DNA of 64,000 bases from assembly GCA_029881435.1 (NCBI GenBank), contig JAOUMR010000003.1, positions 1-64,000 of the forward strand, read 5' to 3'. Of the stretch, positions 1-64,000 are shown one piece after another. The translations under genes and the position numbers were made by a program. Below the pieces are notes generated by a model. The model had not been told where the DNA came from, searched no databases, and saw only the letters and a program-made list of their open reading frames with translations. Position 1 is the first letter of the stretch. Each line of letters begins with the position of its first letter. Source of the stretch: Nitrospira sp. (GTDB lineage: Bacteria; Nitrospirota; Nitrospiria; Nitrospirales; Nitrospiraceae).

Positions 1-123
1 CACGCGGAAGCCGACCTCGCAGAAATCTGGGCGTACCTCGCGACGGAGGCCGGTGAACCCGTGGCGAGCCGTTTTCTGGAGCGGGTGGGCGCGACGCTGG
101 ACCTGGTGCGGCAATCTCCCTGA
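1..123 (+). pseudogene. ParE/RelE-type toxin, N-terminal fragment
   Basis: The first 40 codons, open to the left edge, encode a typical ParE-family beginning: an ADLAEIWAYLA helix followed by a second helix with FLERVGATLDLVRQSP. In this family the latter is normally followed by about 50 more residues (a beta sheet and C-terminal strand). Here a TGA comes directly after the QSP, so the toxin fold cannot be completed. The next reading frame, still in phase, is the interior of a universal stress protein. The fragment is best read as a broken toxin gene joined to other DNA by deletion or recombination. Its antitoxin would lie outside the window to the left. Confidence 0.65.
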
Positions 124-810
124 GTGGATCGCAGGCATCAGCAGAAAGATTCCCGCTCAGGCGACGCCTGCGTTAAAACAGGTCGAGTACTTGATGAGAT
201 TGTCGCAGCGTCCGAAACGGCCGATCTGCTGGTCCTGGGCGCACATGGGACGAACTTTCTGCGCAGTCTGATCATTGGCACGACGGCGGAACGTCTGCTG
301 CGCATGTGCACTCGACCGGTGCTGGTCGTGAAGAATCCGCCGCTGGCAGAATATGGTCGCATCATCGTGCCAGTCGATTTTTCCGGCTATTCCGCCACCA
401 CGGTTGAAATGGCTGGACGAATCTCGCCCAATGCCTGCATCACGATCGTCCATGCGTGTCGCGTTCCCTTCGAAGGGACACTCCAGATAGCCGGTGCGTC
501 GGATGCGAGTATCCGCAACTACTGCGAAGCGGAACAACAGGATGCCGTGAAGAAGATCGCGGGTCTGATCCAGGACTGCTGTGGCGATGGCCGACGGGTG
601 TCGTATATGGTTGAAGTCGGTGATGCGGCTCGCGTGATTCTTGCTAAAGAGCAGGAGTTCGCAGCGGATTTGATCATCATGGGCAAGCGCGGGCAATCCA
701 TGGTCGAGGAGCTGTTCCTTGGGAGCGTGACAAGCCATGTCCTCGCCGGCTCAACGTGCGATATCTTGGTCATTCCGTATACGGAGGCGCCAGCCAGATC
801 ATACAGTTGA
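124..810 (+). CDS. Universal stress protein (UspA family), 5'-truncated
   Basis: This encodes a tandem Usp protein that has lost the first half of domain 1. Residues about 17-70 contain the end of a Usp fold, including the ATP-loop pattern GAHG...GTTAERLL and the closing strand PVLVVK. Residues about 77-221 form a complete second Usp domain starting RIIVPVDFSG, with GKRG...GSVTSHVL and the final strand DILVIP. Tandem Usp proteins are usually near 280-300 residues, so some 60 residues are missing. The GTG at 124 is only the first possible start after the parE stump, and no ribosome-binding site precedes it. Usp proteins bind nucleotides and act in the cytoplasm under stress. Whether this copy is expressed is doubtful; it could equally be called a pseudogene. 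Confidence 0.7.
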   Translation: MDRRHQQKDSRSGDACVKTGRVLDEIVAASETADLLVLGAHGTNFLRSLIIGTTAERLLRMCTRPVLVVKNPPLAEYGRIIVPVDFSGYSATTVEMAGRISPNACITIVHACRVPFEGTLQIAGASDASIRNYCEAEQQDAVKKIAGLIQDCCGDGRRVSYMVEVGDAARVILAKEQEFAADLIIMGKRGQSMVEELFLGSVTSHVLAGSTCDILVIPYTEAPARSYS

Positions 811-969
811 CGCTGCAAACGCTCCAGGCTCTACCGCTCTGAAGCGTCCGATTCAGCATCGTGCGACAAGTTCGACACGATCCGCAACGTGAGCACAACT
901 GATCTTGGCGAGAACGCCCAGGACCGTTTCGTTGTCTCCCAGGGAACAGAAAGCATCACAAGTTGAGGG

Positions 970-1240
970 TCAGGCTGCTGCTTGCTGAAACCGCGGATAC
1001 CAATCACAGAACGCCGCATCTGAGCCACTATTCCAGACCAGGTTTGGATCTGAAGGAGCAAGTGCGCTCTCTCGGGCGTCTACTGCATCTGTTGTTTTTT
1101 CACGAACCGTCTACGAACGACTTGATTGACGGTCGATTCCACGAGCGGCGTGCTGATGGTGTTACCGTGCCTGTAGCCTTTGCCAAAGTTCGGAATAGGG
1201 AGCATAGGTAAAACCGGAGGCAATCCGACGGCACCAGTAA
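970..1240 (-). pseudogene. Degraded transposase C-terminus (ISKra4-like)
   Basis: Reading the minus strand from about 1240 gives a string like the C-terminal part of ISKra4-family transposases: YRHGNTISTPLVESTVNQVV, then RRRFVKKQQMQ, an in-frame TAG where the family has Trp, and TPERAHLLLQIQT. A shift of one base then gives WNSGSDAAFCDWYPRFQQ and a stop at 970-972. The stop codon and frameshift show that it is dead. The rest of the element, including its N-terminal half and both ends, was not found nearby. Family assignment is from memory of the conserved VESTVNQV...KKQQM...GAHLLLQ...WYP pattern. Confidence 0.65.
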
Positions 1241-1344
1241 GAACATCGGGGTCGTATGGAAGGGTTCTATTTGTGCTTATCCCACAAGCAGAAAGAGAAT
1301 ATATCGGTGATCCGGCAGGATGGGCCCTTGTCCGAAGATGGGGT

Positions 1345-1665
1345 TTATGCAGAACGACGCACCCTGGTTAGCCGCCTGTGCTTAGGGTGCTGCAATTCGA
1401 CGCGGACCGGCCTCCCAAGCGCCGCGGCCATATTCACTAGTGCATCCAATGAAAAGCGAGAGATCCGTCCGCGGAGAAGATCATTGATCCGTGGCTGCGT
1501 GACTCCACATTTGGCGCCTGCGTCTATTTGAGTCCACCCGTTCTCCTCAATGACCTCGGTGATCTGCCGCATAAGCCCAGATCGCGCACGCAAATTCGCC
1601 GCCTGTTCGGGTGTATCGGCCAAGGCATCCCAGACACTCTTGAAACTGTGGATCGTCTTACTCAT
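1345..1665 (-). CDS. XRE-family HTH antitoxin (HigA-like)
   Basis: A 106-residue protein with a central helix-turn-helix. Residues about 29-85 read ITEVIEENGWTQIDAGAKCG, VTQPRINDLLRGR and FSLDALVNMAAALGR, the pattern of XRE-type antitoxins encoded behind Gp49/HigB toxins. It would neutralise the upstream toxin and repress the shared promoter at 1994-2022. Its ATG lies inside the last codons of the toxin gene (8-base overlap), the usual toxin-first HigBA order. A longer open frame upstream is the shadow of the toxin gene, so the start with MSKTIHSF was chosen. The family assignment is strong; the pairing is inferred from the overlap. Confidence 0.82.
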   Translation of the reverse strand: MSKTIHSFKSVWDALADTPEQAANLRARSGLMRQITEVIEENGWTQIDAGAKCGVTQPRINDLLRGRISRFSLDALVNMAAALGRPVRVELQHPKHRRLTRVRRSA

Positions 1666-1987
1666 GTCTCCCTCGCCTGAGTTCAGCGTATCGCGTTCTC
1701 GCCAGCTCGAGGTCGCGCTCGCTCGTGGCCCGGGTTTTCTTCTGAAACGCATGCAACACGTAGACGGCTTCAGCGAAGCGAGCGATGTAGACCACGCGAT
1801 AGGTACCGGAGTCATCCCACACTCGGAGTTCCTCAACTCCTTTTCCAACCGACGACATCGATTTGAAATCGGTTGGCTGCTTGCCGTGCTGGACTTGTTC
1901 CAGTTGGTATCCCGCATCATACCGCGCGTCTTCCGGAAACTGTCGGAGACACTCCAGCGAGTTTCCGAGGAAGCGCAGCGGTTTCAC
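1658..1987 (-). CDS. RelE/HigB-family toxin (phage Gp49-like)
   Basis: A 109-residue protein with the Gp49-like toxin core: SLECLRQFPEDARYDAGYQL in the N-terminal helices, then KSMSSVGKGVEELRVWDDSG, YRVVYIARFAEAVYVLHAFQKK and a C-terminal helix. This fold cleaves mRNA, usually on the ribosome, in characterised HigB toxins; here that is family knowledge only. It starts with GTG six bases after a near-consensus -10 box, so the message may be almost leaderless. It is the first gene of a two-gene operon with the XRE antitoxin, overlapping it by 8 bases. Confidence 0.83.
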   Translation of the reverse strand: MKPLRFLGNSLECLRQFPEDARYDAGYQLEQVQHGKQPTDFKSMSSVGKGVEELRVWDDSGTYRVVYIARFAEAVYVLHAFQKKTRATSERDLELARTRYAELRRGRHE

Positions 1988-1993
1988 GGCTCA

Positions 1994-2022
1994 ATTATAC
2001 CAATATGGATATATGACGACAA
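1994..2022 (-). promoter_or_regulatory. Promoter and palindrome of the higBA-like operon
   Basis: On the minus strand TTGTCG (2017-2022) and a perfect TATAAT (1994-1999) are separated by 17 bases. The toxin GTG begins six bases after the -10, so transcription should start at or next to the start codon. An imperfect 18-base palindrome (1996-2013, 14 of 18 positions symmetric) covers the spacer and -10. This is the expected place for autorepression by the XRE antitoxin. Confidence 0.6.
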
Positions 2023-2071
2023 GCCCAAGAAGATGCGATCAAGCGATAGGCTCAAGGGTACCGAGTTCGGG

Positions 2072-2154
2072 GTCATGCAGCGAGCACCGTCCCTTGGATT
2101 GTGAAGGTGAGAGAGGGGTCAATAGAGGCCATCAACGATGGGTTGAGCGCTTCG
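2072..2154. repeat. 83-bp direct repeat, copy 1
   Basis: This segment matches 3188-3270 at roughly 90 percent of positions without a gap and in the same orientation. The two copies lie 1116 bases apart and bracket the parDE module. Both contain a short inverted repeat, TCAAC-5 bases-GTTGA. It lies between the higBA and parDE operons. Its nature is unknown: it may be the footprint of the duplication or insertion that brought in parDE, or a dispersed repeat of this genome. Confidence 0.75.
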
Positions 2155-2223
2155 TATCCTCCAGCACGCGATTCCATTGATCCCCAACACCCGACTCCCA
2201 CGCTTCATGGGTATCCTGCTGCT

Positions 2224-2547
2224 CTACGAGGTTTCGAGGCCTAACAGGCTCCACCAATCCCGTGCCGCATGCAGCACACGCACGATGGTCACGCCGTCGG
2301 GGTGTGGGAGATAGAATATCAGGTGGTTCTCAAAGTCTGTGATGCGCCACTTGCGCATGGTGGCGAGATCGGGATGGCGTAGCGTCAGTGGTGCGCCGAT
2401 CAGAGGCTGACGGGCCAGATCGTGGAAACTTGCTTCGGCGTTGGCCAGAAACCGCTCTGCCGTGTCCAGCCCAGCTGCTTCTGCCAGATACACAAATTGC
2501 TCGACCAGGTCACGTCTGGCCGCCGCATGCTGGTAAACCACCAGCAT
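2224..2547 (-). CDS. parE: ParE/RelE-family toxin
   Basis: A 107-residue ParE-type protein. The N-terminal helical hairpin contains DLVEQFVYLAEAAGLDTAER and FLANAEASFHDLARQPLIGAP; the C-terminal sheet has MRKWRITDFENHLIFYLP and VTIVRVLHAARDW, the usual arrangement in which an Arg-rich strand precedes the final helix. Characterised ParE proteins inhibit DNA gyrase, but related RelE members cut mRNA, so the target is not settled by sequence. Its ATG overlaps the antitoxin stop by one base (TGATG), so translation is coupled. Confidence 0.85.
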   Translation of the reverse strand: MLVVYQHAAARRDLVEQFVYLAEAAGLDTAERFLANAEASFHDLARQPLIGAPLTLRHPDLATMRKWRITDFENHLIFYLPHPDGVTIVRVLHAARDWWSLLGLETS

Positions 2548-2807
2548 CAGCGCGGCTTCTTTCGGGCGGCCACCTTTGCCAAAGCCTCAGCGCGAATCTC
2601 CTTCCAATCTGCCGCCGTCAGTACGGTCTTCGGGCTCTTCAATCCGTCCAGTAACTTCGCTTCAAGCTCGTCTTCGGCTTTACGTTTTTCATCGGCCCGG
2701 ATGAGTTCCCGCACATATTCACTGGCGCTGCTATAGCGGCCTTGGGCAATTTGCCCATCTACGAATTGCTTCAAAGGATCAGGCAACGAGATGTTCATGC
2801 TCTGCAC
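2547..2807 (-). CDS. parD: ParD-type ribbon-helix-helix antitoxin
   Basis: An 86-residue antitoxin. MNISLPDPLKQFVDGQIAQG is the beta strand and first helix of a ribbon-helix-helix DNA-binding domain, followed by RYSSASEYVRELIRADE; the acidic, helical C-terminus would wrap the toxin. The GTG at 2807 was chosen because a strong ribosome-binding site (AAGGAGG, 2814-2820 on the minus strand) sits at proper distance from it. The ATG three codons later is too far from that site. It is the first gene of the parDE operon. ParD proteins repress their own promoter, and a symmetric site lies just upstream at 2843-2856. Confidence 0.83.
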   Translation of the reverse strand: MQSMNISLPDPLKQFVDGQIAQGRYSSASEYVRELIRADEKRKAEDELEAKLLDGLKSPKTVLTAADWKEIRAEALAKVAARKKPR

Positions 2808-2838
2808 GGGGCGCCTCCTTTTGTCAGATACCGCTTCG

Positions 2839-2867
2839 ACTATGCCACGGATGGCAATAAATGGCAA
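2839..2867 (-). promoter_or_regulatory. Putative parDE promoter and operator
   Basis: On the minus strand TTGCCA (2862-2867) and CATAGT (2839-2844) are 17 bases apart, a weak sigma-70-like promoter. The spacer carries the inverted repeat TGCCA-4 bases-TGGCA (2843-2856), with a third TTGCCA-type half-site coinciding with the -35. Such half-site arrays are typical ribbon-helix-helix operators. Assignment rests on position and symmetry only. Confidence 0.42.
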
Positions 2868-3187
2868 GAACTGTCATTGCTTGACGTGGCAGAGGTCATG
2901 CCTGGTGTATCGCACACTCATGTGCCTCTGGTGTGACCAGGAGTGTGCTATCGAACACATGATCATCCTGATGGGTCAAACTTCTTGTGAATGTGGATGT
3001 ACGTTCTCACTTGCCTTCATCTCTCCTGGCATCCTGACGGGAAGGAAAGGCACGAGCTCAGCGCGTCGGCTTCCGTGACAATCGCGCCCCTATCTCCAGA
3101 ATCCGTCCGACGTGCTCCAGTACGTCGAGCGCGCGCTTCGGATCCAAGTGGACATGTATGGCGATAGGCCACACTTGTGGGTCAGGT
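2868..3187. other. Stretch without a clear gene
   Basis: This region upstream of parDE holds no convincing coding sequence. A minus-strand frame from 3192 to 3058 could encode a 44-residue peptide (described separately). No tRNA or terminator was recognised. Confidence 0.4.
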
Positions 3188-3192
3188 GTCAT
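3058..3192 (-). CDS. Possible 44-residue hypothetical peptide
   Basis: A minus-strand open frame beginning MTPDPQVWPIAIHVHLDPKR and ending LSRKPTR. Its frame continues upstream into the 83-bp repeat copy 2, where it reads DRLYWPLSHLYNPRDSACR, so it may be the tail of a repeat-encoded or decayed reading frame rather than a gene of its own. There is no clear ribosome-binding site and no recognised family. In repeat copy 1 the match ends at the same MTP, so this coding part is unique to copy 2. Confidence 0.2.
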   Translation of the reverse strand: MTPDPQVWPIAIHVHLDPKRALDVLEHVGRILEIGARLSRKPTR

Positions 3193-3270
3193 GCGGCAAG
3201 CACTGTCCCTTGGATTGTAAAGGTGAGAGAGGGGCCAATAGAGGCGATCAACGATAGGTTGAGCGCCTCG
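3188..3270. repeat. 83-bp direct repeat, copy 2
   Basis: This is the second copy of the segment at 2072-2154, in the same orientation. It keeps the internal TCAAC/GTTGA symmetry and runs straight into a series of hairpins at 3282-3405. Confidence 0.75.
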
Positions 3271-3281
3271 CCTCCACCATA

Positions 3282-3405
3282 TCAACCTTCGGTTGAACCG
3301 GCGCCTAGTTATGGATTTATCGTAATCAACGGCGCCGGATAAACCCCACTACGCTTCCTGCGTACCGCCCGCTCTTCATCGCCATATCGCGATGGGCGCG
3401 GGCGG
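3282..3405. repeat. Cluster of three hairpins
   Basis: Three inverted repeats follow each other. The first is TCAACC-TTC-GGTTGA at 3282-3296. The second pairs CCGGCGCC (3298-3305) with GGCGCCGG (3331-3338). The third is nested: CCGCCCGC (3365-3372) pairs with GCGGGCGG (3398-3405), and inside it CATCGC (3377-3382) pairs with GCGATG (3389-3394). No T-run follows, so these are not ordinary terminators. They could be REP-like extragenic palindromes or a structured leader of otsA. Confidence 0.6.
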
Positions 3406-3454
3406 ATACACGCCTTCAGCGCAAATCTGGCAGTCATTAATGAGTCTATGTACG

Positions 3455-3471
3455 TATACTCCACGAGTATA
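3455..3471. promoter_or_regulatory. Perfect inverted repeat upstream of otsA
   Basis: TATACTC-CAC-GAGTATA, seven-base arms around three bases, lies 37 bases before the otsA ATG. The left arm contains a good -10 hexamer (TATACT), so a bound repressor would block transcription of otsAB. No convincing -35 is visible. The binding protein is unknown. Confidence 0.5.
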
Positions 3472-3508
3472 TTTAGACGATCATGCCGCCGTACACTAAC
3501 CGCATTAT

Positions 3509-5740
3509 ATGAGACTATCACTCCGCTTCATCATCCCATTGGCCCTTGTCTTGGGGGTTATCGCCTACGGGGTCATCACCCTCGTCGATTCGCTTGAGCT
3601 GAAATGGTTCATTCGAGATCTCGACATGCGATCCAAGCTGATGATCGGCACGATGGAAGGGCCGCTTTCTGACCTCGTGAGCACGAATTCCGAGGATAAG
3701 ATCTTGGCCTATTTCACGCGGATCAGTCAGGATAAACGGCTGTATGCGATTGGCTTCTGTGATCTTGATAACCATCTGTTGTATGTGACCCAGTCCTACC
3801 CAGAGGTCGTGACCTGCCAGGCGACGATGAATCTCTCGCCAAGTTCGTCCACCATGATGTCGCTCAGTCATGGGCCGGTATACATCACGTCGGCATCGAT
3901 CGGATCAAACGGGCGTCAGCTCGGACGTCTCCTGCTCCTTCACGATATGAGTTTCATTGAACAACGCAGCAGCGACACAAGATGGTACATCTTCTATCTT
4001 TTTGTGGGGCTCGCAGCGGTGATCTCGCTGATCACCGTATCGGTTGCACACCTCAGTTGGCACGGGTGGGTTTCAAGTGTGCGAGCCATGCTGAAGGGAG
4101 AAGGGCTCCTGGCCTCGCTCAAGCACGAGGATCATGCGCCGGAACTTCAGCCACTGGCCAAAGATCTACGGTCGTTGGTGCAAGCGCTTGAAGCCGATCG
4201 CCGGATGCGCGATGAAAGTCAGGTTTCATGGAGTCCAGCCAGCCTCAAATCGATACTGCATGAGCAACTTGCCGGTGACCAAGTCCTGATTGTCTCCAAT
4301 CGGCAGCCCTACGCCCATAATTGGCACGATCGGAACATTGCGGTGCAGCTGCCGGCGAGTGGGCTGGTATCGGCGCTTGAGCCGGTGATGCGGGCCTGTT
4401 CCGGCACGTGGGTCGCGCACGGGAACGGATCGGCGGATCGAGCCGTGGTGGATAAACGAAACCATGTCGGCGTCCCGCCTTCCCAGCCGACCTATCAGAT
4501 TCGGCGGGTCTGGCTGACGGCAGAAGAAGAGCAGGGGTACTACTATGGATTTGCGAATGAGGGGTTATGGCCACTCTGCCACATTGCTCATGTCCGGCCC
4601 ACGTTCCGTTCATCGGATTGGAAACACTATGTCGCTGTCAATGAGCGGTTCGCTCAGGCCGTGTATGAAGAGGCCACGACCGACAATCCGGTTGTGCTCG
4701 TTCAGGATTACCATTTCGCGCTGCTTCCGAGATTGATTCGAGATTGGTTGCCGAATGCGACGATCATCATGTTCTGGCATATCCCCTGGCCGAACGCAGA
4801 AAGTTTCGGGATCTGTCCCTGGCGCGAGGAAATTCTGCAAGGGTTGCTCGGAAGCAGTATCTTGGGATTTCACACACGCGTCCATTGCAACAATTTTATC
4901 GATAGCGTCGATCGCACTCTTGAGGCGCGTATCGATCGAAACAGTTCGACGATCTCTTACGGAAGCAAGATGACGGCGGTCAACCCCTATCCGATTTCCA
5001 TCGAGTGGCCCATCCAATGGATCGGCGATCAGAAACCAGTTCCGGAATGCCACGTCAGCCTGCGAGAGGCCTATGGGATGCCGGCTGATCGCCTTATCGG
5101 CCTTGGGGTGGAGCGTCTTGACTACACCAAAGGAATCCTGGAACGGTTTATGGCTGTGGAACGATTGCTGGAGCTTCAACCGGAATGGATTGGCAGATTT
5201 ACGTTTCTTCAGGTTGCGGCGCCCAGTCGAGGGGTCATCGAACAGTACAACCATTTTGCCAATCAAGTCTCCGCGTTGGCGGAGCAGATTAACCAGCGGT
5301 TTGGTTGGGACGGTTATCAGCCCATCTGCCTGCGGATCGAACATCACGAACCGGCTCAGGTCTACGAATGTTACCGTGGCGCGGACGTGTGTGTGGTGAG
5401 CAGTCTCCATGACGGAATGAATCTTGTCGCTAAGGAGTTTGTCGGCGCCCGTGACGATGAGCAAGGGGTGTTGATCTTGAGCCAATTTGCCGGTGCGGCT
5501 CGCGAGTTGACGGAAGCGCTGGTGATCAATCCATATGACATCGATCAATTTGCTGCGGCCCTTCACCTGGCGTTGACTATGCCGAAGGGGGAACAGCGGG
5601 CTCGGATGCAGAGCATGCGTGGACTGATTCAAGAATTCAATGTGTATCGTTGGGCTGGTCGCATGCTTATGGATGCGGCTCGTATGCGACAAAAGGCACG
5701 AGTAATGAAGCAGGTGGGGCGGGCGAGTGCGTTGAGTTGA
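3509..5740 (+). CDS. otsA: Membrane-anchored trehalose-6-phosphate synthase with N-terminal sensor-like module
   Basis: A 743-residue protein with two parts. Residues 1-235 look like a receptor: a membrane helix (about 5-26), an extracytoplasmic stretch (27-157), a second helix (158-181) and a HAMP-like segment. Residues about 258-735 form a GT20 glycosyltransferase with VLVQDYHFALLPRLIRD, FWHIPWPNAESF, the Arg/Lys donor site in GVERLDYTKGI, and SSLHDGMNLVAKEFVGA. GT20 enzymes transfer glucose from UDP-glucose to glucose-6-phosphate. The acceptor loop is divergent (GTWVAHGNGSAD), so a related acceptor cannot be excluded, but otsB follows directly. Ordinary OtsA is about 460-500 residues and soluble. 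Placing the enzyme behind a membrane sensor suggests control by an extracellular signal; that is inference. Confidence 0.88.
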   Translation: MRLSLRFIIPLALVLGVIAYGVITLVDSLELKWFIRDLDMRSKLMIGTMEGPLSDLVSTNSEDKILAYFTRISQDKRLYAIGFCDLDNHLLYVTQSYPEVVTCQATMNLSPSSSTMMSLSHGPVYITSASIGSNGRQLGRLLLLHDMSFIEQRSSDTRWYIFYLFVGLAAVISLITVSVAHLSWHGWVSSVRAMLKGEGLLASLKHEDHAPELQPLAKDLRSLVQALEADRRMRDESQVSWSPASLKSILHEQLAGDQVLIVSNRQPYAHNWHDRNIAVQLPASGLVSALEPVMRACSGTWVAHGNGSADRAVVDKRNHVGVPPSQPTYQIRRVWLTAEEEQGYYYGFANEGLWPLCHIAHVRPTFRSSDWKHYVAVNERFAQAVYEEATTDNPVVLVQDYHFALLPRLIRDWLPNATIIMFWHIPWPNAESFGICPWREEILQGLLGSSILGFHTRVHCNNFIDSVDRTLEARIDRNSSTISYGSKMTAVNPYPISIEWPIQWIGDQKPVPECHVSLREAYGMPADRLIGLGVERLDYTKGILERFMAVERLLELQPEWIGRFTFLQVAAPSRGVIEQYNHFANQVSALAEQINQRFGWDGYQPICLRIEHHEPAQVYECYRGADVCVVSSLHDGMNLVAKEFVGARDDEQGVLILSQFAGAARELTEALVINPYDIDQFAAALHLALTMPKGEQRARMQSMRGLIQEFNVYRWAGRMLMDAARMRQKARVMKQVGRASALS

Positions 5741-5762
5741 TCTGGCACTGAACGGGAGGAGC

Positions 5763-6521
5763 ATGGATTATCTCTTGACGGACAAAGGAAGAGATAATCT
5801 TGAATCGCTCCTAAAGGGGCGTTCCCTTTATGCGTTCGATTTCGATGGGACCTTAGCCAAGATCGTTCCTGATCCGTCTGCCGCTCGACTGGGGCGCTCC
5901 GTCCGTTTCTGGCTCGAGGCGCTCGCGAAGCGCGCTCCAACCGCCGTCATCTCAGGGCGTTCCTTGGAAGATTTGCGACCACGTATTGGGACAACCGTTC
6001 CTGATCTGATCGGGAACCATGGTTCAGAAGGCCCTCATGTTGTGCAAGAGGCCATGCAGCAGGTTCGAGAGACCTGCCATGGTTGGCTGCGACTGCTCAC
6101 TGATCGATTTCAGGCTGAGTTGGCCCAGTCCGGGGTGCTCGTCGAGACGAAGTCCTATTCGTTCTCATTTCACTATCGAACGGTTGATCGGCGTGATGAG
6201 GCGCGAGCGTTGATCTCTCGCATTGTTGCGAGCTTGTCTCCTTCTCCCCGGATTGTTCTGGGAAAATCGGTCGTCAATGTCATGCCTCCATCGATGTGGC
6301 ACAAGGGAACCGCGTTGCTGGAATGCATGCGGCGACTTGGCTGTACGACCGCCCTCTATGTGGGAGACGATGAAACCGACGAAGATGTGTTTGGATTGGG
6401 TGACCACCATATCCTGACCGTGAGGATCGGGAAGAAGAACGCCTCGTCCGCTCGGTTTTTCCTGAAACGTCAGACGGAAATTACACAGGTATTACGACTG
6501 TTGGTAGAAGGGTGCGGTTGA
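5763..6521 (+). CDS. otsB: Trehalose-6-phosphate phosphatase
   Basis: A 252-residue HAD-superfamily phosphatase of the OtsB type. The nucleophile motif FDFDGTLAKI is at about residues 25-34, the second motif is AVISGRS with the substrate-cap region GNHGSEG, and motif IV is YVGDDETDEDVF near residue 200. It removes phosphate from trehalose-6-phosphate to release trehalose, an osmolyte and stress protectant. It follows otsA by 22 bases with a strong ribosome-binding site (GGGAGG), so the two form an operon. Confidence 0.93.
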   Translation: MDYLLTDKGRDNLESLLKGRSLYAFDFDGTLAKIVPDPSAARLGRSVRFWLEALAKRAPTAVISGRSLEDLRPRIGTTVPDLIGNHGSEGPHVVQEAMQQVRETCHGWLRLLTDRFQAELAQSGVLVETKSYSFSFHYRTVDRRDEARALISRIVASLSPSPRIVLGKSVVNVMPPSMWHKGTALLECMRRLGCTTALYVGDDETDEDVFGLGDHHILTVRIGKKNASSARFFLKRQTEITQVLRLLVEGCG

Positions 6522-6592
6522 CGCACTCATGACTGGAACGACTGGTGCGATACGGTCTTGTCATCAGAACGGACAGCAGGAGTTGGTATGGG

Positions 6593-8143
6593 TTATTCCA
6601 CCAACTGCGATCGTTCTCGCCCAAGAAGGAGATCGTAGGGAGCAAAGTCGTCGCTCAATACGACGCCTGAAGGCCACGGCTCGGTTCGGCGGGTGCTCAG
6701 CAGCGCGATGGTTTCAATCGGTAATCGCTGACTCTGTGCCATTTCCGAGATTCTCGCCTCGATCTGGTTTACCGATTCTGTTTCGATGAGATGACCTCCA
6801 AAAAAGATCAAATTTTTGGCCGGGGTCATCCCGGTTTTCCATGGGCCTTCGACTGCGAACGTAAGAAGAGCTGGGAAGGCCTGTTTCATGGTTTGGACGA
6901 CGGCTGCAGCTCGGGCAAGGTCTCCTTCTTTGCTGGACGATGCCAGGTTGACGGCAAGGACTCCGTCCGGGTTTAAACGTGTCCGTACTAAGGAGTAGAA
7001 CTCTGCCGTGGTGAGATGAAAGGGAATCATGTCTCGTGCGAAGGCATCGATCCACATGAGATCGTAGGTACGGTCCGTGGCATTGAGAAACGCCCGCCCA
7101 TCTTTCACGAAAACACGATGGTTAGCCGGCGGGTGATACTCGAAAAATTCTTCAGCCATGCGGACTACGACCGGATCGAACTCCACGATATCCACTTCCA
7201 GGGCAGGCCAATATTTTGCCAACCATTTGGCTATCGAGCCGCCGCCGTGACCAAGAATGAGGCTGCGTTGTGGCCGCGGGGCTAGTGCCAGCGAAGACAC
7301 CATCATTTGGCTGTAGGGGAGAAACAGATATACGGGGTCGGCCGTCCACATGGTGGCATGAAACGTTCGATCTAACACCAGATATCGAAAGAGATCGTCT
7401 TCTCGAATACGAACTTGCTGATAAGGGCTTTCTTCTTGATGAATCGGGACCTTCAATCGTTGGAGTGGGAAGAGGGCGGTTGTCCCCAATACGGCGCAAC
7501 AGCTCAGGACGATCAACAATACACTCCGGCTGGTCGAGGTTCCTTTCACGAGCCACCAGATTCCAAGTCCTACCTGTGTACCGCCTAGCCATGCGACCAA
7601 CGATTGACTGCCGACCCAAGAGAGGAGGAAGAACGCCGTTCCCCAGGTTCCGGCCAAGCTTCCCACGGTCGAAAGGGCGATCATCCGCCCGGTTTGTCGA
7701 CCGAGGTGATCCATGTCTGCCACCGCCAGTCGTAACATGGCTGGTAGGACACCGCTGAGCCCGAACGCTGGTGGTGCGAGCAGAACGGTTGCCGCAAGGC
7801 AGGGGCCCAAGCGCGGGTCTTGAACCAATTTTTCGATTTCGAAGAGGATGGGTTGGTTTGCCCACGCGATGAGAAAGGTCCACGCTCCAGAGAACAGCAG
7901 TAATGCCGCCAGCACTCGCCCATCGGTGTAGCGATCGGAGATCCACCCACCGAACGCATACCCGCTGCTCATGGCGGCCAGAATCACTCCTATCAAGGCA
8001 CCCCACACGAACAACGAACTGCCGAATACCGGTGCCAATAGGCGACTGCCTAAGATTTCCAATGCCATGACCACTGCGCCGGTCACGAGAGCGGTCAAGA
8101 GTAAAAACCAACGGGGAATTTGTGACCTATGTGAGGGAGTCAT
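6593..8143 (-). CDS. Integral-membrane spermidine synthase-like protein
   Basis: A 516-residue protein. The first ~220 residues hold about seven hydrophobic helices, beginning FLLLTALVTGAVVMALEILG. Residues about 280-460 form a spermidine-synthase-like Rossmann domain: SLILGHGGGSIAKWL for cofactor binding, VDIVEFDPVVVRMAEEFF, the acidic VKDGRAFL, and DLMWIDAFARDMIPFHLTT. Such fused proteins are widespread and mostly uncharacterised; whether they make polyamines is uncertain. The glycine loop has GHGGG rather than the usual GGGDG, so its substrate may differ. It is convergent with otsB and divergent from ugd. Confidence 0.8.
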   Translation of the reverse strand: MTPSHRSQIPRWFLLLTALVTGAVVMALEILGSRLLAPVFGSSLFVWGALIGVILAAMSSGYAFGGWISDRYTDGRVLAALLLFSGAWTFLIAWANQPILFEIEKLVQDPRLGPCLAATVLLAPPAFGLSGVLPAMLRLAVADMDHLGRQTGRMIALSTVGSLAGTWGTAFFLLSWVGSQSLVAWLGGTQVGLGIWWLVKGTSTSRSVLLIVLSCCAVLGTTALFPLQRLKVPIHQEESPYQQVRIREDDLFRYLVLDRTFHATMWTADPVYLFLPYSQMMVSSLALAPRPQRSLILGHGGGSIAKWLAKYWPALEVDIVEFDPVVVRMAEEFFEYHPPANHRVFVKDGRAFLNATDRTYDLMWIDAFARDMIPFHLTTAEFYSLVRTRLNPDGVLAVNLASSSKEGDLARAAAVVQTMKQAFPALLTFAVEGPWKTGMTPAKNLIFFGGHLIETESVNQIEARISEMAQSQRLPIETIALLSTRRTEPWPSGVVLSDDFAPYDLLLGRERSQLVE

Positions 8144-8270
8144 GGGTTGAACTGAGGGGGTTGAACAGGCTCCTTGTCCGCTCTGAACAGCGTCGGATTG
8201 TACTCAAGGCATTTTCAGAGAGTCAATGAAACGTATCAGACTACTCGTTTCAGACCGATCTTGGAATTCA

Positions 8271-8299
8271 TTGCTCGTAGTCATCCAGGTTGCTATACT
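8271..8299 (+). promoter_or_regulatory. Putative ugd promoter
   Basis: TTGCTC (8271-8276) and TATACT (8294-8299) are separated by 17 bases, 35 bases before the ugd start. Further upstream an inverted repeat TGAAACG...CGTTTCA (8227-8233 and 8246-8252) may be an upstream regulatory site. Both are pattern matches only. Confidence 0.48.
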
Positions 8300-8334
8300 C
8301 TCCACCGAATTACTTACTGCAAGGAGGGCGAGGC

Positions 8335-9648
8335 ATGCACATTAGTGTGATCGGAACTGGGTACGTTGGACTCGTTACTGGAGCGTGCTTTGCTGAATTT
8401 GGTGTTCATGTCACCTGTATGGACAGTGATAGCCGAAGGATTGAAAAGCTTGAGAAGGGCGAGATTCCGTTTTATGAGCCGGGTATCGCAGAGCTTGTGG
8501 CCAAGGGAGTCAAAGAAGGCCGACTGAGTTTCACCACGAATATCGCCCAAGCGGTCGACAAGGCGCTGGTCATTTTCATCGCTGTGGGAACACCTCCCAG
8601 TGCTGATGGCAGCGCCGACCTCTCGTTTGTCAAAGAGGTGGGGAAAGGCATCGCCCACCATATGACCAGCTATAAAGTGATTGTGACCAAGTCGACTGTT
8701 CCGGTAGGGACGGGAGAAACCATACGTGAGGTCGTCAAGAAAACCCAAAAATCGCCTATTCGGTTCGATATTGTCTCTAATCCTGAGTTCTTGCGGGAAG
8801 GGTCGGCGATTGAGGACTTCATGCGGCCTAATCGCGTGGTGATCGGCGCTGATAGTGATCAGGCGATTGCTATTATGAAGGATCTGTATCGTCCGCTCTA
8901 CCTGATTGAAACACCGATTGTGGTCACCGATGTTCCAACTGCCGAGCTCATCAAGTACGCGTCCAATGCATTTTTGGCTACAAAGATTTCCTTCATCAAT
9001 GAAATCGCCAACCTCTGCGAACGAGTTGGAGCCAACGTCCAGCTGGTGGCGAAGGGCATGGGTCTTGACCATCGAATCGGGTCAAAGTTTCTACACGCCG
9101 GTCCTGGATTTGGTGGGTCCTGCTTCCCTAAGGATCTGGCGGCACTCATTCAGACCGGTGAGCGCAATGGTTATCCGATGCAGATAGCCTCAGCAGCTTC
9201 CCGAGTGAACGATATTCAGCGAGGGCGGATGGTCGATAAGATTCGTGAGTCAGTCGGAGGACTGAAAGGGAAGACATTGGCTATGCTCGGCCTTTCCTTC
9301 AAGCCGAACACCAATGATCTTCGAGAAGCCCCGGCCTTGGCGATCAGTCGAGAACTTTTGGCAGAAGGCGCGGCCATTCGCACGTATGACCCGGAGGCGA
9401 TGGCAGAAGCATGCCAATTGATACCGGAGCTTCAAGCGTGCCGAGACACCTATCATGCGGCGGAGGGGGCTGATGCGTTGGTGATCATGACGGAGTGGAA
9501 TGTGTTTCGAAGTCTGGACTTCGACAAGTTGAAGGCTGCGATGCGTACTCCGGTTTTGCTTGATCTGCGGAATATCTATGATCCTGAGCGCGCTGCCGTT
9601 GCTGGATTCAAATATGTCTCTGTGGGACGCGTCTCACAGAATCCATAA
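8335..9648 (+). CDS. ugd: UDP-glucose 6-dehydrogenase
   Basis: A 437-residue enzyme that oxidises UDP-glucose twice with NAD+ to UDP-glucuronate, a precursor of surface polysaccharides. The NAD site is VIGTGYVGL at residues 5-13. The catalytic cysteine lies in GFGGSCFPKD (Cys263), the catalytic Lys in the central KYASNAFLATKISFINE helix, and the C-terminal UDP-binding domain has LGLSFKPNTNDLREAP. The ATG at 8335 is preceded by AAGGAGGG, which decides the start over longer upstream frames. It stands alone, convergent with the HEAT-repeat operon. Confidence 0.96.
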   Translation: MHISVIGTGYVGLVTGACFAEFGVHVTCMDSDSRRIEKLEKGEIPFYEPGIAELVAKGVKEGRLSFTTNIAQAVDKALVIFIAVGTPPSADGSADLSFVKEVGKGIAHHMTSYKVIVTKSTVPVGTGETIREVVKKTQKSPIRFDIVSNPEFLREGSAIEDFMRPNRVVIGADSDQAIAIMKDLYRPLYLIETPIVVTDVPTAELIKYASNAFLATKISFINEIANLCERVGANVQLVAKGMGLDHRIGSKFLHAGPGFGGSCFPKDLAALIQTGERNGYPMQIASAASRVNDIQRGRMVDKIRESVGGLKGKTLAMLGLSFKPNTNDLREAPALAISRELLAEGAAIRTYDPEAMAEACQLIPELQACRDTYHAAEGADALVIMTEWNVFRSLDFDKLKAAMRTPVLLDLRNIYDPERAAVAGFKYVSVGRVSQNP

Positions 9649-9666
9649 AGCAATTCCTAAGCTGAT

Positions 9667-10371
9667 TTACGTCAGCCGTGGTAGCTCGGTCTTGACCTGC
9701 TCCTTGGTTTTTGGCTTATACCCCATCCGGTCCAGGACCTTCATGATTCGTGTTTTCAGCCGTTCATCGGCTTCGGTCAATGCAGTGGCCAGCGGTTCGA
9801 CAGCCGGTTTACCGATCTTTCGAAGAATTTCGGTGGCCGATTGACGAATCTCATCTTCTTCGGAGACCAGTAACGGAATTAGCGACGGGACAGACGGGCC
9901 ACCCAGTTTGATCAATGAATCGTACGCCCGTTGCCGGACATCGCCGACCTCGTCGTTCAGTGCCGACACTAACGGATCGACGGCGCGGGGGTCTTTCAAC
10001 TCACCCAAGACCTCTGCCGCATACTTGCGGTTCAACCAGTGCGAATCCTTGAGGTCAAGCAGCATTGCGTCGGCCCTGGCGGTGTTCGGGTCTTTCGCCC
10101 GAATCCTGAAGCTGGTGGCAACGCGCTTCCCACCTTCTTCCACAACACGGATGGTTGCTCCATCACCGGCCTTGAGTTTCTTGAGATCTTCCAGGGCCTC
10201 CTCAGCTACGTCGAGGACGACGGTTTTGCCGTCGTAGGCCAGGAGCTCAACCTCAAGCTGTCTGCTCTCTGGGTTGACCATGACAACCCGTTCCGTCACG
10301 AGATTGAAGCCGTCTTTTTTCTCTCCACCTTTAGGAGCAATCTGAATCAACTTTGGAGCTTCGTCCGCCAT
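9667..10371 (-). CDS. HEAT-repeat protein with N-terminal beta domain (HEAT-5)
   Basis: A 234-residue protein, last of five consecutive HEAT-repeat genes. Residues 1-90 are not HEAT: they look like a small beta barrel (LVTERVVMVNPESRQLEVEL, GKTVVLDV, DGATIRVVEEGGKRVATSF). Residues about 95-215 hold three to four PBS-lyase-type HEAT repeats, such as NRKYAAEVLGELKDPRAVDP. HEAT arrays are protein-interaction scaffolds, and no catalytic motif is visible. It is 26 bases behind HEAT-4 and converges on ugd with no obvious terminator between. A CpcE/NblB-like lyase name would not be justified in an organism without phycobilisomes. Confidence 0.82.
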   Translation of the reverse strand: MADEAPKLIQIAPKGGEKKDGFNLVTERVVMVNPESRQLEVELLAYDGKTVVLDVAEEALEDLKKLKAGDGATIRVVEEGGKRVATSFRIRAKDPNTARADAMLLDLKDSHWLNRKYAAEVLGELKDPRAVDPLVSALNDEVGDVRQRAYDSLIKLGGPSVPSLIPLLVSEEDEIRQSATEILRKIGKPAVEPLATALTEADERLKTRIMKVLDRMGYKPKTKEQVKTELPRLT

Positions 10372-10397
10372 GTGTAGCTATCCTCTTTTGAAATAAG

Positions 10398-11165
10398 TTA
10401 TTGCGATTCAGGTTTCCAGCCGAGACTCACCAACACAGCGTCGACCGTTTCCTGCACCATTGTGTTCTCGTCTTCTCGCAGTGCCAACAAGGGTTGAATG
10501 GCGTCTCTGGCACCGAGTCGAGCGAGCGATTCCGCGGCATTCCGTCGGACCAGCCAGTCTTCATCCTGCAGGGAATCGATCAAGGGCGTGATGCCTCTCG
10601 GATCACCGATTTTTCCCAACGCCTCCGCCGCATGACGGCGAACCATCCAATTGGAGCCCAGAAGCCCATCGATTAATGCCTCCACGGCCCGCACATCGCC
10701 GATCTTTTTGAGAACTCGGGCTGCATCTTCGCGCAGGGTGCTGTCCATAAGCGCGTCGATGAGTCCAGGCACTGCTTGGGGATCGCCGATCCGTTCCAGA
10801 GCCCATACCGCCGCGGTGCGTACCGCACCGTCTTTGTCTTTGATGGCTCCGACCAGCGGTTCCACGGCTCGCCTATCACGTAATTTTCCGAGTGCCGAGG
10901 CCGCCTGTTCTCGAATCGCCCATGAATCGTCCAGCAACGCGTCGATCATCGGTTCCACGACGGACGGTCCCATGCGGACCACCGCGCTAGTCGCGGCTTC
11001 TCGAATGACCGCATCCTCATCGGCCATCAAGTCGATCAATCGAGGAAGTGCTTCCGGTCCGGTCTGACCAAGGCTTGCAATGGCGTGATCGCGCAGGGCT
11101 TCGTTCTCATCGTGTAACGCCTGGATCAGTTGCTCAATTCGACCGGATGCTTCCTGCTCAGTCAT
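10398..11165 (-). CDS. HEAT-repeat protein (HEAT-4)
   Basis: A 255-residue protein made almost wholly of about seven 31-residue HEAT repeats of the form DDSWAIREQAASALGKLRDR followed by AVEPLVGAIKD. Trp at the repeat start and Arg-Ala-Ala in the second helix recur. There is no signal peptide, so it should be cytoplasmic. The ATG overlaps the end of HEAT-3 by 8 bases. Function is unknown; the regular, full-length superhelix suggests a binding scaffold. Confidence 0.85.
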   Translation of the reverse strand: MTEQEASGRIEQLIQALHDENEALRDHAIASLGQTGPEALPRLIDLMADEDAVIREAATSAVVRMGPSVVEPMIDALLDDSWAIREQAASALGKLRDRRAVEPLVGAIKDKDGAVRTAAVWALERIGDPQAVPGLIDALMDSTLREDAARVLKKIGDVRAVEALIDGLLGSNWMVRRHAAEALGKIGDPRGITPLIDSLQDEDWLVRRNAAESLARLGARDAIQPLLALREDENTMVQETVDAVLVSLGWKPESQ

Positions 11166-12258
11166 GCTCGGTGTCCTCTAAGTGGGTTGGAGTTTCCATA
11201 GCCGTGATCGACTCGAGTTTATCGGCGATCAGGCCGGCATTGTAGGCCACCAGGCCATCACGATCGGTCTTGAGCCGATCAAACAGGTCTTTGTGCGGAC
11301 GCAAGCTCCCCACATCCTTGATCTTGGCCAAGGCTTCCATGGCATACACGCGCAACGGACGGATTGGAATGGCGTCAAGATAGAGATGAGTCGGACGTGC
11401 ATCGCCGATCAAGCCAAGCGCCTTAATGGCCAACTCTTTGACGCCGGTGTCTTTGTCATGCTCCAACCGCTTCATCAATGGCTCGACTGCCCGGACATCT
11501 CCGATTTTCCCCAGTAAGTCTGCGGCTGCCTCACGTACAAGCCAGTCATCGTCTTCAAGGTACTCGATCAGGATTTCTACGCTCGGTCGTCCGATCCTGA
11601 GTAAATCAATGACCGTGGCCAGACGCGCTTCCTCACGTTCGCTGGCGCCTTCGACGTCTCGCAATGCATTAAACGTCGCATCCATCCGCTCGCGGATCGC
11701 GGTCAATTTTTTCAACGTGGCGACGGCGATGTCTTGGACAGCTGGTTGACCCATCGCATCGATAAAGGCATCGACTGAACGGGGGTCCAATAGTTGATCC
11801 AACATCAAAGCTGCGGCAATTTGGGCATCCTGTTCGGGATGTTTCAACATCTCGCATAATGGCAGGATGGCGGTTGGAATTGCTCCGATCAAATGCGTCA
11901 GCACCTGCCTTGCCGTCCCGTCCGAAGTTTTGGGAAGCAGGGCAACCAACGCGCGGGCAGTGTCCGTATCGAGTACTCCCGCCATCTGCTCGAGAGCCGT
12001 TGCGCCCGCACTTCGGACAACCTCCTCATCATGTTCAAGGAGGTCGACAAGGGCCACGCCGGCTTGCGGGTCTTTAATGCGGGCCAACATCGCTGCGGCT
12101 TCTTTCTTCAACTCAGGTGGTCCAGACCGTAGTGCCTCTATGAGCGCTTGGACAGAGCGAGGACCCCCTGCCACACAGGCCGCCGTCGCGCGCATGCGTC
12201 GCCAATCCTCTTCATGGATCAGTTCGGAGATCAGTGTCTCGATCGTCTCGTTCGACAT
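11158..12258 (-). CDS. HEAT-repeat protein (HEAT-3)
   Basis: A 366-residue protein with about eight to ten HEAT repeats, more divergent than its neighbours. The central part has a helical insertion around MDATFNALRDVEGASEREEA, and the last repeat region (IPIRPLRVYAMEALAKIKDV) is followed by a C-terminal helix. The start MSNETIETLISELI was chosen because it lines up with the starts of the other HEAT proteins and falls five bases after the HEAT-2 stop. An in-frame ATG at 12300 would overlap HEAT-2 by 37 bases. Neither has a clear ribosome-binding site, so translation may be coupled. Cytoplasmic scaffold by inference. Confidence 0.8.
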   Translation of the reverse strand: MSNETIETLISELIHEEDWRRMRATAACVAGGPRSVQALIEALRSGPPELKKEAAAMLARIKDPQAGVALVDLLEHDEEVVRSAGATALEQMAGVLDTDTARALVALLPKTSDGTARQVLTHLIGAIPTAILPLCEMLKHPEQDAQIAAALMLDQLLDPRSVDAFIDAMGQPAVQDIAVATLKKLTAIRERMDATFNALRDVEGASEREEARLATVIDLLRIGRPSVEILIEYLEDDDWLVREAAADLLGKIGDVRAVEPLMKRLEHDKDTGVKELAIKALGLIGDARPTHLYLDAIPIRPLRVYAMEALAKIKDVGSLRPHKDLFDRLKTDRDGLVAYNAGLIADKLESITAMETPTHLEDTEHD

Positions 12259-12263
12259 GGTAT

Positions 12264-13361
12264 TCAACGATGAATGGTCGACATTCGCCGCGGTCTCCAT
12301 CCAGCCAGAGTCAATGTTTCACGGACATGGAAGCGGAAATTGTCGTCTTGTGAATGGTTCAACAGCGGAATCAGAAAAGGAATGACCTTTGAGCCAAATT
12401 TAGCCAACGCCGATGCTGCCTCTGCCCTTGTCGATGTCGGCTCTAACGCCGCAACAAGCGAGGGAATTGCCCGATCGTCCCCGATCTCGCCCAGGGCGCG
12501 CACCGCCGCACCTTGGGTGATGAGTGCTTCGGTCCATTGATCACCATAGCCACCCACCGTCTTCGTTATTTCAGGAAGACAGGCTCCAGTCACGAGCTCG
12601 ATCAGCATTGGAACTGCCCGAGTATCACCGATTCTGCCGAGTGCTTGGACCGCCACAGTTTGCAAACCAGGCTCACGCATGGCTGTGAACAAATATTCAA
12701 CGGACCGAGGATCTCCGATCTCCCCCAGGGCCCGTACCGCGTCTTCGCGAACTGCAGAATCCTGATCGTTGAACAACACCGACAGCAGTGGCTCCACCGC
12801 CTGTGGCGATTGAGTCTTGCCTAATGATTCCACTGCGTGGAGACGAACGAGCCATTCGTCATGCCGCAAGGCGTTCACTAACGACGGAATGGCTGCGTCG
12901 CCGATTGCAGCCAGTACCGCAGCGGCTTCCTCTCGCACGGCTTTCACCTTGTCTTGGAGCAGAGGAATGAGAGGCGCAATGGCATCGGTATGGCGAACCA
13001 AACCCAACGCCTTGGCTGCGTGCATCCTGACGATCCAATCATCACTACGGAGAGCCTTGATGAGTGGAGCAAGCACGCGTTCATCCGCGATCGTGGACAA
13101 AATTGCCGATGCTGCTTCCTGGACTGAAAGGTCAGACTGATCGAAGCAGGTACCCAAGGCTTCGACCGAAGGGGTGCCGATCGCACGTAAGGCTTCAATT
13201 GCCGCCTCACGAACGGAACGGTCCGGATCTCGAAGGAGGGTAATCAGGGGAGTCACCGCACGAGGATCCTTGAACGTGCCGAGCAGACGGGCAGCTTCTT
13301 CTCGGATAGCCCAGTCTTCATCCCTGAGCGCGGCAATCTGTTCCGACACCGCATCGGTCAT
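12264..13361 (-). CDS. HEAT-repeat protein (HEAT-2)
   Basis: A 365-residue protein of about ten HEAT repeats, starting MTDAVSEQIAALRDEDWAIR. One repeat near residue 255 is interrupted by an insertion of about 20 residues (GACLPEITKTVGGYGDQWTE) that may form a loop on the superhelix surface. The frame is open further upstream, but that part is the shadow of HEAT-1; the chosen ATG lies 28 bases after the HEAT-1 stop and has a GAG-type ribosome-binding site. No enzyme motif and no export signal. Confidence 0.83.
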   Translation of the reverse strand: MTDAVSEQIAALRDEDWAIREEAARLLGTFKDPRAVTPLITLLRDPDRSVREAAIEALRAIGTPSVEALGTCFDQSDLSVQEAASAILSTIADERVLAPLIKALRSDDWIVRMHAAKALGLVRHTDAIAPLIPLLQDKVKAVREEAAAVLAAIGDAAIPSLVNALRHDEWLVRLHAVESLGKTQSPQAVEPLLSVLFNDQDSAVREDAVRALGEIGDPRSVEYLFTAMREPGLQTVAVQALGRIGDTRAVPMLIELVTGACLPEITKTVGGYGDQWTEALITQGAAVRALGEIGDDRAIPSLVAALEPTSTRAEAASALAKFGSKVIPFLIPLLNHSQDDNFRFHVRETLTLAGWRPRRMSTIHR

Positions 13362-13389
13362 GGTGATCTCGACCCTTGATGTGGCCAAA

Positions 13390-14745
13390 TTATGCCGTGT
13401 CGCCGGACGGCCCAAATCGTCCGGTTTGCCCCAGCGGCCGATCGACGCGTAGATTGTCGGCTTGGCTCGAGCTGATTTCCACCGCTTCATCAGAGGGCAT
13501 CCATCCAAGCTTTTCCAAGGTTTCTAGGGTTATCTGCTTCAAGGCATCTTTTGCCGTTAGCCGCACAGACGCGTAAGAAAGCACGCGCTCTTTTTCGGCC
13601 TCGACTTCGGAGGCTTTGGGATCGTAAAGGAACGCGATCAGAGGTTCGATGGCTGCATCGCCGATGATCGTCAGCGCGGAGGCCGCTTTTTCACGCAATA
13701 CGCCATCCTTCAGTAACATGATCAAGTCCGGGATGACACGAGGGTCGCGAAATTGTCCGAGGGCAGTCGCCGCCGCTTCCTTGATGAACGCATCTTCACT
13801 GACGATGCACCCAGGTGTGGGCGAGCCTTCTTGCTTGATCCCTTTTCCCTTTAAGGCATTCAACACGGCCGACAGCGCGCGTGAATCGCCGATCATGCCG
13901 AGGGAGGCAATGGCATGTCGTTTCACGGCGCCGTCTTTCATCGCTTCTATAAGCGCATCAATGGCCCGAGCGTCGCCGATCATGCCGAGCGCGATGGTCG
14001 CGTCTTCGCGAACAGCCCGGTCCGAATCTTTGAGGGCGGCAATCAGTGCATCCACCACCTTTGCGTCTCGAACCCAGGTCCTGCCGATTTGATAGTCCGT
14101 CGTCATTCCGCCCAGCGCACGGGCAGCGTGACATCGGACCACGAAGTCCTTGTCCTTCAAACTTTCGATCAACGGATCGACCGAGGGATGTCCGATATAG
14201 ACCAGCGCGGTTCCTGCTGTTTCACGCACAATCTTGGAAGAGTCTCGGAACAGTTTAATCAAGGCCGGAACGGCTTTTGGATCGGCGATTTTGCCCAGTG
14301 CTTCGGCAGCGGCACTCTTGACCGCTCCGTCCCGATCGCGACACGTGAGGATTAAGGCATCGACTGAACGTGGGTCCTTGAGCTTGCCGGCGGCTTTCGC
14401 AGCGTGCTCCCGTACGCGCCACCGCTCGTCCTTCAGCCCCGCGATCAGTCGGTCGAGCACGCTCGGGCCCATTCTTGCTGTTGCGTCGACCGCTTGATCC
14501 CGCACTTCCATAATGGAATCGTTGAACAGAGCAATCAGGGCTTCGAGAGATTTCGGCCCGCCGATTTTTGCAACACCACATCCAGCGTGAGCGCGGACGG
14601 ACCAGAAGTCATCGCTGCAGGCGCCGATCAGCGCCTCCAAGGTCGCGGGGTCGCCCAGGTCCGCAAGAGTCTTCGCTGCCTCCTCACGGGTGGCATCGTC
14701 CACGTCTTCAAGCGCTTCTAAGAGATCGTCCAGTGCGTCAGCCAT
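13390..14745 (-). CDS. HEAT-repeat protein, largest of the cluster (HEAT-1)
   Basis: A 451-residue protein with about eleven to twelve HEAT repeats, each like DERWRVREHAAKAAGKLKDP followed by RSVDALILTC. Two repeats carry inserted loops (around GGMTTDYQIGRTWVRDAK and GKGIKQEGSPTPGCIVSEDA). The C-terminal ~40 residues are not HEAT and may be disordered. The ATG overlaps the preceding exported-protein gene by 8 bases, so the two are co-translated although one product is exported and this one is not. It belongs to the PBS-lyase HEAT class; function unknown. Confidence 0.84.
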   Translation of the reverse strand: MADALDDLLEALEDVDDATREEAAKTLADLGDPATLEALIGACSDDFWSVRAHAGCGVAKIGGPKSLEALIALFNDSIMEVRDQAVDATARMGPSVLDRLIAGLKDERWRVREHAAKAAGKLKDPRSVDALILTCRDRDGAVKSAAAEALGKIADPKAVPALIKLFRDSSKIVRETAGTALVYIGHPSVDPLIESLKDKDFVVRCHAARALGGMTTDYQIGRTWVRDAKVVDALIAALKDSDRAVREDATIALGMIGDARAIDALIEAMKDGAVKRHAIASLGMIGDSRALSAVLNALKGKGIKQEGSPTPGCIVSEDAFIKEAAATALGQFRDPRVIPDLIMLLKDGVLREKAASALTIIGDAAIEPLIAFLYDPKASEVEAEKERVLSYASVRLTAKDALKQITLETLEKLGWMPSDEAVEISSSQADNLRVDRPLGQTGRFGPSGDTA

Positions 14746-15202
14746 TGTTCGGTTGCTGCTCGTAATAGGGGTCGCGCTGTCCGCCGTGAGGGTACATCCG
14801 TTTGCACGACACGACCAGGGTCTGAGTCCCACGGCCACCCACGCACTGATCCAATGATGCTGAGAAATCGAGCATGCCGTTCAGATTGACGGTAAAAGGA
14901 AAGTCGAAGGTGAAGCTGATGAACTTGTACTTGCCTGGGCGCAACTGCAATTCGAGAAGCTCCGATGTCTTGGGGGCATCGAGCGACTCGGGGTCGGAAT
15001 TCCAGATGGAAGGAGTGATGCCCGGTATCTGCCACCATGACGTGGGCACCAACTTCGTGGCATCGATGGTAATTGGGTGCTCTTTGAGGTGAGCCGGTGG
15101 TTCTCCGGCAAAGCTCCATTGGGCAGAAGCAATCGTCAGCAAGCCGGCCAGTACCCACCCCAATACGAGGAGTCGCCGTCGTATCACAATGTCGTTGTGC
15201 AT
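14738..15202 (-). CDS. Small exported protein of unknown function
   Basis: A 154-residue protein with a clear signal peptide (RRRLLVLGWVLAGLLTIASA, then QWSFAGEPP). The mature part has PITIDATKLVPTSWWQIPG and a beta-rich C-terminal half with LELQLRPGKYKFISFTFDF and two cysteines (QCVGG, VSCKR) that could form a disulfide. No family was recognised. It lies 6 bases behind the phosphodiesterase-fold gene and overlaps HEAT-1, so it is tied to the operon. Confidence 0.72.
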   Translation of the reverse strand: MHNDIVIRRRLLVLGWVLAGLLTIASAQWSFAGEPPAHLKEHPITIDATKLVPTSWWQIPGITPSIWNSDPESLDAPKTSELLELQLRPGKYKFISFTFDFPFTVNLNGMLDFSASLDQCVGGRGTQTLVVSCKRMYPHGGQRDPYYEQQPNNG

Positions 15203-15208
15203 GGGCCG

Positions 15209-16234
15209 TTAACGCTTCCTCGCGCCCGGTACAGGGCGCTTAGCTGTCGCGGTGGTTTGAAAAATTTCTTCCACGACCTTACTGTCCCATTCGGTGTGGG
15301 TCTCGAGCCTGAGGATTCGCATCACCGTAGCTCCGGTGTCGATAATGGACACCGGTTGATGGATGGTTTGGCCGCGCTTGATTCCGGCGCCTGAGACGAT
15401 CCAGGGAACGATCGGTGCATCGACCATTGAGGTCTCAGCACCAGGGTCGATTCCCTTTCCGCTGAGAGCCGTGACGAGGACAGTGGTGCGGTCTAAGAGC
15501 TTGTGGTACTTGTATAGATCAAGAACGGATTGCAGCGAGCCGTCGACAGTTCGTAGGGCCTCTCGATACTCCTTTGAACCCCAGCCGTGCGTCACACCGG
15601 CTCTACCTGCTTCTGGAAGATGAACCACTAACAAATGGGGCAATGAGAGCACCGCGTGGCCGTAGCCATGCCCACTGGTGGCCTTCTGGAAGTACTGCTG
15701 GATGTAGGCGACAAGTTTTTGAGGACCACACTCGGGCCGCAACGCTCCGCAGAGTTGATAGTCGGTATAGGGAGTGGGCTTCGCCAGCTGATAGAGGGAC
15801 TCTTCCATGAAAAAGATGGCACTATCACGGCCTCCGCTCAAATCCAGATAATCGAAGAGACTGGGTGGGCGTGGGTAGCCTCGGCTAAATTCAAATGAGT
15901 TCCAGGTGATTCCATGTTTCTCTACCGGCATGCCGGTAATCAGTGAGGCCATCGTAGGCAATCGTAGGGCCGGCTTGACCCCTCCTGCGGTCCAGGTGAC
16001 TGACCCTTCCTTGATCAGCTTCTTCAGGGCCGGCATCGGGGCGCCCGTGAGCGAATCGCGGCTAAATCCCTCCAGAACGAAAAGGACGACATGTTCTACC
16101 TGAGGGACAGCAGAAGGAGGAGCCTTCTTGCCGGCTGCGGTGGCCGCGTGGAGGTGGGCAGGGATCCCGATTTCAAGCAATAGGGCCAGTAATCCGAGGA
16201 CGATCAACGAAAAACACCGAGAAGGAGGTCGCAT
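15209..16234 (-). CDS. Exported alkaline-phosphatase-fold protein, probably inactive
   Basis: A 341-residue protein with a signal peptide (residues 1-30) and the outline of the type I phosphodiesterase/nucleotide pyrophosphatase fold: HVVLFVLEGFSRDSL where active members have an Asp, then the threonine region RLPTMASLITGMPVEKHGI. The other metal ligands are missing. The usual D-x-x-G-H segment reads HLPEAGRAGVTHG (about 205-217), and the usual SDHG reads TALSGKG (about 255-261). It keeps the fold but should not bind two zinc ions. As first gene of the HEAT operon it might act as a periplasmic binding or regulatory protein; that is inference. Confidence 0.78.
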   Translation of the reverse strand: MRPPSRCFSLIVLGLLALLLEIGIPAHLHAATAAGKKAPPSAVPQVEHVVLFVLEGFSRDSLTGAPMPALKKLIKEGSVTWTAGGVKPALRLPTMASLITGMPVEKHGITWNSFEFSRGYPRPPSLFDYLDLSGGRDSAIFFMEESLYQLAKPTPYTDYQLCGALRPECGPQKLVAYIQQYFQKATSGHGYGHAVLSLPHLLVVHLPEAGRAGVTHGWGSKEYREALRTVDGSLQSVLDLYKYHKLLDRTTVLVTALSGKGIDPGAETSMVDAPIVPWIVSGAGIKRGQTIHQPVSIIDTGATVMRILRLETHTEWDSKVVEEIFQTTATAKRPVPGARKR

Positions 16235-16426
16235 AACAAAAAATAATCCTCATGTTTCCAAGTAAGGGAATTGATACCCTAACATGCAAATTTTCTGGAA
16301 GGCAAGGTGGGGCAACGTCTTAGCAGAATGCTGGTCAGACTACGTTCTGGGTGTTAAGCTGAAAACATGGCGGTTTCCGCTACCTCTTGTGCCTGAGTTC
16401 TTCTGATAAAGAACTAAGGGTAGGTG

Positions 16427-17335
16427 ATGTCCGGTCGAATATATCAACTGCCTCTCCCCCCGAACCGCCTGCCGAGAAATCTTTTTCACTCTCTTGCTTG
16501 TTGCCTCGCGCTCGCGGCGATGTCTTCAACCGTGACCCCGGCGCTGGCCGACATCCGGGTTGTCAATGCACAGGGGGAACATCGAATGGGGGACCGTGAT
16601 ACCCGAGAAGATGCGATCAGGATCGCGACCGAAGCCGCCAAACGGAACGCGCTCGAGCAGGTTGCAACGTACCTAGAAAGCATCACGGTCGTCAGTGATA
16701 TGGATGTGACCAAAGATGAAATCCGTACCTACACAGCTGGATTAGTGATCGTGCTCAATCAGCAGGTCTCCACAGCCCTCGATGGCGATGTCGTGGTGAT
16801 AAAAGCGGACCTCCTGGCGCAGATGGACACGGACGAAGTGGCGCAGGCGATCACGGCACTTCGTGAGAACGAAGATGCCAGTGCCCAGCTGGTTGCCATG
16901 AAGCAGGAGAATGAACAGCTTCAAGAAGAGCTGAACGCCGTCAATCAAGCCTTAGGCAGCGCGTCGACAGCGGATCAAGTCCAGCAGGCGGCGCATAAAC
17001 GGAAGGAAATCCTCAACCGTGTACAATCGAACGCCATGGTGTCGCAAGCCTGGACGAATTGGATCTTAGTCTCGCCGGGTGGCATTCCGCAAGGCCTGCT
17101 GAATAGTGCCAGCGGTCTCTCTCCGGCCAACCCCCACGTCGCGATTGCGCAACAGATGATCATCGGCAGACACCCCCAGGCTCCGCCCCAGCCACCGAGG
17201 CCTGCGAGTCGGCCAGGGCGGATGCCAAGCTATGAGCTAGTGCCGCCTCCAGGTGTGCGGGGTGAGCCCCGTCCGCTCAATGAAATCATTCATAGTAGTC
17301 CTCGGTCACAGCAGCCACGTTCTCAGTACAGGTGA
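16427..17335 (+). CDS. Exported coiled-coil protein of unknown function
   Basis: A 302-residue protein. A signal-peptide-like segment (about 18-41, ending TPALADI) is followed by a domain resembling the N-terminal domains of LPP20/FlgT-type envelope proteins: DTREDAIRIATEAAKRNALE then QVATYLESITVV. Next come a coiled coil (about 130-185, with KQENEQLQEELNAVNQALG) and a Pro/Arg-rich C-terminal tail from residue 240. ATG 16427 was preferred to the GTG one codon earlier because AAGGG lies at a good distance. It is followed by another exported protein on the same strand. Periplasmic location is likely; role unknown. Confidence 0.65.
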   Translation: MSGRIYQLPLPPNRLPRNLFHSLACCLALAAMSSTVTPALADIRVVNAQGEHRMGDRDTREDAIRIATEAAKRNALEQVATYLESITVVSDMDVTKDEIRTYTAGLVIVLNQQVSTALDGDVVVIKADLLAQMDTDEVAQAITALRENEDASAQLVAMKQENEQLQEELNAVNQALGSASTADQVQQAAHKRKEILNRVQSNAMVSQAWTNWILVSPGGIPQGLLNSASGLSPANPHVAIAQQMIIGRHPQAPPQPPRPASRPGRMPSYELVPPPGVRGEPRPLNEIIHSSPRSQQPRSQYR

Positions 17336-17387
17336 GGATCGTTCTTGGGGGTATCGAGTGATGTCGTCGAATTCGTGGAGACACGCA

Positions 17388-17843
17388 ATGGCGAGTAGAG
17401 TTGAAACCGTCGCCGTTCTTGCCGTCCTCTGGATCATCGGGGGCATGGTTCTCGCCGCACAGGCAGCTGAAGTCGGTTACGGTGTGCATTCTTCAGATCA
17501 GTATTGGATCGGCAAGGGGCAGGGTGACTTGGCAAAAGGCAAGGTGGTGTGCCAGCGTGTGTCGGAGCTGTCGGCTCGCACTGATTTGGCCAAACAGATT
17601 CGTGTGTTGGTCAAGGAACATATGGTCGACCGAGTCCGCGAACGAGCGGGGCGCGAGAGCGAGCAGGATATCGAGCTGACTCGTGAGGAAATCGTTCAGG
17701 AATATTTACAAGATGTGAAGATCGTCGACCGCCGAATCGATGAAGAAAATAAGATTTGTACGGCGACCGCTATCATGCCGAAGAGCCGCGTTCAATCAAG
17801 GCCAACCACAGATCAAGAATCCAGCCCGATTCGCCTTCCATAG
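17388..17843 (+). CDS. Exported LPP20-like protein
   Basis: A 151-residue protein with a signal peptide (VAVLAVLWIIGGMVLAAQAA). The mature part starts EVGYGVHSSDQYWIGKGQGD and has a region rich in charged helices (ARTDLAKQIRVLVKEHMVDR, EIVQEYLQDVKIVDRRIDEE) resembling LPP20-type domains. ATG 17388 has a GGAG site seven bases upstream; ATG 17361 is an alternative that adds nine residues. It probably works with the preceding exported protein, which shares the same type of domain; this is inference. Confidence 0.62.
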   Translation: MASRVETVAVLAVLWIIGGMVLAAQAAEVGYGVHSSDQYWIGKGQGDLAKGKVVCQRVSELSARTDLAKQIRVLVKEHMVDRVRERAGRESEQDIELTREEIVQEYLQDVKIVDRRIDEENKICTATAIMPKSRVQSRPTTDQESSPIRLP

Positions 17844-17900
17844 TCCTCTCAGTGGTGGTGTTGTTGCAGCCTCGAACTGATTTCAGATATGTAATCCCCT

Positions 17901-19169
17901 ATGCCGGTCGAGAATAACTTCCAGCACGACGAGCTGTCACGAAAGAGTCCGGGTGAGCGGCTAGTTGTGACTGACCTCGCCGATATCATCCCGCCGGAAT
18001 CGCCGGCCTGGGTCGAGGCCATGGCTACGTGTGGGGTGAGTCTCTCGCAGGCTGGTGTCGCAAGCGTTATCTTTCTCCATGGCTCAATTCACGGTACCGA
18101 TGTCTTTGGTATACAGCGCTTGGATGAGGTGGGAGGGCTCAAACGAGGGTACTCGCGTGGTGTATCAGGGCTCGATGCCCTGCTGGCAGCGATGCGTGAG
18201 GAGAGCAATGGTATCCCGTTGCTGCCGGGTGGGCGCAAGCCGCCGCTTCAGGATGATGATGCGACGAAAAAACTTCTGGATGACCAGCTTGGGGATGCAG
18301 GGAACTTTACCGACGCGAATATTCAGTCGTTGAAACAGGCCATCAACAAGAGCCTGACTCAGCCGATTTCGTGTATCAGGCACCTGTGGTCATCTGAACA
18401 CCATCATCTTGGCCGGGCGTTGGCCGCCGTGTCTCTGCTCGCTCAACTGCATAGGCTCTGCAAGGATCACAACCTCGGCAGGGGAAACCGCATTCTAATT
18501 CAGGCGCATGGGCAAGCCGGGTTGATCCTGGCACTTATGTCGAATCTTCTCTGTCCGACCCCGATCACCGGTCGAGCTAAGGTGTTCGATATTCTCAACG
18601 AGTATGCCGGCCAGACGACTCAGTCGGAACTTGCTTCCACGATCAAACTCATTGAGCCGTTGCTTGCAGCAGGGAGGTTACTCAACGGAACTGCCATCGA
18701 CATCGTGACCTATGGGACCCCGGTTCGCTATGGGTGGGACCCCTCCGGTATCGGACACCTGCTCCATGTCGTGAATCACCGAAGCTTGCGGACAGATGGC
18801 AAGAGCTGGTTGGCCAAAATGGAGCTGCCTCAGATTACGATGGAGATGCCGATCGCTTGGGGCGGAGACTATGTTCAAGAACTGGCGGTGGCAAGCACTG
18901 ATGCCGTCCCTCGGACGGAATCAGCCAAGGTGGCGAACAAAATGGTGTGGGAGATGGTCGAGCCGTACGATGGATTCGAACGTTGGCTGGAATGTGCCAG
19001 ACGCGCCGTGCGTTTTCCTGGTGAAGGGCGCTGTCTCCTCGTTGATTACAAGGACAGTACCGGATCGACGAATCCTCGTGATCATTACTATGGGCATGCC
19101 GTCTATACGCGACGGCATGCCCTGTTGTTCAACACGCTGCAGATTGTCCGTGCCTTTTATGAATCTTAG
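17901..19169 (+). CDS. Alpha/beta-hydrolase-fold protein lacking the nucleophile
   Basis: A 422-residue protein without a signal peptide. Residues 55-70 (SVIFLHGSIHGTDVFG) look like the oxyanion strand of lipase-like hydrolases, and residues 198-212 (ILIQAHGQAGLILAL) look like the nucleophile elbow. The usual G-H-S-x-G-G is here A-H-G-Q-A-G, with Gly204 in place of the serine. A later strand, IDIVTYGTPVRYGW, matches the region that follows in lipases. The C-terminal part has DYKDSTGSTNPRDHYYGHAV. No family was recognised with certainty. It seems to have kept a lipase-like fold and lost hydrolysis, or to use another chemistry. It converges on lon with a 4-base overlap. Confidence 0.6.
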   Translation: MPVENNFQHDELSRKSPGERLVVTDLADIIPPESPAWVEAMATCGVSLSQAGVASVIFLHGSIHGTDVFGIQRLDEVGGLKRGYSRGVSGLDALLAAMREESNGIPLLPGGRKPPLQDDDATKKLLDDQLGDAGNFTDANIQSLKQAINKSLTQPISCIRHLWSSEHHHLGRALAAVSLLAQLHRLCKDHNLGRGNRILIQAHGQAGLILALMSNLLCPTPITGRAKVFDILNEYAGQTTQSELASTIKLIEPLLAAGRLLNGTAIDIVTYGTPVRYGWDPSGIGHLLHVVNHRSLRTDGKSWLAKMELPQITMEMPIAWGGDYVQELAVASTDAVPRTESAKVANKMVWEMVEPYDGFERWLECARRAVRFPGEGRCLLVDYKDSTGSTNPRDHYYGHAVYTRRHALLFNTLQIVRAFYES

Positions 19170-21574
19170 GCATCATCCGTGTCGGTGCTAGAAGCCGTTA
19201 CAGGTTCACTGCCACTACTGGATGACGGGTCGTGCGAATCCGGATTGAAAGCCGCCGGCAATACCTCTTCAACCCGCTCAGCGAGGATGAAGGTCAGTTC
19301 GTCGCGTACTTCTTGCGGGATATCCTTGAGATCTTTCTCATTGGCCTTCGGCAGGATGATCCGCTTGATTCCCGCTCGATGGGCTGCCAGCACTTTTTCT
19401 TTAATGCCGCCCACTGGCAACACGAGCCCGCTTAAACTGATTTCACCCGTCATGGCTGTGTCGCTCCGCACGGCTTTCCCTTCGTAGGCGGAGGCCAGAG
19501 CGGTGGCCATCGTGATTCCAGCCGATGGACCATCTTTCGGAATGGCTCCGGAGGGTACGTGGATATGGACTCCATTTCGTTTAAAACGCGAGATGTCCAA
19601 ACCCATGCTCTCGGCATGCGACCAGAGATAGCTTCTCGCTGCCCGTGCAGACTCCTGCATGATATCGCCAAGTTGTCCCGTCAGCGTCAGTTCATGGCCG
19701 CCGGGGAGTAAGGTGGTTTCAATATAGAGCACATCTCCACCAGTCGGGGTCCAAGCAAGACCCGTGGCGACGCCGGGAGGCAGAGTCTTCCGGGCCTCCT
19801 CCGGCATAAACCGTTCGGAGCCCAACCACTCACCAAGTATATCGGCCTGAATGGTGACCGGCTGTCGTGCCTGGTCTTCCGGGAGGTCGGCGAAGGTCAA
19901 GGCTACTTTTCTGGTCAACCGTCCCAGCATCTGCTCGAGTTGGCGCACGCCGGCTTCACGGGTATAGCGCGAGATGACAAGATTCAGGACGTCGTCCGTG
20001 AGCACCACTTCACTATCCATGATGCCAGCCTCTTTGAGCCGTCTCGGCCACAAGTAGCGACGGGCAATTTCGGCCTTCTCTCGCTCGCTATAACCTTGGA
20101 GGCGGATGACTTCCATCCGATCCAACAGGGGTTGACTGATGGTGTCGAGAGTATTGGCCGTGGTGATAAAGAAGACCTTCGACAGATCGAACGGGAGATC
20201 CAGGTAATGGTCACGGAATGTGTGATTCTGTGCCGGGTCAAGAATCTCCAACAGCGCTGCTGCCGGATCCCCTCGGAAATCCCGCCCCATCTTGTCGACT
20301 TCGTCGAGCATCAAAACAGGGTTATTAACCTCAGCACGGCGGATCGCCTGAATGATGCGGCCTGGTAATGAGCCAACATAGGTGCGGCGATGGCCACGCA
20401 GCTCGGCTTCATCATGGACCCCGCCAAGGCTGAATCGTTCGAAGGTCCGGCCCATTGCCCTCGCAATCGACTGCCCTAGGCTCGTCTTGCCGACGCCGGG
20501 AGGACCCACGAGACAAAGAATCGGGGCCTTGGCTTTCGGGTTCAGCTTCAAGACGGCCAAGTGTTCGACGATCCGTTCCTTCACTTCTTTGATGCCGTAA
20601 TGATCCTCTTCAAGCACCTGGCGCACGGTGGAGAGATCGAGATGTTCTTCAGACGCTTTCTTCCAAGGAAGTTCGAGGACCAGCTCCAGGTATGTCCGAA
20701 GAACCTGATGGTCCGGCGATGTCGGTGGCACCTTGCCTAACCTGGTAACTTCGCGCTCCACTTCCTTGCGAATATGATCAGGCAAGTCTGCCTCGTTGAT
20801 TTGCTTCTTTAGGCGAGATACCTCGTTCTCGTCGTCCTCGCCTTCGCCCAACTCTTGCTGGATGGCCTTCAGCTGTTCGCGCAGAATGTACTCTCGTTGG
20901 CTCTTGCCGATCTTTGTCTGTGCGTCTTTCGCGATCTTCTCCCGTAGTTGAAGTATTTGGAGTTCTTTCGAAAGCGCGGCGTAGAGACTGCGCAATAGCT
21001 CGAGGGTTGTGGTGCATTCAAGTAGGCGCTGTTCCTCCACGACGTTGAAGTTGACCAAGGAAGCAATGCGATAGGCGAGCGAGAGCGAGTCGTCCTCATT
21101 GCTCAGCACTGCGCTGACTTCTTGGACACCCGGTGCTTCAATGAGTCGGGGAAGGTCGGACAGAAGTTCCTGGATGGCCCGATGCAGTGCCTGGACTTCA
21201 GGTCCGCTGTCGGAAGGACGCTCCAGTGTACGAACTCGAACCGTGGCATAGGGAGTAGACTGTTCTTCTTTCAGGAGCACGACGCGGTCCAATCCTTGAA
21301 CGAGGGCGTGAATCCTTCCTTCCGAAGATTGCCCCAGTTGTTTAACGGTCGCTTTTGTGCCAATTGGATAGAGATCCGTCAATCCGGGTTCTTCGGTTTG
21401 AGGATCTCGTTGAGCCACGACCACGATCATCTTTTCTTCGGTCTTCATCGCCGCGTTGACGGCCGCAATAGACCGTTCCCGCCCGATCGTTAACGGCATC
21501 ATCACTCCGGGAAACAGGACTGTCCGTTTGACGGGAAGGATCGGCAACGTCGATAAGAGATTATTATTTTCCAT
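19166..21574 (-). CDS. lon: ATP-dependent protease Lon
   Basis: An 802-residue, full-length bacterial Lon. Residues about 10-205 form the N-terminal substrate domain (LPILPVKRTVLFPGVMMPL), followed by coiled coil. The AAA+ module has Walker A GPPGVGKT at 357-364, the GGVHDEAELRGHRRTYVGSL pore segment and Walker B PVLMLDEVDK. The C-terminal protease domain contains DGPSAG with the catalytic Ser and the later Lys in LPVGGIKEKVLAAHRAG. It degrades misfolded and regulatory proteins, often antitoxins in characterised bacteria; the window holds three antitoxin genes. It stands alone. Confidence 0.97.
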   Translation of the reverse strand: MENNNLLSTLPILPVKRTVLFPGVMMPLTIGRERSIAAVNAAMKTEEKMIVVVAQRDPQTEEPGLTDLYPIGTKATVKQLGQSSEGRIHALVQGLDRVVLLKEEQSTPYATVRVRTLERPSDSGPEVQALHRAIQELLSDLPRLIEAPGVQEVSAVLSNEDDSLSLAYRIASLVNFNVVEEQRLLECTTTLELLRSLYAALSKELQILQLREKIAKDAQTKIGKSQREYILREQLKAIQQELGEGEDDENEVSRLKKQINEADLPDHIRKEVEREVTRLGKVPPTSPDHQVLRTYLELVLELPWKKASEEHLDLSTVRQVLEEDHYGIKEVKERIVEHLAVLKLNPKAKAPILCLVGPPGVGKTSLGQSIARAMGRTFERFSLGGVHDEAELRGHRRTYVGSLPGRIIQAIRRAEVNNPVLMLDEVDKMGRDFRGDPAAALLEILDPAQNHTFRDHYLDLPFDLSKVFFITTANTLDTISQPLLDRMEVIRLQGYSEREKAEIARRYLWPRRLKEAGIMDSEVVLTDDVLNLVISRYTREAGVRQLEQMLGRLTRKVALTFADLPEDQARQPVTIQADILGEWLGSERFMPEEARKTLPPGVATGLAWTPTGGDVLYIETTLLPGGHELTLTGQLGDIMQESARAARSYLWSHAESMGLDISRFKRNGVHIHVPSGAIPKDGPSAGITMATALASAYEGKAVRSDTAMTGEISLSGLVLPVGGIKEKVLAAHRAGIKRIILPKANEKDLKDIPQEVRDELTFILAERVEEVLPAAFNPDSHDPSSSSGSEPVTASSTDTDDA

Positions 21575-21611
21575 GGAGACCTATCTCCTTGCCTTGCTGA
21601 GAGTTCACAAC

Positions 21612-21632
21612 ATTATACCAACCTGATAGGTT
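21612..21632 (-). promoter_or_regulatory. Putative lon promoter -10 with inverted repeat
   Basis: On the minus strand a TATAAT (21612-21617) lies about 40 bases before the lon ATG. Just upstream is AACCT-3 bases-AGGTT (21620-21632), a short inverted repeat in the -10/-35 spacer. No good -35 is seen at 17 bases. It does not match CIRCE or HspR-type heat-shock operators. Confidence 0.35.
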
Positions 21633-21806
21633 TCCCTGCACGGAAGTCAAGGTGAAGGGCTCCGGGGGAGCATTGCTATAATCCTTGCGCCGCGTCACTC
21701 GCCTGTCAATGCAAGACTCTGTCCGACAGACGGCTGCCGGGACAGGGGCGTTGAAACAGTAGTCCCCGTTACGACGTTGCTTCGATGTCGGCGCTGAGGT
21801 ACGCGA

Positions 21807-22274
21807 TTATGACTCTGGCGTCGCCGATCGGATCATCGGATCAGTGGTGAACGGGGCCGCATCTCGCTGGGTGATGGGCGTGCTCAATCGCTCCGCCGCC
21901 TGGCGAATGGGAAGCGGGAAGGACGATTCCTGCTGAATCTGACGGAGGTGGGCCATCGCATCCCCGCGCCAGGGTGGGATAGCGCGACGCACCAGCCCCG
22001 CTTCGGTGGCCAGGGCCACAGCTCGGCGGGCACATACGCGCGCCTTGCCGTTGTTGCCGTTCTTCCACGCTGCTTCGGCAGCGACAAGTTCTTGTTCAAT
22101 CAGCGACGCCTGGGCTATATGCTTTCCGATGGATGAGGCTAACTGCGCTTTCTTGGACGAGCACAGGCGATGACTGAGCCACCTCAGGCTGACGTGATAT
22201 CGAAACCCATGGCACGTGGAGGAGTTAAGTCTGCACAGGTGGAACGAGACGTCGTCTTGCGCCACCTTGGACAA
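21807..22274 (-). CDS. Hypothetical protein
   Basis: A 155-residue frame. From about residue 40 it is predicted helical, with IEQELVAAEAAWKNGNNGK followed by ARVCARRAVALATEAG. No family was recognised. The only in-frame ATG is at 22274, which would overlap the RNA methyltransferase gene by 50 bases; the first ~35 residues look unlike real protein, so the true start may be a non-ATG codon further in. It is probably co-transcribed with the methyltransferase. The residue composition of the second half supports a real gene. Confidence 0.5.
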   Translation of the reverse strand: MSKVAQDDVSFHLCRLNSSTCHGFRYHVSLRWLSHRLCSSKKAQLASSIGKHIAQASLIEQELVAAEAAWKNGNNGKARVCARRAVALATEAGLVRRAIPPWRGDAMAHLRQIQQESSFPLPIRQAAERLSTPITQRDAAPFTTDPMIRSATPES

Positions 22275-23400
22275 TCACGAACTCATACAGCCGGCATTCC
22301 AACGCCCCGTTGAACAGTGGAATACGTTTTGACGGCGTCAATCCAATCAGCTTCGGCACGCGGGCATCGCCCGTTAGGACATAGGCCCGCCAGCCGGCGA
22401 ACCGCTGTTTCAGCCAATGGCCAAGCTTTGGGTAAAACGACTCCAATTCGTCCGCATTGCTAAGGCGGACGCCATAGGGTGGATTGATGACCATCACGCC
22501 CTGCTCGGATGGCGCTTCGAGTTCAAGAATGTTGCTCTGCTTCAACCGGATGTCGTTGACGACTCCGGCGCTTTGAAACGTCCGCTGCGTGATCTTTACC
22601 ATCGCAGGATCACGATCGGAGGCATAGATGGCGGCTGGCACCTGAGCTACTTGTTTGGCCCGTGCCGCTTCGCGTTGCTGGTCCCATCGTGTCGCGTCGT
22701 AGACGAGTAGCTGTTCAAAGCTAAAGCTGCGTGAAGCACCCGGCGCGATCTGGCGAGCCATCAAGGCGGCTTCGAGGGGAATGGTCCCGCTCCCGCACAT
22801 GGGATCGAGCAGGATGTCTGTCGGTGTCCAACCGGCAAGGCGTAGCATGCCCGCCGCTAGATTTTCTCTCAATGGCGCTTCGATGGGGCCCGTTCGATGG
22901 CCACGCTTGAACAATGGTTCGCCCGAGGTATCGAGATAGAACGTGATGGTGCTCTGATCGAGAAAGGCATCGACCTTGATGCTCGGGCGCTGGGTATCGA
23001 CGCTGGGTCGTTTGTGGCGCGCGGTGACGAACTTGTCGCAGATGGCGTCTTTGATCCGGAGAGTCAGAAAGTCCAAGCTGGGGAGGGGACAGCGGCGCGC
23101 GCTGACCTTCACCTTGATCGTTTGAACGGGTGTGAACCAATCGGGCCAGGCGAGCGCATAAGCGGCTTGATAGATATCCTGTTCTGTCTTATAGCCACGC
23201 TGGCCAACTTCCCAGAGGACGCGGCTGGCGATGTGCGATTTGAGATTGACCCAGGACATGGTCGACCAGGGGGCGCTGAAGCCGACGCCGCCTTCTGTCT
23301 TGGTCGTCGCCGGCACGCCGAGCTGATGGAGTTCCTCTTCGAGGACGCGTTCGAGCCCGCGCGGGCAGGATGCAAAGAAGCGAGGTTTTGTGCTATCCAT
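22225..23400 (-). CDS. THUMP-domain RNA methyltransferase (RlmL/YpsC-like)
   Basis: A 391-residue protein of the 23S rRNA guanine-N2-methyltransferase type. It has an N-terminal ferredoxin-like and THUMP region (residues 5-165: FFASCPRGLERVLEEELHQL, SIKVDAFLDQSTITFYLDTS), the linker LFKRGHRTGPIEAPLRENLA, and the SAM-binding domain with LLDPMCGSGTIPLEAALMA and catalytic NPPYGVRL near residue 310. Homologues make m2G2445 in 23S rRNA. The fused RlmK domain of E. coli RlmL is absent, as in Bacillus YpsC. It runs divergently from the Nudix gene with a gap of only 29 bases. Confidence 0.88.
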   Translation of the reverse strand: MDSTKPRFFASCPRGLERVLEEELHQLGVPATTKTEGGVGFSAPWSTMSWVNLKSHIASRVLWEVGQRGYKTEQDIYQAAYALAWPDWFTPVQTIKVKVSARRCPLPSLDFLTLRIKDAICDKFVTARHKRPSVDTQRPSIKVDAFLDQSTITFYLDTSGEPLFKRGHRTGPIEAPLRENLAAGMLRLAGWTPTDILLDPMCGSGTIPLEAALMARQIAPGASRSFSFEQLLVYDATRWDQQREAARAKQVAQVPAAIYASDRDPAMVKITQRTFQSAGVVNDIRLKQSNILELEAPSEQGVMVINPPYGVRLSNADELESFYPKLGHWLKQRFAGWRAYVLTGDARVPKLIGLTPSKRIPLFNGALECRLYEFVIVQGGARRRLVPPVQT

Positions 23401-23429
23401 CCTTACCTATTTCTTTGTGAGACCCCGTC

Positions 23430-23972
23430 GTGAAATTCTGTAGTGCCTGTGGAGCCTCGGTCAGTCAGAAGATCCCGCCTGGCGACAATGTGCTGCGCTA
23501 CGTCTGTGAGCACTGCCAGGCTATTCATTACCATAATCCCAAGATCGTCGCAGGTTGTATTGCCGAATGGGAGGACCGGGTTCTTCTCTGCCGGCGCGCG
23601 ATTGATCCGCGACTAGGGCTCTGGACCTTTCCCGCCGGATTCATGGAAATCGGCGAGACGACGGAAGAAGCCGCGGCTCGGGAGACGAAGGAAGAGGCGC
23701 TGGCCGAGGTGGCGACTCTCTCGCTCTACGCCGTGTTGAGCATGCCGAATATCGGTCAGGTCTACATGGTGTTTCGTGGCCGGATGCTCGCGCCGACGTT
23801 CGGTGCCGGGGCTGAAAGCCTGGAAGTGGATTTGTTCAAGCGGGAAGACATTCCCTGGGACCAGATGGCCTTCCCGGTCGTGGCTGAGGCGCTCCGCTGC
23901 TACGTGCGCGATGCCGAGACGGGCCAGTTCCCGCTTCAGTTAGGCACGGTGCTCGAACGGTATCCCAGCTAA
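23430..23972 (+). CDS. Nudix hydrolase with zinc ribbon
   Basis: A 180-residue protein. An N-terminal zinc ribbon (CSACG at 4-8, CEHC at 27-30) is followed by a Nudix domain with GFMEIGETTEEAAARETKEE around residues 71-90, matching G-5-E-7-R-E-U-x-E-E except that the Gly after the glutamates is Ala. The zinc ribbon and domain order resemble NADH pyrophosphatase (NudC) and related ADP-ribose or FAD hydrolases. The SQPW signature of NudC is not present, so the substrate is open. It is transcribed away from the methyltransferase gene. Confidence 0.85.
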   Translation: MKFCSACGASVSQKIPPGDNVLRYVCEHCQAIHYHNPKIVAGCIAEWEDRVLLCRRAIDPRLGLWTFPAGFMEIGETTEEAAARETKEEALAEVATLSLYAVLSMPNIGQVYMVFRGRMLAPTFGAGAESLEVDLFKREDIPWDQMAFPVVAEALRCYVRDAETGQFPLQLGTVLERYPS

Positions 23973-23994
23973 CGCTGTAGTCGTTATTTAGCGG

Positions 23995-24255
23995 CTATTT
24001 CAATCCTGATCGTGGAATGATCGCGTGGATGTCGACGAGCTGTTCCGTGCGGTCGATCGCATAGAAAATCCGCCAGTCCCCCACGGCGTACTTACTGAGC
24101 CCCGGCAGGTCGTCCGCAATCGGTTCATGTCGCAGGTTGTTGACATTGGAGGCCAGCCACTTGCACTTGTCGAGGAGCCGTTGGGCCATGGGCTGGTCGA
24201 TCGAGGCGAGGTCTTGCGCGGTGTCGGGTTGAAACGCGAGACGGTACCAAGGCAT
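23995..24255 (-). CDS. RelE-family toxin
   Basis: An 86-residue RelE/ParE-type toxin. WYRLAFQPDTAQDLASIDQP is the first strand and helix, PMAQRLLDKCKWLASNV the second helix, and GDWRIFYAIDRTEQLVDIHA the central strands with the Arg of the RelE catalytic groove. It is the downstream gene of an antitoxin-toxin pair, 7 bases behind the antitoxin. mRNA cleavage on the ribosome is the usual activity of this family. Confidence 0.82.
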   Translation of the reverse strand: MPWYRLAFQPDTAQDLASIDQPMAQRLLDKCKWLASNVNNLRHEPIADDLPGLSKYAVGDWRIFYAIDRTEQLVDIHAIIPRSGLK

Positions 24256-24262
24256 GAGAGTC

Positions 24263-24466
24263 CTACCACCGAAGACCGAGCCGCTCGGCCACTTCTTCGC
24301 CGGAGAGCCGGTCTCGGCTTGCCAACGACTGTTTGAGGCGGGCTCTGAGTGAATCGCCCAGCTGGAGGCCGAGATCGGGATCTCCGATCAACTCGCGAAT
24401 CCGGTCGTCCACGAGGCCCTGTACCAGTTCCTTCAACTGTTCTGTCGACAACGACGAGAGATCCAT
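24263..24466 (-). CDS. Antitoxin partner of the RelE-type toxin
   Basis: A 67-residue, acidic, helical protein starting MDLSSLSTEQLKELVQGLVD and ending ERLGLRW. Size, acidic character and position just before a RelE-type toxin identify it as the antitoxin. The family is not certain; the sequence has no visible ribbon-helix-helix and may only wrap the toxin. The start at 24466 was chosen because the upstream part of the frame lacks protein-like character; no ribosome-binding site is visible. Confidence 0.7.
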   Translation of the reverse strand: MDLSSLSTEQLKELVQGLVDDRIRELIGDPDLGLQLGDSLRARLKQSLASRDRLSGEEVAERLGLRW

Positions 24467-24694
24467 GGAAGGAGAATACGAGGCAGGATGTATGGAATGC
24501 AACGGGTCGGATAGCCGGACGTAGTCGATATGATGACCAGCAGGACATTTGGGCAGTAGTTGGTTCAATCGCCAGGTTCTGCGGACAAAGGGCTCCAGCT
24601 TAAAAACAGATCACGCCCTCGACCGCTTGCCGTTGGGAAGACTAAGACCTCCATGAGGTTATGAGGCAGGTAAGGAGCTTCTCAGGCAGCAACC

Positions 24695-25057
24695 TTATTC
24701 CGAAAGATACTCTAACCATTCCGGGTCTTTCTTTCGATCAGCTCGCAACTCAACGCCGAACCGTCGTCCGTCGACCCAGGAGACGATGGCTTGGGGAATA
24801 CAGAGCGGAGACTCCAAATCCGGCAATTCAAGGAACAGGCCCAACTCCATCCCTTGCCTGACACGTTTGTTCCCTTGAATCCCGAATCCGTATCGACTGA
24901 GATCGGTGATAGTCCCATTGCCGATGATGATGGTATCGCCGTCAGACCCGGAGTACCGGACTTTAAACTTTCCTCCGATACGGGGCTCTCGTCGTCGATC
25001 AGCGCCAGGATTCGCTGCTTCCTGCTTGGCCTTCGCTGATGACTTCCACCACCGCAC
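24695..25057 (-). CDS. PilZ-domain protein
   Basis: A 120-residue single-domain PilZ protein. The c-di-GMP-binding RxxxR is in DRRREPR near residue 22, and the second motif, usually D/N-x-S-x-x-G, is present as DLSRYGFGI. The C-terminal part (AIVSWVDGRRFGVELRADRK) is the usual end of the barrel. The GTG at 25057 was chosen because GGAGGG stands five bases upstream; the longer frame to 25138 begins with unprotein-like sequence. It probably binds c-di-GMP. It is followed by no gene on this strand until the antitoxin. Confidence 0.8.
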   Translation of the reverse strand: MRWWKSSAKAKQEAANPGADRRREPRIGGKFKVRYSGSDGDTIIIGNGTITDLSRYGFGIQGNKRVRQGMELGLFLELPDLESPLCIPQAIVSWVDGRRFGVELRADRKKDPEWLEYLSE

Positions 25058-25151
25058 CGGTCCCTCCGTACAAGAAACGTAATATTGAAGCGGCAATCTG
25101 TTGCTAAAACTTGAAGCAAGGCAGAGCGAGCGCCACACATAGGGAGCTGGC

Positions 25152-25511
25152 CTAGGTCTTGGGAAGCTCTTCTTTTGGAAGTATGACGGCCTGGCCTGCC
25201 GTCACGGAGAGCTGTTCGACCGCTCGTTTCAACCGTTCTTGCTCGGCCGGCGCCATCGACGAAAACTCGACGCCGATGCCGTGAGCACCCGTCCATCGGA
25301 CGGTCGCCTTGGTGATGTGAATCGGTGTAGCTTCGCCGGGCAAGTCAACCAGAAGTTCCAGCTGCATGCCGGTGAACGGTCGTATGACACTCTCCAACCG
25401 ACAGCCCTTCAGAGATAGATCCTTTACTGAGCCGTTGTATCGAAGTTTGTCTCGTTGAACCAATGTGCTTGATATGGTAACCGGATAGCGAGGGAATTTC
25501 CGAACAACCAT
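25152..25511 (-). CDS. PilZ-domain protein
   Basis: A 119-residue single-domain PilZ protein starting MVVRKFPRYPVTISSTLVQR. The RxxxR motif (RKFPR) is near residue 4 and the DLSLKGCRLES motif near residue 31; the barrel ends VRWTGAHGIGVEFS. It lies about 95 bases upstream of the other PilZ gene on the same strand. The two share motif layout but little sequence, so they are old paralogues. A c-di-GMP effector by family; the partner is unknown. Confidence 0.85.
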   Translation of the reverse strand: MVVRKFPRYPVTISSTLVQRDKLRYNGSVKDLSLKGCRLESVIRPFTGMQLELLVDLPGEATPIHITKATVRWTGAHGIGVEFSSMAPAEQERLKRAVEQLSVTAGQAVILPKEELPKT

Positions 25512-25730
25512 GCCATGTCCTCATCTCTTGTCGCTGGCCGTTCGCCGGCTCGCGAACATAGTGGAATTCAGTCCGCCTGAATCGATGTTGTTACTATAGA
25601 GCAGTAGAGCATTCTACTGAGCAGACTATTTGTCTGAACTCATCTTGTCAACGAAAAGCCGGATCCCAACAGTCTATTGGTAGGGAGGCAAGAAAGGCGG
25701 GGGCGCTCGTCTAGCCTGCTTGACCAGTTG

Positions 25731-26201
25731 TCACCAACGGTAACCCCAATATCCGTAATGTCGGTGACCCCAAGGCGGACGGTAGTAGGGTGACGCATAA
25801 AGCCCGGAGCTCCCAAAGTGGAGACCGAACCCGAGTCCGAGGCCGAACGGATAGCCGTAGCCGTAGGAATAGGGGACAGGGATCACGCTGGTGGTCGGCC
25901 GTTCTGTCAGTTGTCGTTGTAAATCAGCCGTCGCGGTTGATTGGTGATCGAGCTGACTTTTCAGTTGACTGACGGCTCCCTCTTGGGCTTGGAGCTCTCC
26001 TTCAAGCTCGGCGATCTTTTTCTGCTGTGCCTCTATCAGAGCGTTGACACAGCGTGTCTGCGCATCTCCAGTGTAGTTGGAACACTCCCATGGCACTTGG
26101 AGGGTCTCCGCCTTGGATAGAAGCGGAACGCCTATGAAGGCCAAACTTCCAACAAAAATCGAGACTCGCACTAACCGATATCCGAAGGTTTCCAGTTTCA
26201 T
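25731..26201 (-). CDS. Exported coiled-coil protein with Gly/Tyr-rich tail
   Basis: A 156-residue protein with a signal peptide (residues ~10-31, ending LLSKAET), a short domain with two cysteines (PWECSNYTGDAQTRCVNAL), a coiled coil (about 55-97, IAELEGELQAQEGAVSQLKS) and a C-terminus very rich in Gly, Tyr and Pro (about 108-156). The tail is low-complexity and may bind surfaces or membranes. No family was recognised. Transcribed divergently from mutY. Confidence 0.68.
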   Translation of the reverse strand: MKLETFGYRLVRVSIFVGSLAFIGVPLLSKAETLQVPWECSNYTGDAQTRCVNALIEAQQKKIAELEGELQAQEGAVSQLKSQLDHQSTATADLQRQLTERPTTSVIPVPYSYGYGYPFGLGLGFGLHFGSSGLYASPYYRPPWGHRHYGYWGYRW

Positions 26202-26275
26202 GGCTCCCTCCCAGCTAGGCTCCTTATGAGCCTACCACGAGTGTGTAGCTTTGAACAGATTGCCTGGGGCTTGTA

Positions 26276-26289
26276 TGAATGCTCATTCA
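26276..26289. promoter_or_regulatory. Palindrome TGAATG-CT-CATTCA
   Basis: A perfect 14-base palindrome in the 180-bp divergent region between the exported coiled-coil gene and mutY. Its form is like operators of TetR-family repressors. No such regulator is encoded in the window, so the assignment rests on symmetry and position. Confidence 0.4.
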
Positions 26290-26381
26290 ACACGATGGAA
26301 ATGCGGGCGGCGTTTGATTTTTGGTGAACCGGACTCCTACAATGCCCTGATTCAACAACAGTAGTGAGACGGCATCGGCAC

Positions 26382-27095
26382 ATGCCTGCGCGACCTCCAT
26401 CCAACAAGAAAAAATCTCGTAAGGCTATTCTGCCGGACCATTCTACGAGGCGTCGATTTCAGCGGCGACTTTTGAAGTGGTATGGAGAGCATGGTCGGGA
26501 TCTGCCCTGGCGCAAAACTGTAGATCCCTATCATATCCTTGTGTCGGAAGTGATGCTTCAACAGACCCAAGTCGACCGGGTCATCCCCAAGTATCACGAA
26601 TTTTTAGAGCGGTATCCGAGTTTCGAAGATCTGGCGGAGGCTCCGGTCGCTGACGTGAAAAAGACGTGGTATCCACTTGGCTACAACATTCGCCCGGAAC
26701 GATTGCACGGGATCGCCTGTGAAACGGTGGAGCGGTATGGAGGGAAATTGCCCAATGACGGCCACGAGTTGCTCTCGTTCAAAGGGATTGGGCGGTATAC
26801 GGCCGGGGCAATTCGATCATTTGCGTTCAATGAAGATGCGCCGATCTTGGACACCAACGTGATCCGGGTCTTACACCGGGTGTTTGTCGACGAGGGCGAT
26901 CCTAAAGCCCAGAAGGCGGTGTTATGGGAATTGTCGGAAGCCTTGATTCCTTCTGGAAAGGGGTATGACTTTAATCAGGCCATCATGGACTTTGGGGCGA
27001 TGGTGTGCACAGCTCGTGATCCCTATTGTCTTCTGTGTCCAATGAAGTCTTTTTGCAAGACATACCCATTTTGTCGGACATCGACTGAGCGGTAG
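26382..27095 (+). CDS. mutY: A/G-specific adenine glycosylase, short form
   Basis: A 237-residue MutY. It has the catalytic Glu in SEVMLQQTQVDRV, the helix-hairpin-helix LLSFKGIGRYTAGAIRSFAF with the following catalytic Asp in PILDTNVIRVLHRV, and the iron-sulphur pattern C-6-C-2-C-5-C in CTARDPYCLLCPMKSFC. It removes adenine mispaired with 8-oxoguanine. Standard MutY has about 350 residues, with a C-terminal Nudix-like domain that recognises 8-oxoG. Here the protein stops after the Fe-S cluster and a separate Nudix gene follows 10 bases later. ATG 26382 was preferred to the GTG six codons upstream. Confidence 0.9.
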   Translation: MPARPPSNKKKSRKAILPDHSTRRRFQRRLLKWYGEHGRDLPWRKTVDPYHILVSEVMLQQTQVDRVIPKYHEFLERYPSFEDLAEAPVADVKKTWYPLGYNIRPERLHGIACETVERYGGKLPNDGHELLSFKGIGRYTAGAIRSFAFNEDAPILDTNVIRVLHRVFVDEGDPKAQKAVLWELSEALIPSGKGYDFNQAIMDFGAMVCTARDPYCLLCPMKSFCKTYPFCRTSTER

Positions 27096-27105
27096 CAGGC
27101 CAAGT

Positions 27106-27510
27106 ATGCGGGTTATTGAAGTAGCTGCAGGGCTCATTCATGGGAACGGACGCTATCTGATCGCCCGTCGGAAGCCCGGCGTTCATTTGGCTGGGTTCTG
27201 GGAGTTCCCCGGTGGGAAACGAGAAGCCGGCGAATCTCTCGCTGAGTGTTTGCAGCGTGAATTACTCGAAGAGCTCAATATTCACATCGATCTTCCCATT
27301 CCCTATCAGATCGTCCGGCACGGCTATGCGGACAAGATCGTGGAGTTGCATTTCTTTCGCTGTGCCATCGAACAAGGAGAGCCTGTTCCTCTCGGCTGCG
27401 AGGAAATCCGATGGGTGTCCCCAGAAGAGCTGACTCAGTTTAGATTTCCACCGGCTGATCACGCCATCATTCAGGCGTTGCAGCGCGATGCGTTGGAGGC
27501 TTCCCGATGA
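27106..27510 (+). CDS. mutT: MutT-type Nudix hydrolase
   Basis: A 134-residue MutT-like protein. Residues 1-12 (MRVIEVAAGLIHG) are the first strand, and the Nudix box GGKREAGESLAECLQRELLEEL spans about 36-57 and fits G-5-E-7-R-E-x-x-E-E. Family members hydrolyse 8-oxo-dGTP or other modified nucleotides. Here it sits between mutY and an exonuclease gene, overlapping the latter by 4 bases. It could clean the nucleotide pool, or stand in for the missing C-terminal domain of MutY. Confidence 0.87.
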   Translation: MRVIEVAAGLIHGNGRYLIARRKPGVHLAGFWEFPGGKREAGESLAECLQRELLEELNIHIDLPIPYQIVRHGYADKIVELHFFRCAIEQGEPVPLGCEEIRWVSPEELTQFRFPPADHAIIQALQRDALEASR

Positions 27511-28223
27511 AGATTGTGCTCGACATCGAGACCATTCAAGCTCCCCGAACGGAATGGGCACGTCTCCTTGGGAAGTCGTCGGTAAGCGATCAGCCTTCTG
27601 AAGGTGGAGGAGCCTACGATCTTTTTGCGGCAGGCGCGGCTGAAGAACAGCGTCGTGTGGACGACGAGTCGTACGCGAAATCGGCGTTCGACGGGACATT
27701 CAGCCGCATTGTCTGCATCGGCCTACTGGAATTTTCCGATCAGATGGAGGCGCGCAGCGCCGTTGCCTGGTACGGGGCGGACGAGCGTGAGCTCCTTCGC
27801 CAATTTTGGGCGCGTCTGGCTCAGGACCGCCCCACGTTGTACATTACGCATAACGGGCTTGGTTTTGATCTGCCTTTCATCAAGAAACGGTCCATCATCA
27901 ATCAGGTAAAACCCAGCTTTGAGATCAGCCTTGCCAAATTTCGTAGTGAACCGGTCTACGACACGATGGCGATCTGGAGCAATTGGGATATGCGGGGTTG
28001 GGTCAAGCTCGATGTCCTAGCCCGAGCACTGCAGGTTGAAACGAAGTCAGGCAGTGGGGAACAGGTTGCCGAGATGTGGGAGAAACGCCAGGGGCATGAG
28101 CTGGCGCAGTATTGTCTGCAAGATACCTATGTGACCTATGCCTGCTACTGCCGCATGAATTTTCGCCAACCTCTATCCAAGGAAGTCGTCCTGTTACAGC
28201 CTGAACTGTACAACATCGGCTGA
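27507..28223 (+). CDS. Predicted 3'-5' exonuclease (PolB-type DEDD)
   Basis: A 238-residue protein with the DEDD exonuclease residues in order: DIET at residues 6-9, THNGLGFDLPFIKKR near 112-126, and a late YCLQDTYVTYACYCRM segment holding the last Asp. This matches the single-domain exonucleases related to the proofreading domain of DNA polymerase B. It lacks a polymerase domain. Its start overlaps mutT (ATGA), so mutY, mutT and this gene are a translationally tight operon for DNA repair. Substrate is unknown. Confidence 0.82.
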   Translation: MKIVLDIETIQAPRTEWARLLGKSSVSDQPSEGGGAYDLFAAGAAEEQRRVDDESYAKSAFDGTFSRIVCIGLLEFSDQMEARSAVAWYGADERELLRQFWARLAQDRPTLYITHNGLGFDLPFIKKRSIINQVKPSFEISLAKFRSEPVYDTMAIWSNWDMRGWVKLDVLARALQVETKSGSGEQVAEMWEKRQGHELAQYCLQDTYVTYACYCRMNFRQPLSKEVVLLQPELYNIG

Positions 28224-28235
28224 ATCGATAGACAA

Positions 28236-29195
28236 TCAGCGGACCCGGTGTGCCTCCGCGGATTTCTTCTTGGGGGCCTGGCGGGTCGATGCCTTGCTGG
28301 CCTTCAGGGCTTTCACTTCTTCTGCTCGCTGACGGAGTTCTTTCTTCATCCAGGCCGCTTCCTTCTTGAGGGTCGCGATTTCGGAATCTTTCAGCTTGTT
28401 GGCCTTGCGTGCATCACGGAGCTCGTCGAGTTTCTTGTTCAACAGTTCATCGTTGTTCAAGGCGAGAGATTCCGAATCAAGAGAACCATTCGCCTGGAAG
28501 TCCTGAGTGGCTGCCCCAGCGCCCTGTACCGGTACTGTCTTCATGGTGGCAGCGGCTTGTGACTCAGATGCAGGCATCGACTTAGGTGCCCCTGCTACCG
28601 GGAGTGAGCCTGGCATCGGTGCCTTGGCAAGCGCCTGGTGATCGATCACTAGCGTCATCGCGGCGCTGCCCATGGCGACAAAGGAAGGAGCTTTATCAAG
28701 GCGAGCGGAAGAAGTAGGGACGAACCCTAAGGCCCCATTGTCCTTAGAAGGAGCGATGGTCAGATAGATTGAGTCCTTATGAATATAGAGGGTGCCCGCC
28801 GTGGGTTCAGCGCCTGACCCTGCCGATGGAGACACCTTGAAACCGACAATCTGCTCCGGTTTCGCTTGCGATAAGCCTTGGGCTAGCAGGGGAGCAAGAA
28901 ACTCGGCGTCTTCATCGCTGAACATTCTCATCGGCTTGCTGCCACTGGCGGGCATTTTTGAGGTACTGTCGGTCACCACGCCTTTGATGACCTTTAGCAT
29001 CGTCATTTGGTCGATCATGGCCGGATGATTGGCTTCAAATGACCAGTCCGCGATTTCCTTGAGATGGACGGATCCCTTCGCATTCTTATGGACTTTAGAT
29101 TCTCCGGAGAACATCGAACATCCAGCCACGAGCAGACTGAGGGACAACAACATTCCGAGACATTGAGCGCTGCGGGGGCTAGTGGGTGCGTGCAT
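28236..29195 (-). CDS. Putative lipoprotein with C-terminal coiled coil
   Basis: A 319-residue protein. The signal peptide has a lipobox LLVAGC at about residues 21-26, so it should be lipidated. A globular region (about 45-190) contains SVHLKEIADWSFEANHPAMI and SSARLDKAPSFVAMGSAAMT. After a Pro/Ala-rich linker, a coiled coil (about 245-305, NKKLDELRDARKANKLKDS) ends in a basic tail. No known domain was recognised. The basic C-terminus could bind peptidoglycan or polyanions. It converges on the exonuclease gene. Confidence 0.72.
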   Translation of the reverse strand: MHAPTSPRSAQCLGMLLSLSLLVAGCSMFSGESKVHKNAKGSVHLKEIADWSFEANHPAMIDQMTMLKVIKGVVTDSTSKMPASGSKPMRMFSDEDAEFLAPLLAQGLSQAKPEQIVGFKVSPSAGSGAEPTAGTLYIHKDSIYLTIAPSKDNGALGFVPTSSARLDKAPSFVAMGSAAMTLVIDHQALAKAPMPGSLPVAGAPKSMPASESQAAATMKTVPVQGAGAATQDFQANGSLDSESLALNNDELLNKKLDELRDARKANKLKDSEIATLKKEAAWMKKELRQRAEEVKALKASKASTRQAPKKKSAEAHRVR

Positions 29196-29299
29196 ATAGG
29201 TTTCTCCTCATCCTTCGATGTGGGCGTGAGCCTGAGAAATGGCCACTGTCAGTAATCAACAGTTGATCTCGATTTTCAGAATAATGTGCTTTCGTTGAA

Positions 29300-29437
29300 T
29301 TACCAGATTCCAAAACCCATGAGCACCATACCTATCGCCAACCATCCGAGTACTCCGACGGAAATGATCGCTTCGAGTGTGATGCGGGAATCGGAAGGGT
29401 CGGGATTCGGCTTTGAATCAGAATCAGGGGGCTTCAT
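29300..29437 (-). CDS. Small membrane protein
   Basis: A 45-residue protein: a polar N-terminus (MKPPDSDSKPNPDPSDSR) and one membrane helix (ISVGVLGWLAIGMVLMGFGIW). The pattern is that of real small membrane proteins, but the ribosome-binding site is weak. It lies upstream of the lipoprotein gene on the same strand. No function can be assigned. Confidence 0.42.
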   Translation of the reverse strand: MKPPDSDSKPNPDPSDSRITLEAIISVGVLGWLAIGMVLMGFGIW

Positions 29438-29527
29438 GACGAGCGGCGAAATCCAAGGTTGCCAAAATGATAGACGCTCAAGACAAAGCAAGGTCCGTGC
29501 CTTTATAGACGCGGAACGGAATCATTA

Positions 29528-29881
29528 ATTAGTTGTCCGACCGTAAAGAGATTCTTGGCACGAGTTACAAGGTTGTGAGTCTATAAGGGTGGAATGATTT
29601 GGACTGATGACACGACGCAATTTGTAGAATTATTGACCTGTTAGAACAAAATCATGCCTTAGTCCGGGGTAAAAGCGATTTGGGAGTATCGGTGAGCAAG
29701 TCAATGAGCATCGAGATCCGAGAGGAGTGGGTATCGCTGTGATCAGTTAAGGGACCGTCAGAAGGTAGAAGGTAGACGGTGGAGGTGTCAGAAAATGTTC
29801 AAATCCAATGTCGGATGTACAGGATTGTTCTCCAAAGTGAGACAGTTGTCTCATACGGAAAACAGCATGAGACAGTGACGG
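29528..29881. other. Intergenic stretch with palindrome
   Basis: About 350 bases without a gene. The left half is AT-rich. A TGGCAC at 29556-29561 is not followed by TTGC at the sigma-54 spacing. A perfect palindrome lies at the right end and is listed separately. A simple GAAGGTA-type repetition occurs near 29761-29780. Confidence 0.5.
29838..29874. promoter_or_regulatory. Palindrome TGAGACA-GT-TGTCTCA with third half-site
   Basis: A perfect 16-base palindrome (29838-29853) is followed by a third TGAGACA (29868-29874). It sits just behind the miaB stop codon on the opposite strand. The two-base loop and lack of a T-run argue against a terminator. Repeated half-sites suggest a dimeric DNA-binding protein. 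Confidence 0.42.
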
Positions 29882-31213
29882 TCATTCACCATACAGAGTT
29901 GCGGCTGAGGCATTGACGATACGTTTCGTTGAGAGTGTGCCCCGACAACAATCCCCGGTGCTCTTGTCCCAGACCACCGTGATGTTTCCATCCGTTTTCC
30001 CCATTCCTTGAGTTGGTGAGCGGGTCGCGTCTCCCTCGACGAGAATCTCAAGGGCCTGACCGATATACCGGCGGTTGCGTTCCAACGTGATGCGGCGCTG
30101 AATTTCGACGAGCTGTGCGACGCGCGTCCCCTTGACCCGATCGGGAACATCATCGGTGTATTTCCTGGCCGCGATCGTATGCTTCCGTTCAGAGTATTTG
30201 AAGATATAGGCTGAGTCGAATCGCACCTGTTCCACCATCCGCCGAGTGGCTTGGAAGTCGTCATTCGATTCTGAGCAGAAACCGCAGATGATATCCGTCG
30301 TCAGGACGACATCAGGAATGGTCCGCCGAACGTGATCGACCAACGCCAGGTAATCGACTCCCGTATAAGTCCTCCCCATCAGTTCGAGAACGCGATCGCT
30401 TCCTGCTTGAAGCGGAAGATGAACGTGCTTGCAGACCTTGGGGTGTGTGGCGATGACTTCGATCAATCTGGTGGGAAAGTCTTTGGGGTGTGGAGAGGTA
30501 AACCGTACTCGTTCGATCCCAGGCGTGTCTGCGACCGCACGGATGAGATCGGCGAAGGCCCAGTCTCCGTAGCGGTACGAGTTGACGTTTTGGCCGAGCA
30601 ATGTCACTTGCTTAAAGCCACGGGCCGATGCGTCGCGAGCTTCGAGCAGAATGGACTCTGGATCACGCGACCGTTCACGTCCCCTGGTGTAGGGAACGAC
30701 ACAGAAAGAACAAAAATTATCGCAGCCTCGCATCACTGTGATCCAGGCGTTCACACCGCTGTTGCGGTCCGGCATGATCCCTTCATAGGTCTCATACTCA
30801 GACAGGTCGAGAGCAAACCCCTTCTGAGCGAGTCCCTGTTCTTGTGCTTCAAGCGCGGTCGTCAACAACGAGGGAAGTTGACGGTACGCATCCGGGCCAG
30901 CTAACACATCGACCAATGGTTCCTTTTCCGCAAGCGCGCTTTTCAGATTTTGGGCCATGCAGCCGAGTACCCCGACGACGAGCGGGCGCTGTTTCTTCAG
31001 GGTCTTTAATTCAGAGAGATGGGCATAGATCTTGTTGTAAGCGTTTTCTCTAATGGCACAGGTGTTGACCAGCATGACGTCGGCCAATTCGCGGTCCTCC
31101 GTAAAGACAAACCCCTCCCGCTTCAGCATTGAACGAACGAGCTCGCTGTCGGACTCGTTCATCTGACAGCCGAATGTTTCGATGTGAACGTGAGGAAGGG
31201 CTTTCAGGCTCAT
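29882..31213 (-). CDS. miaB: tRNA-2-methylthio-N6-isopentenyladenosine synthase
   Basis: A 443-residue radical-SAM methylthiotransferase. The N-terminal cluster cysteines are C15 (HIETFGCQMNESD), C52 (VNTCAIRENA) and C85 (GCMAQ). The radical-SAM CxxxCxxC is C164-C168-C171 in RGCDNFCSFCVVPYTRG. A TRAM domain closes the protein. It adds methylthio to N6-isopentenyladenosine-37 of tRNAs reading UNN codons. The ATG overlaps the mtaB stop (ATGA), so both tRNA-37 methylthiotransferases are made from one message. Confidence 0.93.
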   Translation of the reverse strand: MSLKALPHVHIETFGCQMNESDSELVRSMLKREGFVFTEDRELADVMLVNTCAIRENAYNKIYAHLSELKTLKKQRPLVVGVLGCMAQNLKSALAEKEPLVDVLAGPDAYRQLPSLLTTALEAQEQGLAQKGFALDLSEYETYEGIMPDRNSGVNAWITVMRGCDNFCSFCVVPYTRGRERSRDPESILLEARDASARGFKQVTLLGQNVNSYRYGDWAFADLIRAVADTPGIERVRFTSPHPKDFPTRLIEVIATHPKVCKHVHLPLQAGSDRVLELMGRTYTGVDYLALVDHVRRTIPDVVLTTDIICGFCSESNDDFQATRRMVEQVRFDSAYIFKYSERKHTIAARKYTDDVPDRVKGTRVAQLVEIQRRITLERNRRYIGQALEILVEGDATRSPTQGMGKTDGNITVVWDKSTGDCCRGTLSTKRIVNASAATLYGE

Positions 31214-32547
31214 CGTACCGCCCTTGCAAAATTCATCGGTTGGGCGGAGGCGATATGGCCGAACGCGCAGTGATCGGTTGCGGCGGTGATCGTCACCGGC
31301 ATGATCTGATTCTGAAGATCCCCGGAACCCATCACCGCCACTTTCGTGAAGTTTGGAGTCGTCCCGATGCGATGGGAGTCTCGTGTCCCAGATTCAAAGA
31401 GGACCGAGACGGTCTTCCCGATTTGCCTGTTGTGAAAGGCGAGTCGTTTGGTGCGATTAAGGTTCAAGAGAATATCGGTGCGTTTTTTCATTGTTGCGGA
31501 GAGTACCTGCTGCTTTAGGCGCACAGCGGCTGTCCCCGGTCTCGGAGAGTAGGGAAACACATGCAGATATGAAAAGGGGAGATCGGTGGCGACAGCCAAC
31601 GAATTCTGGAATGCCGCGTCGGTCTCACCTGGGAAGCCCACCATGAGATCGGTTCCAAGCCCCAGGTCCGGTATCTTTTTGTATGCCTGTTCGATCAGCT
31701 TGCTATAGGCCTCCACCGTATGGCGTCGATTCATAGCCTGCAAAACCTGGTCGTCTCCGCTTTGCAACGGGATATGGAGATAGGGGCAGAATGTTTTCGA
31801 GGATGCAAGGAGATCAAGCAATTCGTCACTGACGGTCGTGGGCTCGATAGAGGAGATGCGGATGCGCTCGAGGTCGGTGATTCGATGGAGTCGCCGAAGC
31901 AAGGCGCAAAAGTCCAGGTCTTGATGAGCATACTGACCGATATTCACACCGGTGAGCACAATCTCCTTGTATCCTCCGGCCGTTAGGCTCTCAACTTCGA
32001 ACACTAGATCATCGAGGTTTCTGCTACGCTCATGTCCCCTGGCAAACGGAATAATACAGAAGCTACACATCGCGCTACAGCCATCCTGTATCTTGAGCAA
32101 TGCACGGGTGGAATCAGGCTCTGCAAAATGCGGAAGGTCGAAGTCGTCGCGCGAAACTGTTTTCGTGTGGCGAATCTCGGCCACAGCCCGTTTGCGAAGT
32201 TCGTGAGCGGCAGGAATGTAGGCCGGTAGGTCGAGTTTGAATTGGTGACCCACGATGAGATCGATCCCTCTTTGTTGCGAGAGGGCTTCCACTCCTGTTT
32301 GGGCGTAGCAGCCTGTCACCGCAATAAAGGCATGGGGAGAATGTTTCAGCGTCTTACGAATGAGGTAGCGCGACGTTCGCTCGGCATCCTCTGTCACAGC
32401 ACAGGTATTGAGCACGAGGAGATCCGTCGGTTGACCAAACTCGACCAGTTCGAACCCCTTCCGTCTGAGTCCCTCTCCGAGGATCGAGGTTTCGGCTTGA
32501 TTCAGTCGGCAGCCAAGCGTATGTAGAGATGCACGGGTCTGTACCAT
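31210..32547 (-). CDS. mtaB: tRNA t6A37 methylthiotransferase
   Basis: A 445-residue relative of MiaB. It starts MVQTRASLHTLGCRLNQAE, with the first cluster Cys in LGCRLNQ, a form typical of MtaB/YqeV rather than MiaB or RimO. The next cysteines are in LNTCAVTEDAERTSRY and TGCYAQ; the radical-SAM site is DGCSAMCSFCIIPFARG. It converts t6A37 to ms2t6A in tRNAs reading ANN codons. A longer frame upstream to 32586 is possible, but this ATG matches the family N-terminus. Confidence 0.9.
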   Translation of the reverse strand: MVQTRASLHTLGCRLNQAETSILGEGLRRKGFELVEFGQPTDLLVLNTCAVTEDAERTSRYLIRKTLKHSPHAFIAVTGCYAQTGVEALSQQRGIDLIVGHQFKLDLPAYIPAAHELRKRAVAEIRHTKTVSRDDFDLPHFAEPDSTRALLKIQDGCSAMCSFCIIPFARGHERSRNLDDLVFEVESLTAGGYKEIVLTGVNIGQYAHQDLDFCALLRRLHRITDLERIRISSIEPTTVSDELLDLLASSKTFCPYLHIPLQSGDDQVLQAMNRRHTVEAYSKLIEQAYKKIPDLGLGTDLMVGFPGETDAAFQNSLAVATDLPFSYLHVFPYSPRPGTAAVRLKQQVLSATMKKRTDILLNLNRTKRLAFHNRQIGKTVSVLFESGTRDSHRIGTTPNFTKVAVMGSGDLQNQIMPVTITAATDHCAFGHIASAQPMNFARAVR

Positions 32548-32667
32548 AGAGATCGCATTATAGGGAGTACATGCGTGGTCCGGCAAGGTGCCCTATTGAT
32601 GCCCATGCTGGTGTGGAATGGCCAAAACCATGTGTGAACGCGACCAATTCACGTCGTCAGGGTGAGT

Positions 32668-33078
32668 GTGAAGATCGTCCGGCTGCATGGTCTCAGTTTC
32701 GCGCTCGCCTGTTTGCTGTGGAGCCATCCCTTGCCAGGATGGAGCACGGATTCCCTCCCCGCTGAACCCGATCTCAATACACGCGTCGATGAACTGTATG
32801 ACCACGAGGCCCGTCTCTTCATCATGCTCTATTCCCTTCGTGGAAACGGTCAGATCGACTACGTCACGGCCAGACTGGTTCAAGACTACTCCCGCAGCAG
32901 CTATGGCAATCCCATCTACCAGACTGAGGATCAACCGCTCTTCTACTGGTGGAACCACACCATGTGGAACGATCCGGAGCAGGACGGGGTCAATGGCAAC
33001 GAGAAAGTCTATCAGGAACATACCGACTTCGATCTTTCCAGGTATAAACCCTGTCTGTTCAATGGACAGCCCTGCTAG
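32668..33078 (+). CDS. Small exported protein of unknown function
   Basis: A 136-residue protein with a signal peptide (residues ~1-24: KIVRLHGLSFALACLLWSHP). The mature part begins STDSLPAEPDLNTRVDELYD, then EARLFIMLYSLRGNGQIDYV and a Tyr/Trp/Asn-rich end. The GTG at 32668 is the likely start, with GGGTGA upstream; a GTG two codons earlier is also possible. No family was recognised. It is divergent from mtaB. Confidence 0.62.
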   Translation: MKIVRLHGLSFALACLLWSHPLPGWSTDSLPAEPDLNTRVDELYDHEARLFIMLYSLRGNGQIDYVTARLVQDYSRSSYGNPIYQTEDQPLFYWWNHTMWNDPEQDGVNGNEKVYQEHTDFDLSRYKPCLFNGQPC

Positions 33079-33229
33079 TTTCTGTCCAAACTGGTAATGT
33101 GTCTCCGCACGTTTTGTCATTCTGCTGAGCCGCAGCGGAAGGCGATGATATTCTGCACTGCGGTCAAGAATTATTGGTGCCGACTGCGATTTTTTCGGAT
33201 CCAGTCCACGTTTGTACGAGCATGCTTCC

Positions 33230-34522
33230 ATGAAACAAGGTTCCTTTGATGTCGGTAGTCTCGTGAACCGGCGCATCCTTGTGATGCTGCCGCTGGGATT
33301 TGCGTCAGGCCTTCCGCTGGCGCTCACGTCAGGGACGTTACAGGCTTGGCTGACGGTCGAAGGTGTTGATCTCAAAACGATCGGTATCTTCACACTGGTC
33401 GGACTTCCTTACGCACTCAAGTTCTTATGGGCTCCCGTCATGGATCGCGTGGTTCCGCCTTGGCTGGGGAGGCGTCGTGGATGGATGGTCCTGACACAAC
33501 TTTGTGTGGCTGCCAGCCTAGTGCTCATGGCCATAACCGATCCAAAGATCCACCCTGGGTGGCTTGCGGCCTATGCCGTGCTCGTCGCGTTTCTTGCCGC
33601 GTCACTGGACATTGTCTTCGACGCCTATCGAACGGACACGCTGTATCCGCACGAACGCGGATTGGGTGCAGCCGTGTGGGTCAATGGCTACCGAATCGCG
33701 CTCTTGGCCTCTGGCGCCGGTGCACTGGCGCTCGCCGATTACGTTGGCTGGCAGATGACCTATCTGGCGATGGCGGCCGTTATGATTGCCGGGGTGGGCA
33801 TCGTCTTGCTCAGTCCTGACCCGACGGTCGTCGCCAATGCTCCAAGGAGTCTCAAGGAAGCCGTCGGGGCACCGTTGGCGGAGTTTTTTTTCAGGCCCAC
33901 CGCGCTGGGCTTCTTGGCCGTGATCATCCTCTACAAGCTTGGAGATGCTTTTGCATCGGCGCTCCAAACTGCCTTTCTGATCGGAGGGTTGGGCTTTTCC
34001 GCCACGGAAGTTGGTGCCGTGAAGGGACTCGGAATTCTTGCCACATTGGTGGGGGCCTTTTGCGGCGGGCTCTTGATGACCAAGACTGGACTTGTTCGGT
34101 CTCTGCTGCTCTTTGGCGTCTTGCAAGCGGTCTCGAATCTTGGATTCGTCGTGCTGGCATTAGCGGGAAAGAATTCGGCCGTATTGACGGCGGCAGTCGT
34201 GATCGAGAATGTGACGGGAGGCATGGGCACGGCGGCGTTCGTGGCGTTGGTCATGTCGCTCTGTGATCCGCGCTATACGGCGACGCAGTTCGCGCTGCTG
34301 TCTTCGTTAGAAGCGTTAGGACGGGTGTTTGCCGGTCGTCCATCCGCGGATCTTGTTGCGATGGTCGGATGGACGCAATTTTATGTCTTCACCGTCGCAG
34401 TGGCGCTGCCCGGTCTCTGGGCGGTCTGGCGGGTCCGCCATTCCATCGAGCCGGAGCAGAAGCCTGTCGCACACACCTCCGTCGTGGAGCCGGCGACTTC
34501 GCCGATTTCAGACCGACTATGA
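33230..34522 (+). CDS. AmpG-like MFS transporter
   Basis: A 430-residue protein with about twelve hydrophobic helices. The N-terminal part (RRILVMLPLGFASGLPLALT, SGTLQAWLTVEGVDLKTIG) and the intracellular loop APVMDRVVPPWLGRRRGWM are characteristic of AmpG, the inner-membrane permease that imports anhydro-muropeptides for cell-wall recycling. The inner-core segment LDIVFDAYRTDTL also fits. ATG 33230 was preferred over a TTG six codons upstream. No recycling enzyme lies next to it, so the substrate is inferred from family only. Confidence 0.82.
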   Translation: MKQGSFDVGSLVNRRILVMLPLGFASGLPLALTSGTLQAWLTVEGVDLKTIGIFTLVGLPYALKFLWAPVMDRVVPPWLGRRRGWMVLTQLCVAASLVLMAITDPKIHPGWLAAYAVLVAFLAASLDIVFDAYRTDTLYPHERGLGAAVWVNGYRIALLASGAGALALADYVGWQMTYLAMAAVMIAGVGIVLLSPDPTVVANAPRSLKEAVGAPLAEFFFRPTALGFLAVIILYKLGDAFASALQTAFLIGGLGFSATEVGAVKGLGILATLVGAFCGGLLMTKTGLVRSLLLFGVLQAVSNLGFVVLALAGKNSAVLTAAVVIENVTGGMGTAAFVALVMSLCDPRYTATQFALLSSLEALGRVFAGRPSADLVAMVGWTQFYVFTVAVALPGLWAVWRVRHSIEPEQKPVAHTSVVEPATSPISDRL

Positions 34523-34810
34523 GGACAATCTCCGTTGGAGAAAGAGTACAAAGAGCATCAGGGTGGGAAGTGGAGCGAGTATGAACGGGACAAGCCAGAG
34601 CCAGACATTCTTTCCGCGGACGCGCGCTTGGTCGATCATCCAGACGAACAGCCAGACTAGAAGACCGATATAATTGAGTGTGATCCATTGAATCGTATGG
34701 ATCTTGAGGCCGCTCGTGCTGTCGGGAGAGCCTTGTAGAAGGAATATCCCCAGCAGCAAGACAAACGCGCTGAGTAGAACCGTGATGAGTTTTTTACTCC
34801 AGACGAACAT
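34517..34810 (-). CDS. Small membrane protein
   Basis: A 97-residue protein with three hydrophobic segments (ITVLLSAFVLLLGIFLLQG, TLNYIGLLVWLFVWMIDQA, WLWLVPFILAPLPTLMLFVL). The start MFVWSKK is fixed by AGGAGG nine bases upstream on the minus strand. It overlaps the end of the AmpG-like gene by 6 bases in opposite orientation. No family was recognised. Confidence 0.72.
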   Translation of the reverse strand: MFVWSKKLITVLLSAFVLLLGIFLLQGSPDSTSGLKIHTIQWITLNYIGLLVWLFVWMIDQARVRGKNVWLWLVPFILAPLPTLMLFVLFLQRRLSS

Positions 34811-34946
34811 ATCCGCCTCCTGGCTGAAAGAATGTAGGCACAAAGCCCGGGGTAAGCTAATTCTCCGACCATCGTTTGTCAAATCAGAGGCTGGTTTCGT
34901 CAATGATCCAATTCACGTATAGAATAGAAACTGCTGGCAGTCCCTT

Positions 34947-35318
34947 ATGAGTCTCGTTCGCCTAAGCCTGGTCGTTGGCGCTCTGGTTGTCGCGGTCGGC
35001 CTGGCGTTATCGAATCCGACCATGGATGACTATGTCCGCTTTGTTGAGCAGGAATTGAGCAAAGCAATGGACCGAATGGATCAGGCTACATCGACCCACG
35101 AACAACAATTTATTCGCCAGGTGTTTCGGTCGCAAAGTAAGAAAATTCTCGAAGCAATCGTTCGGCCGAATACGGCGCGACGCAACTGGGGCATCTTGAG
35201 CTACTTTGAAACGCACGTGGCCGATACCACCGTCGTCGTGCTTGGTCTTGGGGGGCGATTTATTCCCCTTCAGGGTGTCGAGGAAGCGACACTGAAAATC
35301 GGCCGGATGGCCTTTTGA
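34947..35318 (+). CDS. DUF4359-like exported protein
   Basis: A 123-residue protein with an N-terminal hydrophobic segment (LSLVVGALVVAVGLALS) followed by NPTMDDYVRFVEQELSKAMD, the opening typical of DUF4359 proteins, and a C-terminal half with NWGILSYFETHVADTTVVVL. It should be anchored in or exported across the inner membrane. Function is unknown. It lies upstream of nrdJ, but the 287-base gap with its own promoter argues against co-transcription. Confidence 0.7.
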   Translation: MSLVRLSLVVGALVVAVGLALSNPTMDDYVRFVEQELSKAMDRMDQATSTHEQQFIRQVFRSQSKKILEAIVRPNTARRNWGILSYFETHVADTTVVVLGLGGRFIPLQGVEEATLKIGRMAF

Positions 35319-35459
35319 AAAGAAAAATGGCCAGGGTCATCTGATGAGGCAACTTTCGTCGACGTATTTTTGTGGATAACCTCGTTGAGAAGTGCCCAAA
35401 ATAGGCTGTGAGATTCGCATTTCGACTATTCACAGTCTGTCCTCATATTTCCCAAAATG

Positions 35460-35507
35460 CCACAACATTTGGTGTTGACAAAAAAACATGCTAGCTATAT
35501 GTAGTCA
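35460..35507 (+). promoter_or_regulatory. Tandem NrdR-box-like sites over the nrdJ promoter
   Basis: Two 16-base sites resemble the NrdR box ACACWATATATWGTGT: 35460-35475 (about 12 of 16 positions) and 35492-35507 (about 10 of 16). Their starts are 32 bases apart, three DNA turns, the usual spacing of paired NrdR boxes. Between and within them lie TTGACA (35475-35480) and TATGTA (35498-35503), separated by 17 bases. The layout predicts repression of ribonucleotide reductase by NrdR. The nrdR gene is not in the window. Confidence 0.68.
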
Positions 35508-35605
35508 ACACCTGTGATATACACACTCCACGTGCTTCTCGTGCTTCTAATGACACCTGGCCAAAGCATAAATCTAAAACCTTATCCTCTCTTAGGAGGG
35601 CTGCC

Positions 35606-38600
35606 GTGAAAATTGATCGGAGATTTACCCGTCGCGGAGTGAGCCCGTACGAGGGGCTGGCGTTCGTCAAACGGTCGTCGGAGATTCGTAATCCCGACGG
35701 GTCCACCGTATTCAAGCTCGAGAACATCGATGTTCCAGAGCCATGGACTCAGTTGGCTGTCGATATCTTGGCGCAAAAATACTTCAGGAAGGCGGGAATT
35801 CCGCAGTACGATCAGAACGGTCAGCCGCTTGTAGGCTCGGACGGCAAGCCGGTGCTCGGTGGTGAGCGGGATGCTCGTCAGGTCTTTGAGCGCATGGCCG
35901 GATGCTGGACCCATTGGGGTAAGTCCCATGCGTATTTTAAGACAGCGGACGATGCCGAGTCCTTTCACGATGAGATGTGCTACATGCTGGCGCACCAAAT
36001 GGCTGCGCCAAACTCTCCCCAATGGTTCAATACCGGCCTGCACTATGCCTATGGGCTGTCGGGGCCGGCACAGGGACACTATTACGTCGATCCCCAAACG
36101 CGTGAGGTCGTGAAAGCCACCAATGCGTTCGAACATCCTCAGCCGCATGCCTGTTTCATTCAATCGATCGAGGATGATCTCGTGAACGAGAGTGGGATCA
36201 TGGATCTCTGGGTGCGGGAGGCTCGGCTGTTCAAGTATGGCTCCGGAACCGGGACGAACTTCTCAAAATTGCGGGGCGATGGCGAAGGACTTTCCGGTGG
36301 CGGCAGGTCTTCAGGCCTTATGTCCTTTCTCAAGATCGGGGATCGAGCGGCAGGCGCGATCAAATCAGGGGGGACCACGCGTCGTGCCGCTAAGATGGTC
36401 TGTTTAGACCTCGATCATCCGGATATCGAGGAATTCATCGATTGGAAGGTCGTCGAGGAACAAAAAGTCGCGGCGATGGTGACGGGCTCAAAGATCTGTG
36501 CTCAGCGCCTCAACACCATACTGAAGGCCTGTCACACGGTCAATGGTGAAGGGGCTCTCGGACTGGATCTCGATTCCAAGACGAATTCGGTCCTGCGCGA
36601 AGCGCTGACGTCGGCCCGTCGCGATATGGTTCCTGAGGCGTATATCCAGCGGATGTTCTCCTATGCGCAGCAGGGGTTCACACATTTCGTGTTTCATGAG
36701 TACGACACCAATTGGGACGGCAAAGCCTATCAGACGGTCTCCGGTCAAAATTCGAACAACAGCGTCAGGATTCCCAATGAGTTTTTTGCCGCACTTGAAA
36801 CCGACGGCGACTGGCACCTCAAACGCCGAACGAACGGCAAAGTGTGCAAGACCATCAAGGCCAGAGACTTGTGGGACCGGATTGCGTGGGCTGCATGGAT
36901 TTGTGCCGATCCCGGGACACAGTACGATACCACCATCAACGAATGGCATACCTGTCCGGAGGACGGCCGTATCAATGCGTCAAACCCGTGCTCCGAATAC
37001 ATGTTTTTGGACGATACCGCCTGTAACCTGGCCTCACTCAATCTCACCAAGTTCTATAGTGCGGATGGACAGTTCGAATTGGAGCATTTCCGCCATGCCG
37101 TGCGGTTGTGGACGATCGCGTTGGAAATCAGTGTATTGATGGCGTCCTTCCCAAGCCGCTCGATTGCCGAAAAGAGCTATCAATTCAGGACGCTTGGGTT
37201 GGGTTATGCGAATCTCGGCACCGTCCTCATGCGGTTGGGGATTCCTTATGATTCGCCCAAAGCCCTGGCGATTTGTGGAGCCATCACGTCCATCATGACT
37301 GGTGAGGCATACCGCGCATCGGCTGAAATGGCGGCCGAGCTGTCACCCTTCCCAGGCTACGCGAACAATCGAGAGTCCATGCTACGAGTGATCCGCAACC
37401 ACCGACGGGCTGCGTATCAGGTGCCTCATACAGAATATGAAGGACTGACAATTGCTCCGGTGGGGATCCTCCCTGAGCATTGTCCTCCGGACATGCTCCT
37501 TGCCGCTCGAAGGGCTTGGGACCATGCGCTTGAGCTTGGGGCAGCCTATGGGTACCGCAATGCACAGGTGACGGTGATCGCTCCGACCGGCACGATTGGA
37601 TTGGTCATGGATTGCGATACCACAGGAATTGAGCCGGATTTTGCACTGGTGAAATTCAAGAAGCTGGCGGGTGGAGGCTACTTCAAGATTATTAATCAAA
37701 GCTTACCGCCCGCCTTGGCCAACCTCGGATATACGGACCAACAGGTGCAGGATATCGTCCGCTACTGTGTCGGTGCTCAGACGCTCAAAGGCGCGCCCTT
37801 TATCAATCACGACACGTTGCGTCAGAAGGGATTCGACGATGCGGCCTTAGAACGACTGGAGTGTGGTTTGGGGCAAGCGTTCGAAATTCAGTTCGCCTTC
37901 AACAAGTTTATTTTGGGGGAAGCCTTTTGTGTGGAACAGCTTGGCCTCACCGAGGGGCAACTCACTGAGGCGAATTTCAACATGCTGAAGGTGCTCGGCT
38001 TTACACAAGAAGAGATCGCCACCGCGAACGATTTTTGCTGTGGAACGATGACAGTGGAAGGAGCGCCGCATTTGAGGGCCGAACACCTTGCAGTATTCGA
38101 TTGCGCCAATCGATGTGGGCGGATCGGACAACGTTCCATAGCCGTCGACGCCCATATCCACATGATGGCTGCGGCGCAGCCGTTCATCAGTGGCGCGATC
38201 AGCAAGACCATCAATATGTCGGCCGATGCCAGCGTGGATGACGTTAAGGCGGCGTATCTCCTTGCCTGGAAAAGCATGGTGAAAGCGGTCGCGTTGTATC
38301 GTGACGGGTCCAAGCTCAGTCAACCATTGAGTGCGTCGACCGACAGCGGAAAGGCCATCGAAACCACTGCCGGCATCATGGAGATAGCTGAAAAAGTGAC
38401 CGAGCGGGTGCTCGTTCGGTATCTTGCCAAACGACGCCCGTTGCCGGGTCGACGCAATGGCTACACGCAAAAGGCTATTGTCGGAGGGCACAAGCTGTAC
38501 CTGCGTACCGGTGAATATGAAGATGGGACCATCGGGGAAATCTTTTTGGACATGCACAAGGAGGGCGCGGCATTCAGGAGTCTTATGAACTGCTTTGCGA

Positions 38601-39142
38601 TCGCCATCTCTCTTGGGCTTCAGCACGGGGTTCCTCTGGAAGAATTCGTTGAAGCCTTCGTCTTTACCCGGTTTGAGCCGAACGGCCCCGTCAAATTGAA
38701 TGATCGGATCAAAATGTCGACGTCGATTATTGATTATATCTTCCGTGAGCTTGCCGTCACCTATCTCGATCGGTATGATCTTGCGCAGGTGAAAGAAGAA
38801 GACCTGCGCATGGATTCGATGAAAAAAGACGACATGGATCCTGAATGTTTCGAGGAAGAAGCCGACCTCGATGCACTGGCCAAGTCTTCCGTCGTGACGG
38901 AACACTTACCGATCCGCCGAAACGGGGGAAGAGGAAATGGCCATGGAAATGGGCATAGTGTTGCTCGACAGGTGGAACTCATGCGTGAGACTCTGACTCT
39001 GACAGAGATACAAAGCGCCAAAGATGCCAGGATCAAGGGCTACGAGGGCGATCCCTGCCCCGAATGCAAACAGTTCACCATGGTCCGAAACGGCACCTGT
39101 CTCAAATGTGTCAGTTGCGGTGCGACGAGTGGATGCTCATAA
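35606..39142 (+). CDS. nrdJ: Adenosylcobalamin-dependent (class II) ribonucleotide reductase
   Basis: An 1178-residue class II reductase that makes deoxyribonucleotides with coenzyme B12 and without oxygen. Landmarks: [53 protein letters not shown] with the radical-chain Cys and Glu region, [20 protein letters not shown], and a C-terminal zinc-binding tail [21 protein letters not shown] near 1150. This is the long form of the enzyme. It starts with GTG behind AGGAGGG. The paired NrdR-like boxes upstream indicate regulation by dNTP/ATP levels. Confidence 0.96.
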
Positions 39143-39388
39143 GGGAGTATAAAGATGCAGAGCAAGTCTCCATCATCGTGCGTCTGCTGTAGAAAACGAC
39201 GGTTTCGGCACAGGCGATCCGGCACCCCAATCCTTTCTTGGTTACGCGTACAAGCTCGAAAATCTTCTTCGAGTTCGATAGGGTCTCTATTGAAGTGTGG
39301 GCATCGAGGGGCTTGGTCTCCGTTGCGAATGCCTCGTTTGGCGAGGCGACGACGATTCTAATGGCGAAGAGTTCAAAGGAGTTCGGAT

Positions 39389-39799
39389 ATGCCGACAACG
39401 ACCCAGTTGGTCATCGGTGGTCAGAGTAAGCCAGGCGCCCTTGCAAGAGTGACGGCGGTTCTCGGCGAAGCTGGAGTTAATATCAAGGCATTTTCCGCCC
39501 CAGAAGTAACGGGTCCGGGGAAGTTGCGTCTGCTTGTGGCTGATCTGGACGGCGCTCGCGCGGCTCTTCGGTCGGCGAAAATCAAGTTTGGTGAAGAAAC
39601 GGCTCTTCTCTTAAGCCTTGAGAATAAACCTGGCGCACTGAGAAAAGTGGCCGATCTCTTGGTAAAGAGCCGGATCAATATCAAGTGCGGCTACTGTACG
39701 CCTTCACGGGAAGGGAAACGGGCGATTGTCGTCCTTACCGTTTCCAACACCGACAAAGCCTTGGCCACCCTACGCAATCAATCCCTCGACGAGTTTTGA
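39389..39799 (+). CDS. Tandem ACT-domain protein
   Basis: A 136-residue protein with two ACT domains: residues 5-66 (QLVIGGQSKPGALARVTAVL, GEAGVNIKAFSAPE) and 70-134 (LLLSLENKPGALRKVADLLV, KSRINIKCGYCTPS). ACT domains bind amino acids and regulate enzymes. A stand-alone pair may sense an amino acid for another protein. It is close to rlpA (3 bases), so the two share an operon. The 246 bases between nrdJ and this gene hold no convincing coding frame. Confidence 0.85.
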   Translation: MPTTTQLVIGGQSKPGALARVTAVLGEAGVNIKAFSAPEVTGPGKLRLLVADLDGARAALRSAKIKFGEETALLLSLENKPGALRKVADLLVKSRINIKCGYCTPSREGKRAIVVLTVSNTDKALATLRNQSLDEF

Positions 39800-39802
39800 T
39801 CT

Positions 39803-40483
39803 ATGCGGCTGGGGCCGCTCACGAAAATCATATCTGGGCGTATCGTTATCATCGGCCTTTTGGTTGGGCTTCTCGTACAAGGCTGCACGGCACCTTCCCG
39901 TCACATCAGCCGATTTCCCGGGTACCCGGTGGGATTCGTGGAGCGAGGGGAGGCTTCGTGGTATGGCCCCGGCTTTCATGGAAACAAGACAGCCAATGGG
40001 GAATGGTATGACATGCATAAGTTGACGGCTGCGCATCGGACGCTGCCACTAGGGTCCGTGGCTGTGATCCATTCGTTGACCTCGGGTCGCCAGGTCACAG
40101 TCAGGATTAATGATCGCGGGCCGTTCGCGAAGGGGCGGATCTTGGATCTTTCATTGGCTGGAGCTCAGGCTCTCGATATGGTCGGTAATGGAACCGACCG
40201 GGTAGAACTTCGAGTCATTGACTATGTTGCCCAACCCGAAGGAATGGGTCCGTTACGAGTTCAAGTCGGAGCCTTCGCGGACCTTCAGAATGCACGGGCG
40301 TTGTATGCGCAAATCCAACGAGATTTTCCCGATGGACGGATCATTCAGGTCGATCTACCGGAGGGGCGCCGTTACCGTGTTCAGTTTGGTCGGTTTCTGA
40401 ACGAATCGGAAGCACAGATGTTTGCAGATCGTTTCGATCGTGCGTTTCGCCTCCGATCATTAGTATTCCGGGATGATGAATAG
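39803..40483 (+). CDS. rlpA: RlpA-family septal-ring lipoprotein
   Basis: A 226-residue lipoprotein. The lipobox LLVQGC places the lipidated Cys at residue 28. A double-psi beta-barrel follows (about 50-140: GEASWYGPGFHGNKTANGEW, INDRGPFAKGRILDLSLAGA) with the conserved Asp and His (TAAHRTLPLG), and a SPOR domain (about 152-224, VQVGAFADLQNARALYAQI) that binds denuded glycan at the division septum. In characterised species RlpA cuts such glycan strands. It acts at the outer membrane and septum. Confidence 0.92.
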   Translation: MRLGPLTKIISGRIVIIGLLVGLLVQGCTAPSRHISRFPGYPVGFVERGEASWYGPGFHGNKTANGEWYDMHKLTAAHRTLPLGSVAVIHSLTSGRQVTVRINDRGPFAKGRILDLSLAGAQALDMVGNGTDRVELRVIDYVAQPEGMGPLRVQVGAFADLQNARALYAQIQRDFPDGRIIQVDLPEGRRYRVQFGRFLNESEAQMFADRFDRAFRLRSLVFRDDE

Positions 40484-40665
40484 ACCGAGGCCAAGATGCC
40501 GAGGAGACATGCTGGAGACCGTTCTCGTATGAGTGACGTTTTGGAACTGATTGATTTTTCAATAACATTTTTTGAATTGCTTGCCTGCTTTTGATCCCTA
40601 TGGTAGATGTAACGACTGTGACTCCTATTTTAGGTTGCTCGGTCATTCTAATCTTACGATCCTCT

Positions 40666-40708
40666 GAAGGGCGGGCTAAGAGGTATCAGCTAGGAGACAC
40701 CCGCCTTC
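40666..40708 (+). other. Leader hairpin upstream of the CorC-type gene
   Basis: GAAGGGCGGG (40666-40675) can pair with CCCGCCTTC (40700-40708) with one bulged base, making a stem with a 24-base loop about 48 bases before the next start codon. No T-run follows, so it is not a standard terminator. The remaining 270-base gap after rlpA shows nothing else clear. Confidence 0.4.
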
Positions 40709-40755
40709 TCATCAAGTCAACCATCCTGGTTCAGTGTCCCTAATATAAGACGGCG

Positions 40756-42024
40756 ATGGACATCCTCATCCTTTTAGGGTTGATAGGGTTATCCGCCATT
40801 ATTTCTACAGCCGAGATTGGCTTTTTCTCGGTCAACGAAACACGGCTGAGGGCGTTGGCTCAAAACGGCAGCAAGCGCGCTGAAAAAGCCCTACAACTCA
40901 GGAGTGACCCCCAAAGGCTCTTTTCCACCATCCTTGTTGGCGATCGTCTCGTCAGCACGGCCATTCCGATGTTCGCCACCTTCATTACCTTGAATGCCTT
41001 TGGGGAGAAGAGCATTTTTGAAGAAGCCATCGCAGTCATGGTCGGTATTTTGACCTTCGTTCTCTTAGTATCCGTTGACGTGATCCCCAAGACGCTGGCG
41101 GCAAAATTTTCCGTCCCCGTTACGTTGACGCTGGCTTACCCTATCTCCTGGGTTCAGGTGATGTTGCAACCGATTCTCTTCTTGATGGTGCCGCTGATCT
41201 ATAAGTTAACGGGCGGAAAGGGATTGACTCATCCTTTGGTCACGGAAGAAGAGTTGAAAATTATGCTCGACCAGGGCGGAAAGGCCGGAGAGCTGGAATC
41301 CGAAGAAGTCAAGATGATCAAGAATGTGTTTCAGTTGAAGGACATTACGGCGGAAGACGCGATGACGCCGCGCATCTATGTTTTTTCGCTCGATGGGAAT
41401 CTTCGACTCAAGGAAGCGCAGGAGCTGCTCTATAGCTCAAAGTATTCAAGGATTCCGCTCTACGATGGCACGCTCGATAATATTACGGGAATCCTCCACA
41501 AGACCAAAGCATTGATCGAACTGGCAAAGGGGCGAACGGAATTGCGGCTAAGGGATATCGCGCATCCACCGTTGTTCGTGCCGGCCGGGAAAACGGCGGA
41601 CGATCTCATGAAGCAGTTTCAGCAGGAAAAACGGCATATGGGTGTCGTGGTGAACGAGTTTGGCGGTGTGATGGGTCTTGTGACCCTCGAAGATCTTCTC
41701 GAAGAGGTGGTCGGTGAAATCGTCGACGAGACGGACATCACGGAAGAGCTCATCAAGCGCATTGGTAAGAACCAGATCCTCGTTCATGGGCGGACCGAGG
41801 TGCGGAAGGTGAATGATTTCTTCAAGGTTGAACTTGGGGGAGATGAAGCGCTGACCATCGGTGGGCTTATTCAGGAGAATCTCGGACGAATCCCATCGGC
41901 TGGAGAGGAGATTCGAATCGAGAATTGCCGCTTGGTCGTTCACGAAGCCGATCCTCGGTCGATCCGAAGCGTGCATATTTTTAAAGAGGAGAAGGTGGCT
42001 GTGCCAGTTGAAGCTCCCGTATGA
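40756..42024 (+). CDS. CNNM/CorC-HlyC family membrane protein
   Basis: A 422-residue protein with the standard layout: a DUF21 membrane domain with about four helices (residues 1-170, starting ILILLGLIGLSAIISTAEIG), a CBS-domain pair (about 200-325: DAMTPRIYVFSLDGNLRLKE, HMGVVVNEFGGVMGLVTLED), and a C-terminal CorC_HlyC domain (about 340-415). Homologues are linked to magnesium efflux or transport; older annotations call them hemolysins. CBS domains would sense nucleotides. It converges on ligA, 2 bases apart. Confidence 0.9.
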   Translation: MDILILLGLIGLSAIISTAEIGFFSVNETRLRALAQNGSKRAEKALQLRSDPQRLFSTILVGDRLVSTAIPMFATFITLNAFGEKSIFEEAIAVMVGILTFVLLVSVDVIPKTLAAKFSVPVTLTLAYPISWVQVMLQPILFLMVPLIYKLTGGKGLTHPLVTEEELKIMLDQGGKAGELESEEVKMIKNVFQLKDITAEDAMTPRIYVFSLDGNLRLKEAQELLYSSKYSRIPLYDGTLDNITGILHKTKALIELAKGRTELRLRDIAHPPLFVPAGKTADDLMKQFQQEKRHMGVVVNEFGGVMGLVTLEDLLEEVVGEIVDETDITEELIKRIGKNQILVHGRTEVRKVNDFFKVELGGDEALTIGGLIQENLGRIPSAGEEIRIENCRLVVHEADPRSIRSVHIFKEEKVAVPVEAPV

Positions 42025-42026
42025 CC

Positions 42027-44261
<2,235 letters not shown>

Positions 44262-44331
44262 CTACGCTCCTCATTGTCCGTTGAAAATCGACGAAGATCG
44301 GGCAAAGGGCAAACGCGATGAAGGAGGATGT

Positions 44332-44958
44332 ATGTTGAAGGATGAACACCCAATGCGTGAGCGAGTACGTGGGATGGCTCTCTTAGCGCTACTGCTGTGC
44401 AGCGGGTCGCTGATCAGTGGATGTGTGGTGTTGGAAGAGAAATACAATGCGGAAAAGGCCCGAAGTTTGAATTTTCAGCGCCTTCTGGCGCAAGAAGAAA
44501 AGCGCACGGCCGAATTGGACAGCGAGGTCAGGCGTGCGAAGGCCGAACTGGCTGAATTCGAGGCAAGGAATCGGGAACTCTCGTCTCAAGTACAGATGGC
44601 ACGTGAACACATGGGGCGCCTTCAGGAAGAGACTGAAGCGATTCGGGAAGCCACCGTGCTCGAACGAAAAGCGTTGGAGGATATGCAGCGGAAGGGTCAT
44701 TCCCCTGCTGCCAAGCAGAAAAAAACCGGGGCCCGCAAACCTGGTCCGAGCGATGTCGATCGGAAGGATCACGACGAAGATCTGCCAATCAGCGCCGACA
44801 TGAAGGCTGATGCAAAATTGCATGTGGTAAAGCCTGGAGAAACTCTTTTTAGCATCAGTCGACGGTATAGAATTGGGATGGGTAAGTTGAAGCAGATGAA
44901 TAATCTTCCAGATGACATCATTGAAGTCGGTCAAAAACTCGTCTTAATAGCAGAGTAA
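44332..44958 (+). CDS. LysM-domain lipoprotein
   Basis: A 208-residue lipoprotein. The lipobox LISGC gives a lipidated Cys at residue 31. A coiled coil follows (about 40-115, RAKAELAEFEARNRELSSQ), then a Lys-rich linker and a C-terminal LysM domain (about 160-207: LHVVKPGETLFSISRRYRIG, MNNLPDDIIEVGQKLVLI) that binds peptidoglycan. The ATG is fixed by AAGGAGG at 44321-44327. It ends 10 bases before trpE, so it leads the trp transcript unless trpE has its own promoter inside it. Confidence 0.87.
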   Translation: MLKDEHPMRERVRGMALLALLLCSGSLISGCVVLEEKYNAEKARSLNFQRLLAQEEKRTAELDSEVRRAKAELAEFEARNRELSSQVQMAREHMGRLQEETEAIREATVLERKALEDMQRKGHSPAAKQKKTGARKPGPSDVDRKDHDEDLPISADMKADAKLHVVKPGETLFSISRRYRIGMGKLKQMNNLPDDIIEVGQKLVLIAE

Positions 44959-44968
44959 GCGGAACGAC

Positions 44969-46465
44969 ATGCGGTCTGAAACCTATTCTCTCAATCTGGA
45001 CGAGTTTCGCTCCTACGCAAAACAGGGGAATCTGATACCGCTTTTCCGCGAAATCTTGGCGGATCATGACACACCGGTCTCGGCCTTTGCGAAGATCGAT
45101 CATGGCCCCGCCGCCTACCTGCTGGAAAGTATTCAGGGCGGGGAAAAGTGGGCGCGGTACTCTTTTCTCGGAAGCGGATCTCCGCTCGTCATCTACGAAG
45201 ATCGTGGTGACCTGTGTGTGAAGAAGGGATCACATCGCCGACGCATTCCTAGCCGAGGCGCACCACTGGACCGTCTACGCGAGCTCATGGAGGCGTATCG
45301 GCCGGTGACGGTTCCGGATCTGCCGCGCTTCGTCGGTGGAGCGGTCGGCTATCTTGGTTACGACATCGTGAAGACATTCGAGGATCTCCCTTCCCGGCGA
45401 AAAGAGCACCTCAATCTACCGGACTTCGCATTTCTCTTGACCGAGACCCTGCTCATCTTCGACAACGTGTCGCAGAAGATCAAAGTCGTAGCCAATGCTC
45501 ATGTCAAGTCCACCTCGGAGCGAGACATTCGCGCGGCCTATCGCCAGGCGACGGGACGCATCGAAGCCATGATCGGTAGAATCCGTCGGCCTCTGAAGCG
45601 CGGGAAGCCGAAACGCCGGCGATCTCCGATTCGGTTCACGGCCAATATGAACAAGGCGGACTTTGAGAAAATGGTGTCTCGTGCTCAGGAATACATCAAA
45701 GCGGGAGATATCTTTCAGTGCGTGCTCTCGCAGCGATGGGAAACGAATCTTCAGGCTCCACCGTTTCAGCTCTATCGAGCCCTGCGCGTCGTGAATCCCT
45801 CGCCGTACATGTACTACTTGCGCATTGCGGGAGTGGAACTCGTCGGGTCGTCTCCGGAAATTCTTGTGCGATGCGAAGACGGGCTGGTGTCGGTACGCCC
45901 CATTGCGGGGACCAGGCGTCGCGGGACGACGATGGAAGAGGACGCGGAGCTGGAACGTCGACTGCTCGCCGATTCCAAGGAACGGGCCGAACACATTATG
46001 CTGGTAGACCTTGGGCGCAACGATATCGGCCGCGTCGCTGAACAAGGATCGGTTCAGGTCGAGTCCTTGATGAATGTTGAACGGTACTCCCACGTGATGC
46101 ATATTGTGTCGAACGTGACGGGAAAGTTGGGCGCGACCAAGACCGTCTATGATGTGTTGAAGGCATCTTTCCCTGCTGGCACGGTGTCCGGGGCTCCCAA
46201 GATCAGAGCGATGGAAATCATCGAGGAGCTGGAGCCGACCAAGCGCGGACCGTATGCCGGCGCGGTGGGGTACATCAGCTTTTCAGGCAATATGGATATG
46301 TGTATCAATATCCGGACAGTTGTCGTCTCTCGACATCGGGCGTTCATCCAGGCTGGCGCCGGGATCGTTGCCGACTCAAATCCGGAACACGAGTACGAAG
46401 AAACGTGCAATAAATCCCGTGCGATGATGAAGGCGATCGAACTGGCTGAACAGGGATTAGAATGA
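44969..46465 (+). CDS. trpE: Anthranilate synthase component I
   Basis: A 498-residue TrpE, the subunit that turns chorismate into anthranilate with ammonia from TrpG. The C-terminal chorismate-binding domain (about 225-495) has VLSQRWETNL, RVVNPSPYMYYLRI, VRPIAGTRRRGTTMEEDAEL, LVDLGRNDIGRVAEQGSV and FPAGTVSGAPKIRAMEIIEE. The N-terminal region has the LLES element (AAYLLESIQGGEKWARYSFL) used for tryptophan feedback inhibition. No leader peptide or attenuator was found upstream, where only 10 bases separate it from the LysM gene. Confidence 0.96.
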   Translation: MRSETYSLNLDEFRSYAKQGNLIPLFREILADHDTPVSAFAKIDHGPAAYLLESIQGGEKWARYSFLGSGSPLVIYEDRGDLCVKKGSHRRRIPSRGAPLDRLRELMEAYRPVTVPDLPRFVGGAVGYLGYDIVKTFEDLPSRRKEHLNLPDFAFLLTETLLIFDNVSQKIKVVANAHVKSTSERDIRAAYRQATGRIEAMIGRIRRPLKRGKPKRRRSPIRFTANMNKADFEKMVSRAQEYIKAGDIFQCVLSQRWETNLQAPPFQLYRALRVVNPSPYMYYLRIAGVELVGSSPEILVRCEDGLVSVRPIAGTRRRGTTMEEDAELERRLLADSKERAEHIMLVDLGRNDIGRVAEQGSVQVESLMNVERYSHVMHIVSNVTGKLGATKTVYDVLKASFPAGTVSGAPKIRAMEIIEELEPTKRGPYAGAVGYISFSGNMDMCINIRTVVVSRHRAFIQAGAGIVADSNPEHEYEETCNKSRAMMKAIELAEQGLE

Positions 46466-46540
46466 GGGCCGTAGGCCTCAGATAGAAGTGGATCGAATGA
46501 CTTTGGACCCGGGCAAGTATTGTAGGCAGTCGGTATAGCC

Positions 46541-47104
46541 ATGCTACTCGTCATCGATAACTACGATTCCTTCACCTACAATCTGGTCCAGTATCTTGGG
46601 GAATTAGGTGAAGATGTGCAGGTCTACCGTAACGACAAGATTACGATGGAGCAGATTGAGGAGTTGCGTCCAAGTCGGATGGTAATCTCTCCCGGACCTT
46701 GCACTCCCAAGGAAGCCGGTGTGTCAGTCGAGGCGATTCGTCGATTCGGAGGAGCGATGCCTATTCTTGGCGTCTGCTTGGGTCATCAATCGATGGCCGT
46801 GGCGTGTGGAGGAGAGGTGATTCGTGCGCAGCGTCTGATGCATGGGAAGACATCGCAGATCAAACACGACGGTAAGACGATTTTTCAGTCCTTGCCCAAT
46901 CCATTTGAGGCGACACGCTATCATTCCTTAATTGTGAATCGAAACAATCTTCCCGATTGTTGTGAGATCTCCGCAGAAACCGTCGAAGGCGAAATCATGG
47001 GGCTTCGTCATAAGACGCTCTGTGTCGAGGGGGTTCAATTCCATCCGGAATCGATCCTGACGACCGTCGGGAAAGATCTGCTTCGCAATTTCTTGAAACT
47101 CTAA
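46541..47104 (+). CDS. trpG: Anthranilate synthase component II (glutamine amidotransferase)
   Basis: A 187-residue class I glutamine amidotransferase. [20 protein letters not shown] opens the protein; the nucleophile Cys is in GVCLGHQ near residue 78, and His and Glu are in [10 protein letters not shown] near 165. It feeds ammonia to TrpE. In many bacteria the same subunit also serves PabB in folate synthesis; no pabB is in the window. A 75-base gap separates it from trpE. Confidence 0.96.
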
Positions 47105-47125
47105 TCACCCCATCTCTGTGTGACC

Positions 47126-48142
47126 ATGATCAAAAACGCACTCGCCAAGTTGGCCGATAGAACCGATCTTACCGCACAAGAGGCCGAAACCGTCATGCTG
47201 GAGATTATGGACGGCGCTGTGACCTCGGCTCAGATCGCCGCCTACCTCATGGGACTCAGGCAGAAGGAAGAAACGGTTGCAGAGATCGTCGGTTCAGTCA
47301 ACGCGATGCGATCACGAGCGACCAAAATTAGGGTCGGCTCGTCGGTCGTTGTGGATACCTGCGGAACCGGTGGAGATGGGGCCAACACATTTAATATTTC
47401 CACGGCTGCGGCGTTTGTTGTCGCCGGAGCGGGCATTACAGTGGCGAAACACGGCAATCGTTCCGTGTCCTCCAGATCCGGCAGTGCCGATGTGCTGAGC
47501 GCCCTCAGGGTCAAGATCGACCTGGAACCGGGGCGTGTGGCCGATTGTATCGACGAAGTCGGCATTGGTTTCTTATTTGCGCCGCTCTACCACGGTGCCA
47601 TGAAGCAATGTGCCGGAGTGCGGCAAGAGATGGGGATCCGGACGATTCTGAATGTGTTAGGGCCCTTGGCGAATCCGGCCGGCGCCACCCACCAGGTACT
47701 CGGAGTTTACGATGCGAGGTGGACGGACATCCTTGGGCGGGTCCTGTTGGAGTTGGGATCACAGCATTGTTTCGTCATTCATGGCATGGATGGGCTGGAT
47801 GAAATCACCCTGTCGGATCGAACCAGGCTGTCTGAAGGTAAGAGCGGAGTGGTGTCGAGCTATTTTATTGCCCCTGAAGAGTTTGATCTGGCCCGTGTCC
47901 CGAACAAAGAGGTTGCCGGTGGCACACCGGAGGACAACGCGCAGATCCTACAGGACATTTTGCAGGGTCGAAAAGGTCCGAAACGTGACATAGTGTGTTT
48001 GAATGCCGCTCCTGCCATGGTCGTGGGCCAAAAGGCGAGAACGCTCAAAGAAGGGTTCCGTCTCGCCCAACAGATGTTAGACACGGGGGCTGCGGCAGAG
48101 AAGTTGGAACGACTCATTGCATTTACGACACAACGCGGTTGA
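47126..48142 (+). CDS. trpD: Anthranilate phosphoribosyltransferase
   Basis: A 338-residue TrpD that joins anthranilate to PRPP. The PRPP-binding signature VDTCGTGGDGANTFNIST is near residue 77, followed by KHGNRSVSSRSGSADVLSAL with the anthranilate contacts, and LGPLANPAGATHQVLGVYD. ATG 47126 is two codons inside the GTG-initiated frame and is the better start. It overlaps nothing and precedes trpC by 3 bases. Confidence 0.95.
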   Translation: MIKNALAKLADRTDLTAQEAETVMLEIMDGAVTSAQIAAYLMGLRQKEETVAEIVGSVNAMRSRATKIRVGSSVVVDTCGTGGDGANTFNISTAAAFVVAGAGITVAKHGNRSVSSRSGSADVLSALRVKIDLEPGRVADCIDEVGIGFLFAPLYHGAMKQCAGVRQEMGIRTILNVLGPLANPAGATHQVLGVYDARWTDILGRVLLELGSQHCFVIHGMDGLDEITLSDRTRLSEGKSGVVSSYFIAPEEFDLARVPNKEVAGGTPEDNAQILQDILQGRKGPKRDIVCLNAAPAMVVGQKARTLKEGFRLAQQMLDTGAAAEKLERLIAFTTQRG

Positions 48143-48145
48143 CTC

Positions 48146-48973
48146 ATGATCCTCGATCGTATCCTTGAGCATAAGAAAGCCGAGCTGAGACATAAGCAGA
48201 GCCGGTCCTATCTTGCTGACCTCAAGGCGGCAATTCGAGATGCACCGCCGACACTTGGCTTTGCCGTGACGCTGGATGCGACCAAGCCTTCCTCCAGCCC
48301 TGCCTTGATTGCGGAAGTGAAGAAGGCCTCGCCAAGCTTAGGACTTTTGCGGCCGGAGTTTTCCGAGAAGTTCGACTATCTGACACTTGCGCATACCTAT
48401 CATGAACATGGCGCGTCCGCTGTTTCCGTCTTGACGGACAAGGAGTTTTTTCAAGGCGACCTCCAGTATCTTGAAGCGATCAAGCGTGCGCTCCCGATCC
48501 CTGCGCTCAATAAAGAGTTTATGGTCGGCGAGGTGCAATTTTATGAAGCACGGGCGCACGGCGCTGATGCGGTGTTGCTGATCGTGGCGGCGTTGGAACG
48601 GCGCCAACTGACGGATTTCTATGCCCTAGCCACCGAACTTGGGATGGATTGTCTCTTCGAAACTCATCACGAGAAAGAGTTGGATACAGTCTTGGAATGG
48701 ATTCCCACCGCGAGGATGATCGGGATCAACAACAGAGATCTGAAAACCTTCACGACCGACCTCAACGTCACCTTTCGGCTGGCACAGCGAATTCCATCCG
48801 ACAAGCTGATCGTGAGTGAAAGCGGGATTCACAGTCGCGATGACGTGACGAAACTGATCGAAGCAGGCGTTCACGCCATGCTGATCGGAGAGTCGCTCAT
48901 TCGCGCCGAGCACACGGCAGACAAAGTCCGAGAGTTGCTCGGGCTCGGATCCAGCAGTGCGCCGTCCGCCTAG
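48146..48973 (+). CDS. trpC: Indole-3-glycerol phosphate synthase
   Basis: A 275-residue TIM-barrel enzyme forming the indole ring. It has LIAEVKKASPSLGLLRPEF with the catalytic Lys region, LTDKEFFQGDLQYLEAIK, LNKEFMVGEVQFYEARAHGA, GINNRDLKTFTTDL and SESGIHSRDDVTKL. It stands alone rather than fused to TrpF as in E. coli, and trpF follows after 10 bases. Confidence 0.95.
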   Translation: MILDRILEHKKAELRHKQSRSYLADLKAAIRDAPPTLGFAVTLDATKPSSSPALIAEVKKASPSLGLLRPEFSEKFDYLTLAHTYHEHGASAVSVLTDKEFFQGDLQYLEAIKRALPIPALNKEFMVGEVQFYEARAHGADAVLLIVAALERRQLTDFYALATELGMDCLFETHHEKELDTVLEWIPTARMIGINNRDLKTFTTDLNVTFRLAQRIPSDKLIVSESGIHSRDDVTKLIEAGVHAMLIGESLIRAEHTADKVRELLGLGSSSAPSA

Positions 48974-48983
48974 ATCGTTCGCT

Positions 48984-49610
48984 ATGAAAATCAAGATTTG
49001 CGGAATTACAAATGTAGACGATGCGGAGGTTGCGGTACGGGCCGGCTCTGATGCGCTGGGATTTGTCATGTACCGCAAGAGCCCGCGATTCGTGGAACCG
49101 GCGGCGGTGAGGGCTATTGTCGCAGGGCTTCCCCCGTTTGTGCTGCCGGTTGGGGTGTTCGTCAATGAGGAAGCCGAGAAGGTTCGAGCGCTCATGGATG
49201 AATGTGGCCTCACGTTGGCCCAATTGCATGGCGATGAATCCGCTCAATATTGCCAGAACCTCGGCCGCCCGGCTCTCAAGGCTATCCGCCTGAAAGACCG
49301 AGGTGCCTTTCGCGTATTGGCTGAACTTCATGGACGGGCAAACGTGCGAGGGTTTCTCCTCGACGCCTTTTCAGACCAAGCCTATGGCGGTACGGGTCAG
49401 ACGGTCGATTGGACGCTAGCTCAGGAGGCGGCTCGCTCGACCCCAATCATTCTGGCTGGCGGGTTAAATCCGGCAAACGTCGCAGACGGGATCAGAGTGG
49501 TCCGTCCCTATGGAGTCGATGTCAGCAGCGGTGTGGAGAGGAGCCCTGGCAAGAAGGATCCAGATAAGGTGAAAGCTTTTGTTGAGGCGGCGAGACTTGT
49601 GCCCGTCTGA
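48984..49610 (+). CDS. trpF: Phosphoribosylanthranilate isomerase
   Basis: A 208-residue TIM-barrel isomerase. MKIKICGITNVDDAEVAVRA holds the catalytic Cys at residue 6; the general acid Asp is in FLLDAFSDQAYGGTGQTVDW, and the phosphate site is VSSGVERSPGKKDPDKV. An open frame starts earlier at 48957 but overlaps trpC, and the family N-terminus is at this ATG. Confidence 0.95.
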   Translation: MKIKICGITNVDDAEVAVRAGSDALGFVMYRKSPRFVEPAAVRAIVAGLPPFVLPVGVFVNEEAEKVRALMDECGLTLAQLHGDESAQYCQNLGRPALKAIRLKDRGAFRVLAELHGRANVRGFLLDAFSDQAYGGTGQTVDWTLAQEAARSTPIILAGGLNPANVADGIRVVRPYGVDVSSGVERSPGKKDPDKVKAFVEAARLVPV

Positions 49611-49657
49611 TCGCCATAGCTATACTCGCGGAAATCCATTGAGGAGGGGTTGATTCC

Positions 49658-50851
49658 ATGCCGATGCTTCCAGACAGCCATGGCCGGTTCGGGTCCTATG
49701 GTGGCCGGTATGTGCCCGAAACCCTTATGCCGGCGCTTTTGGAGCTGGAAGCAGAGTATGCGAAAGCGAAGAAAGACCGCCGCTTCCAGACCGACCTCGC
49801 CTACTATCTGAAACAGTACGTCGGGCGTCCGACCAGTCTCTATCGTGCGGATCGGCTGACCAAGAAATTTGGCGGCGCCAAGATCTATCTGAAACGAGAA
49901 GACCTGTGCCACACCGGTGCGCATAAGATTAACAATGCCATCGGCCAAGTGTTGCTGGCCATGCGCATGAAAAAACGACGCATCATTGCCGAAACTGGGG
50001 CCGGTCAGCATGGGGTTGCCACGGCAACGGCGGCTGCGATGTTTGGGCTGGAATGTGAAGTCTACATGGGCACGGAAGATATGCAGCGCCAAGCCCTGAA
50101 TGTCTTCCGTATGCGTTTATTGGGAGCCACCGTGACCGGCGTCGATGCCGGGAGCCGGACGCTCAAGGATGCCATCAGCGAAGCGATGCGCGATTGGACG
50201 ACGAATGTTCGAACGACCCATTACATTCTCGGGTCAGTGCTAGGGGCGCATCCCTATCCCATGATGATCCGCGATTTTCAGGCGATTATTGGGAAAGAAG
50301 CACGGAAGCAAATTCTCGCTGCGGAGGGGCGGTTGCCGGATTATCTCGTGGCCTGTGTCGGCGGTGGAAGCAATTCAATCGGACTGTTCCATGCGTTCCT
50401 CCGCGATCCCAAGGTCAAGATGATCGGGGTTGAGGCAGGGGGACTCGGGATCGAGAGTGGAAAACATGCCGCGCGGTTTTCAGGCGGTAAGACTGGTGTC
50501 TTGCAAGGCACCATGACCTATCTACTTCAGGATGAAAACGGACAGATCAATTTGACCCATTCGGTCTCAGCCGGTTTGGATTACGCGGCGGTGGGGCCGG
50601 AGCACAGTCTCTACCATGATCAGGGTCGTATCGAGTACACCTCTGCGACTGACGCCGAGGCGTTGTCGGCCTTTGATCTCCTCGCCCGTGAAGAAGGCAT
50701 CGTTCCCGCACTCGAAAGTGCGCATGCGATCGCAGAGGTCGTCAAGTTAGCTCCGAAGCTCAGGAAGTCGCAGCTCATCATCGCTAACCTATCTGGTCGT
50801 GGAGACAAAGACGTGCAGCAGGTTGCGAAGATGCGAGGGGTTGAGCTATGA
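49658..50851 (+). CDS. trpB: Tryptophan synthase beta chain
   Basis: A 397-residue TrpB. The PLP lysine is in [17 protein letters not shown], the catalytic Glu and channel region in [20 protein letters not shown], the phosphate loop is [15 protein letters not shown], and [15 protein letters not shown] lies in the communication domain. It condenses indole with serine. A strong GAGGAGGGG site lies before the ATG. Length and motifs fit the TrpB1 type that pairs with TrpA. Confidence 0.97.
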
Positions 50852-51663
50852 GCGGACGGCTAGAAACCACGTTTGAGACCCTTCGGAAGAAGAAGCAAAA
50901 AGCACTCATTGCCTATTTAATGGCGGGGGATCCTGGACTTGCTGAAACCGAGCAGCTGGTATTGGCGTTGGAAGAAGCAGGCGCCGATATCATTGAGCTG
51001 GGCGTGCCGTTCTCGGATCCGATCGCGGACGGGCCGGTGATTCAGCAGGCTGCGGAGCGGGCATTGAAGAGCGGCACGTCGCTGCGAAAGATCCTGGCCT
51101 CCGTGAAGTCACTCAGGCAGCGTACGGAGATCCCAATTGTCCTCATGTTGTATTACAACTCGATCCACGCCATGGGTTGTGAAGAGTTTTGTAAGACTGC
51201 GAGCACCGCCGGCGTGGATGGTTTGATCGTGCCCGATATGCCGCCGGACGAAGCGGGACCGCTCAAGAAGCCGGCAGACGCAGCTGGATTACCGCTCATT
51301 TTCTTGCTTGCTCCGACCAGCACGACCGATCGGCGTAAACTTGTCGCCAAGGAGTCGCATGGATTCGTCTACTATGTCTCGTTGACGGGGATTACAGGAT
51401 CGAAACTCAGCAACGTCGGGGACATCCAAGATAACATCAAGAAGCTGAGGAAAGTCTCCGGATCTCCTGTCGCCGTCGGCTTTGGCGTAGCCACGCCGGA
51501 GGATGCCGCGCGCGTGTCGAAGATAGCGGATGGAGTGATTGTCGGCAGCGCCATAGTGAAACGTATCGCTTCTCACCAACAAGATTCGGCCATGATTAGC
51601 CACGTCGCCGAGTTCGTCCGATCGTTGAAGTTGGCCATGGCCACCAATCATCTAGCCCCATAA
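50848..51663 (+). CDS. trpA: Tryptophan synthase alpha chain
   Basis: A 271-residue TrpA that cleaves indole-3-glycerol phosphate. The catalytic Glu and Asp are in [19 protein letters not shown] near residues 49-60, and the mobile loop 6 has [18 protein letters not shown]. The ATG overlaps the trpB stop by 4 bases, so the two subunits are made together. It ends the seven-gene operon; no terminator hairpin was seen before the transposase remnants behind it. Confidence 0.96.
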
Positions 51664-51801
51664 CCAAAGAACCAGACGATTCTCGCTTTCTATCAGCGAC
51701 TCTGTCAGGTAGGCAAGGCCAAGAAGTTGGGGTTGCTGGCATGTGCGCGTAAACTGCTCATTATTTTCGATGCGATGATCAAACACGGCACCTCACACCT
51801 G
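51664..51801 (+). pseudogene. IS110-family transposase, C-terminal fragment
   Basis: Directly behind the trpA stop a frame reads NQTILAFYQRLCQVGKAKKL then GLLACARKLLIIFDAMIKHG, the closing segment of IS110-type transposases (usually N-P-x-I...F-Y...L...G-K...A...R-K-L-L). The first ~300 residues are missing. After about 51801 the frame continues into unrelated sequence to a stop near 51878. It is a remnant, not a mobile element. Confidence 0.68.
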
Positions 51802-51936
51802 AAATCAGGTACCCACAACACCGGCAAAGTAATCAACGCTTCGACGAAGCTCAGCGCAGGCGGCACGACGATCTGAATCCGGTGCAAGAGAAGAACGGCG
51901 CCACCGTCACGGCCAATCGCGCAATCGGCTCGGCAT

Positions 51937-52060
51937 TTGTGCATCTCGGGTGAGCTGGACTCCACCCATGACCCGGGGCCACTCCGCATCGAATTCCACG
52001 GGGCGCTCTATCACGTTACCGCCAGGGGGAATGCGAAACAAGATATTTCCCTTGGTGCTA
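51937..52060 (+). pseudogene. REP-associated tyrosine transposase (RAYT), N-terminal fragment
   Basis: Positions 51979-52050 encode PLRIEFHGALYHVTARGNAK, the nearly invariant beginning of IS200-like RAYT (Y1-transposase) proteins. A one-base shift separates it from the likely original ATG just upstream, and the similarity ends soon after. The HUH and catalytic Tyr parts are missing. RAYT enzymes are linked to REP palindromes; hairpins of that kind occur at 3282-3405 in this window. Confidence 0.68.
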
Positions 52061-52145
52061 AACGGTCAACATCTCGCTTAGGGCTTGGGAAAACAGCGGT
52101 TCAATTTATAGCAGACATCGGAGAGGTGCAGTGCGATGGGCAGTA

Positions 52146-52751
52146 TCAGGGCTTGGCTTGGGGAGGCATGTATTTGATCATCTCGTCGGCGAGCTCTTTC
52201 GCGAGGACCTTGAGGCTCGGCTTGATGAACATGTAGCTGCTGGACCGTTCATGGCGTGCTTTCCAGATTGTCGTTCCGGTTGCGGCATCGATCAGGCGCA
52301 GGCTCAATCCGACTCGCCCGACGTTATCGCCTTCTTTCCGCACGTATTCCCATGAATTGACCCTGACGACAAGAAAGGAATCGACGTTGAGCGACTTTCC
52401 GAGCGTGACGGCGGAATCCTTGTCGGATTGACCGGTCATCTCGAGACGGGAGAAATAGAACACGAGAGAGTCAAACGCCTCTTTTGAGGTCTGAAAAATA
52501 TCGGTGACGTTTTCCGGGGTGACGACCCGTTCAATGCGTCCCTGCCGGTTGAGTGCGACGGCCAAGACCTCTTGAATGTCTTCGCGGGCGCTGTCGTATT
52601 GACTCGACATCGGTGGCAACACGGCAATACTCTGCGGTTTGAATACTCTGGCGCCAGGGCCTTCCCACACCTCCTGCAAGCCTCCACAGCCGCTGAGGAA
52701 TAGAACGAAGCCCAGGACGGATACGAATTGCGTGTATGATCGATTCGACAT
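52146..52751 (-). CDS. Putative envelope lipoprotein (GNA1162/DUF799-like)
   Basis: A 201-residue lipoprotein. The lipobox LFLSGC gives a lipidated Cys at about residue 22. The mature part has SIAVLPPMSSQYDSAREDIQ, DSFLVVRVNSWEYVRKEGDN and LSLRLIDAATGTTIWKARHE, a layout seen in small periplasmic lipoproteins that combine a Rossmann-like half with a strand-rich end. The family name is tentative. It is 15 bases behind the barrel gene on the same strand. Confidence 0.7.
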   Translation of the reverse strand: MSNRSYTQFVSVLGFVLFLSGCGGLQEVWEGPGARVFKPQSIAVLPPMSSQYDSAREDIQEVLAVALNRQGRIERVVTPENVTDIFQTSKEAFDSLVFYFSRLEMTGQSDKDSAVTLGKSLNVDSFLVVRVNSWEYVRKEGDNVGRVGLSLRLIDAATGTTIWKARHERSSSYMFIKPSLKVLAKELADEMIKYMPPQAKP

Positions 52752-52766
52752 AAGCCTAGTATACCA

Positions 52767-53912
52767 TCAGAAAGTGAAAGAAATGGAAGCAGAAACTAAG
52801 GCACCTTTTTCGCGGAAGTCATATCCTCCCCCGGCATCGGCGCGAAACATAAACCACCGTACGCCTAACCCTGCAGTTGGGACGAAGGGGGTGGATGCGT
52901 CCTGCATATTCTTGAACGTTCCGATTCTGAACGACAGAAATTCTGCCAAGATCGTTTGCTCGAGTCCCAAGCTCAAGAGCTGACTCTTCACTCCGGGCAC
53001 AAAGGTTTTGTTCGACGTGACATCTACATCGGCTGTGAGTGTCAAGGAGGAGTAGGGGTTAATCGCGATACCTGCCCGAACCTGCGGATCGAGTTTGAGC
53101 TCCCCTCCAACAGCTGCATCGAATGTCGGGGTATTGATATCCTTCGCGACGATCCCAAACCTGATCAACGACGAGGGGCGATAGATGGCTCCAATATCGA
53201 TGCCGTAGGTTGTGGAGATGGTCGGCTTGCCGAAGTGATCGGTGGTGCTGACACCGCTTCCGCTTTGCAGGTCGGTCAAACCATTGTAAGACGCGCCTTG
53301 AATAACCTTCGCGGTAATTCCGATGGCAAACGTTTTATCAGAAAAGGCATAAGCATAGGAAAATGCCAATTGCCTGGCCTCGAGACCACGCAGCGCCATC
53401 TGGCCCGCGACGCTGATAGGCGTACCGAGTCCGCCCGGTTGGGTTGCCTGCACAGGCGTTGAGACAAATCCCCCTCCGGTGGCGATATCTGAGACATTGA
53501 ATCCGAATGCATGTTCGCCGAAGTGCCCTTTTACATACAGCCCGGCGGATCCATTAACCGAGACAGCTGCTCCCGGGTGATTGATGCGATCGGCGATGTC
53601 TTGAGCCTTCGTGAGATTGATCGGAGAGGTGTCGCTGGTGTTGAACTTCTCTAGATCGTTGAGCGCATCACCAAGGCCAAGGCGATCAAATGCCAGGCCT
53701 CCTCCCTGGACGCGGATATCCACGGTCTGGGTCATGGCCAATCCAGCAGGATTCCAATAGGTCGCAAGGGCATTGGTTGTGACGGCGACGCCGGCTCCGC
53801 CCATGCCCATGGCACGAGGACCGGAGATGACAAACTCGGCAGCTGATACCTGAAACGGTAGCGCTGAGGTAGCCAGCAAAACGGCTATGCGAATCGATGG
53901 CGACCAGCGCAT
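52767..53912 (-). CDS. Outer-membrane beta-barrel protein (TraF/FadL-like)
   Basis: A 381-residue protein with a signal peptide (residues ~1-24, ending QVSAAE). It continues FVISGPRAMGMGGAGVAVTT and YWNPAGLAMTQTVDIRVQGG, a pattern shared by FadL/OMPP1-type and TraF-like outer-membrane proteins, then many amphipathic strands. It ends SASISFTF with a terminal Phe, the usual outer-membrane insertion signal. Ligand unknown. It is the likely partner of the lipoprotein downstream. Confidence 0.75.
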   Translation of the reverse strand: MRWSPSIRIAVLLATSALPFQVSAAEFVISGPRAMGMGGAGVAVTTNALATYWNPAGLAMTQTVDIRVQGGGLAFDRLGLGDALNDLEKFNTSDTSPINLTKAQDIADRINHPGAAVSVNGSAGLYVKGHFGEHAFGFNVSDIATGGGFVSTPVQATQPGGLGTPISVAGQMALRGLEARQLAFSYAYAFSDKTFAIGITAKVIQGASYNGLTDLQSGSGVSTTDHFGKPTISTTYGIDIGAIYRPSSLIRFGIVAKDINTPTFDAAVGGELKLDPQVRAGIAINPYSSLTLTADVDVTSNKTFVPGVKSQLLSLGLEQTILAEFLSFRIGTFKNMQDASTPFVPTAGLGVRWFMFRADAGGGYDFREKGALVSASISFTF

Positions 53913-54093
53913 GTCAAATCCTTGGCCAGAGCTAACGTAGCGAGTCTAGAGAAGGAACGGTTGTTCGTCAAGGATTGCAGCCGTTCAGAATCATTCCACG
54001 ACGATCCGGTGTGCGAGTACAAGACCGCAAGCAGTCTCAATACATGGGGAACAGATGAGTTTAAGGGGTACGTGATAAAGAGGTCCGATCAAC

Positions 54094-54756
54094 TCAGGCG
54101 ATCTGCCCATCCTGCATGTGAATGATGCGGTCGGATTGGGCGGAGAGTTTATCGTTATGCGTCACGATCACGAACGTCGTTCCGCGTGTTTTGTTCAAGG
54201 TGCGCATCAGCCCGAACAACCCCTCCCCGCTATGGCTATCGAGATTGCCGGTTGGTTCGTCGGCCAAGACGAGGTCCGGGTTCTGTATCAATGCACGGGC
54301 CATGGCGACCCGTTGTTGTTCGCCCCCGGAGAGTTCGCCGGGCTTGTGATGGAGGCGATGCCCTAATCCAACTTCCGTGAGAAGTGCGGTGGCGTCGGCG
54401 TTAACCGAGGTTGGCTCTCGACGTTGGACGAGCGCCGGCATGCAGGCATTTTCCAGTGCAGTAAACTCGGCGAGCAAGTGATGAAACTGAAATACGAACC
54501 CGATCCGTCGATTGCGGAACTCAGCCTGTTGAGTGTCCGTCATGCGAAATAGGTCTTGTCCATCGAACGTCACGGTCCCGCTGGTGGGTTGATCAAGGGT
54601 CCCAATAATATGGAGCAGGGTGCTCTTGCCGGCTCCGGAGGCCCCCACAATGGCCACCAACTCGCCGCGCTGAATCTCAAGATTGATTCCCTTGAGAACG
54701 GGCAGCTCAGAGGATCCCATCAAAAATGATTTGTGGAGATTGATCGCTTTAATCAT
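54094..54756 (-). CDS. lolD: Lipoprotein-releasing ABC transporter ATPase
   Basis: A 220-residue ABC ATPase of the LolD type. Walker A is GASGAGKS near residue 37, the Q-loop region FVFQFHHLLAEFTALENA is typical of LolD, the signature is LSGGEQQRVAMARAL, and Walker B is LVLADEPTGNLD. With LolC/E it extracts mature lipoproteins from the inner membrane for transfer to LolA. The permease gene lies just upstream. Confidence 0.92.
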   Translation of the reverse strand: MIKAINLHKSFLMGSSELPVLKGINLEIQRGELVAIVGASGAGKSTLLHIIGTLDQPTSGTVTFDGQDLFRMTDTQQAEFRNRRIGFVFQFHHLLAEFTALENACMPALVQRREPTSVNADATALLTEVGLGHRLHHKPGELSGGEQQRVAMARALIQNPDLVLADEPTGNLDSHSGEGLFGLMRTLNKTRGTTFVIVTHNDKLSAQSDRIIHMQDGQIA

Positions 54757-54775
54757 ATTCAGTGATGAGCGATGA

Positions 54776-54832
54776 GGCCTGAGGACTGAGGCTTGGAATA
54801 TTGGGATGGGAATTGCAAATCAGTCCTCGGCC
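54776..54832. repeat. Intergenic inverted repeat between lolC/E and lolD
   Basis: GGCCTGAGGACTG (54776-54788) and CAGTCCTCGGCC (54821-54832) pair with one bulge, inside the 98 bases between the permease and lolD. The surrounding text is a low-complexity run of TGAGG/ACTGAGG words. It might modulate the ratio of the two subunits, or be a dispersed repeat. Confidence 0.5.
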
Positions 54833-54854
54833 CTTAAGTCTCAGTCCTGCAAGC

Positions 54855-56132
54855 CTACTCATAACGTAACGCCGCGACCGGCTCAAGCTTTGCCGCCTGA
54901 TTGGCTGGATACACCGTGGCCACAAAACTGATCAGAATGGCGGAGCCTGCCACGAGTATGACGTCTTCAGCCAGCACATGCACCGGAATGGTTGAGATGT
55001 AATACACGGACGGATCAAACGTCCAAAACGTTTGAATCAGCCAGAGAAAGGTATAGCCCAAAGGGATGCCAATACCGGTGCCGGCAAATCCGATGATCAA
55101 CCCGTTCAGCATAAAGATGCGGCGGATGCTCCGTTTAGTCGCACCCATGGCTTTGAGGATCGCAATTTCCTTCTGCTTCTCCGTGACGATCATGGTCAGG
55201 GTACTGACGATGTTGAACGAGGCTACGATCGTAATCAGGACGAGCAGCAGAAACATCATCGTCTTCTCCAGCTTCAGGGCCGAGAAGAGATTGCGGTTCA
55301 TCTGCATCCAATCCCTGGCTCCGTGGCTGAATCCCAGCTCCTGTTCGATGCGACGAGCGGTCTCTGCGGCTTGGAAGACATCGGTCACCTTGACCTCGAT
55401 CCCGGATACGCTTCCAGTCATGTTGAAAAATTTTTGGGCCTCGCCGAGCTCGATATAGGCTAACGAGGAGTCGTATTCGTACATGCCGGAATGGAAGAGC
55501 GCGATGACTGCGAAGGTTCTGATTTTGGGCACCATTCCCATTGCGCTGACCGGACCGACAGGTGAGACCACGTTGACTGTGTCGCCGACAAACGCGCCCA
55601 GCCTCAGCGCCAGCTCTTTGCCGAGAATAATCCCGGGTTTCTCGACGACACGGGGACGGCCTTCAGGGTCGTCGTCCGATGCTTGGGTGACCTTCACCGG
55701 GGTGAGCAGATCGAGCAATTGGCCGGACGTAATATTTTTTGGGAGCTCGGTGACGTTGGCTTCGCGTTTCGGGTCGATTCCACGGAGGACGATCCCCTGC
55801 ACGCCCGATTGAGTGGTCAGGAGTACTTGGCGGAGCACAAAGGGCGTAGCAGCCACGACATCAGGTACCGTCTGAATCTTGTCGGCCAGACCGTCGTAGT
55901 CGGTCATATTCTCTTTCATGCGTTCTTGGACGATGATATGGGCTGTCGTGCCGAGAATCTTGCTCTGAATATCTTCCCGGAAGCCGGTCATAATCCCAAC
56001 GGTGCCGATGAGCGCTGCTACGCCCAGCGTGATGCCGGCGATCGACACGAAGGTGTTCAGCGAAATTGTCCGGTTGCGACGCTTAGCGCGCAGGTAGCGA
56101 AGCCCGACGAAGATTTCATACGGGAGGGTCAC
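54855..56132 (-). CDS. lolC: Lipoprotein-releasing ABC transporter permease (LolC/LolE)
   Basis: A 425-residue permease of the LolC/E family: an N-terminal helix (FVSIAGITLGVAALIGTVGI), a large periplasmic domain (about 45-270) and three C-terminal helices (MMFLLLVLITIVASFNIVST, MLNGLIIGFAGTGIGIPLGY, and one near 380). The cytoplasmic coupling segment EIAILKAMGATKRSIRRIF is diagnostic. Only one permease gene is present, so it may form a homodimer (LolF-like) rather than a LolCE pair. It starts 2 bases after lysS. Confidence 0.9.
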   Translation of the reverse strand: MTLPYEIFVGLRYLRAKRRNRTISLNTFVSIAGITLGVAALIGTVGIMTGFREDIQSKILGTTAHIIVQERMKENMTDYDGLADKIQTVPDVVAATPFVLRQVLLTTQSGVQGIVLRGIDPKREANVTELPKNITSGQLLDLLTPVKVTQASDDDPEGRPRVVEKPGIILGKELALRLGAFVGDTVNVVSPVGPVSAMGMVPKIRTFAVIALFHSGMYEYDSSLAYIELGEAQKFFNMTGSVSGIEVKVTDVFQAAETARRIEQELGFSHGARDWMQMNRNLFSALKLEKTMMFLLLVLITIVASFNIVSTLTMIVTEKQKEIAILKAMGATKRSIRRIFMLNGLIIGFAGTGIGIPLGYTFLWLIQTFWTFDPSVYYISTIPVHVLAEDVILVAGSAILISFVATVYPANQAAKLEPVAALRYE

Positions 56133-56134
56133 GC

Positions 56135-57619
56135 TTATGGTTTCTCCGGCCTCAATTGAGGGAAGAGGACCACGTCACGGATAGAGGCCTGATCGGTGAA
56201 CAACATGATCAATCGGTCGATGCCGATCCCTTCTCCGGCGGTCGGCGGCATCCCGTACTCCAGGGCGCGCAGAAAGTCCTCATCAACGAGATGCGCTTCA
56301 TCGTCTCCCGCCTCACGCTGAACGGCCTGACCTTCAAACCGTTCACGTTGGTCCAACGGATCGTTCAACTCGGAAAAGGCGTTAGCAATCTCCCTGCCGG
56401 CGATGAAAAGCTCGAATCGGTCGGTCAGGGTGGCGTCTGAATCTTTTCGTCTGGCGAGCGGAGAAATATCGATCGGGTAATCGGTAATAAACGTAGGCTG
56501 CTGCAAATTCGGCTCGACGGTTTCCTCGAAGATCTCATTGATGATTGTGAACAACGACGCCTTGGGGTCCACCGGCACGTGCAGCCGCTGAGCGGCCGCC
56601 AACGCCTTCTCGCGGTCCTGCAGCACCGACGGATCAAGGGCATTCACCTCGAGAATAGCTTGATGATAGGACCATCGTCGCCATGGAGGCGTAAGCACAA
56701 TATCTTTCCCTTGGTAGGGAATGACCGTCTTGCCGAGTAGTTGTTGGGCGAGGCTCGAGACCAGCTCCTCAGTGAGCGCAATCAGGTCTTGATAATCCGC
56801 GTATGACACGTAGAACTCCAGCATCGTGAACTCGGGATTGTGGATCGTCGAGATGCCTTCATTCCGAAAGTTCCGATTGATCTCAAACACTCGCGGAAAT
56901 CCACCCACGATCAGACGTTTCAGATAGAGTTCCGGGGCGATGCGCAGATAGAGATCGACGCCGAGCGCATTATGGTGCGTGACGAACGGTTTGGCGGCGG
57001 CGCCTCCGGGAATTGGATGCATCATAGGGGTCTCGACTTCAAGAAAGCCGCGTTCGATCAGAAACGCGCGGATGCCGGCGATGATGCGGCTCCTGGTGGA
57101 AAAGATCTGGTGGACTTGAGGATTGGCGATCAGATCGACATAGCGTTGTCGATACCGGGTTTCAACGTCTGTCAGGCCATGCCACTTCTCCGGGAGCGGG
57201 CGGAGGGCTTTGCTGAGAAACGTCAGCTGATGAACTTCGACCGTGAATTCATTCGTTTTTGTGCGGAACAACGTCCCTGTGACGCCGATCCAATCGCCGA
57301 GATCGAGCTGCTCCACCACGGTATAGGCCTGCTCCGACAAGTGATCTTTCTTGAGGTACACCTGGAGGCGGTCGGCTCCGTCTTGCAGAACCGCAAACCC
57401 GGCCTTCCCAAATCGACGCAGCGCAACGACTCGTCCGGCAATGGTGCAGGAGATCTTTTCCTGCTCCAATGTGTCCTTGGGTTTTTCGCCGTGCTGTTTC
57501 AGCAGTTGCCCGGCCCGGTCCTTGACCTCGAAGCGGCTGCCGTAGGGAGCGATGCCGGCTTCTCGAAGAAGGTCGAGTTTCTTGATCCGTTGTTGCCGCT
57601 GTTCGTTCAGTTCGTCCAT
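56135..57619 (-). CDS. lysS: Lysine--tRNA ligase, class II
   Basis: A 494-residue class II LysRS. The N-terminal OB fold (about 55-150) has ISCTIAGRVVALRRFGKAGF. Motif 2 is in YLKRLIVGGFPRVFEINRNF and RNEGISTIHNPEFTMLEFYV, and motif 3 is GIGIDRLIMLFTDQASIRDV near the C-terminus. It charges tRNA-Lys. It lies between prfB and the lipoprotein permease in one tight operon. Confidence 0.96.
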   Translation of the reverse strand: MDELNEQRQQRIKKLDLLREAGIAPYGSRFEVKDRAGQLLKQHGEKPKDTLEQEKISCTIAGRVVALRRFGKAGFAVLQDGADRLQVYLKKDHLSEQAYTVVEQLDLGDWIGVTGTLFRTKTNEFTVEVHQLTFLSKALRPLPEKWHGLTDVETRYRQRYVDLIANPQVHQIFSTRSRIIAGIRAFLIERGFLEVETPMMHPIPGGAAAKPFVTHHNALGVDLYLRIAPELYLKRLIVGGFPRVFEINRNFRNEGISTIHNPEFTMLEFYVSYADYQDLIALTEELVSSLAQQLLGKTVIPYQGKDIVLTPPWRRWSYHQAILEVNALDPSVLQDREKALAAAQRLHVPVDPKASLFTIINEIFEETVEPNLQQPTFITDYPIDISPLARRKDSDATLTDRFELFIAGREIANAFSELNDPLDQRERFEGQAVQREAGDDEAHLVDEDFLRALEYGMPPTAGEGIGIDRLIMLFTDQASIRDVVLFPQLRPEKP

Positions 57620-57637
57620 GGTTTAGGTACGTGATGA

Positions 57638-58784
57638 CTACAAATCGTCTTCGGGTCCGCCGACCGGCGCGAGTTGGTCACTGCCCTTTCCGAGCTTCTT
57701 TTTTAAAAACGCTTCGATGAATCCATCGAGATCCCCGTCCATGACGGATGACACATTGCTGATCTGATGGGCGGTTCGGTGATCTTTAACCATCTGGTAG
57801 GGTTGGAACACGTAGGAGCGAATCTGGCTGCCCCACGCGATGTCCTTTTTCTCGCCGACGATTGCGTTAAATTCCGCTTCCTTCTTTTTCTGTTCCAATT
57901 CAAAGATGCGCGCTTTCAAGATCTTCATGGCGCCGTTTCGGTTTTGAAGCTGGGAGCGTTCGTTCTGGCATTGCACGACAATGCCGCTCGGCAAGTGTGT
58001 AATGCGAATGGCGGTTTCGACCTTGTTGACATTCTGGCCTCCGGCGCCGCCGGCTCGGAAGGTATCGATCCGGAGGTCCTTGTCGTCGATCGCGACGTCG
58101 ATATCTTCGCTCAGCTCCGGATACACGAAGACGGACGCGAATGACGTATGCCGCCGCTTGTTGGAGTCGAACGGAGAGATGCGCACCAAGCGATGGACCC
58201 CGGCTTCCGCCTTTAAATAGCCGTAGGCGTAGGCCCCTGTGATGGAGAGCGTCACGCTCTTGATGCCGGCCTCGTCGCCGGGTAACAAGTCCAGTGTTTC
58301 GACCTTGAACTTCTTCTGTTCTGCCCACCGCACGTACATCCGGAGGAGCATCTGCGCCCAATCCTGTGATTCCGTGCCTCCGGCGCCTGGATGAATCGCG
58401 ATGATGGCATTATTAGGGTCCAGTTCCCCAGAGAGGAGGAGCTCAACACGCAGGGTCGCCAGGCGTGGTTCCAGCTGATTCAGTTCACCGACCAGCTCGG
58501 TCTCAAGCGTTGAATCGCCGCTCTCGTGTGCGAGTTCCAACAGAGCTCCCAAATCGTCCATTTTCGCTTCTATTTCACGCCACTGCTGAAGGTCTCGTTC
58601 AATCGTTGCCTTTTTCCGGCTGACCACCGCGGCGTTGCGGGTGTCGTTCCAGAAATGCGGCTGGCCCATCTGCGCTTCAAGTTCTTCCAAGTCGGCAGTC
58701 ATCTGAGCGAAGTCAAAGATGCCCCCGTAATTCTGAGACTTGCTCACCAAGGGTGCGAACACGAACGTCTACGTCTTCTAACAT
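57638..58784 (-). CDS. prfB: Peptide chain release factor 2, expressed by +1 programmed frameshift
   Basis: RF2 recognises UGA and UAA stop codons. The gene starts at ATG 58784 behind AAGGAGG, encodes 23 codons ([20 protein letters not shown] and GHL), then meets an in-frame TGA at 58713-58715. A +1 slip at CTT-TGA-C, skipping base 58715, enters the main frame ([15 protein letters not shown]...) to give 381 residues. The main frame holds the GGQ motif in [15 protein letters not shown] and the SPF anticodon-like motif in [14 protein letters not shown]. Annotating it from the ATG-like codon in the second frame would give a wrong N-terminus. Confidence 0.95.
58712..58726 (-). promoter_or_regulatory. 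prfB programmed +1 frameshift signal
   Basis: On the minus strand GGGGG (58722-58726) acts as an internal Shine-Dalgarno three bases before CTTTGAC (58712-58718), matching the E. coli signal AGGGGG-TAT-CTTTGAC closely. When RF2 is scarce the ribosome pauses at TGA and slips forward by one base, which gives autoregulation. This is known for the family; here the site is seen directly. Confidence 0.93.
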
Positions 58785-58802
58785 TGAACGATCCTCCTTC
58801 GG

Positions 58803-60419
58803 TCATGCCGGTGTGATAGTCGTCAGGGCTGGTTCCTTCGTGCGGAAATACGCGAACAGAAACAAAAGTCCGCAGATTATAACACAGGCGTGGGCAAACA
58901 CATCGCCATAGTAGCTGTAAAACGTGCGGGTGTGCTTGGTCGGGATCGTTGCGTGTAATACCAGCTCGGTAAATAGGGGCGTCGCCTGAACGATCTGCCC
59001 AAAGGGATCGACGAACCCGGAAATTCCGGTATTGGCGGCACGCGCGAAGGCGAGGTGATTTTCGACCGAGCGAAAGACGACCATGGCAAAGTGCTGCGCC
59101 GGCGCCGAGGAAGGTCCAAACCATCCATCATTCGTGATGGTCACCAGAAACTCCGCACCGTTCGCGGCGAACTGACGGACCAAATCCGGGAAGATCACTT
59201 CATAGCAGATAGCCACACCAAACTTAACGGGCCTGGTGTCGGTCGAACTGGCTCTGCTCCACGATTTAGGGTTGAACGAAAGAGTCGTCGGTCCTGGACC
59301 TGGTTCAAAGTCGCCGATGCCTTCGACAAGTTTGTCGAGGAAGAACAGCAACGACGATTTGAGGGGGATGTATTCTCCGAACGGGACGAGATGGTGCTTG
59401 TCGTAGCGGCCGAGGATTGTGCCGTCCATTCCCAACAGGTAGGCACTGTTCAGGAGGTACGGTCGGCGGTCTGGGTAAAACCGCAGTGCCGGACTGCCGA
59501 GCAGGAGCGGCGCCTGAGCACGTTCTGCCCACGCGATCAATTGTAACTGATACTCCTGCTCTCGCTCCAAGATGAACGGCGTTGCGGCTTCTGGCCACAC
59601 GATCAAGTCCGTACCATCGCCAAGTTGGGCGGTCAGGCGGTCAAGGCGTCGCATCGTTTCATCGCGAAAGGACTGCTCCCATTTCACGGCTTGATCGATA
59701 TTCGGTTGGACGACACCCACGGTGATGGAGGGTTGCGTCTGTTTCACGTCCCTGTCGCTCAAGACCGCCGAACTATAGAACCATGAGAGCACCATGCACG
59801 CGGCCGCAGTCGTCAGTAACTCCCAGGGAAGCTTAACCGGGTGAAAACCTCGGAAAAACGGCATGATCCACAAAATCAACTCGGCTAAGGCCACATTTAC
59901 CAGCACGACCAAGAAGGACACTCCGTAGACACCTGTATGGTCTGCCACCTGGATCAAGTCCAGTTCGCGGTATTGTGAATAGCCCAGGAGACACCATGGA
60001 AAGCCTGAGAGGAGATAGGTACGAAGTAGCTCGAGCGCGACCCAGAAACACGGGGCAAAGAAAATTCCATAGCGTGGGATGAGCTCGCGGAGCCAGACAA
60101 ACGCGAGGCTATAGAGCGCGACGTACAGTCCGAGGTATGCGGTAAGGAGCAGCAGAATCGCGTAACTGATGGGCTCTGGTACCTTGCCGTAGGTCGTCAT
60201 GGCTGTGACGACCCAGGCCATGATACCGGTGAATCCAATGACTCCGCTCAGCCAGCCGATCCAAAATGCTCGTTTCCTGGAACATTGATCGAGCGCGAGA
60301 TGGAGGGGAACAAGGACGACCCAGGCCAGCAATCCCCAGTCGAACTTCGGAAAGCAAAGAGGCAACAACAGCCCGCTCGCGCAGGCAAACATGATTTGGC
60401 GCGAACGAACTCCATTCAT
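58803..60419 (-). CDS. lnt: Apolipoprotein N-acyltransferase
   Basis: A 538-residue Lnt: about six to eight membrane helices (first 215 residues, starting IMFACASGLLLPLCFPKFDW), then a nitrilase-like periplasmic domain with the catalytic Glu in LIVWPEAATPFIL, Lys in DKHHLVPFGEYIPL and Cys in VAICYEVIFP, and a last C-terminal helix. It adds the third acyl chain to lipoproteins in the inner membrane. The start MNGVRSRQ was preferred to an upstream in-frame codon at 60473. It is the first gene of the lnt-prfB-lysS-lolC-lolD run. Confidence 0.94.
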   Translation of the reverse strand: MNGVRSRQIMFACASGLLLPLCFPKFDWGLLAWVVLVPLHLALDQCSRKRAFWIGWLSGVIGFTGIMAWVVTAMTTYGKVPEPISYAILLLLTAYLGLYVALYSLAFVWLRELIPRYGIFFAPCFWVALELLRTYLLSGFPWCLLGYSQYRELDLIQVADHTGVYGVSFLVVLVNVALAELILWIMPFFRGFHPVKLPWELLTTAAACMVLSWFYSSAVLSDRDVKQTQPSITVGVVQPNIDQAVKWEQSFRDETMRRLDRLTAQLGDGTDLIVWPEAATPFILEREQEYQLQLIAWAERAQAPLLLGSPALRFYPDRRPYLLNSAYLLGMDGTILGRYDKHHLVPFGEYIPLKSSLLFFLDKLVEGIGDFEPGPGPTTLSFNPKSWSRASSTDTRPVKFGVAICYEVIFPDLVRQFAANGAEFLVTITNDGWFGPSSAPAQHFAMVVFRSVENHLAFARAANTGISGFVDPFGQIVQATPLFTELVLHATIPTKHTRTFYSYYGDVFAHACVIICGLLFLFAYFRTKEPALTTITPA

Positions 60420-60535
60420 CGTGCCGTACCTTAGCGAAAAGATTCGCCGACTTGCAAGAGAACACGCGAACAATCAGCGACTTGGGACGTTTGCCACGTG
60501 CTTTTCCACGGCGAGGTAGGGTATTCTTAATTTGT

Positions 60536-60865
60536 ATGGAACGGCGTCAGCATCGTCGTGTTTCGGGACAGGTTAAGACTCTGCTTCGGGCAAACTCGCA
60601 TGAGGTGGAAGGGGAGACGGTCGATCTTTCACTCGGCGGCGCCAGGATCGAGAGCTCACTGGATGTCCAACCGGGAAAACCAATCGTGGTCAAACTCCTG
60701 ATTCCGGGTGACGACGTTCCGATCGTGATCAAGCAAGCGCAGGTTCAATGGAACATCGATCGGACCTTTGGTGTGAGGTTTTTCGACGTGCCGAAGCAAG
60801 AGCTGGACGAATTAGAAGCGTTGATCGAAGAATGTATTGCGCTGGATGAAGGAAGAGAGGCATGA
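60536..60865 (+). CDS. PilZ-domain protein
   Basis: A 109-residue single-domain PilZ protein, third of its kind in the window. MERRQHRRVSGQVKTLLRAN holds the RxxxR motif (RRQHRR), and VDLSLGGARIES is the D-x-S-x-x-G motif, so both c-di-GMP contacts are intact. It is divergent from lnt and overlaps the next small gene by 4 bases. Confidence 0.86.
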   Translation: MERRQHRRVSGQVKTLLRANSHEVEGETVDLSLGGARIESSLDVQPGKPIVVKLLIPGDDVPIVIKQAQVQWNIDRTFGVRFFDVPKQELDELEALIEECIALDEGREA

Positions 60866-61077
60866 AACCGGTGAGTACTCAGAACGAAACTCAGAATGAT
60901 GACCCGCGCAGTTGGATGGGTGGAGAAGCGACCGTCGGCTCCCAAGCCCGTCGATATATCCGCCGCCAAGCAGGGCCACCGGCTTCTCTGCTCGGCGTCA
61001 TCCTCGGACTCACCTTCCTCGGCGGCCTGGCCCTGGGCAGCTCTGTTGGGTTGCTCTGTCGATCCAAAGGCAAGTAG
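60862..61077 (+). CDS. Small single-pass membrane protein
   Basis: A 71-residue protein: a polar N-terminus (to about residue 38), one glycine-rich membrane helix (ASLLGVILGLTFLGGLALGS) and a basic tail CRSKGK. The ATG overlaps the PilZ stop, so the two are co-translated. It may anchor the PilZ protein or its target at the membrane; that is inference. No family was recognised. Confidence 0.65.
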   Translation: MKPVSTQNETQNDDPRSWMGGEATVGSQARRYIRRQAGPPASLLGVILGLTFLGGLALGSSVGLLCRSKGK

Positions 61078-61315
61078 CTTTACCGCGATAGATTTGAGCC
61101 CCGTCCCCTCCTGATCAGCTATCAGAACGCGGTCTCTATAGCCACCACTTAGGTCATCTCGAGAGCCTATGAAGGGCGCTCGCCGAGTTGCAATTTTCGA
61201 GGCTCAAGTTCCACTGCTGGTGCTGAGCGCCGCAGATTGACCAGAACCAGACATCTCCGCAGAAACACCGCCCTGATCTGCTGCTACTCCACTTCGATAG
61301 AGTGTAGAATGAAGC

Positions 61316-62380
61316 ATGCCGCACTCTAGGAGATCATCAGCCAAGGGGATTCGTCTGCCGGTGAGATTGATTCTGTTAATGGCATCTTTCCTTGCGGGGC
61401 TCTTCCTAATCGCACTGCCGATATCCACTGAATCAGCGCAGCCTGAATCAGATCGAGGGACTTGGCACACGGCTGCGCCCGCGCCGACGAAGCGGACGGA
61501 GGTGGCTGCTGCGGCAATGGACGGAAAAATTTTCGTCGTTGGCGGGTTCGAAAAGCCCAGCTTGGGCAATGTGGTGAATTTCGCGATTACGCCGTCCGTC
61601 GAAATGTATGATTCAACGACGGACCGATGGGCTTCCAAAGCGTCCATGCCGGTCGGCCTGCATCATGTCGGCATCGGTGTGGTAGGTGGACGCTTGTATG
61701 TCATCGGTGGGTACTCTCAGTCGACATTTAGTGTTTGGAATCCAGTGGCGACGGTGTATGCCTACGATCCTGCCACGGACAGCTGGACTGAGCGCGCTCC
61801 TATGCCGACTGCGCGTGGTGCCTTGTCTGTGAGCGAGCATGAGGGAAAGCTCTATGCCATCGGCGGCTACGATCGGAAGGCCAACAATGCGCAGGTCGAA
61901 GTGTATGATCCCGTGAGAAACGTCTGGACAACCGTAGCGCCTCTGCCGACTCCTCGTGATCACCTCGCCACCGCGACTATTGGTGGGAAGATTTATGCGT
62001 TCGGTGGGCGCTTGAATGGCGACTATTCTCGCAATCTCGCTGTGACGGAACGGTACGATCCTGCTACCGATCGTTGGACGCGCGTCTCGGATCTTCCAAC
62101 TGCACGGAGCGGTATCACTGCTGCTGTGGTCGCGGGCAAGATCGACGTGTTCGGCGGCGAAGGGGTAGCCGGGACGTTCAATGAGAACGAAGCTTACGAT
62201 CCGGTGCGTGATACCTGGCAGCGTCTGGCCCCGATGCCGACGGCACGTCACGGTCTTGGATCAGCAGTCGTTCAAGGGCGTATTTATGTTATCAGCGGCG
62301 GGCCGACGCCCGGCGGTTCTTTCAGCGATCTGAACGAAGTATTTGACACAGCCTTAGGAAGCAATCAGAAAGCTGACTGA
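61316..62380 (+). CDS. Exported Kelch-repeat beta-propeller
   Basis: A 354-residue protein with a signal peptide or anchor (about 14-42, LILLMASFLAGLFLIALPIS) and six Kelch blades, each with a GG pair and a closing Y-D-P...W: for example LYVIGGY, VYAYDPATDSWTERAPMPTA, LYAIGGY, VEVYDPVRNVWTTVAPLPTP. Six blades make a full propeller. Such periplasmic or surface propellers bind proteins or sugars; no catalytic residue is visible. It stands alone. Confidence 0.88.
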   Translation: MPHSRRSSAKGIRLPVRLILLMASFLAGLFLIALPISTESAQPESDRGTWHTAAPAPTKRTEVAAAAMDGKIFVVGGFEKPSLGNVVNFAITPSVEMYDSTTDRWASKASMPVGLHHVGIGVVGGRLYVIGGYSQSTFSVWNPVATVYAYDPATDSWTERAPMPTARGALSVSEHEGKLYAIGGYDRKANNAQVEVYDPVRNVWTTVAPLPTPRDHLATATIGGKIYAFGGRLNGDYSRNLAVTERYDPATDRWTRVSDLPTARSGITAAVVAGKIDVFGGEGVAGTFNENEAYDPVRDTWQRLAPMPTARHGLGSAVVQGRIYVISGGPTPGGSFSDLNEVFDTALGSNQKAD

Positions 62381-62688
62381 TTCAATTCTCTTGCATCTTC
62401 GACGGTACGGCAGGATCCACACTCCAATCGACTGCGCATTTTGACATTCTGTTCTACATGTGGAACCGGCTTGTCGAAAGCCCGATCAACCTCGCTATGC
62501 CGCAGCGCGTATTCCCACGAATGTGTACTATCGTGGGCTCAAATCGAGAGGATTCCAACGAGGCCAGAGGCTTGGCGTTGCTGCATCTCAAACGGCTCCA
62601 CGACAGGCTTCAGTTGTCTGAAAGCCGAACGATCCTCCGCTATATGCATCGCACAGTCGAACGATGAGGTATCTTAGCCGCAATTTAG
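62381..62688. other. Stretch without a clear gene
   Basis: About 308 bases between the Kelch gene and the protease gene. Two overlapping plus-strand frames of about 70-78 codons exist (from 62441 and 62458), but neither has a ribosome-binding site, recognisable family or convincing composition. No hairpin or tRNA was seen. Confidence 0.45.
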
Positions 62689-63288
62689 TTAGCCGGCGTT
62701 GAGACTGGTGGCGTTACTGATGAGAAGGAAGTAACCAGAATTATAGAAGGTATGCAGACTGATCGAAGGATACACAGATCCGAAGCGATCTTGTACGAAA
62801 CCGAAACAAAGAGAGGGGATGAGCACGAGTAAGGACCAAGAAATGGAATGGTTGGCCAGATGGGCCAAAGAGAATAAGCATGAGGTCAGCAGATTGGAGA
62901 TGGATAGACCAAACCATGTCTTCTGCATCGACCTGGATTGCAGCAGATGCCCCTGGACGATGCCACGGAATAGCAACTCTTCGAACAAGGGTTGCCATAG
63001 GGCAACGGAGAGGAAACCCATTGACCATATGGCATACCAAGGCAGTGGTTGAAACGCCAAGAACTCTATTAGTGAAAACCAGACTATCGGACCAAGAGCG
63101 ACCAAGAAGAGAAAGATAAAATCCCGATGAAAGGGGCGGGCAAGTCGAAGTCCGAGTAGGGCCACTACTTGAGCTGAGTGGTTTGGTAGAGAGAGTAAAC
63201 CGGAAGAGACGCCCTGCATCTCTATCATGCACGCGGAGTGCAGCTTTTTCTGTAACGATATTCCTCTCGTCCCGAAACTTAATCTCAT
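62689..63288 (-). CDS. CPBP-type intramembrane protease, probably MrtJ-like sorting enzyme
   Basis: A 199-residue membrane protein with about five to six helices and the glutamic-protease motifs of the CPBP/Abi family: EELLFRG (E103, E104, R108), then His143 in LFSLAHL and His179/Asn183 in SLHTFYNSGYF. The ATG at 63288 overlaps the stop of the upstream subtilisin-like gene as ATGA, so the two are co-translated. That partner ends in a Cys-containing tail with a membrane helix and Arg cluster, like a JDVT-CTERM sorting signal. Proteases of this class are thought to process such tails. Family is well supported; the pairing is inference. Confidence 0.78.
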   Translation of the reverse strand: MRLSFGTRGISLQKKLHSACMIEMQGVSSGLLSLPNHSAQVVALLGLRLARPFHRDFIFLFLVALGPIVWFSLIEFLAFQPLPWYAIWSMGFLSVALWQPLFEELLFRGIVQGHLLQSRSMQKTWFGLSISNLLTSCLFSLAHLANHSISWSLLVLIPSLCFGFVQDRFGSVYPSISLHTFYNSGYFLLISNATSLNAG

Positions 63289-64000
63289 CGGCGTCTTGCC
63301 CTCCACAATATGACGGTCAGAGATAAGAAGAGCATGGCGGGCAGCAGTATGTCTCCAGTTGTGCCAGGGGCGAGAGTGCAGCCTCCTCCGCCGCTATCGC
63401 TGGGGGCCAGCGGAGGTGGCGCGATGTTGAAGGTCGCAGTTACAGTCGCATCTTGGGTGAGCGTGCAGGGATCAGTTCCACTACAATCTCCACTCCATCC
63501 TGCAAAGACGGATCCAGGATCGGGTGATGCGGTGAGGTCTACGGTGCTACCTTGCAGGAACTTTCCATTGCATGTCGTTCCGCAGTCAATTCCAGTGGAG
63601 TCAGATGTCACTCTGCCGGTGCCCGCACCTGCCTTGTTTACGGTAACGGTGAAGTTTGTCACCACGCTGGCCAACGCGGCTCGGGCATTGATACGCCCAC
63701 CGGTCGAGACCTTTCCGCTCAAAGAAGCCTTCCGATCCACGGTGTTGAGGATTGTGCTTCTGAGTTGGGATACGGTGAGATTGGGATCGACGGAGAGCAA
63801 CAATCCGGCGAGTCCCGCTACATGCGGTGTCGCCATCGAAGTGCCCTGAAGAAACTGGTAGTCCGTCGTTCCCGATGGGGGCCCGGCAAGGCAGGCGATA
63901 CGGACATCGTCTAGATATACGCCGTCGAAGATCAGGCTCTCATCCGATACGAATCGAAAGCGGAACCGTGAACCGGCCACACCGTCCGCGATATCCCCCC
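63285..64000 (-). CDS. Subtilisin-like serine protease with C-terminal sorting tail (partial)
   Basis: The C-terminal part of an S8 protease that continues beyond the right edge. From the edge inward: a beta-sandwich insert (SRFRFRFVSDESLIFDGVYL), the catalytic Ser in GTSMATPHVAGLAGLLL, the last helices of the catalytic domain, an InlB-type beta-repeat domain with VTSDSTGIDCGTTCNG and VFAGWSGDCSGTDPCTLTQD, and a tail: Gly-rich linker with Cys (GGGGCTLAPG), DILLP, a membrane helix (AMLFLSLTVIL) and basic RARRR. The tail resembles a JDVT-CTERM signal. It is probably exported, processed at the tail and held on the surface. Confidence 0.85.
   Translation of the reverse strand, partial: GDIADGVAGSRFRFRFVSDESLIFDGVYLDDVRIACLAGPPSGTTDYQFLQGTSMATPHVAGLAGLLLSVDPNLTVSQLRSTILNTVDRKASLSGKVSTGGRINARAALASVVTNFTVTVNKAGAGTGRVTSDSTGIDCGTTCNGKFLQGSTVDLTASPDPGSVFAGWSGDCSGTDPCTLTQDATVTATFNIAPPPLAPSDSGGGGCTLAPGTTGDILLPAMLFLSLTVILWRARRR

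Follow-up and report, generated by a model that had tools for sequence, protein, structure and literature searches.

Control of bacterial OtsA is known to act on transcription or through cytoplasmic allosteric effectors. OtsA enzymes of the GT20 family, such as those of E. coli (1GZ5) and M. thermoresistibile (5JIO), are soluble, and the protein described here, encoded in a 64,000-nucleotide stretch of a Nitrospira sp. genome (the window), resembles them in its catalytic fold, its catalytic and substrate residues and its otsB partner. It differs from them in carrying an N-terminal TM-Cache-TM-HAMP-type module, in replacing Trp42 by His, and in scoring under the OtsA equivalog cut-off. The same TM-Cache-TM-HAMP input module occurs in histidine kinases of the WalK/YycG and CitA/DctB types, with sequence homology at the level of the family, whereas the output here is a glycosyltransferase, with neither HisKA nor HATPase, and the HAMP of the window clade is degenerate. 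Cache-HAMP chemoreceptors (PctA, TlpB, Tlp3) share the outer fold by structure, but the window protein lacks a methyl-accepting domain and has an enzyme as its output. Finally, the bifunctional fusions of OtsA with OtsB (NCBIfam PRK14501) resemble it in containing GT20 and in having a similar length, yet their additional part, a phosphatase, lies at the C-terminus; that of the window protein lies at the N-terminus and spans the membrane, with otsB encoded separately. The architecture is new and its parts are known; searching the open-access literature for an OtsA or T6P synthase combined with a HAMP, a Cache, a sensor or a membrane-spanning N-terminus, we did not find it described, which within that scope is weak evidence.

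The gene is an unbroken open reading frame of 743 aa on the + strand (positions 3509-5740, stop included). The earlier note had read its beginning (3509-4290, that is, the N-terminal module and the first GT20 residues) as a helix, ~130 extracytoplasmic residues, a second helix and a HAMP-like linker fused to GT20, a layout that the ORF, hydropathy, Pfam and AlphaFold2 together bear out. Upstream of GT20 there are exactly two strong hydrophobic segments, at about residues 8-26 and 161-180, which we assign to TM1 (about residues 8-26; 3530-3586) and TM2 (about residues 159-180; 3983-4048). The AlphaFold2 model of the whole protein, made with 63 relatives, has a mean pLDDT of 85.8 and predicts, in order, a helix at 2-59, a helix at 62-76, five strands within 78-146, a helix at 148-196, a loop, a helix at 211-236, and GT20. 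Modelled alone with 72 relatives (residues 1-257), the N-terminus reaches a mean pLDDT of 84.2. A joint helix at residues 241-255 (4229-4273) precedes the enzyme, and several soluble sister enzymes start exactly at the joint residue of the fusion.

Following the ORF by 22 bp lies otsB (5763-6521, +), encoding a trehalose-6-phosphate phosphatase of 252 aa (PF02358 E=5e-27; above the TIGR00685 cut-off). The genome has no GT20 gene besides that of the fused protein, and TreY and TreS are encoded as well (G000:C32:8592-11465 and 18201-19808), so trehalose can be obtained by routes besides OtsAB. Directly past otsB, a fused MFS/spermidine synthase gene at 6593-8143 (-) likewise joins a membrane protein to an enzyme. 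On the other side, two toxin-antitoxin-like pairs at 1345-2867 (-), one Gp49/HigB-like with an HTH_37 partner and the other ParE/ParD, separate otsA from a gene for a universal stress protein. A promoter scan yielded no more than expected by chance.

The extracytoplasmic domain (residues 28-157; 3590-3979) is predicted to adopt an sCache/PDC-type sensor fold, as had been expected of residues 27-157, for which a CACHE/PAS-like fold was proposed. The model contains a long N-terminal helix, a second helix, a five-stranded sheet and a C-terminal helix that enters TM2, and all of these elements return when residues 1-257 are modelled alone. Its pLDDT is about 90 over most of the domain (mostly about 85-93), with 61-75 in two blocks within residues 91-110. 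With the N-terminal model as query, Foldseek returns WalK, DctB, CitA and other PDC/Cache sensors (WalK at E 1.2e-6 and 1.6e-4), and VIA-align with the 1-257 model places the WalK-YycH model 9a5d at the top (Z 13.5), along with WalK 4ywz (Z 12.8, rmsd 2.7 over 130), CitA (Z 12.8), LuxQ (Z 12.7) and DctB (Z 12.0). By sequence alone, the family profile matches the WalK sensor at E=4e-6. Pfam Cache models do not match the window protein itself but do match relatives, with sCache_3_2 found in 15 of the 63 family members and dCache_3 in seven (best 1.2e-7). Within this domain, Cys84 (codon 3758-3760, +) and Cys103 (codon 3815-3817, +) do not vary among the 15 relatives of the window clade that were aligned and are absent from the other phyla, which hints at a possible disulfide or redox role for the pair.

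The N-terminal module of the family is common to true TRANSMITTERS. When the family profile was run against 199 Acidobacteriota genomes, it found, besides the fused GT20 proteins, others that matched at positions 1-262 only (E per genome between 9e-24 and 6e-28); from reading their sequences, rather than from a profile search, we assigned these as HAMP-HisKA-HATPase histidine kinases. Taken separately, the outer domain alone matches these kinases at E about 1e-15 and the HAMP alone at about 4e-6. As the N-terminus of the family and both of its parts match the kinases, the module fused to GT20 is a signalling input module by descent. For the window clade itself, the outer domain alone stays below significance against histidine kinases (E 0.4), while HHalign against the family gives 99.5% for the whole N-terminus and 98.1% for the outer domain alone. 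The tie of this clade to the kinases runs through intermediate family members and through structure.

The linker that follows TM2 (residues 182-236; 4052-4216) is a helix-connector-helix element. In the model, the helix at 148-196, the loop and the helix at 211-236 have a HAMP-like topology, with a pLDDT of 46-63 around residues 181-220, a region that takes in the low-confidence stretch at 190-208. The linker of the family alone aligns with histidine-kinase HAMP at the E of about 4e-6 given above, and the window linker with TM2 aligns to the family at 95.5% in profile-profile comparison, so that, judged from these alignments, the linker is homologous to HAMP at the family level. The Pfam HAMP model does not match the window protein, and matches only 3 of 63 relatives. 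In the window clade Trp187 takes the place of the hallmark Pro after TM2, which 61 of the 62 other members possess, and at 82 residues the linker of the Nitrospira clade (the window's genus and family, as delimited by gene content and kinship tables) is nine shorter than the 90-93 found elsewhere in the family. Its sequence thus marks the HAMP of this Nitrospirota clade as degenerate. Of the earlier note's expectation of a HAMP at 182-235, a helix-loop-helix homologous to that of histidine kinases stands, and an intact HAMP does not.

The architecture is not peculiar to this genome. Among the 296 Nitrospirota genomes sampled, a full-length match was found in 54 and a deeper-branching form in 16 more. 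A scan of the genome collection gave at least 513 related stretches, of which 80 were kept, and nearly all of these 80 loci have two TM segments before GT20. By the titles of the MAGs they come from, they belong to Nitrospirota, Acidobacteriota, Elusimicrobiota, Thermodesulfobacteriota, Myxococcota, Bacteroidota, Chlorobiota, Methylomirabilota, Verrucomicrobiota, Planctomycetota, Gemmatimonadota, Omnitrophota and Taylorbacteria. The receptor-GT20 architecture is thus present in at least 12 phyla, with the reservation that these assignments rest on MAG titles and that single cases may reflect binning errors. Chance fusion or misassembly is ruled out by conservation in dozens of genomes and recovery of the layout from about 80 independent contigs. 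In a tree of the GT20 domain, the fused forms make up essentially one clade, except for Aminobacter and for a single Omnitrophota row whose placement is weak, and probably share one origin. The Nitrospira-type fusion, degenerate HAMP included, is also carried by Acidobacteriota genomes (L186, L188), a pattern suggestive of lateral transfer. No relative was found in the viral contigs searched, and on plasmids a close subfamily match was seen in two Aminobacter hits only, the other matches listed being mostly GT20 only.

With some dS values saturated, dN/dS is about 0.06-0.13 for the outer domain, 0.02-0.06 for the linker and 0.02-0.08 for GT20, so that the linker is as low as the enzyme, and the sensor is under purifying selection. 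Gene decay was rejected on these same values, which, with that saturation, are far below 1.

We consider it probable, with substantial room for doubt, that this is a single-protein receptor enzyme, in which a signal at the outer Cache domain alters the rate of the cytoplasmic GT20. The protein would sit in the inner membrane as a homodimer or higher oligomer, with two helices per chain, and its extracytoplasmic Cache-type domain would bind or sense something. The resulting change would travel via TM2 and the HAMP-derived helical linker and shift the strand, loop and helix with which GT20 begins, changing the rate of trehalose-6-phosphate synthesis, and the adjoining OtsB would then convert trehalose-6-phosphate into trehalose. 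The step from linker to GT20 is plausible because OtsA is a tetramer under allosteric regulation, and its N-terminal loop and alpha-1 shift by about 12 Å on closing (PMC6879718). Signal-dependent control of activity is likely and the best explanation of this protein; its effect may be to turn on osmolyte synthesis, as the earlier note proposed. An osmotic signal is one guess only and is unsupported, as nothing points to osmolarity. Against the receptor reading stand the degenerate HAMP of the window clade, the low pLDDT of the linker, the E of 0.4 for the outer domain and the existence of a sensorless relative in Aminobacter.

The main rival to the receptor enzyme is a plain membrane anchor, where the N-terminus does no more than hold trehalose-phosphate synthesis at the inner membrane, with the Cache domain as a structural relic or a surface for protein docking that exerts no control over activity. 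This is what the Aminobacter plasmid relatives (L056, L057) would favour, as they adjoin the window clade in the GT20 tree and possess one TM but no sensor; that relative kept the TM and lost the sensor, and the enzyme can therefore exist without the receptor. The Aminobacter genes lie next to an amylo-alpha-1,6-glucosidase gene and near one for a HAD-IIB hydrolase. The degenerate HAMP and the existence of soluble sisters also agree with an anchor. However, an anchor does not need 130 residues of Cache fold conserved at a dN/dS of about 0.1 across genus and family, nor a linker as strongly conserved as the enzyme, and it leaves unaccounted for an input module that the family has in common with histidine kinases. 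We therefore regard the anchor as unlikely, if still a serious contender.

The catalytic domain (residues 258-723; 4280-5677) matches Pfam GT20 (PF00982) at E=7e-118, with 394.7 bits against a gathering cut-off of 32.5, and has the GT-B fold of OtsA (5jio, E=1.2e-38, TMt 0.93). Residues R265, Y345, W354, D400, H424, R536, K541, R574, D635 and E643 match R9, Y76, W85, D130, H154, R262, K267, R300, D361 and E369 of E. coli OtsA, all ten of which are conserved in the window and in the fused clade. With the catalytic set intact, a pseudo-enzyme was rejected, and G6P would be the acceptor. Nevertheless, the score does not reach the cut-off of the OtsA equivalog TIGR02400 (402 vs 564.85 bits), and E. 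coli Trp42 corresponds to His304 (codon 4418-4420), His also being found in most of this GT20 subfamily; for these two reasons we name the enzyme only OtsA-like. Both observations would suit a GT20 that is gated by the sensor but works with a different acceptor or nucleotide sugar, so that its product is a related glycoside phosphate instead of trehalose-6-phosphate, as would the score below the NCBIfam cut-off for glucosylglycerol-phosphate synthase (TIGR02398; 280.6 vs 569 bits). Yet the main residues for G6P and donor, as named in PMC6879718, are conserved, and the otsB located 22 bp downstream scores above the trehalose-phosphatase cut-off. Moreover, an OtsB homologue is present in at least 42 of the 80 related loci, a lower bound from a one-sequence search. 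A different product is, in our view, quite improbable.

Hardly credible is a third reading, with an outward-running signal or a deaf receptor, GT20 sensing a cytoplasmic sugar phosphate and the outer domain only docking a periplasmic partner: outer domains of the WalK type can work together with partner proteins, and the WalK-YycH model is the top structural match, but no neighbouring partner gene besides otsB was recognised in the loci examined, which was a limited check, and no OtsA enzyme that behaves in this way is known to us.

Returning to the receptor enzyme, the balance tilts slightly towards a widespread and undescribed class of receptor glycosyltransferases, that is, transmembrane Cache-HAMP receptors whose output, instead of phosphorylation or a second messenger, is the synthesis of the protective metabolite itself, which would form a transcription-independent switch from signal to trehalose. 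The family offers a direct test of HAMP-type signalling driving a GT-B glycosyltransferase. If the receptor reading is true, a metabolic enzyme would join the short list of outputs of the Cache-HAMP module, and a cue from outside the cell would directly start the synthesis of a stress protectant.
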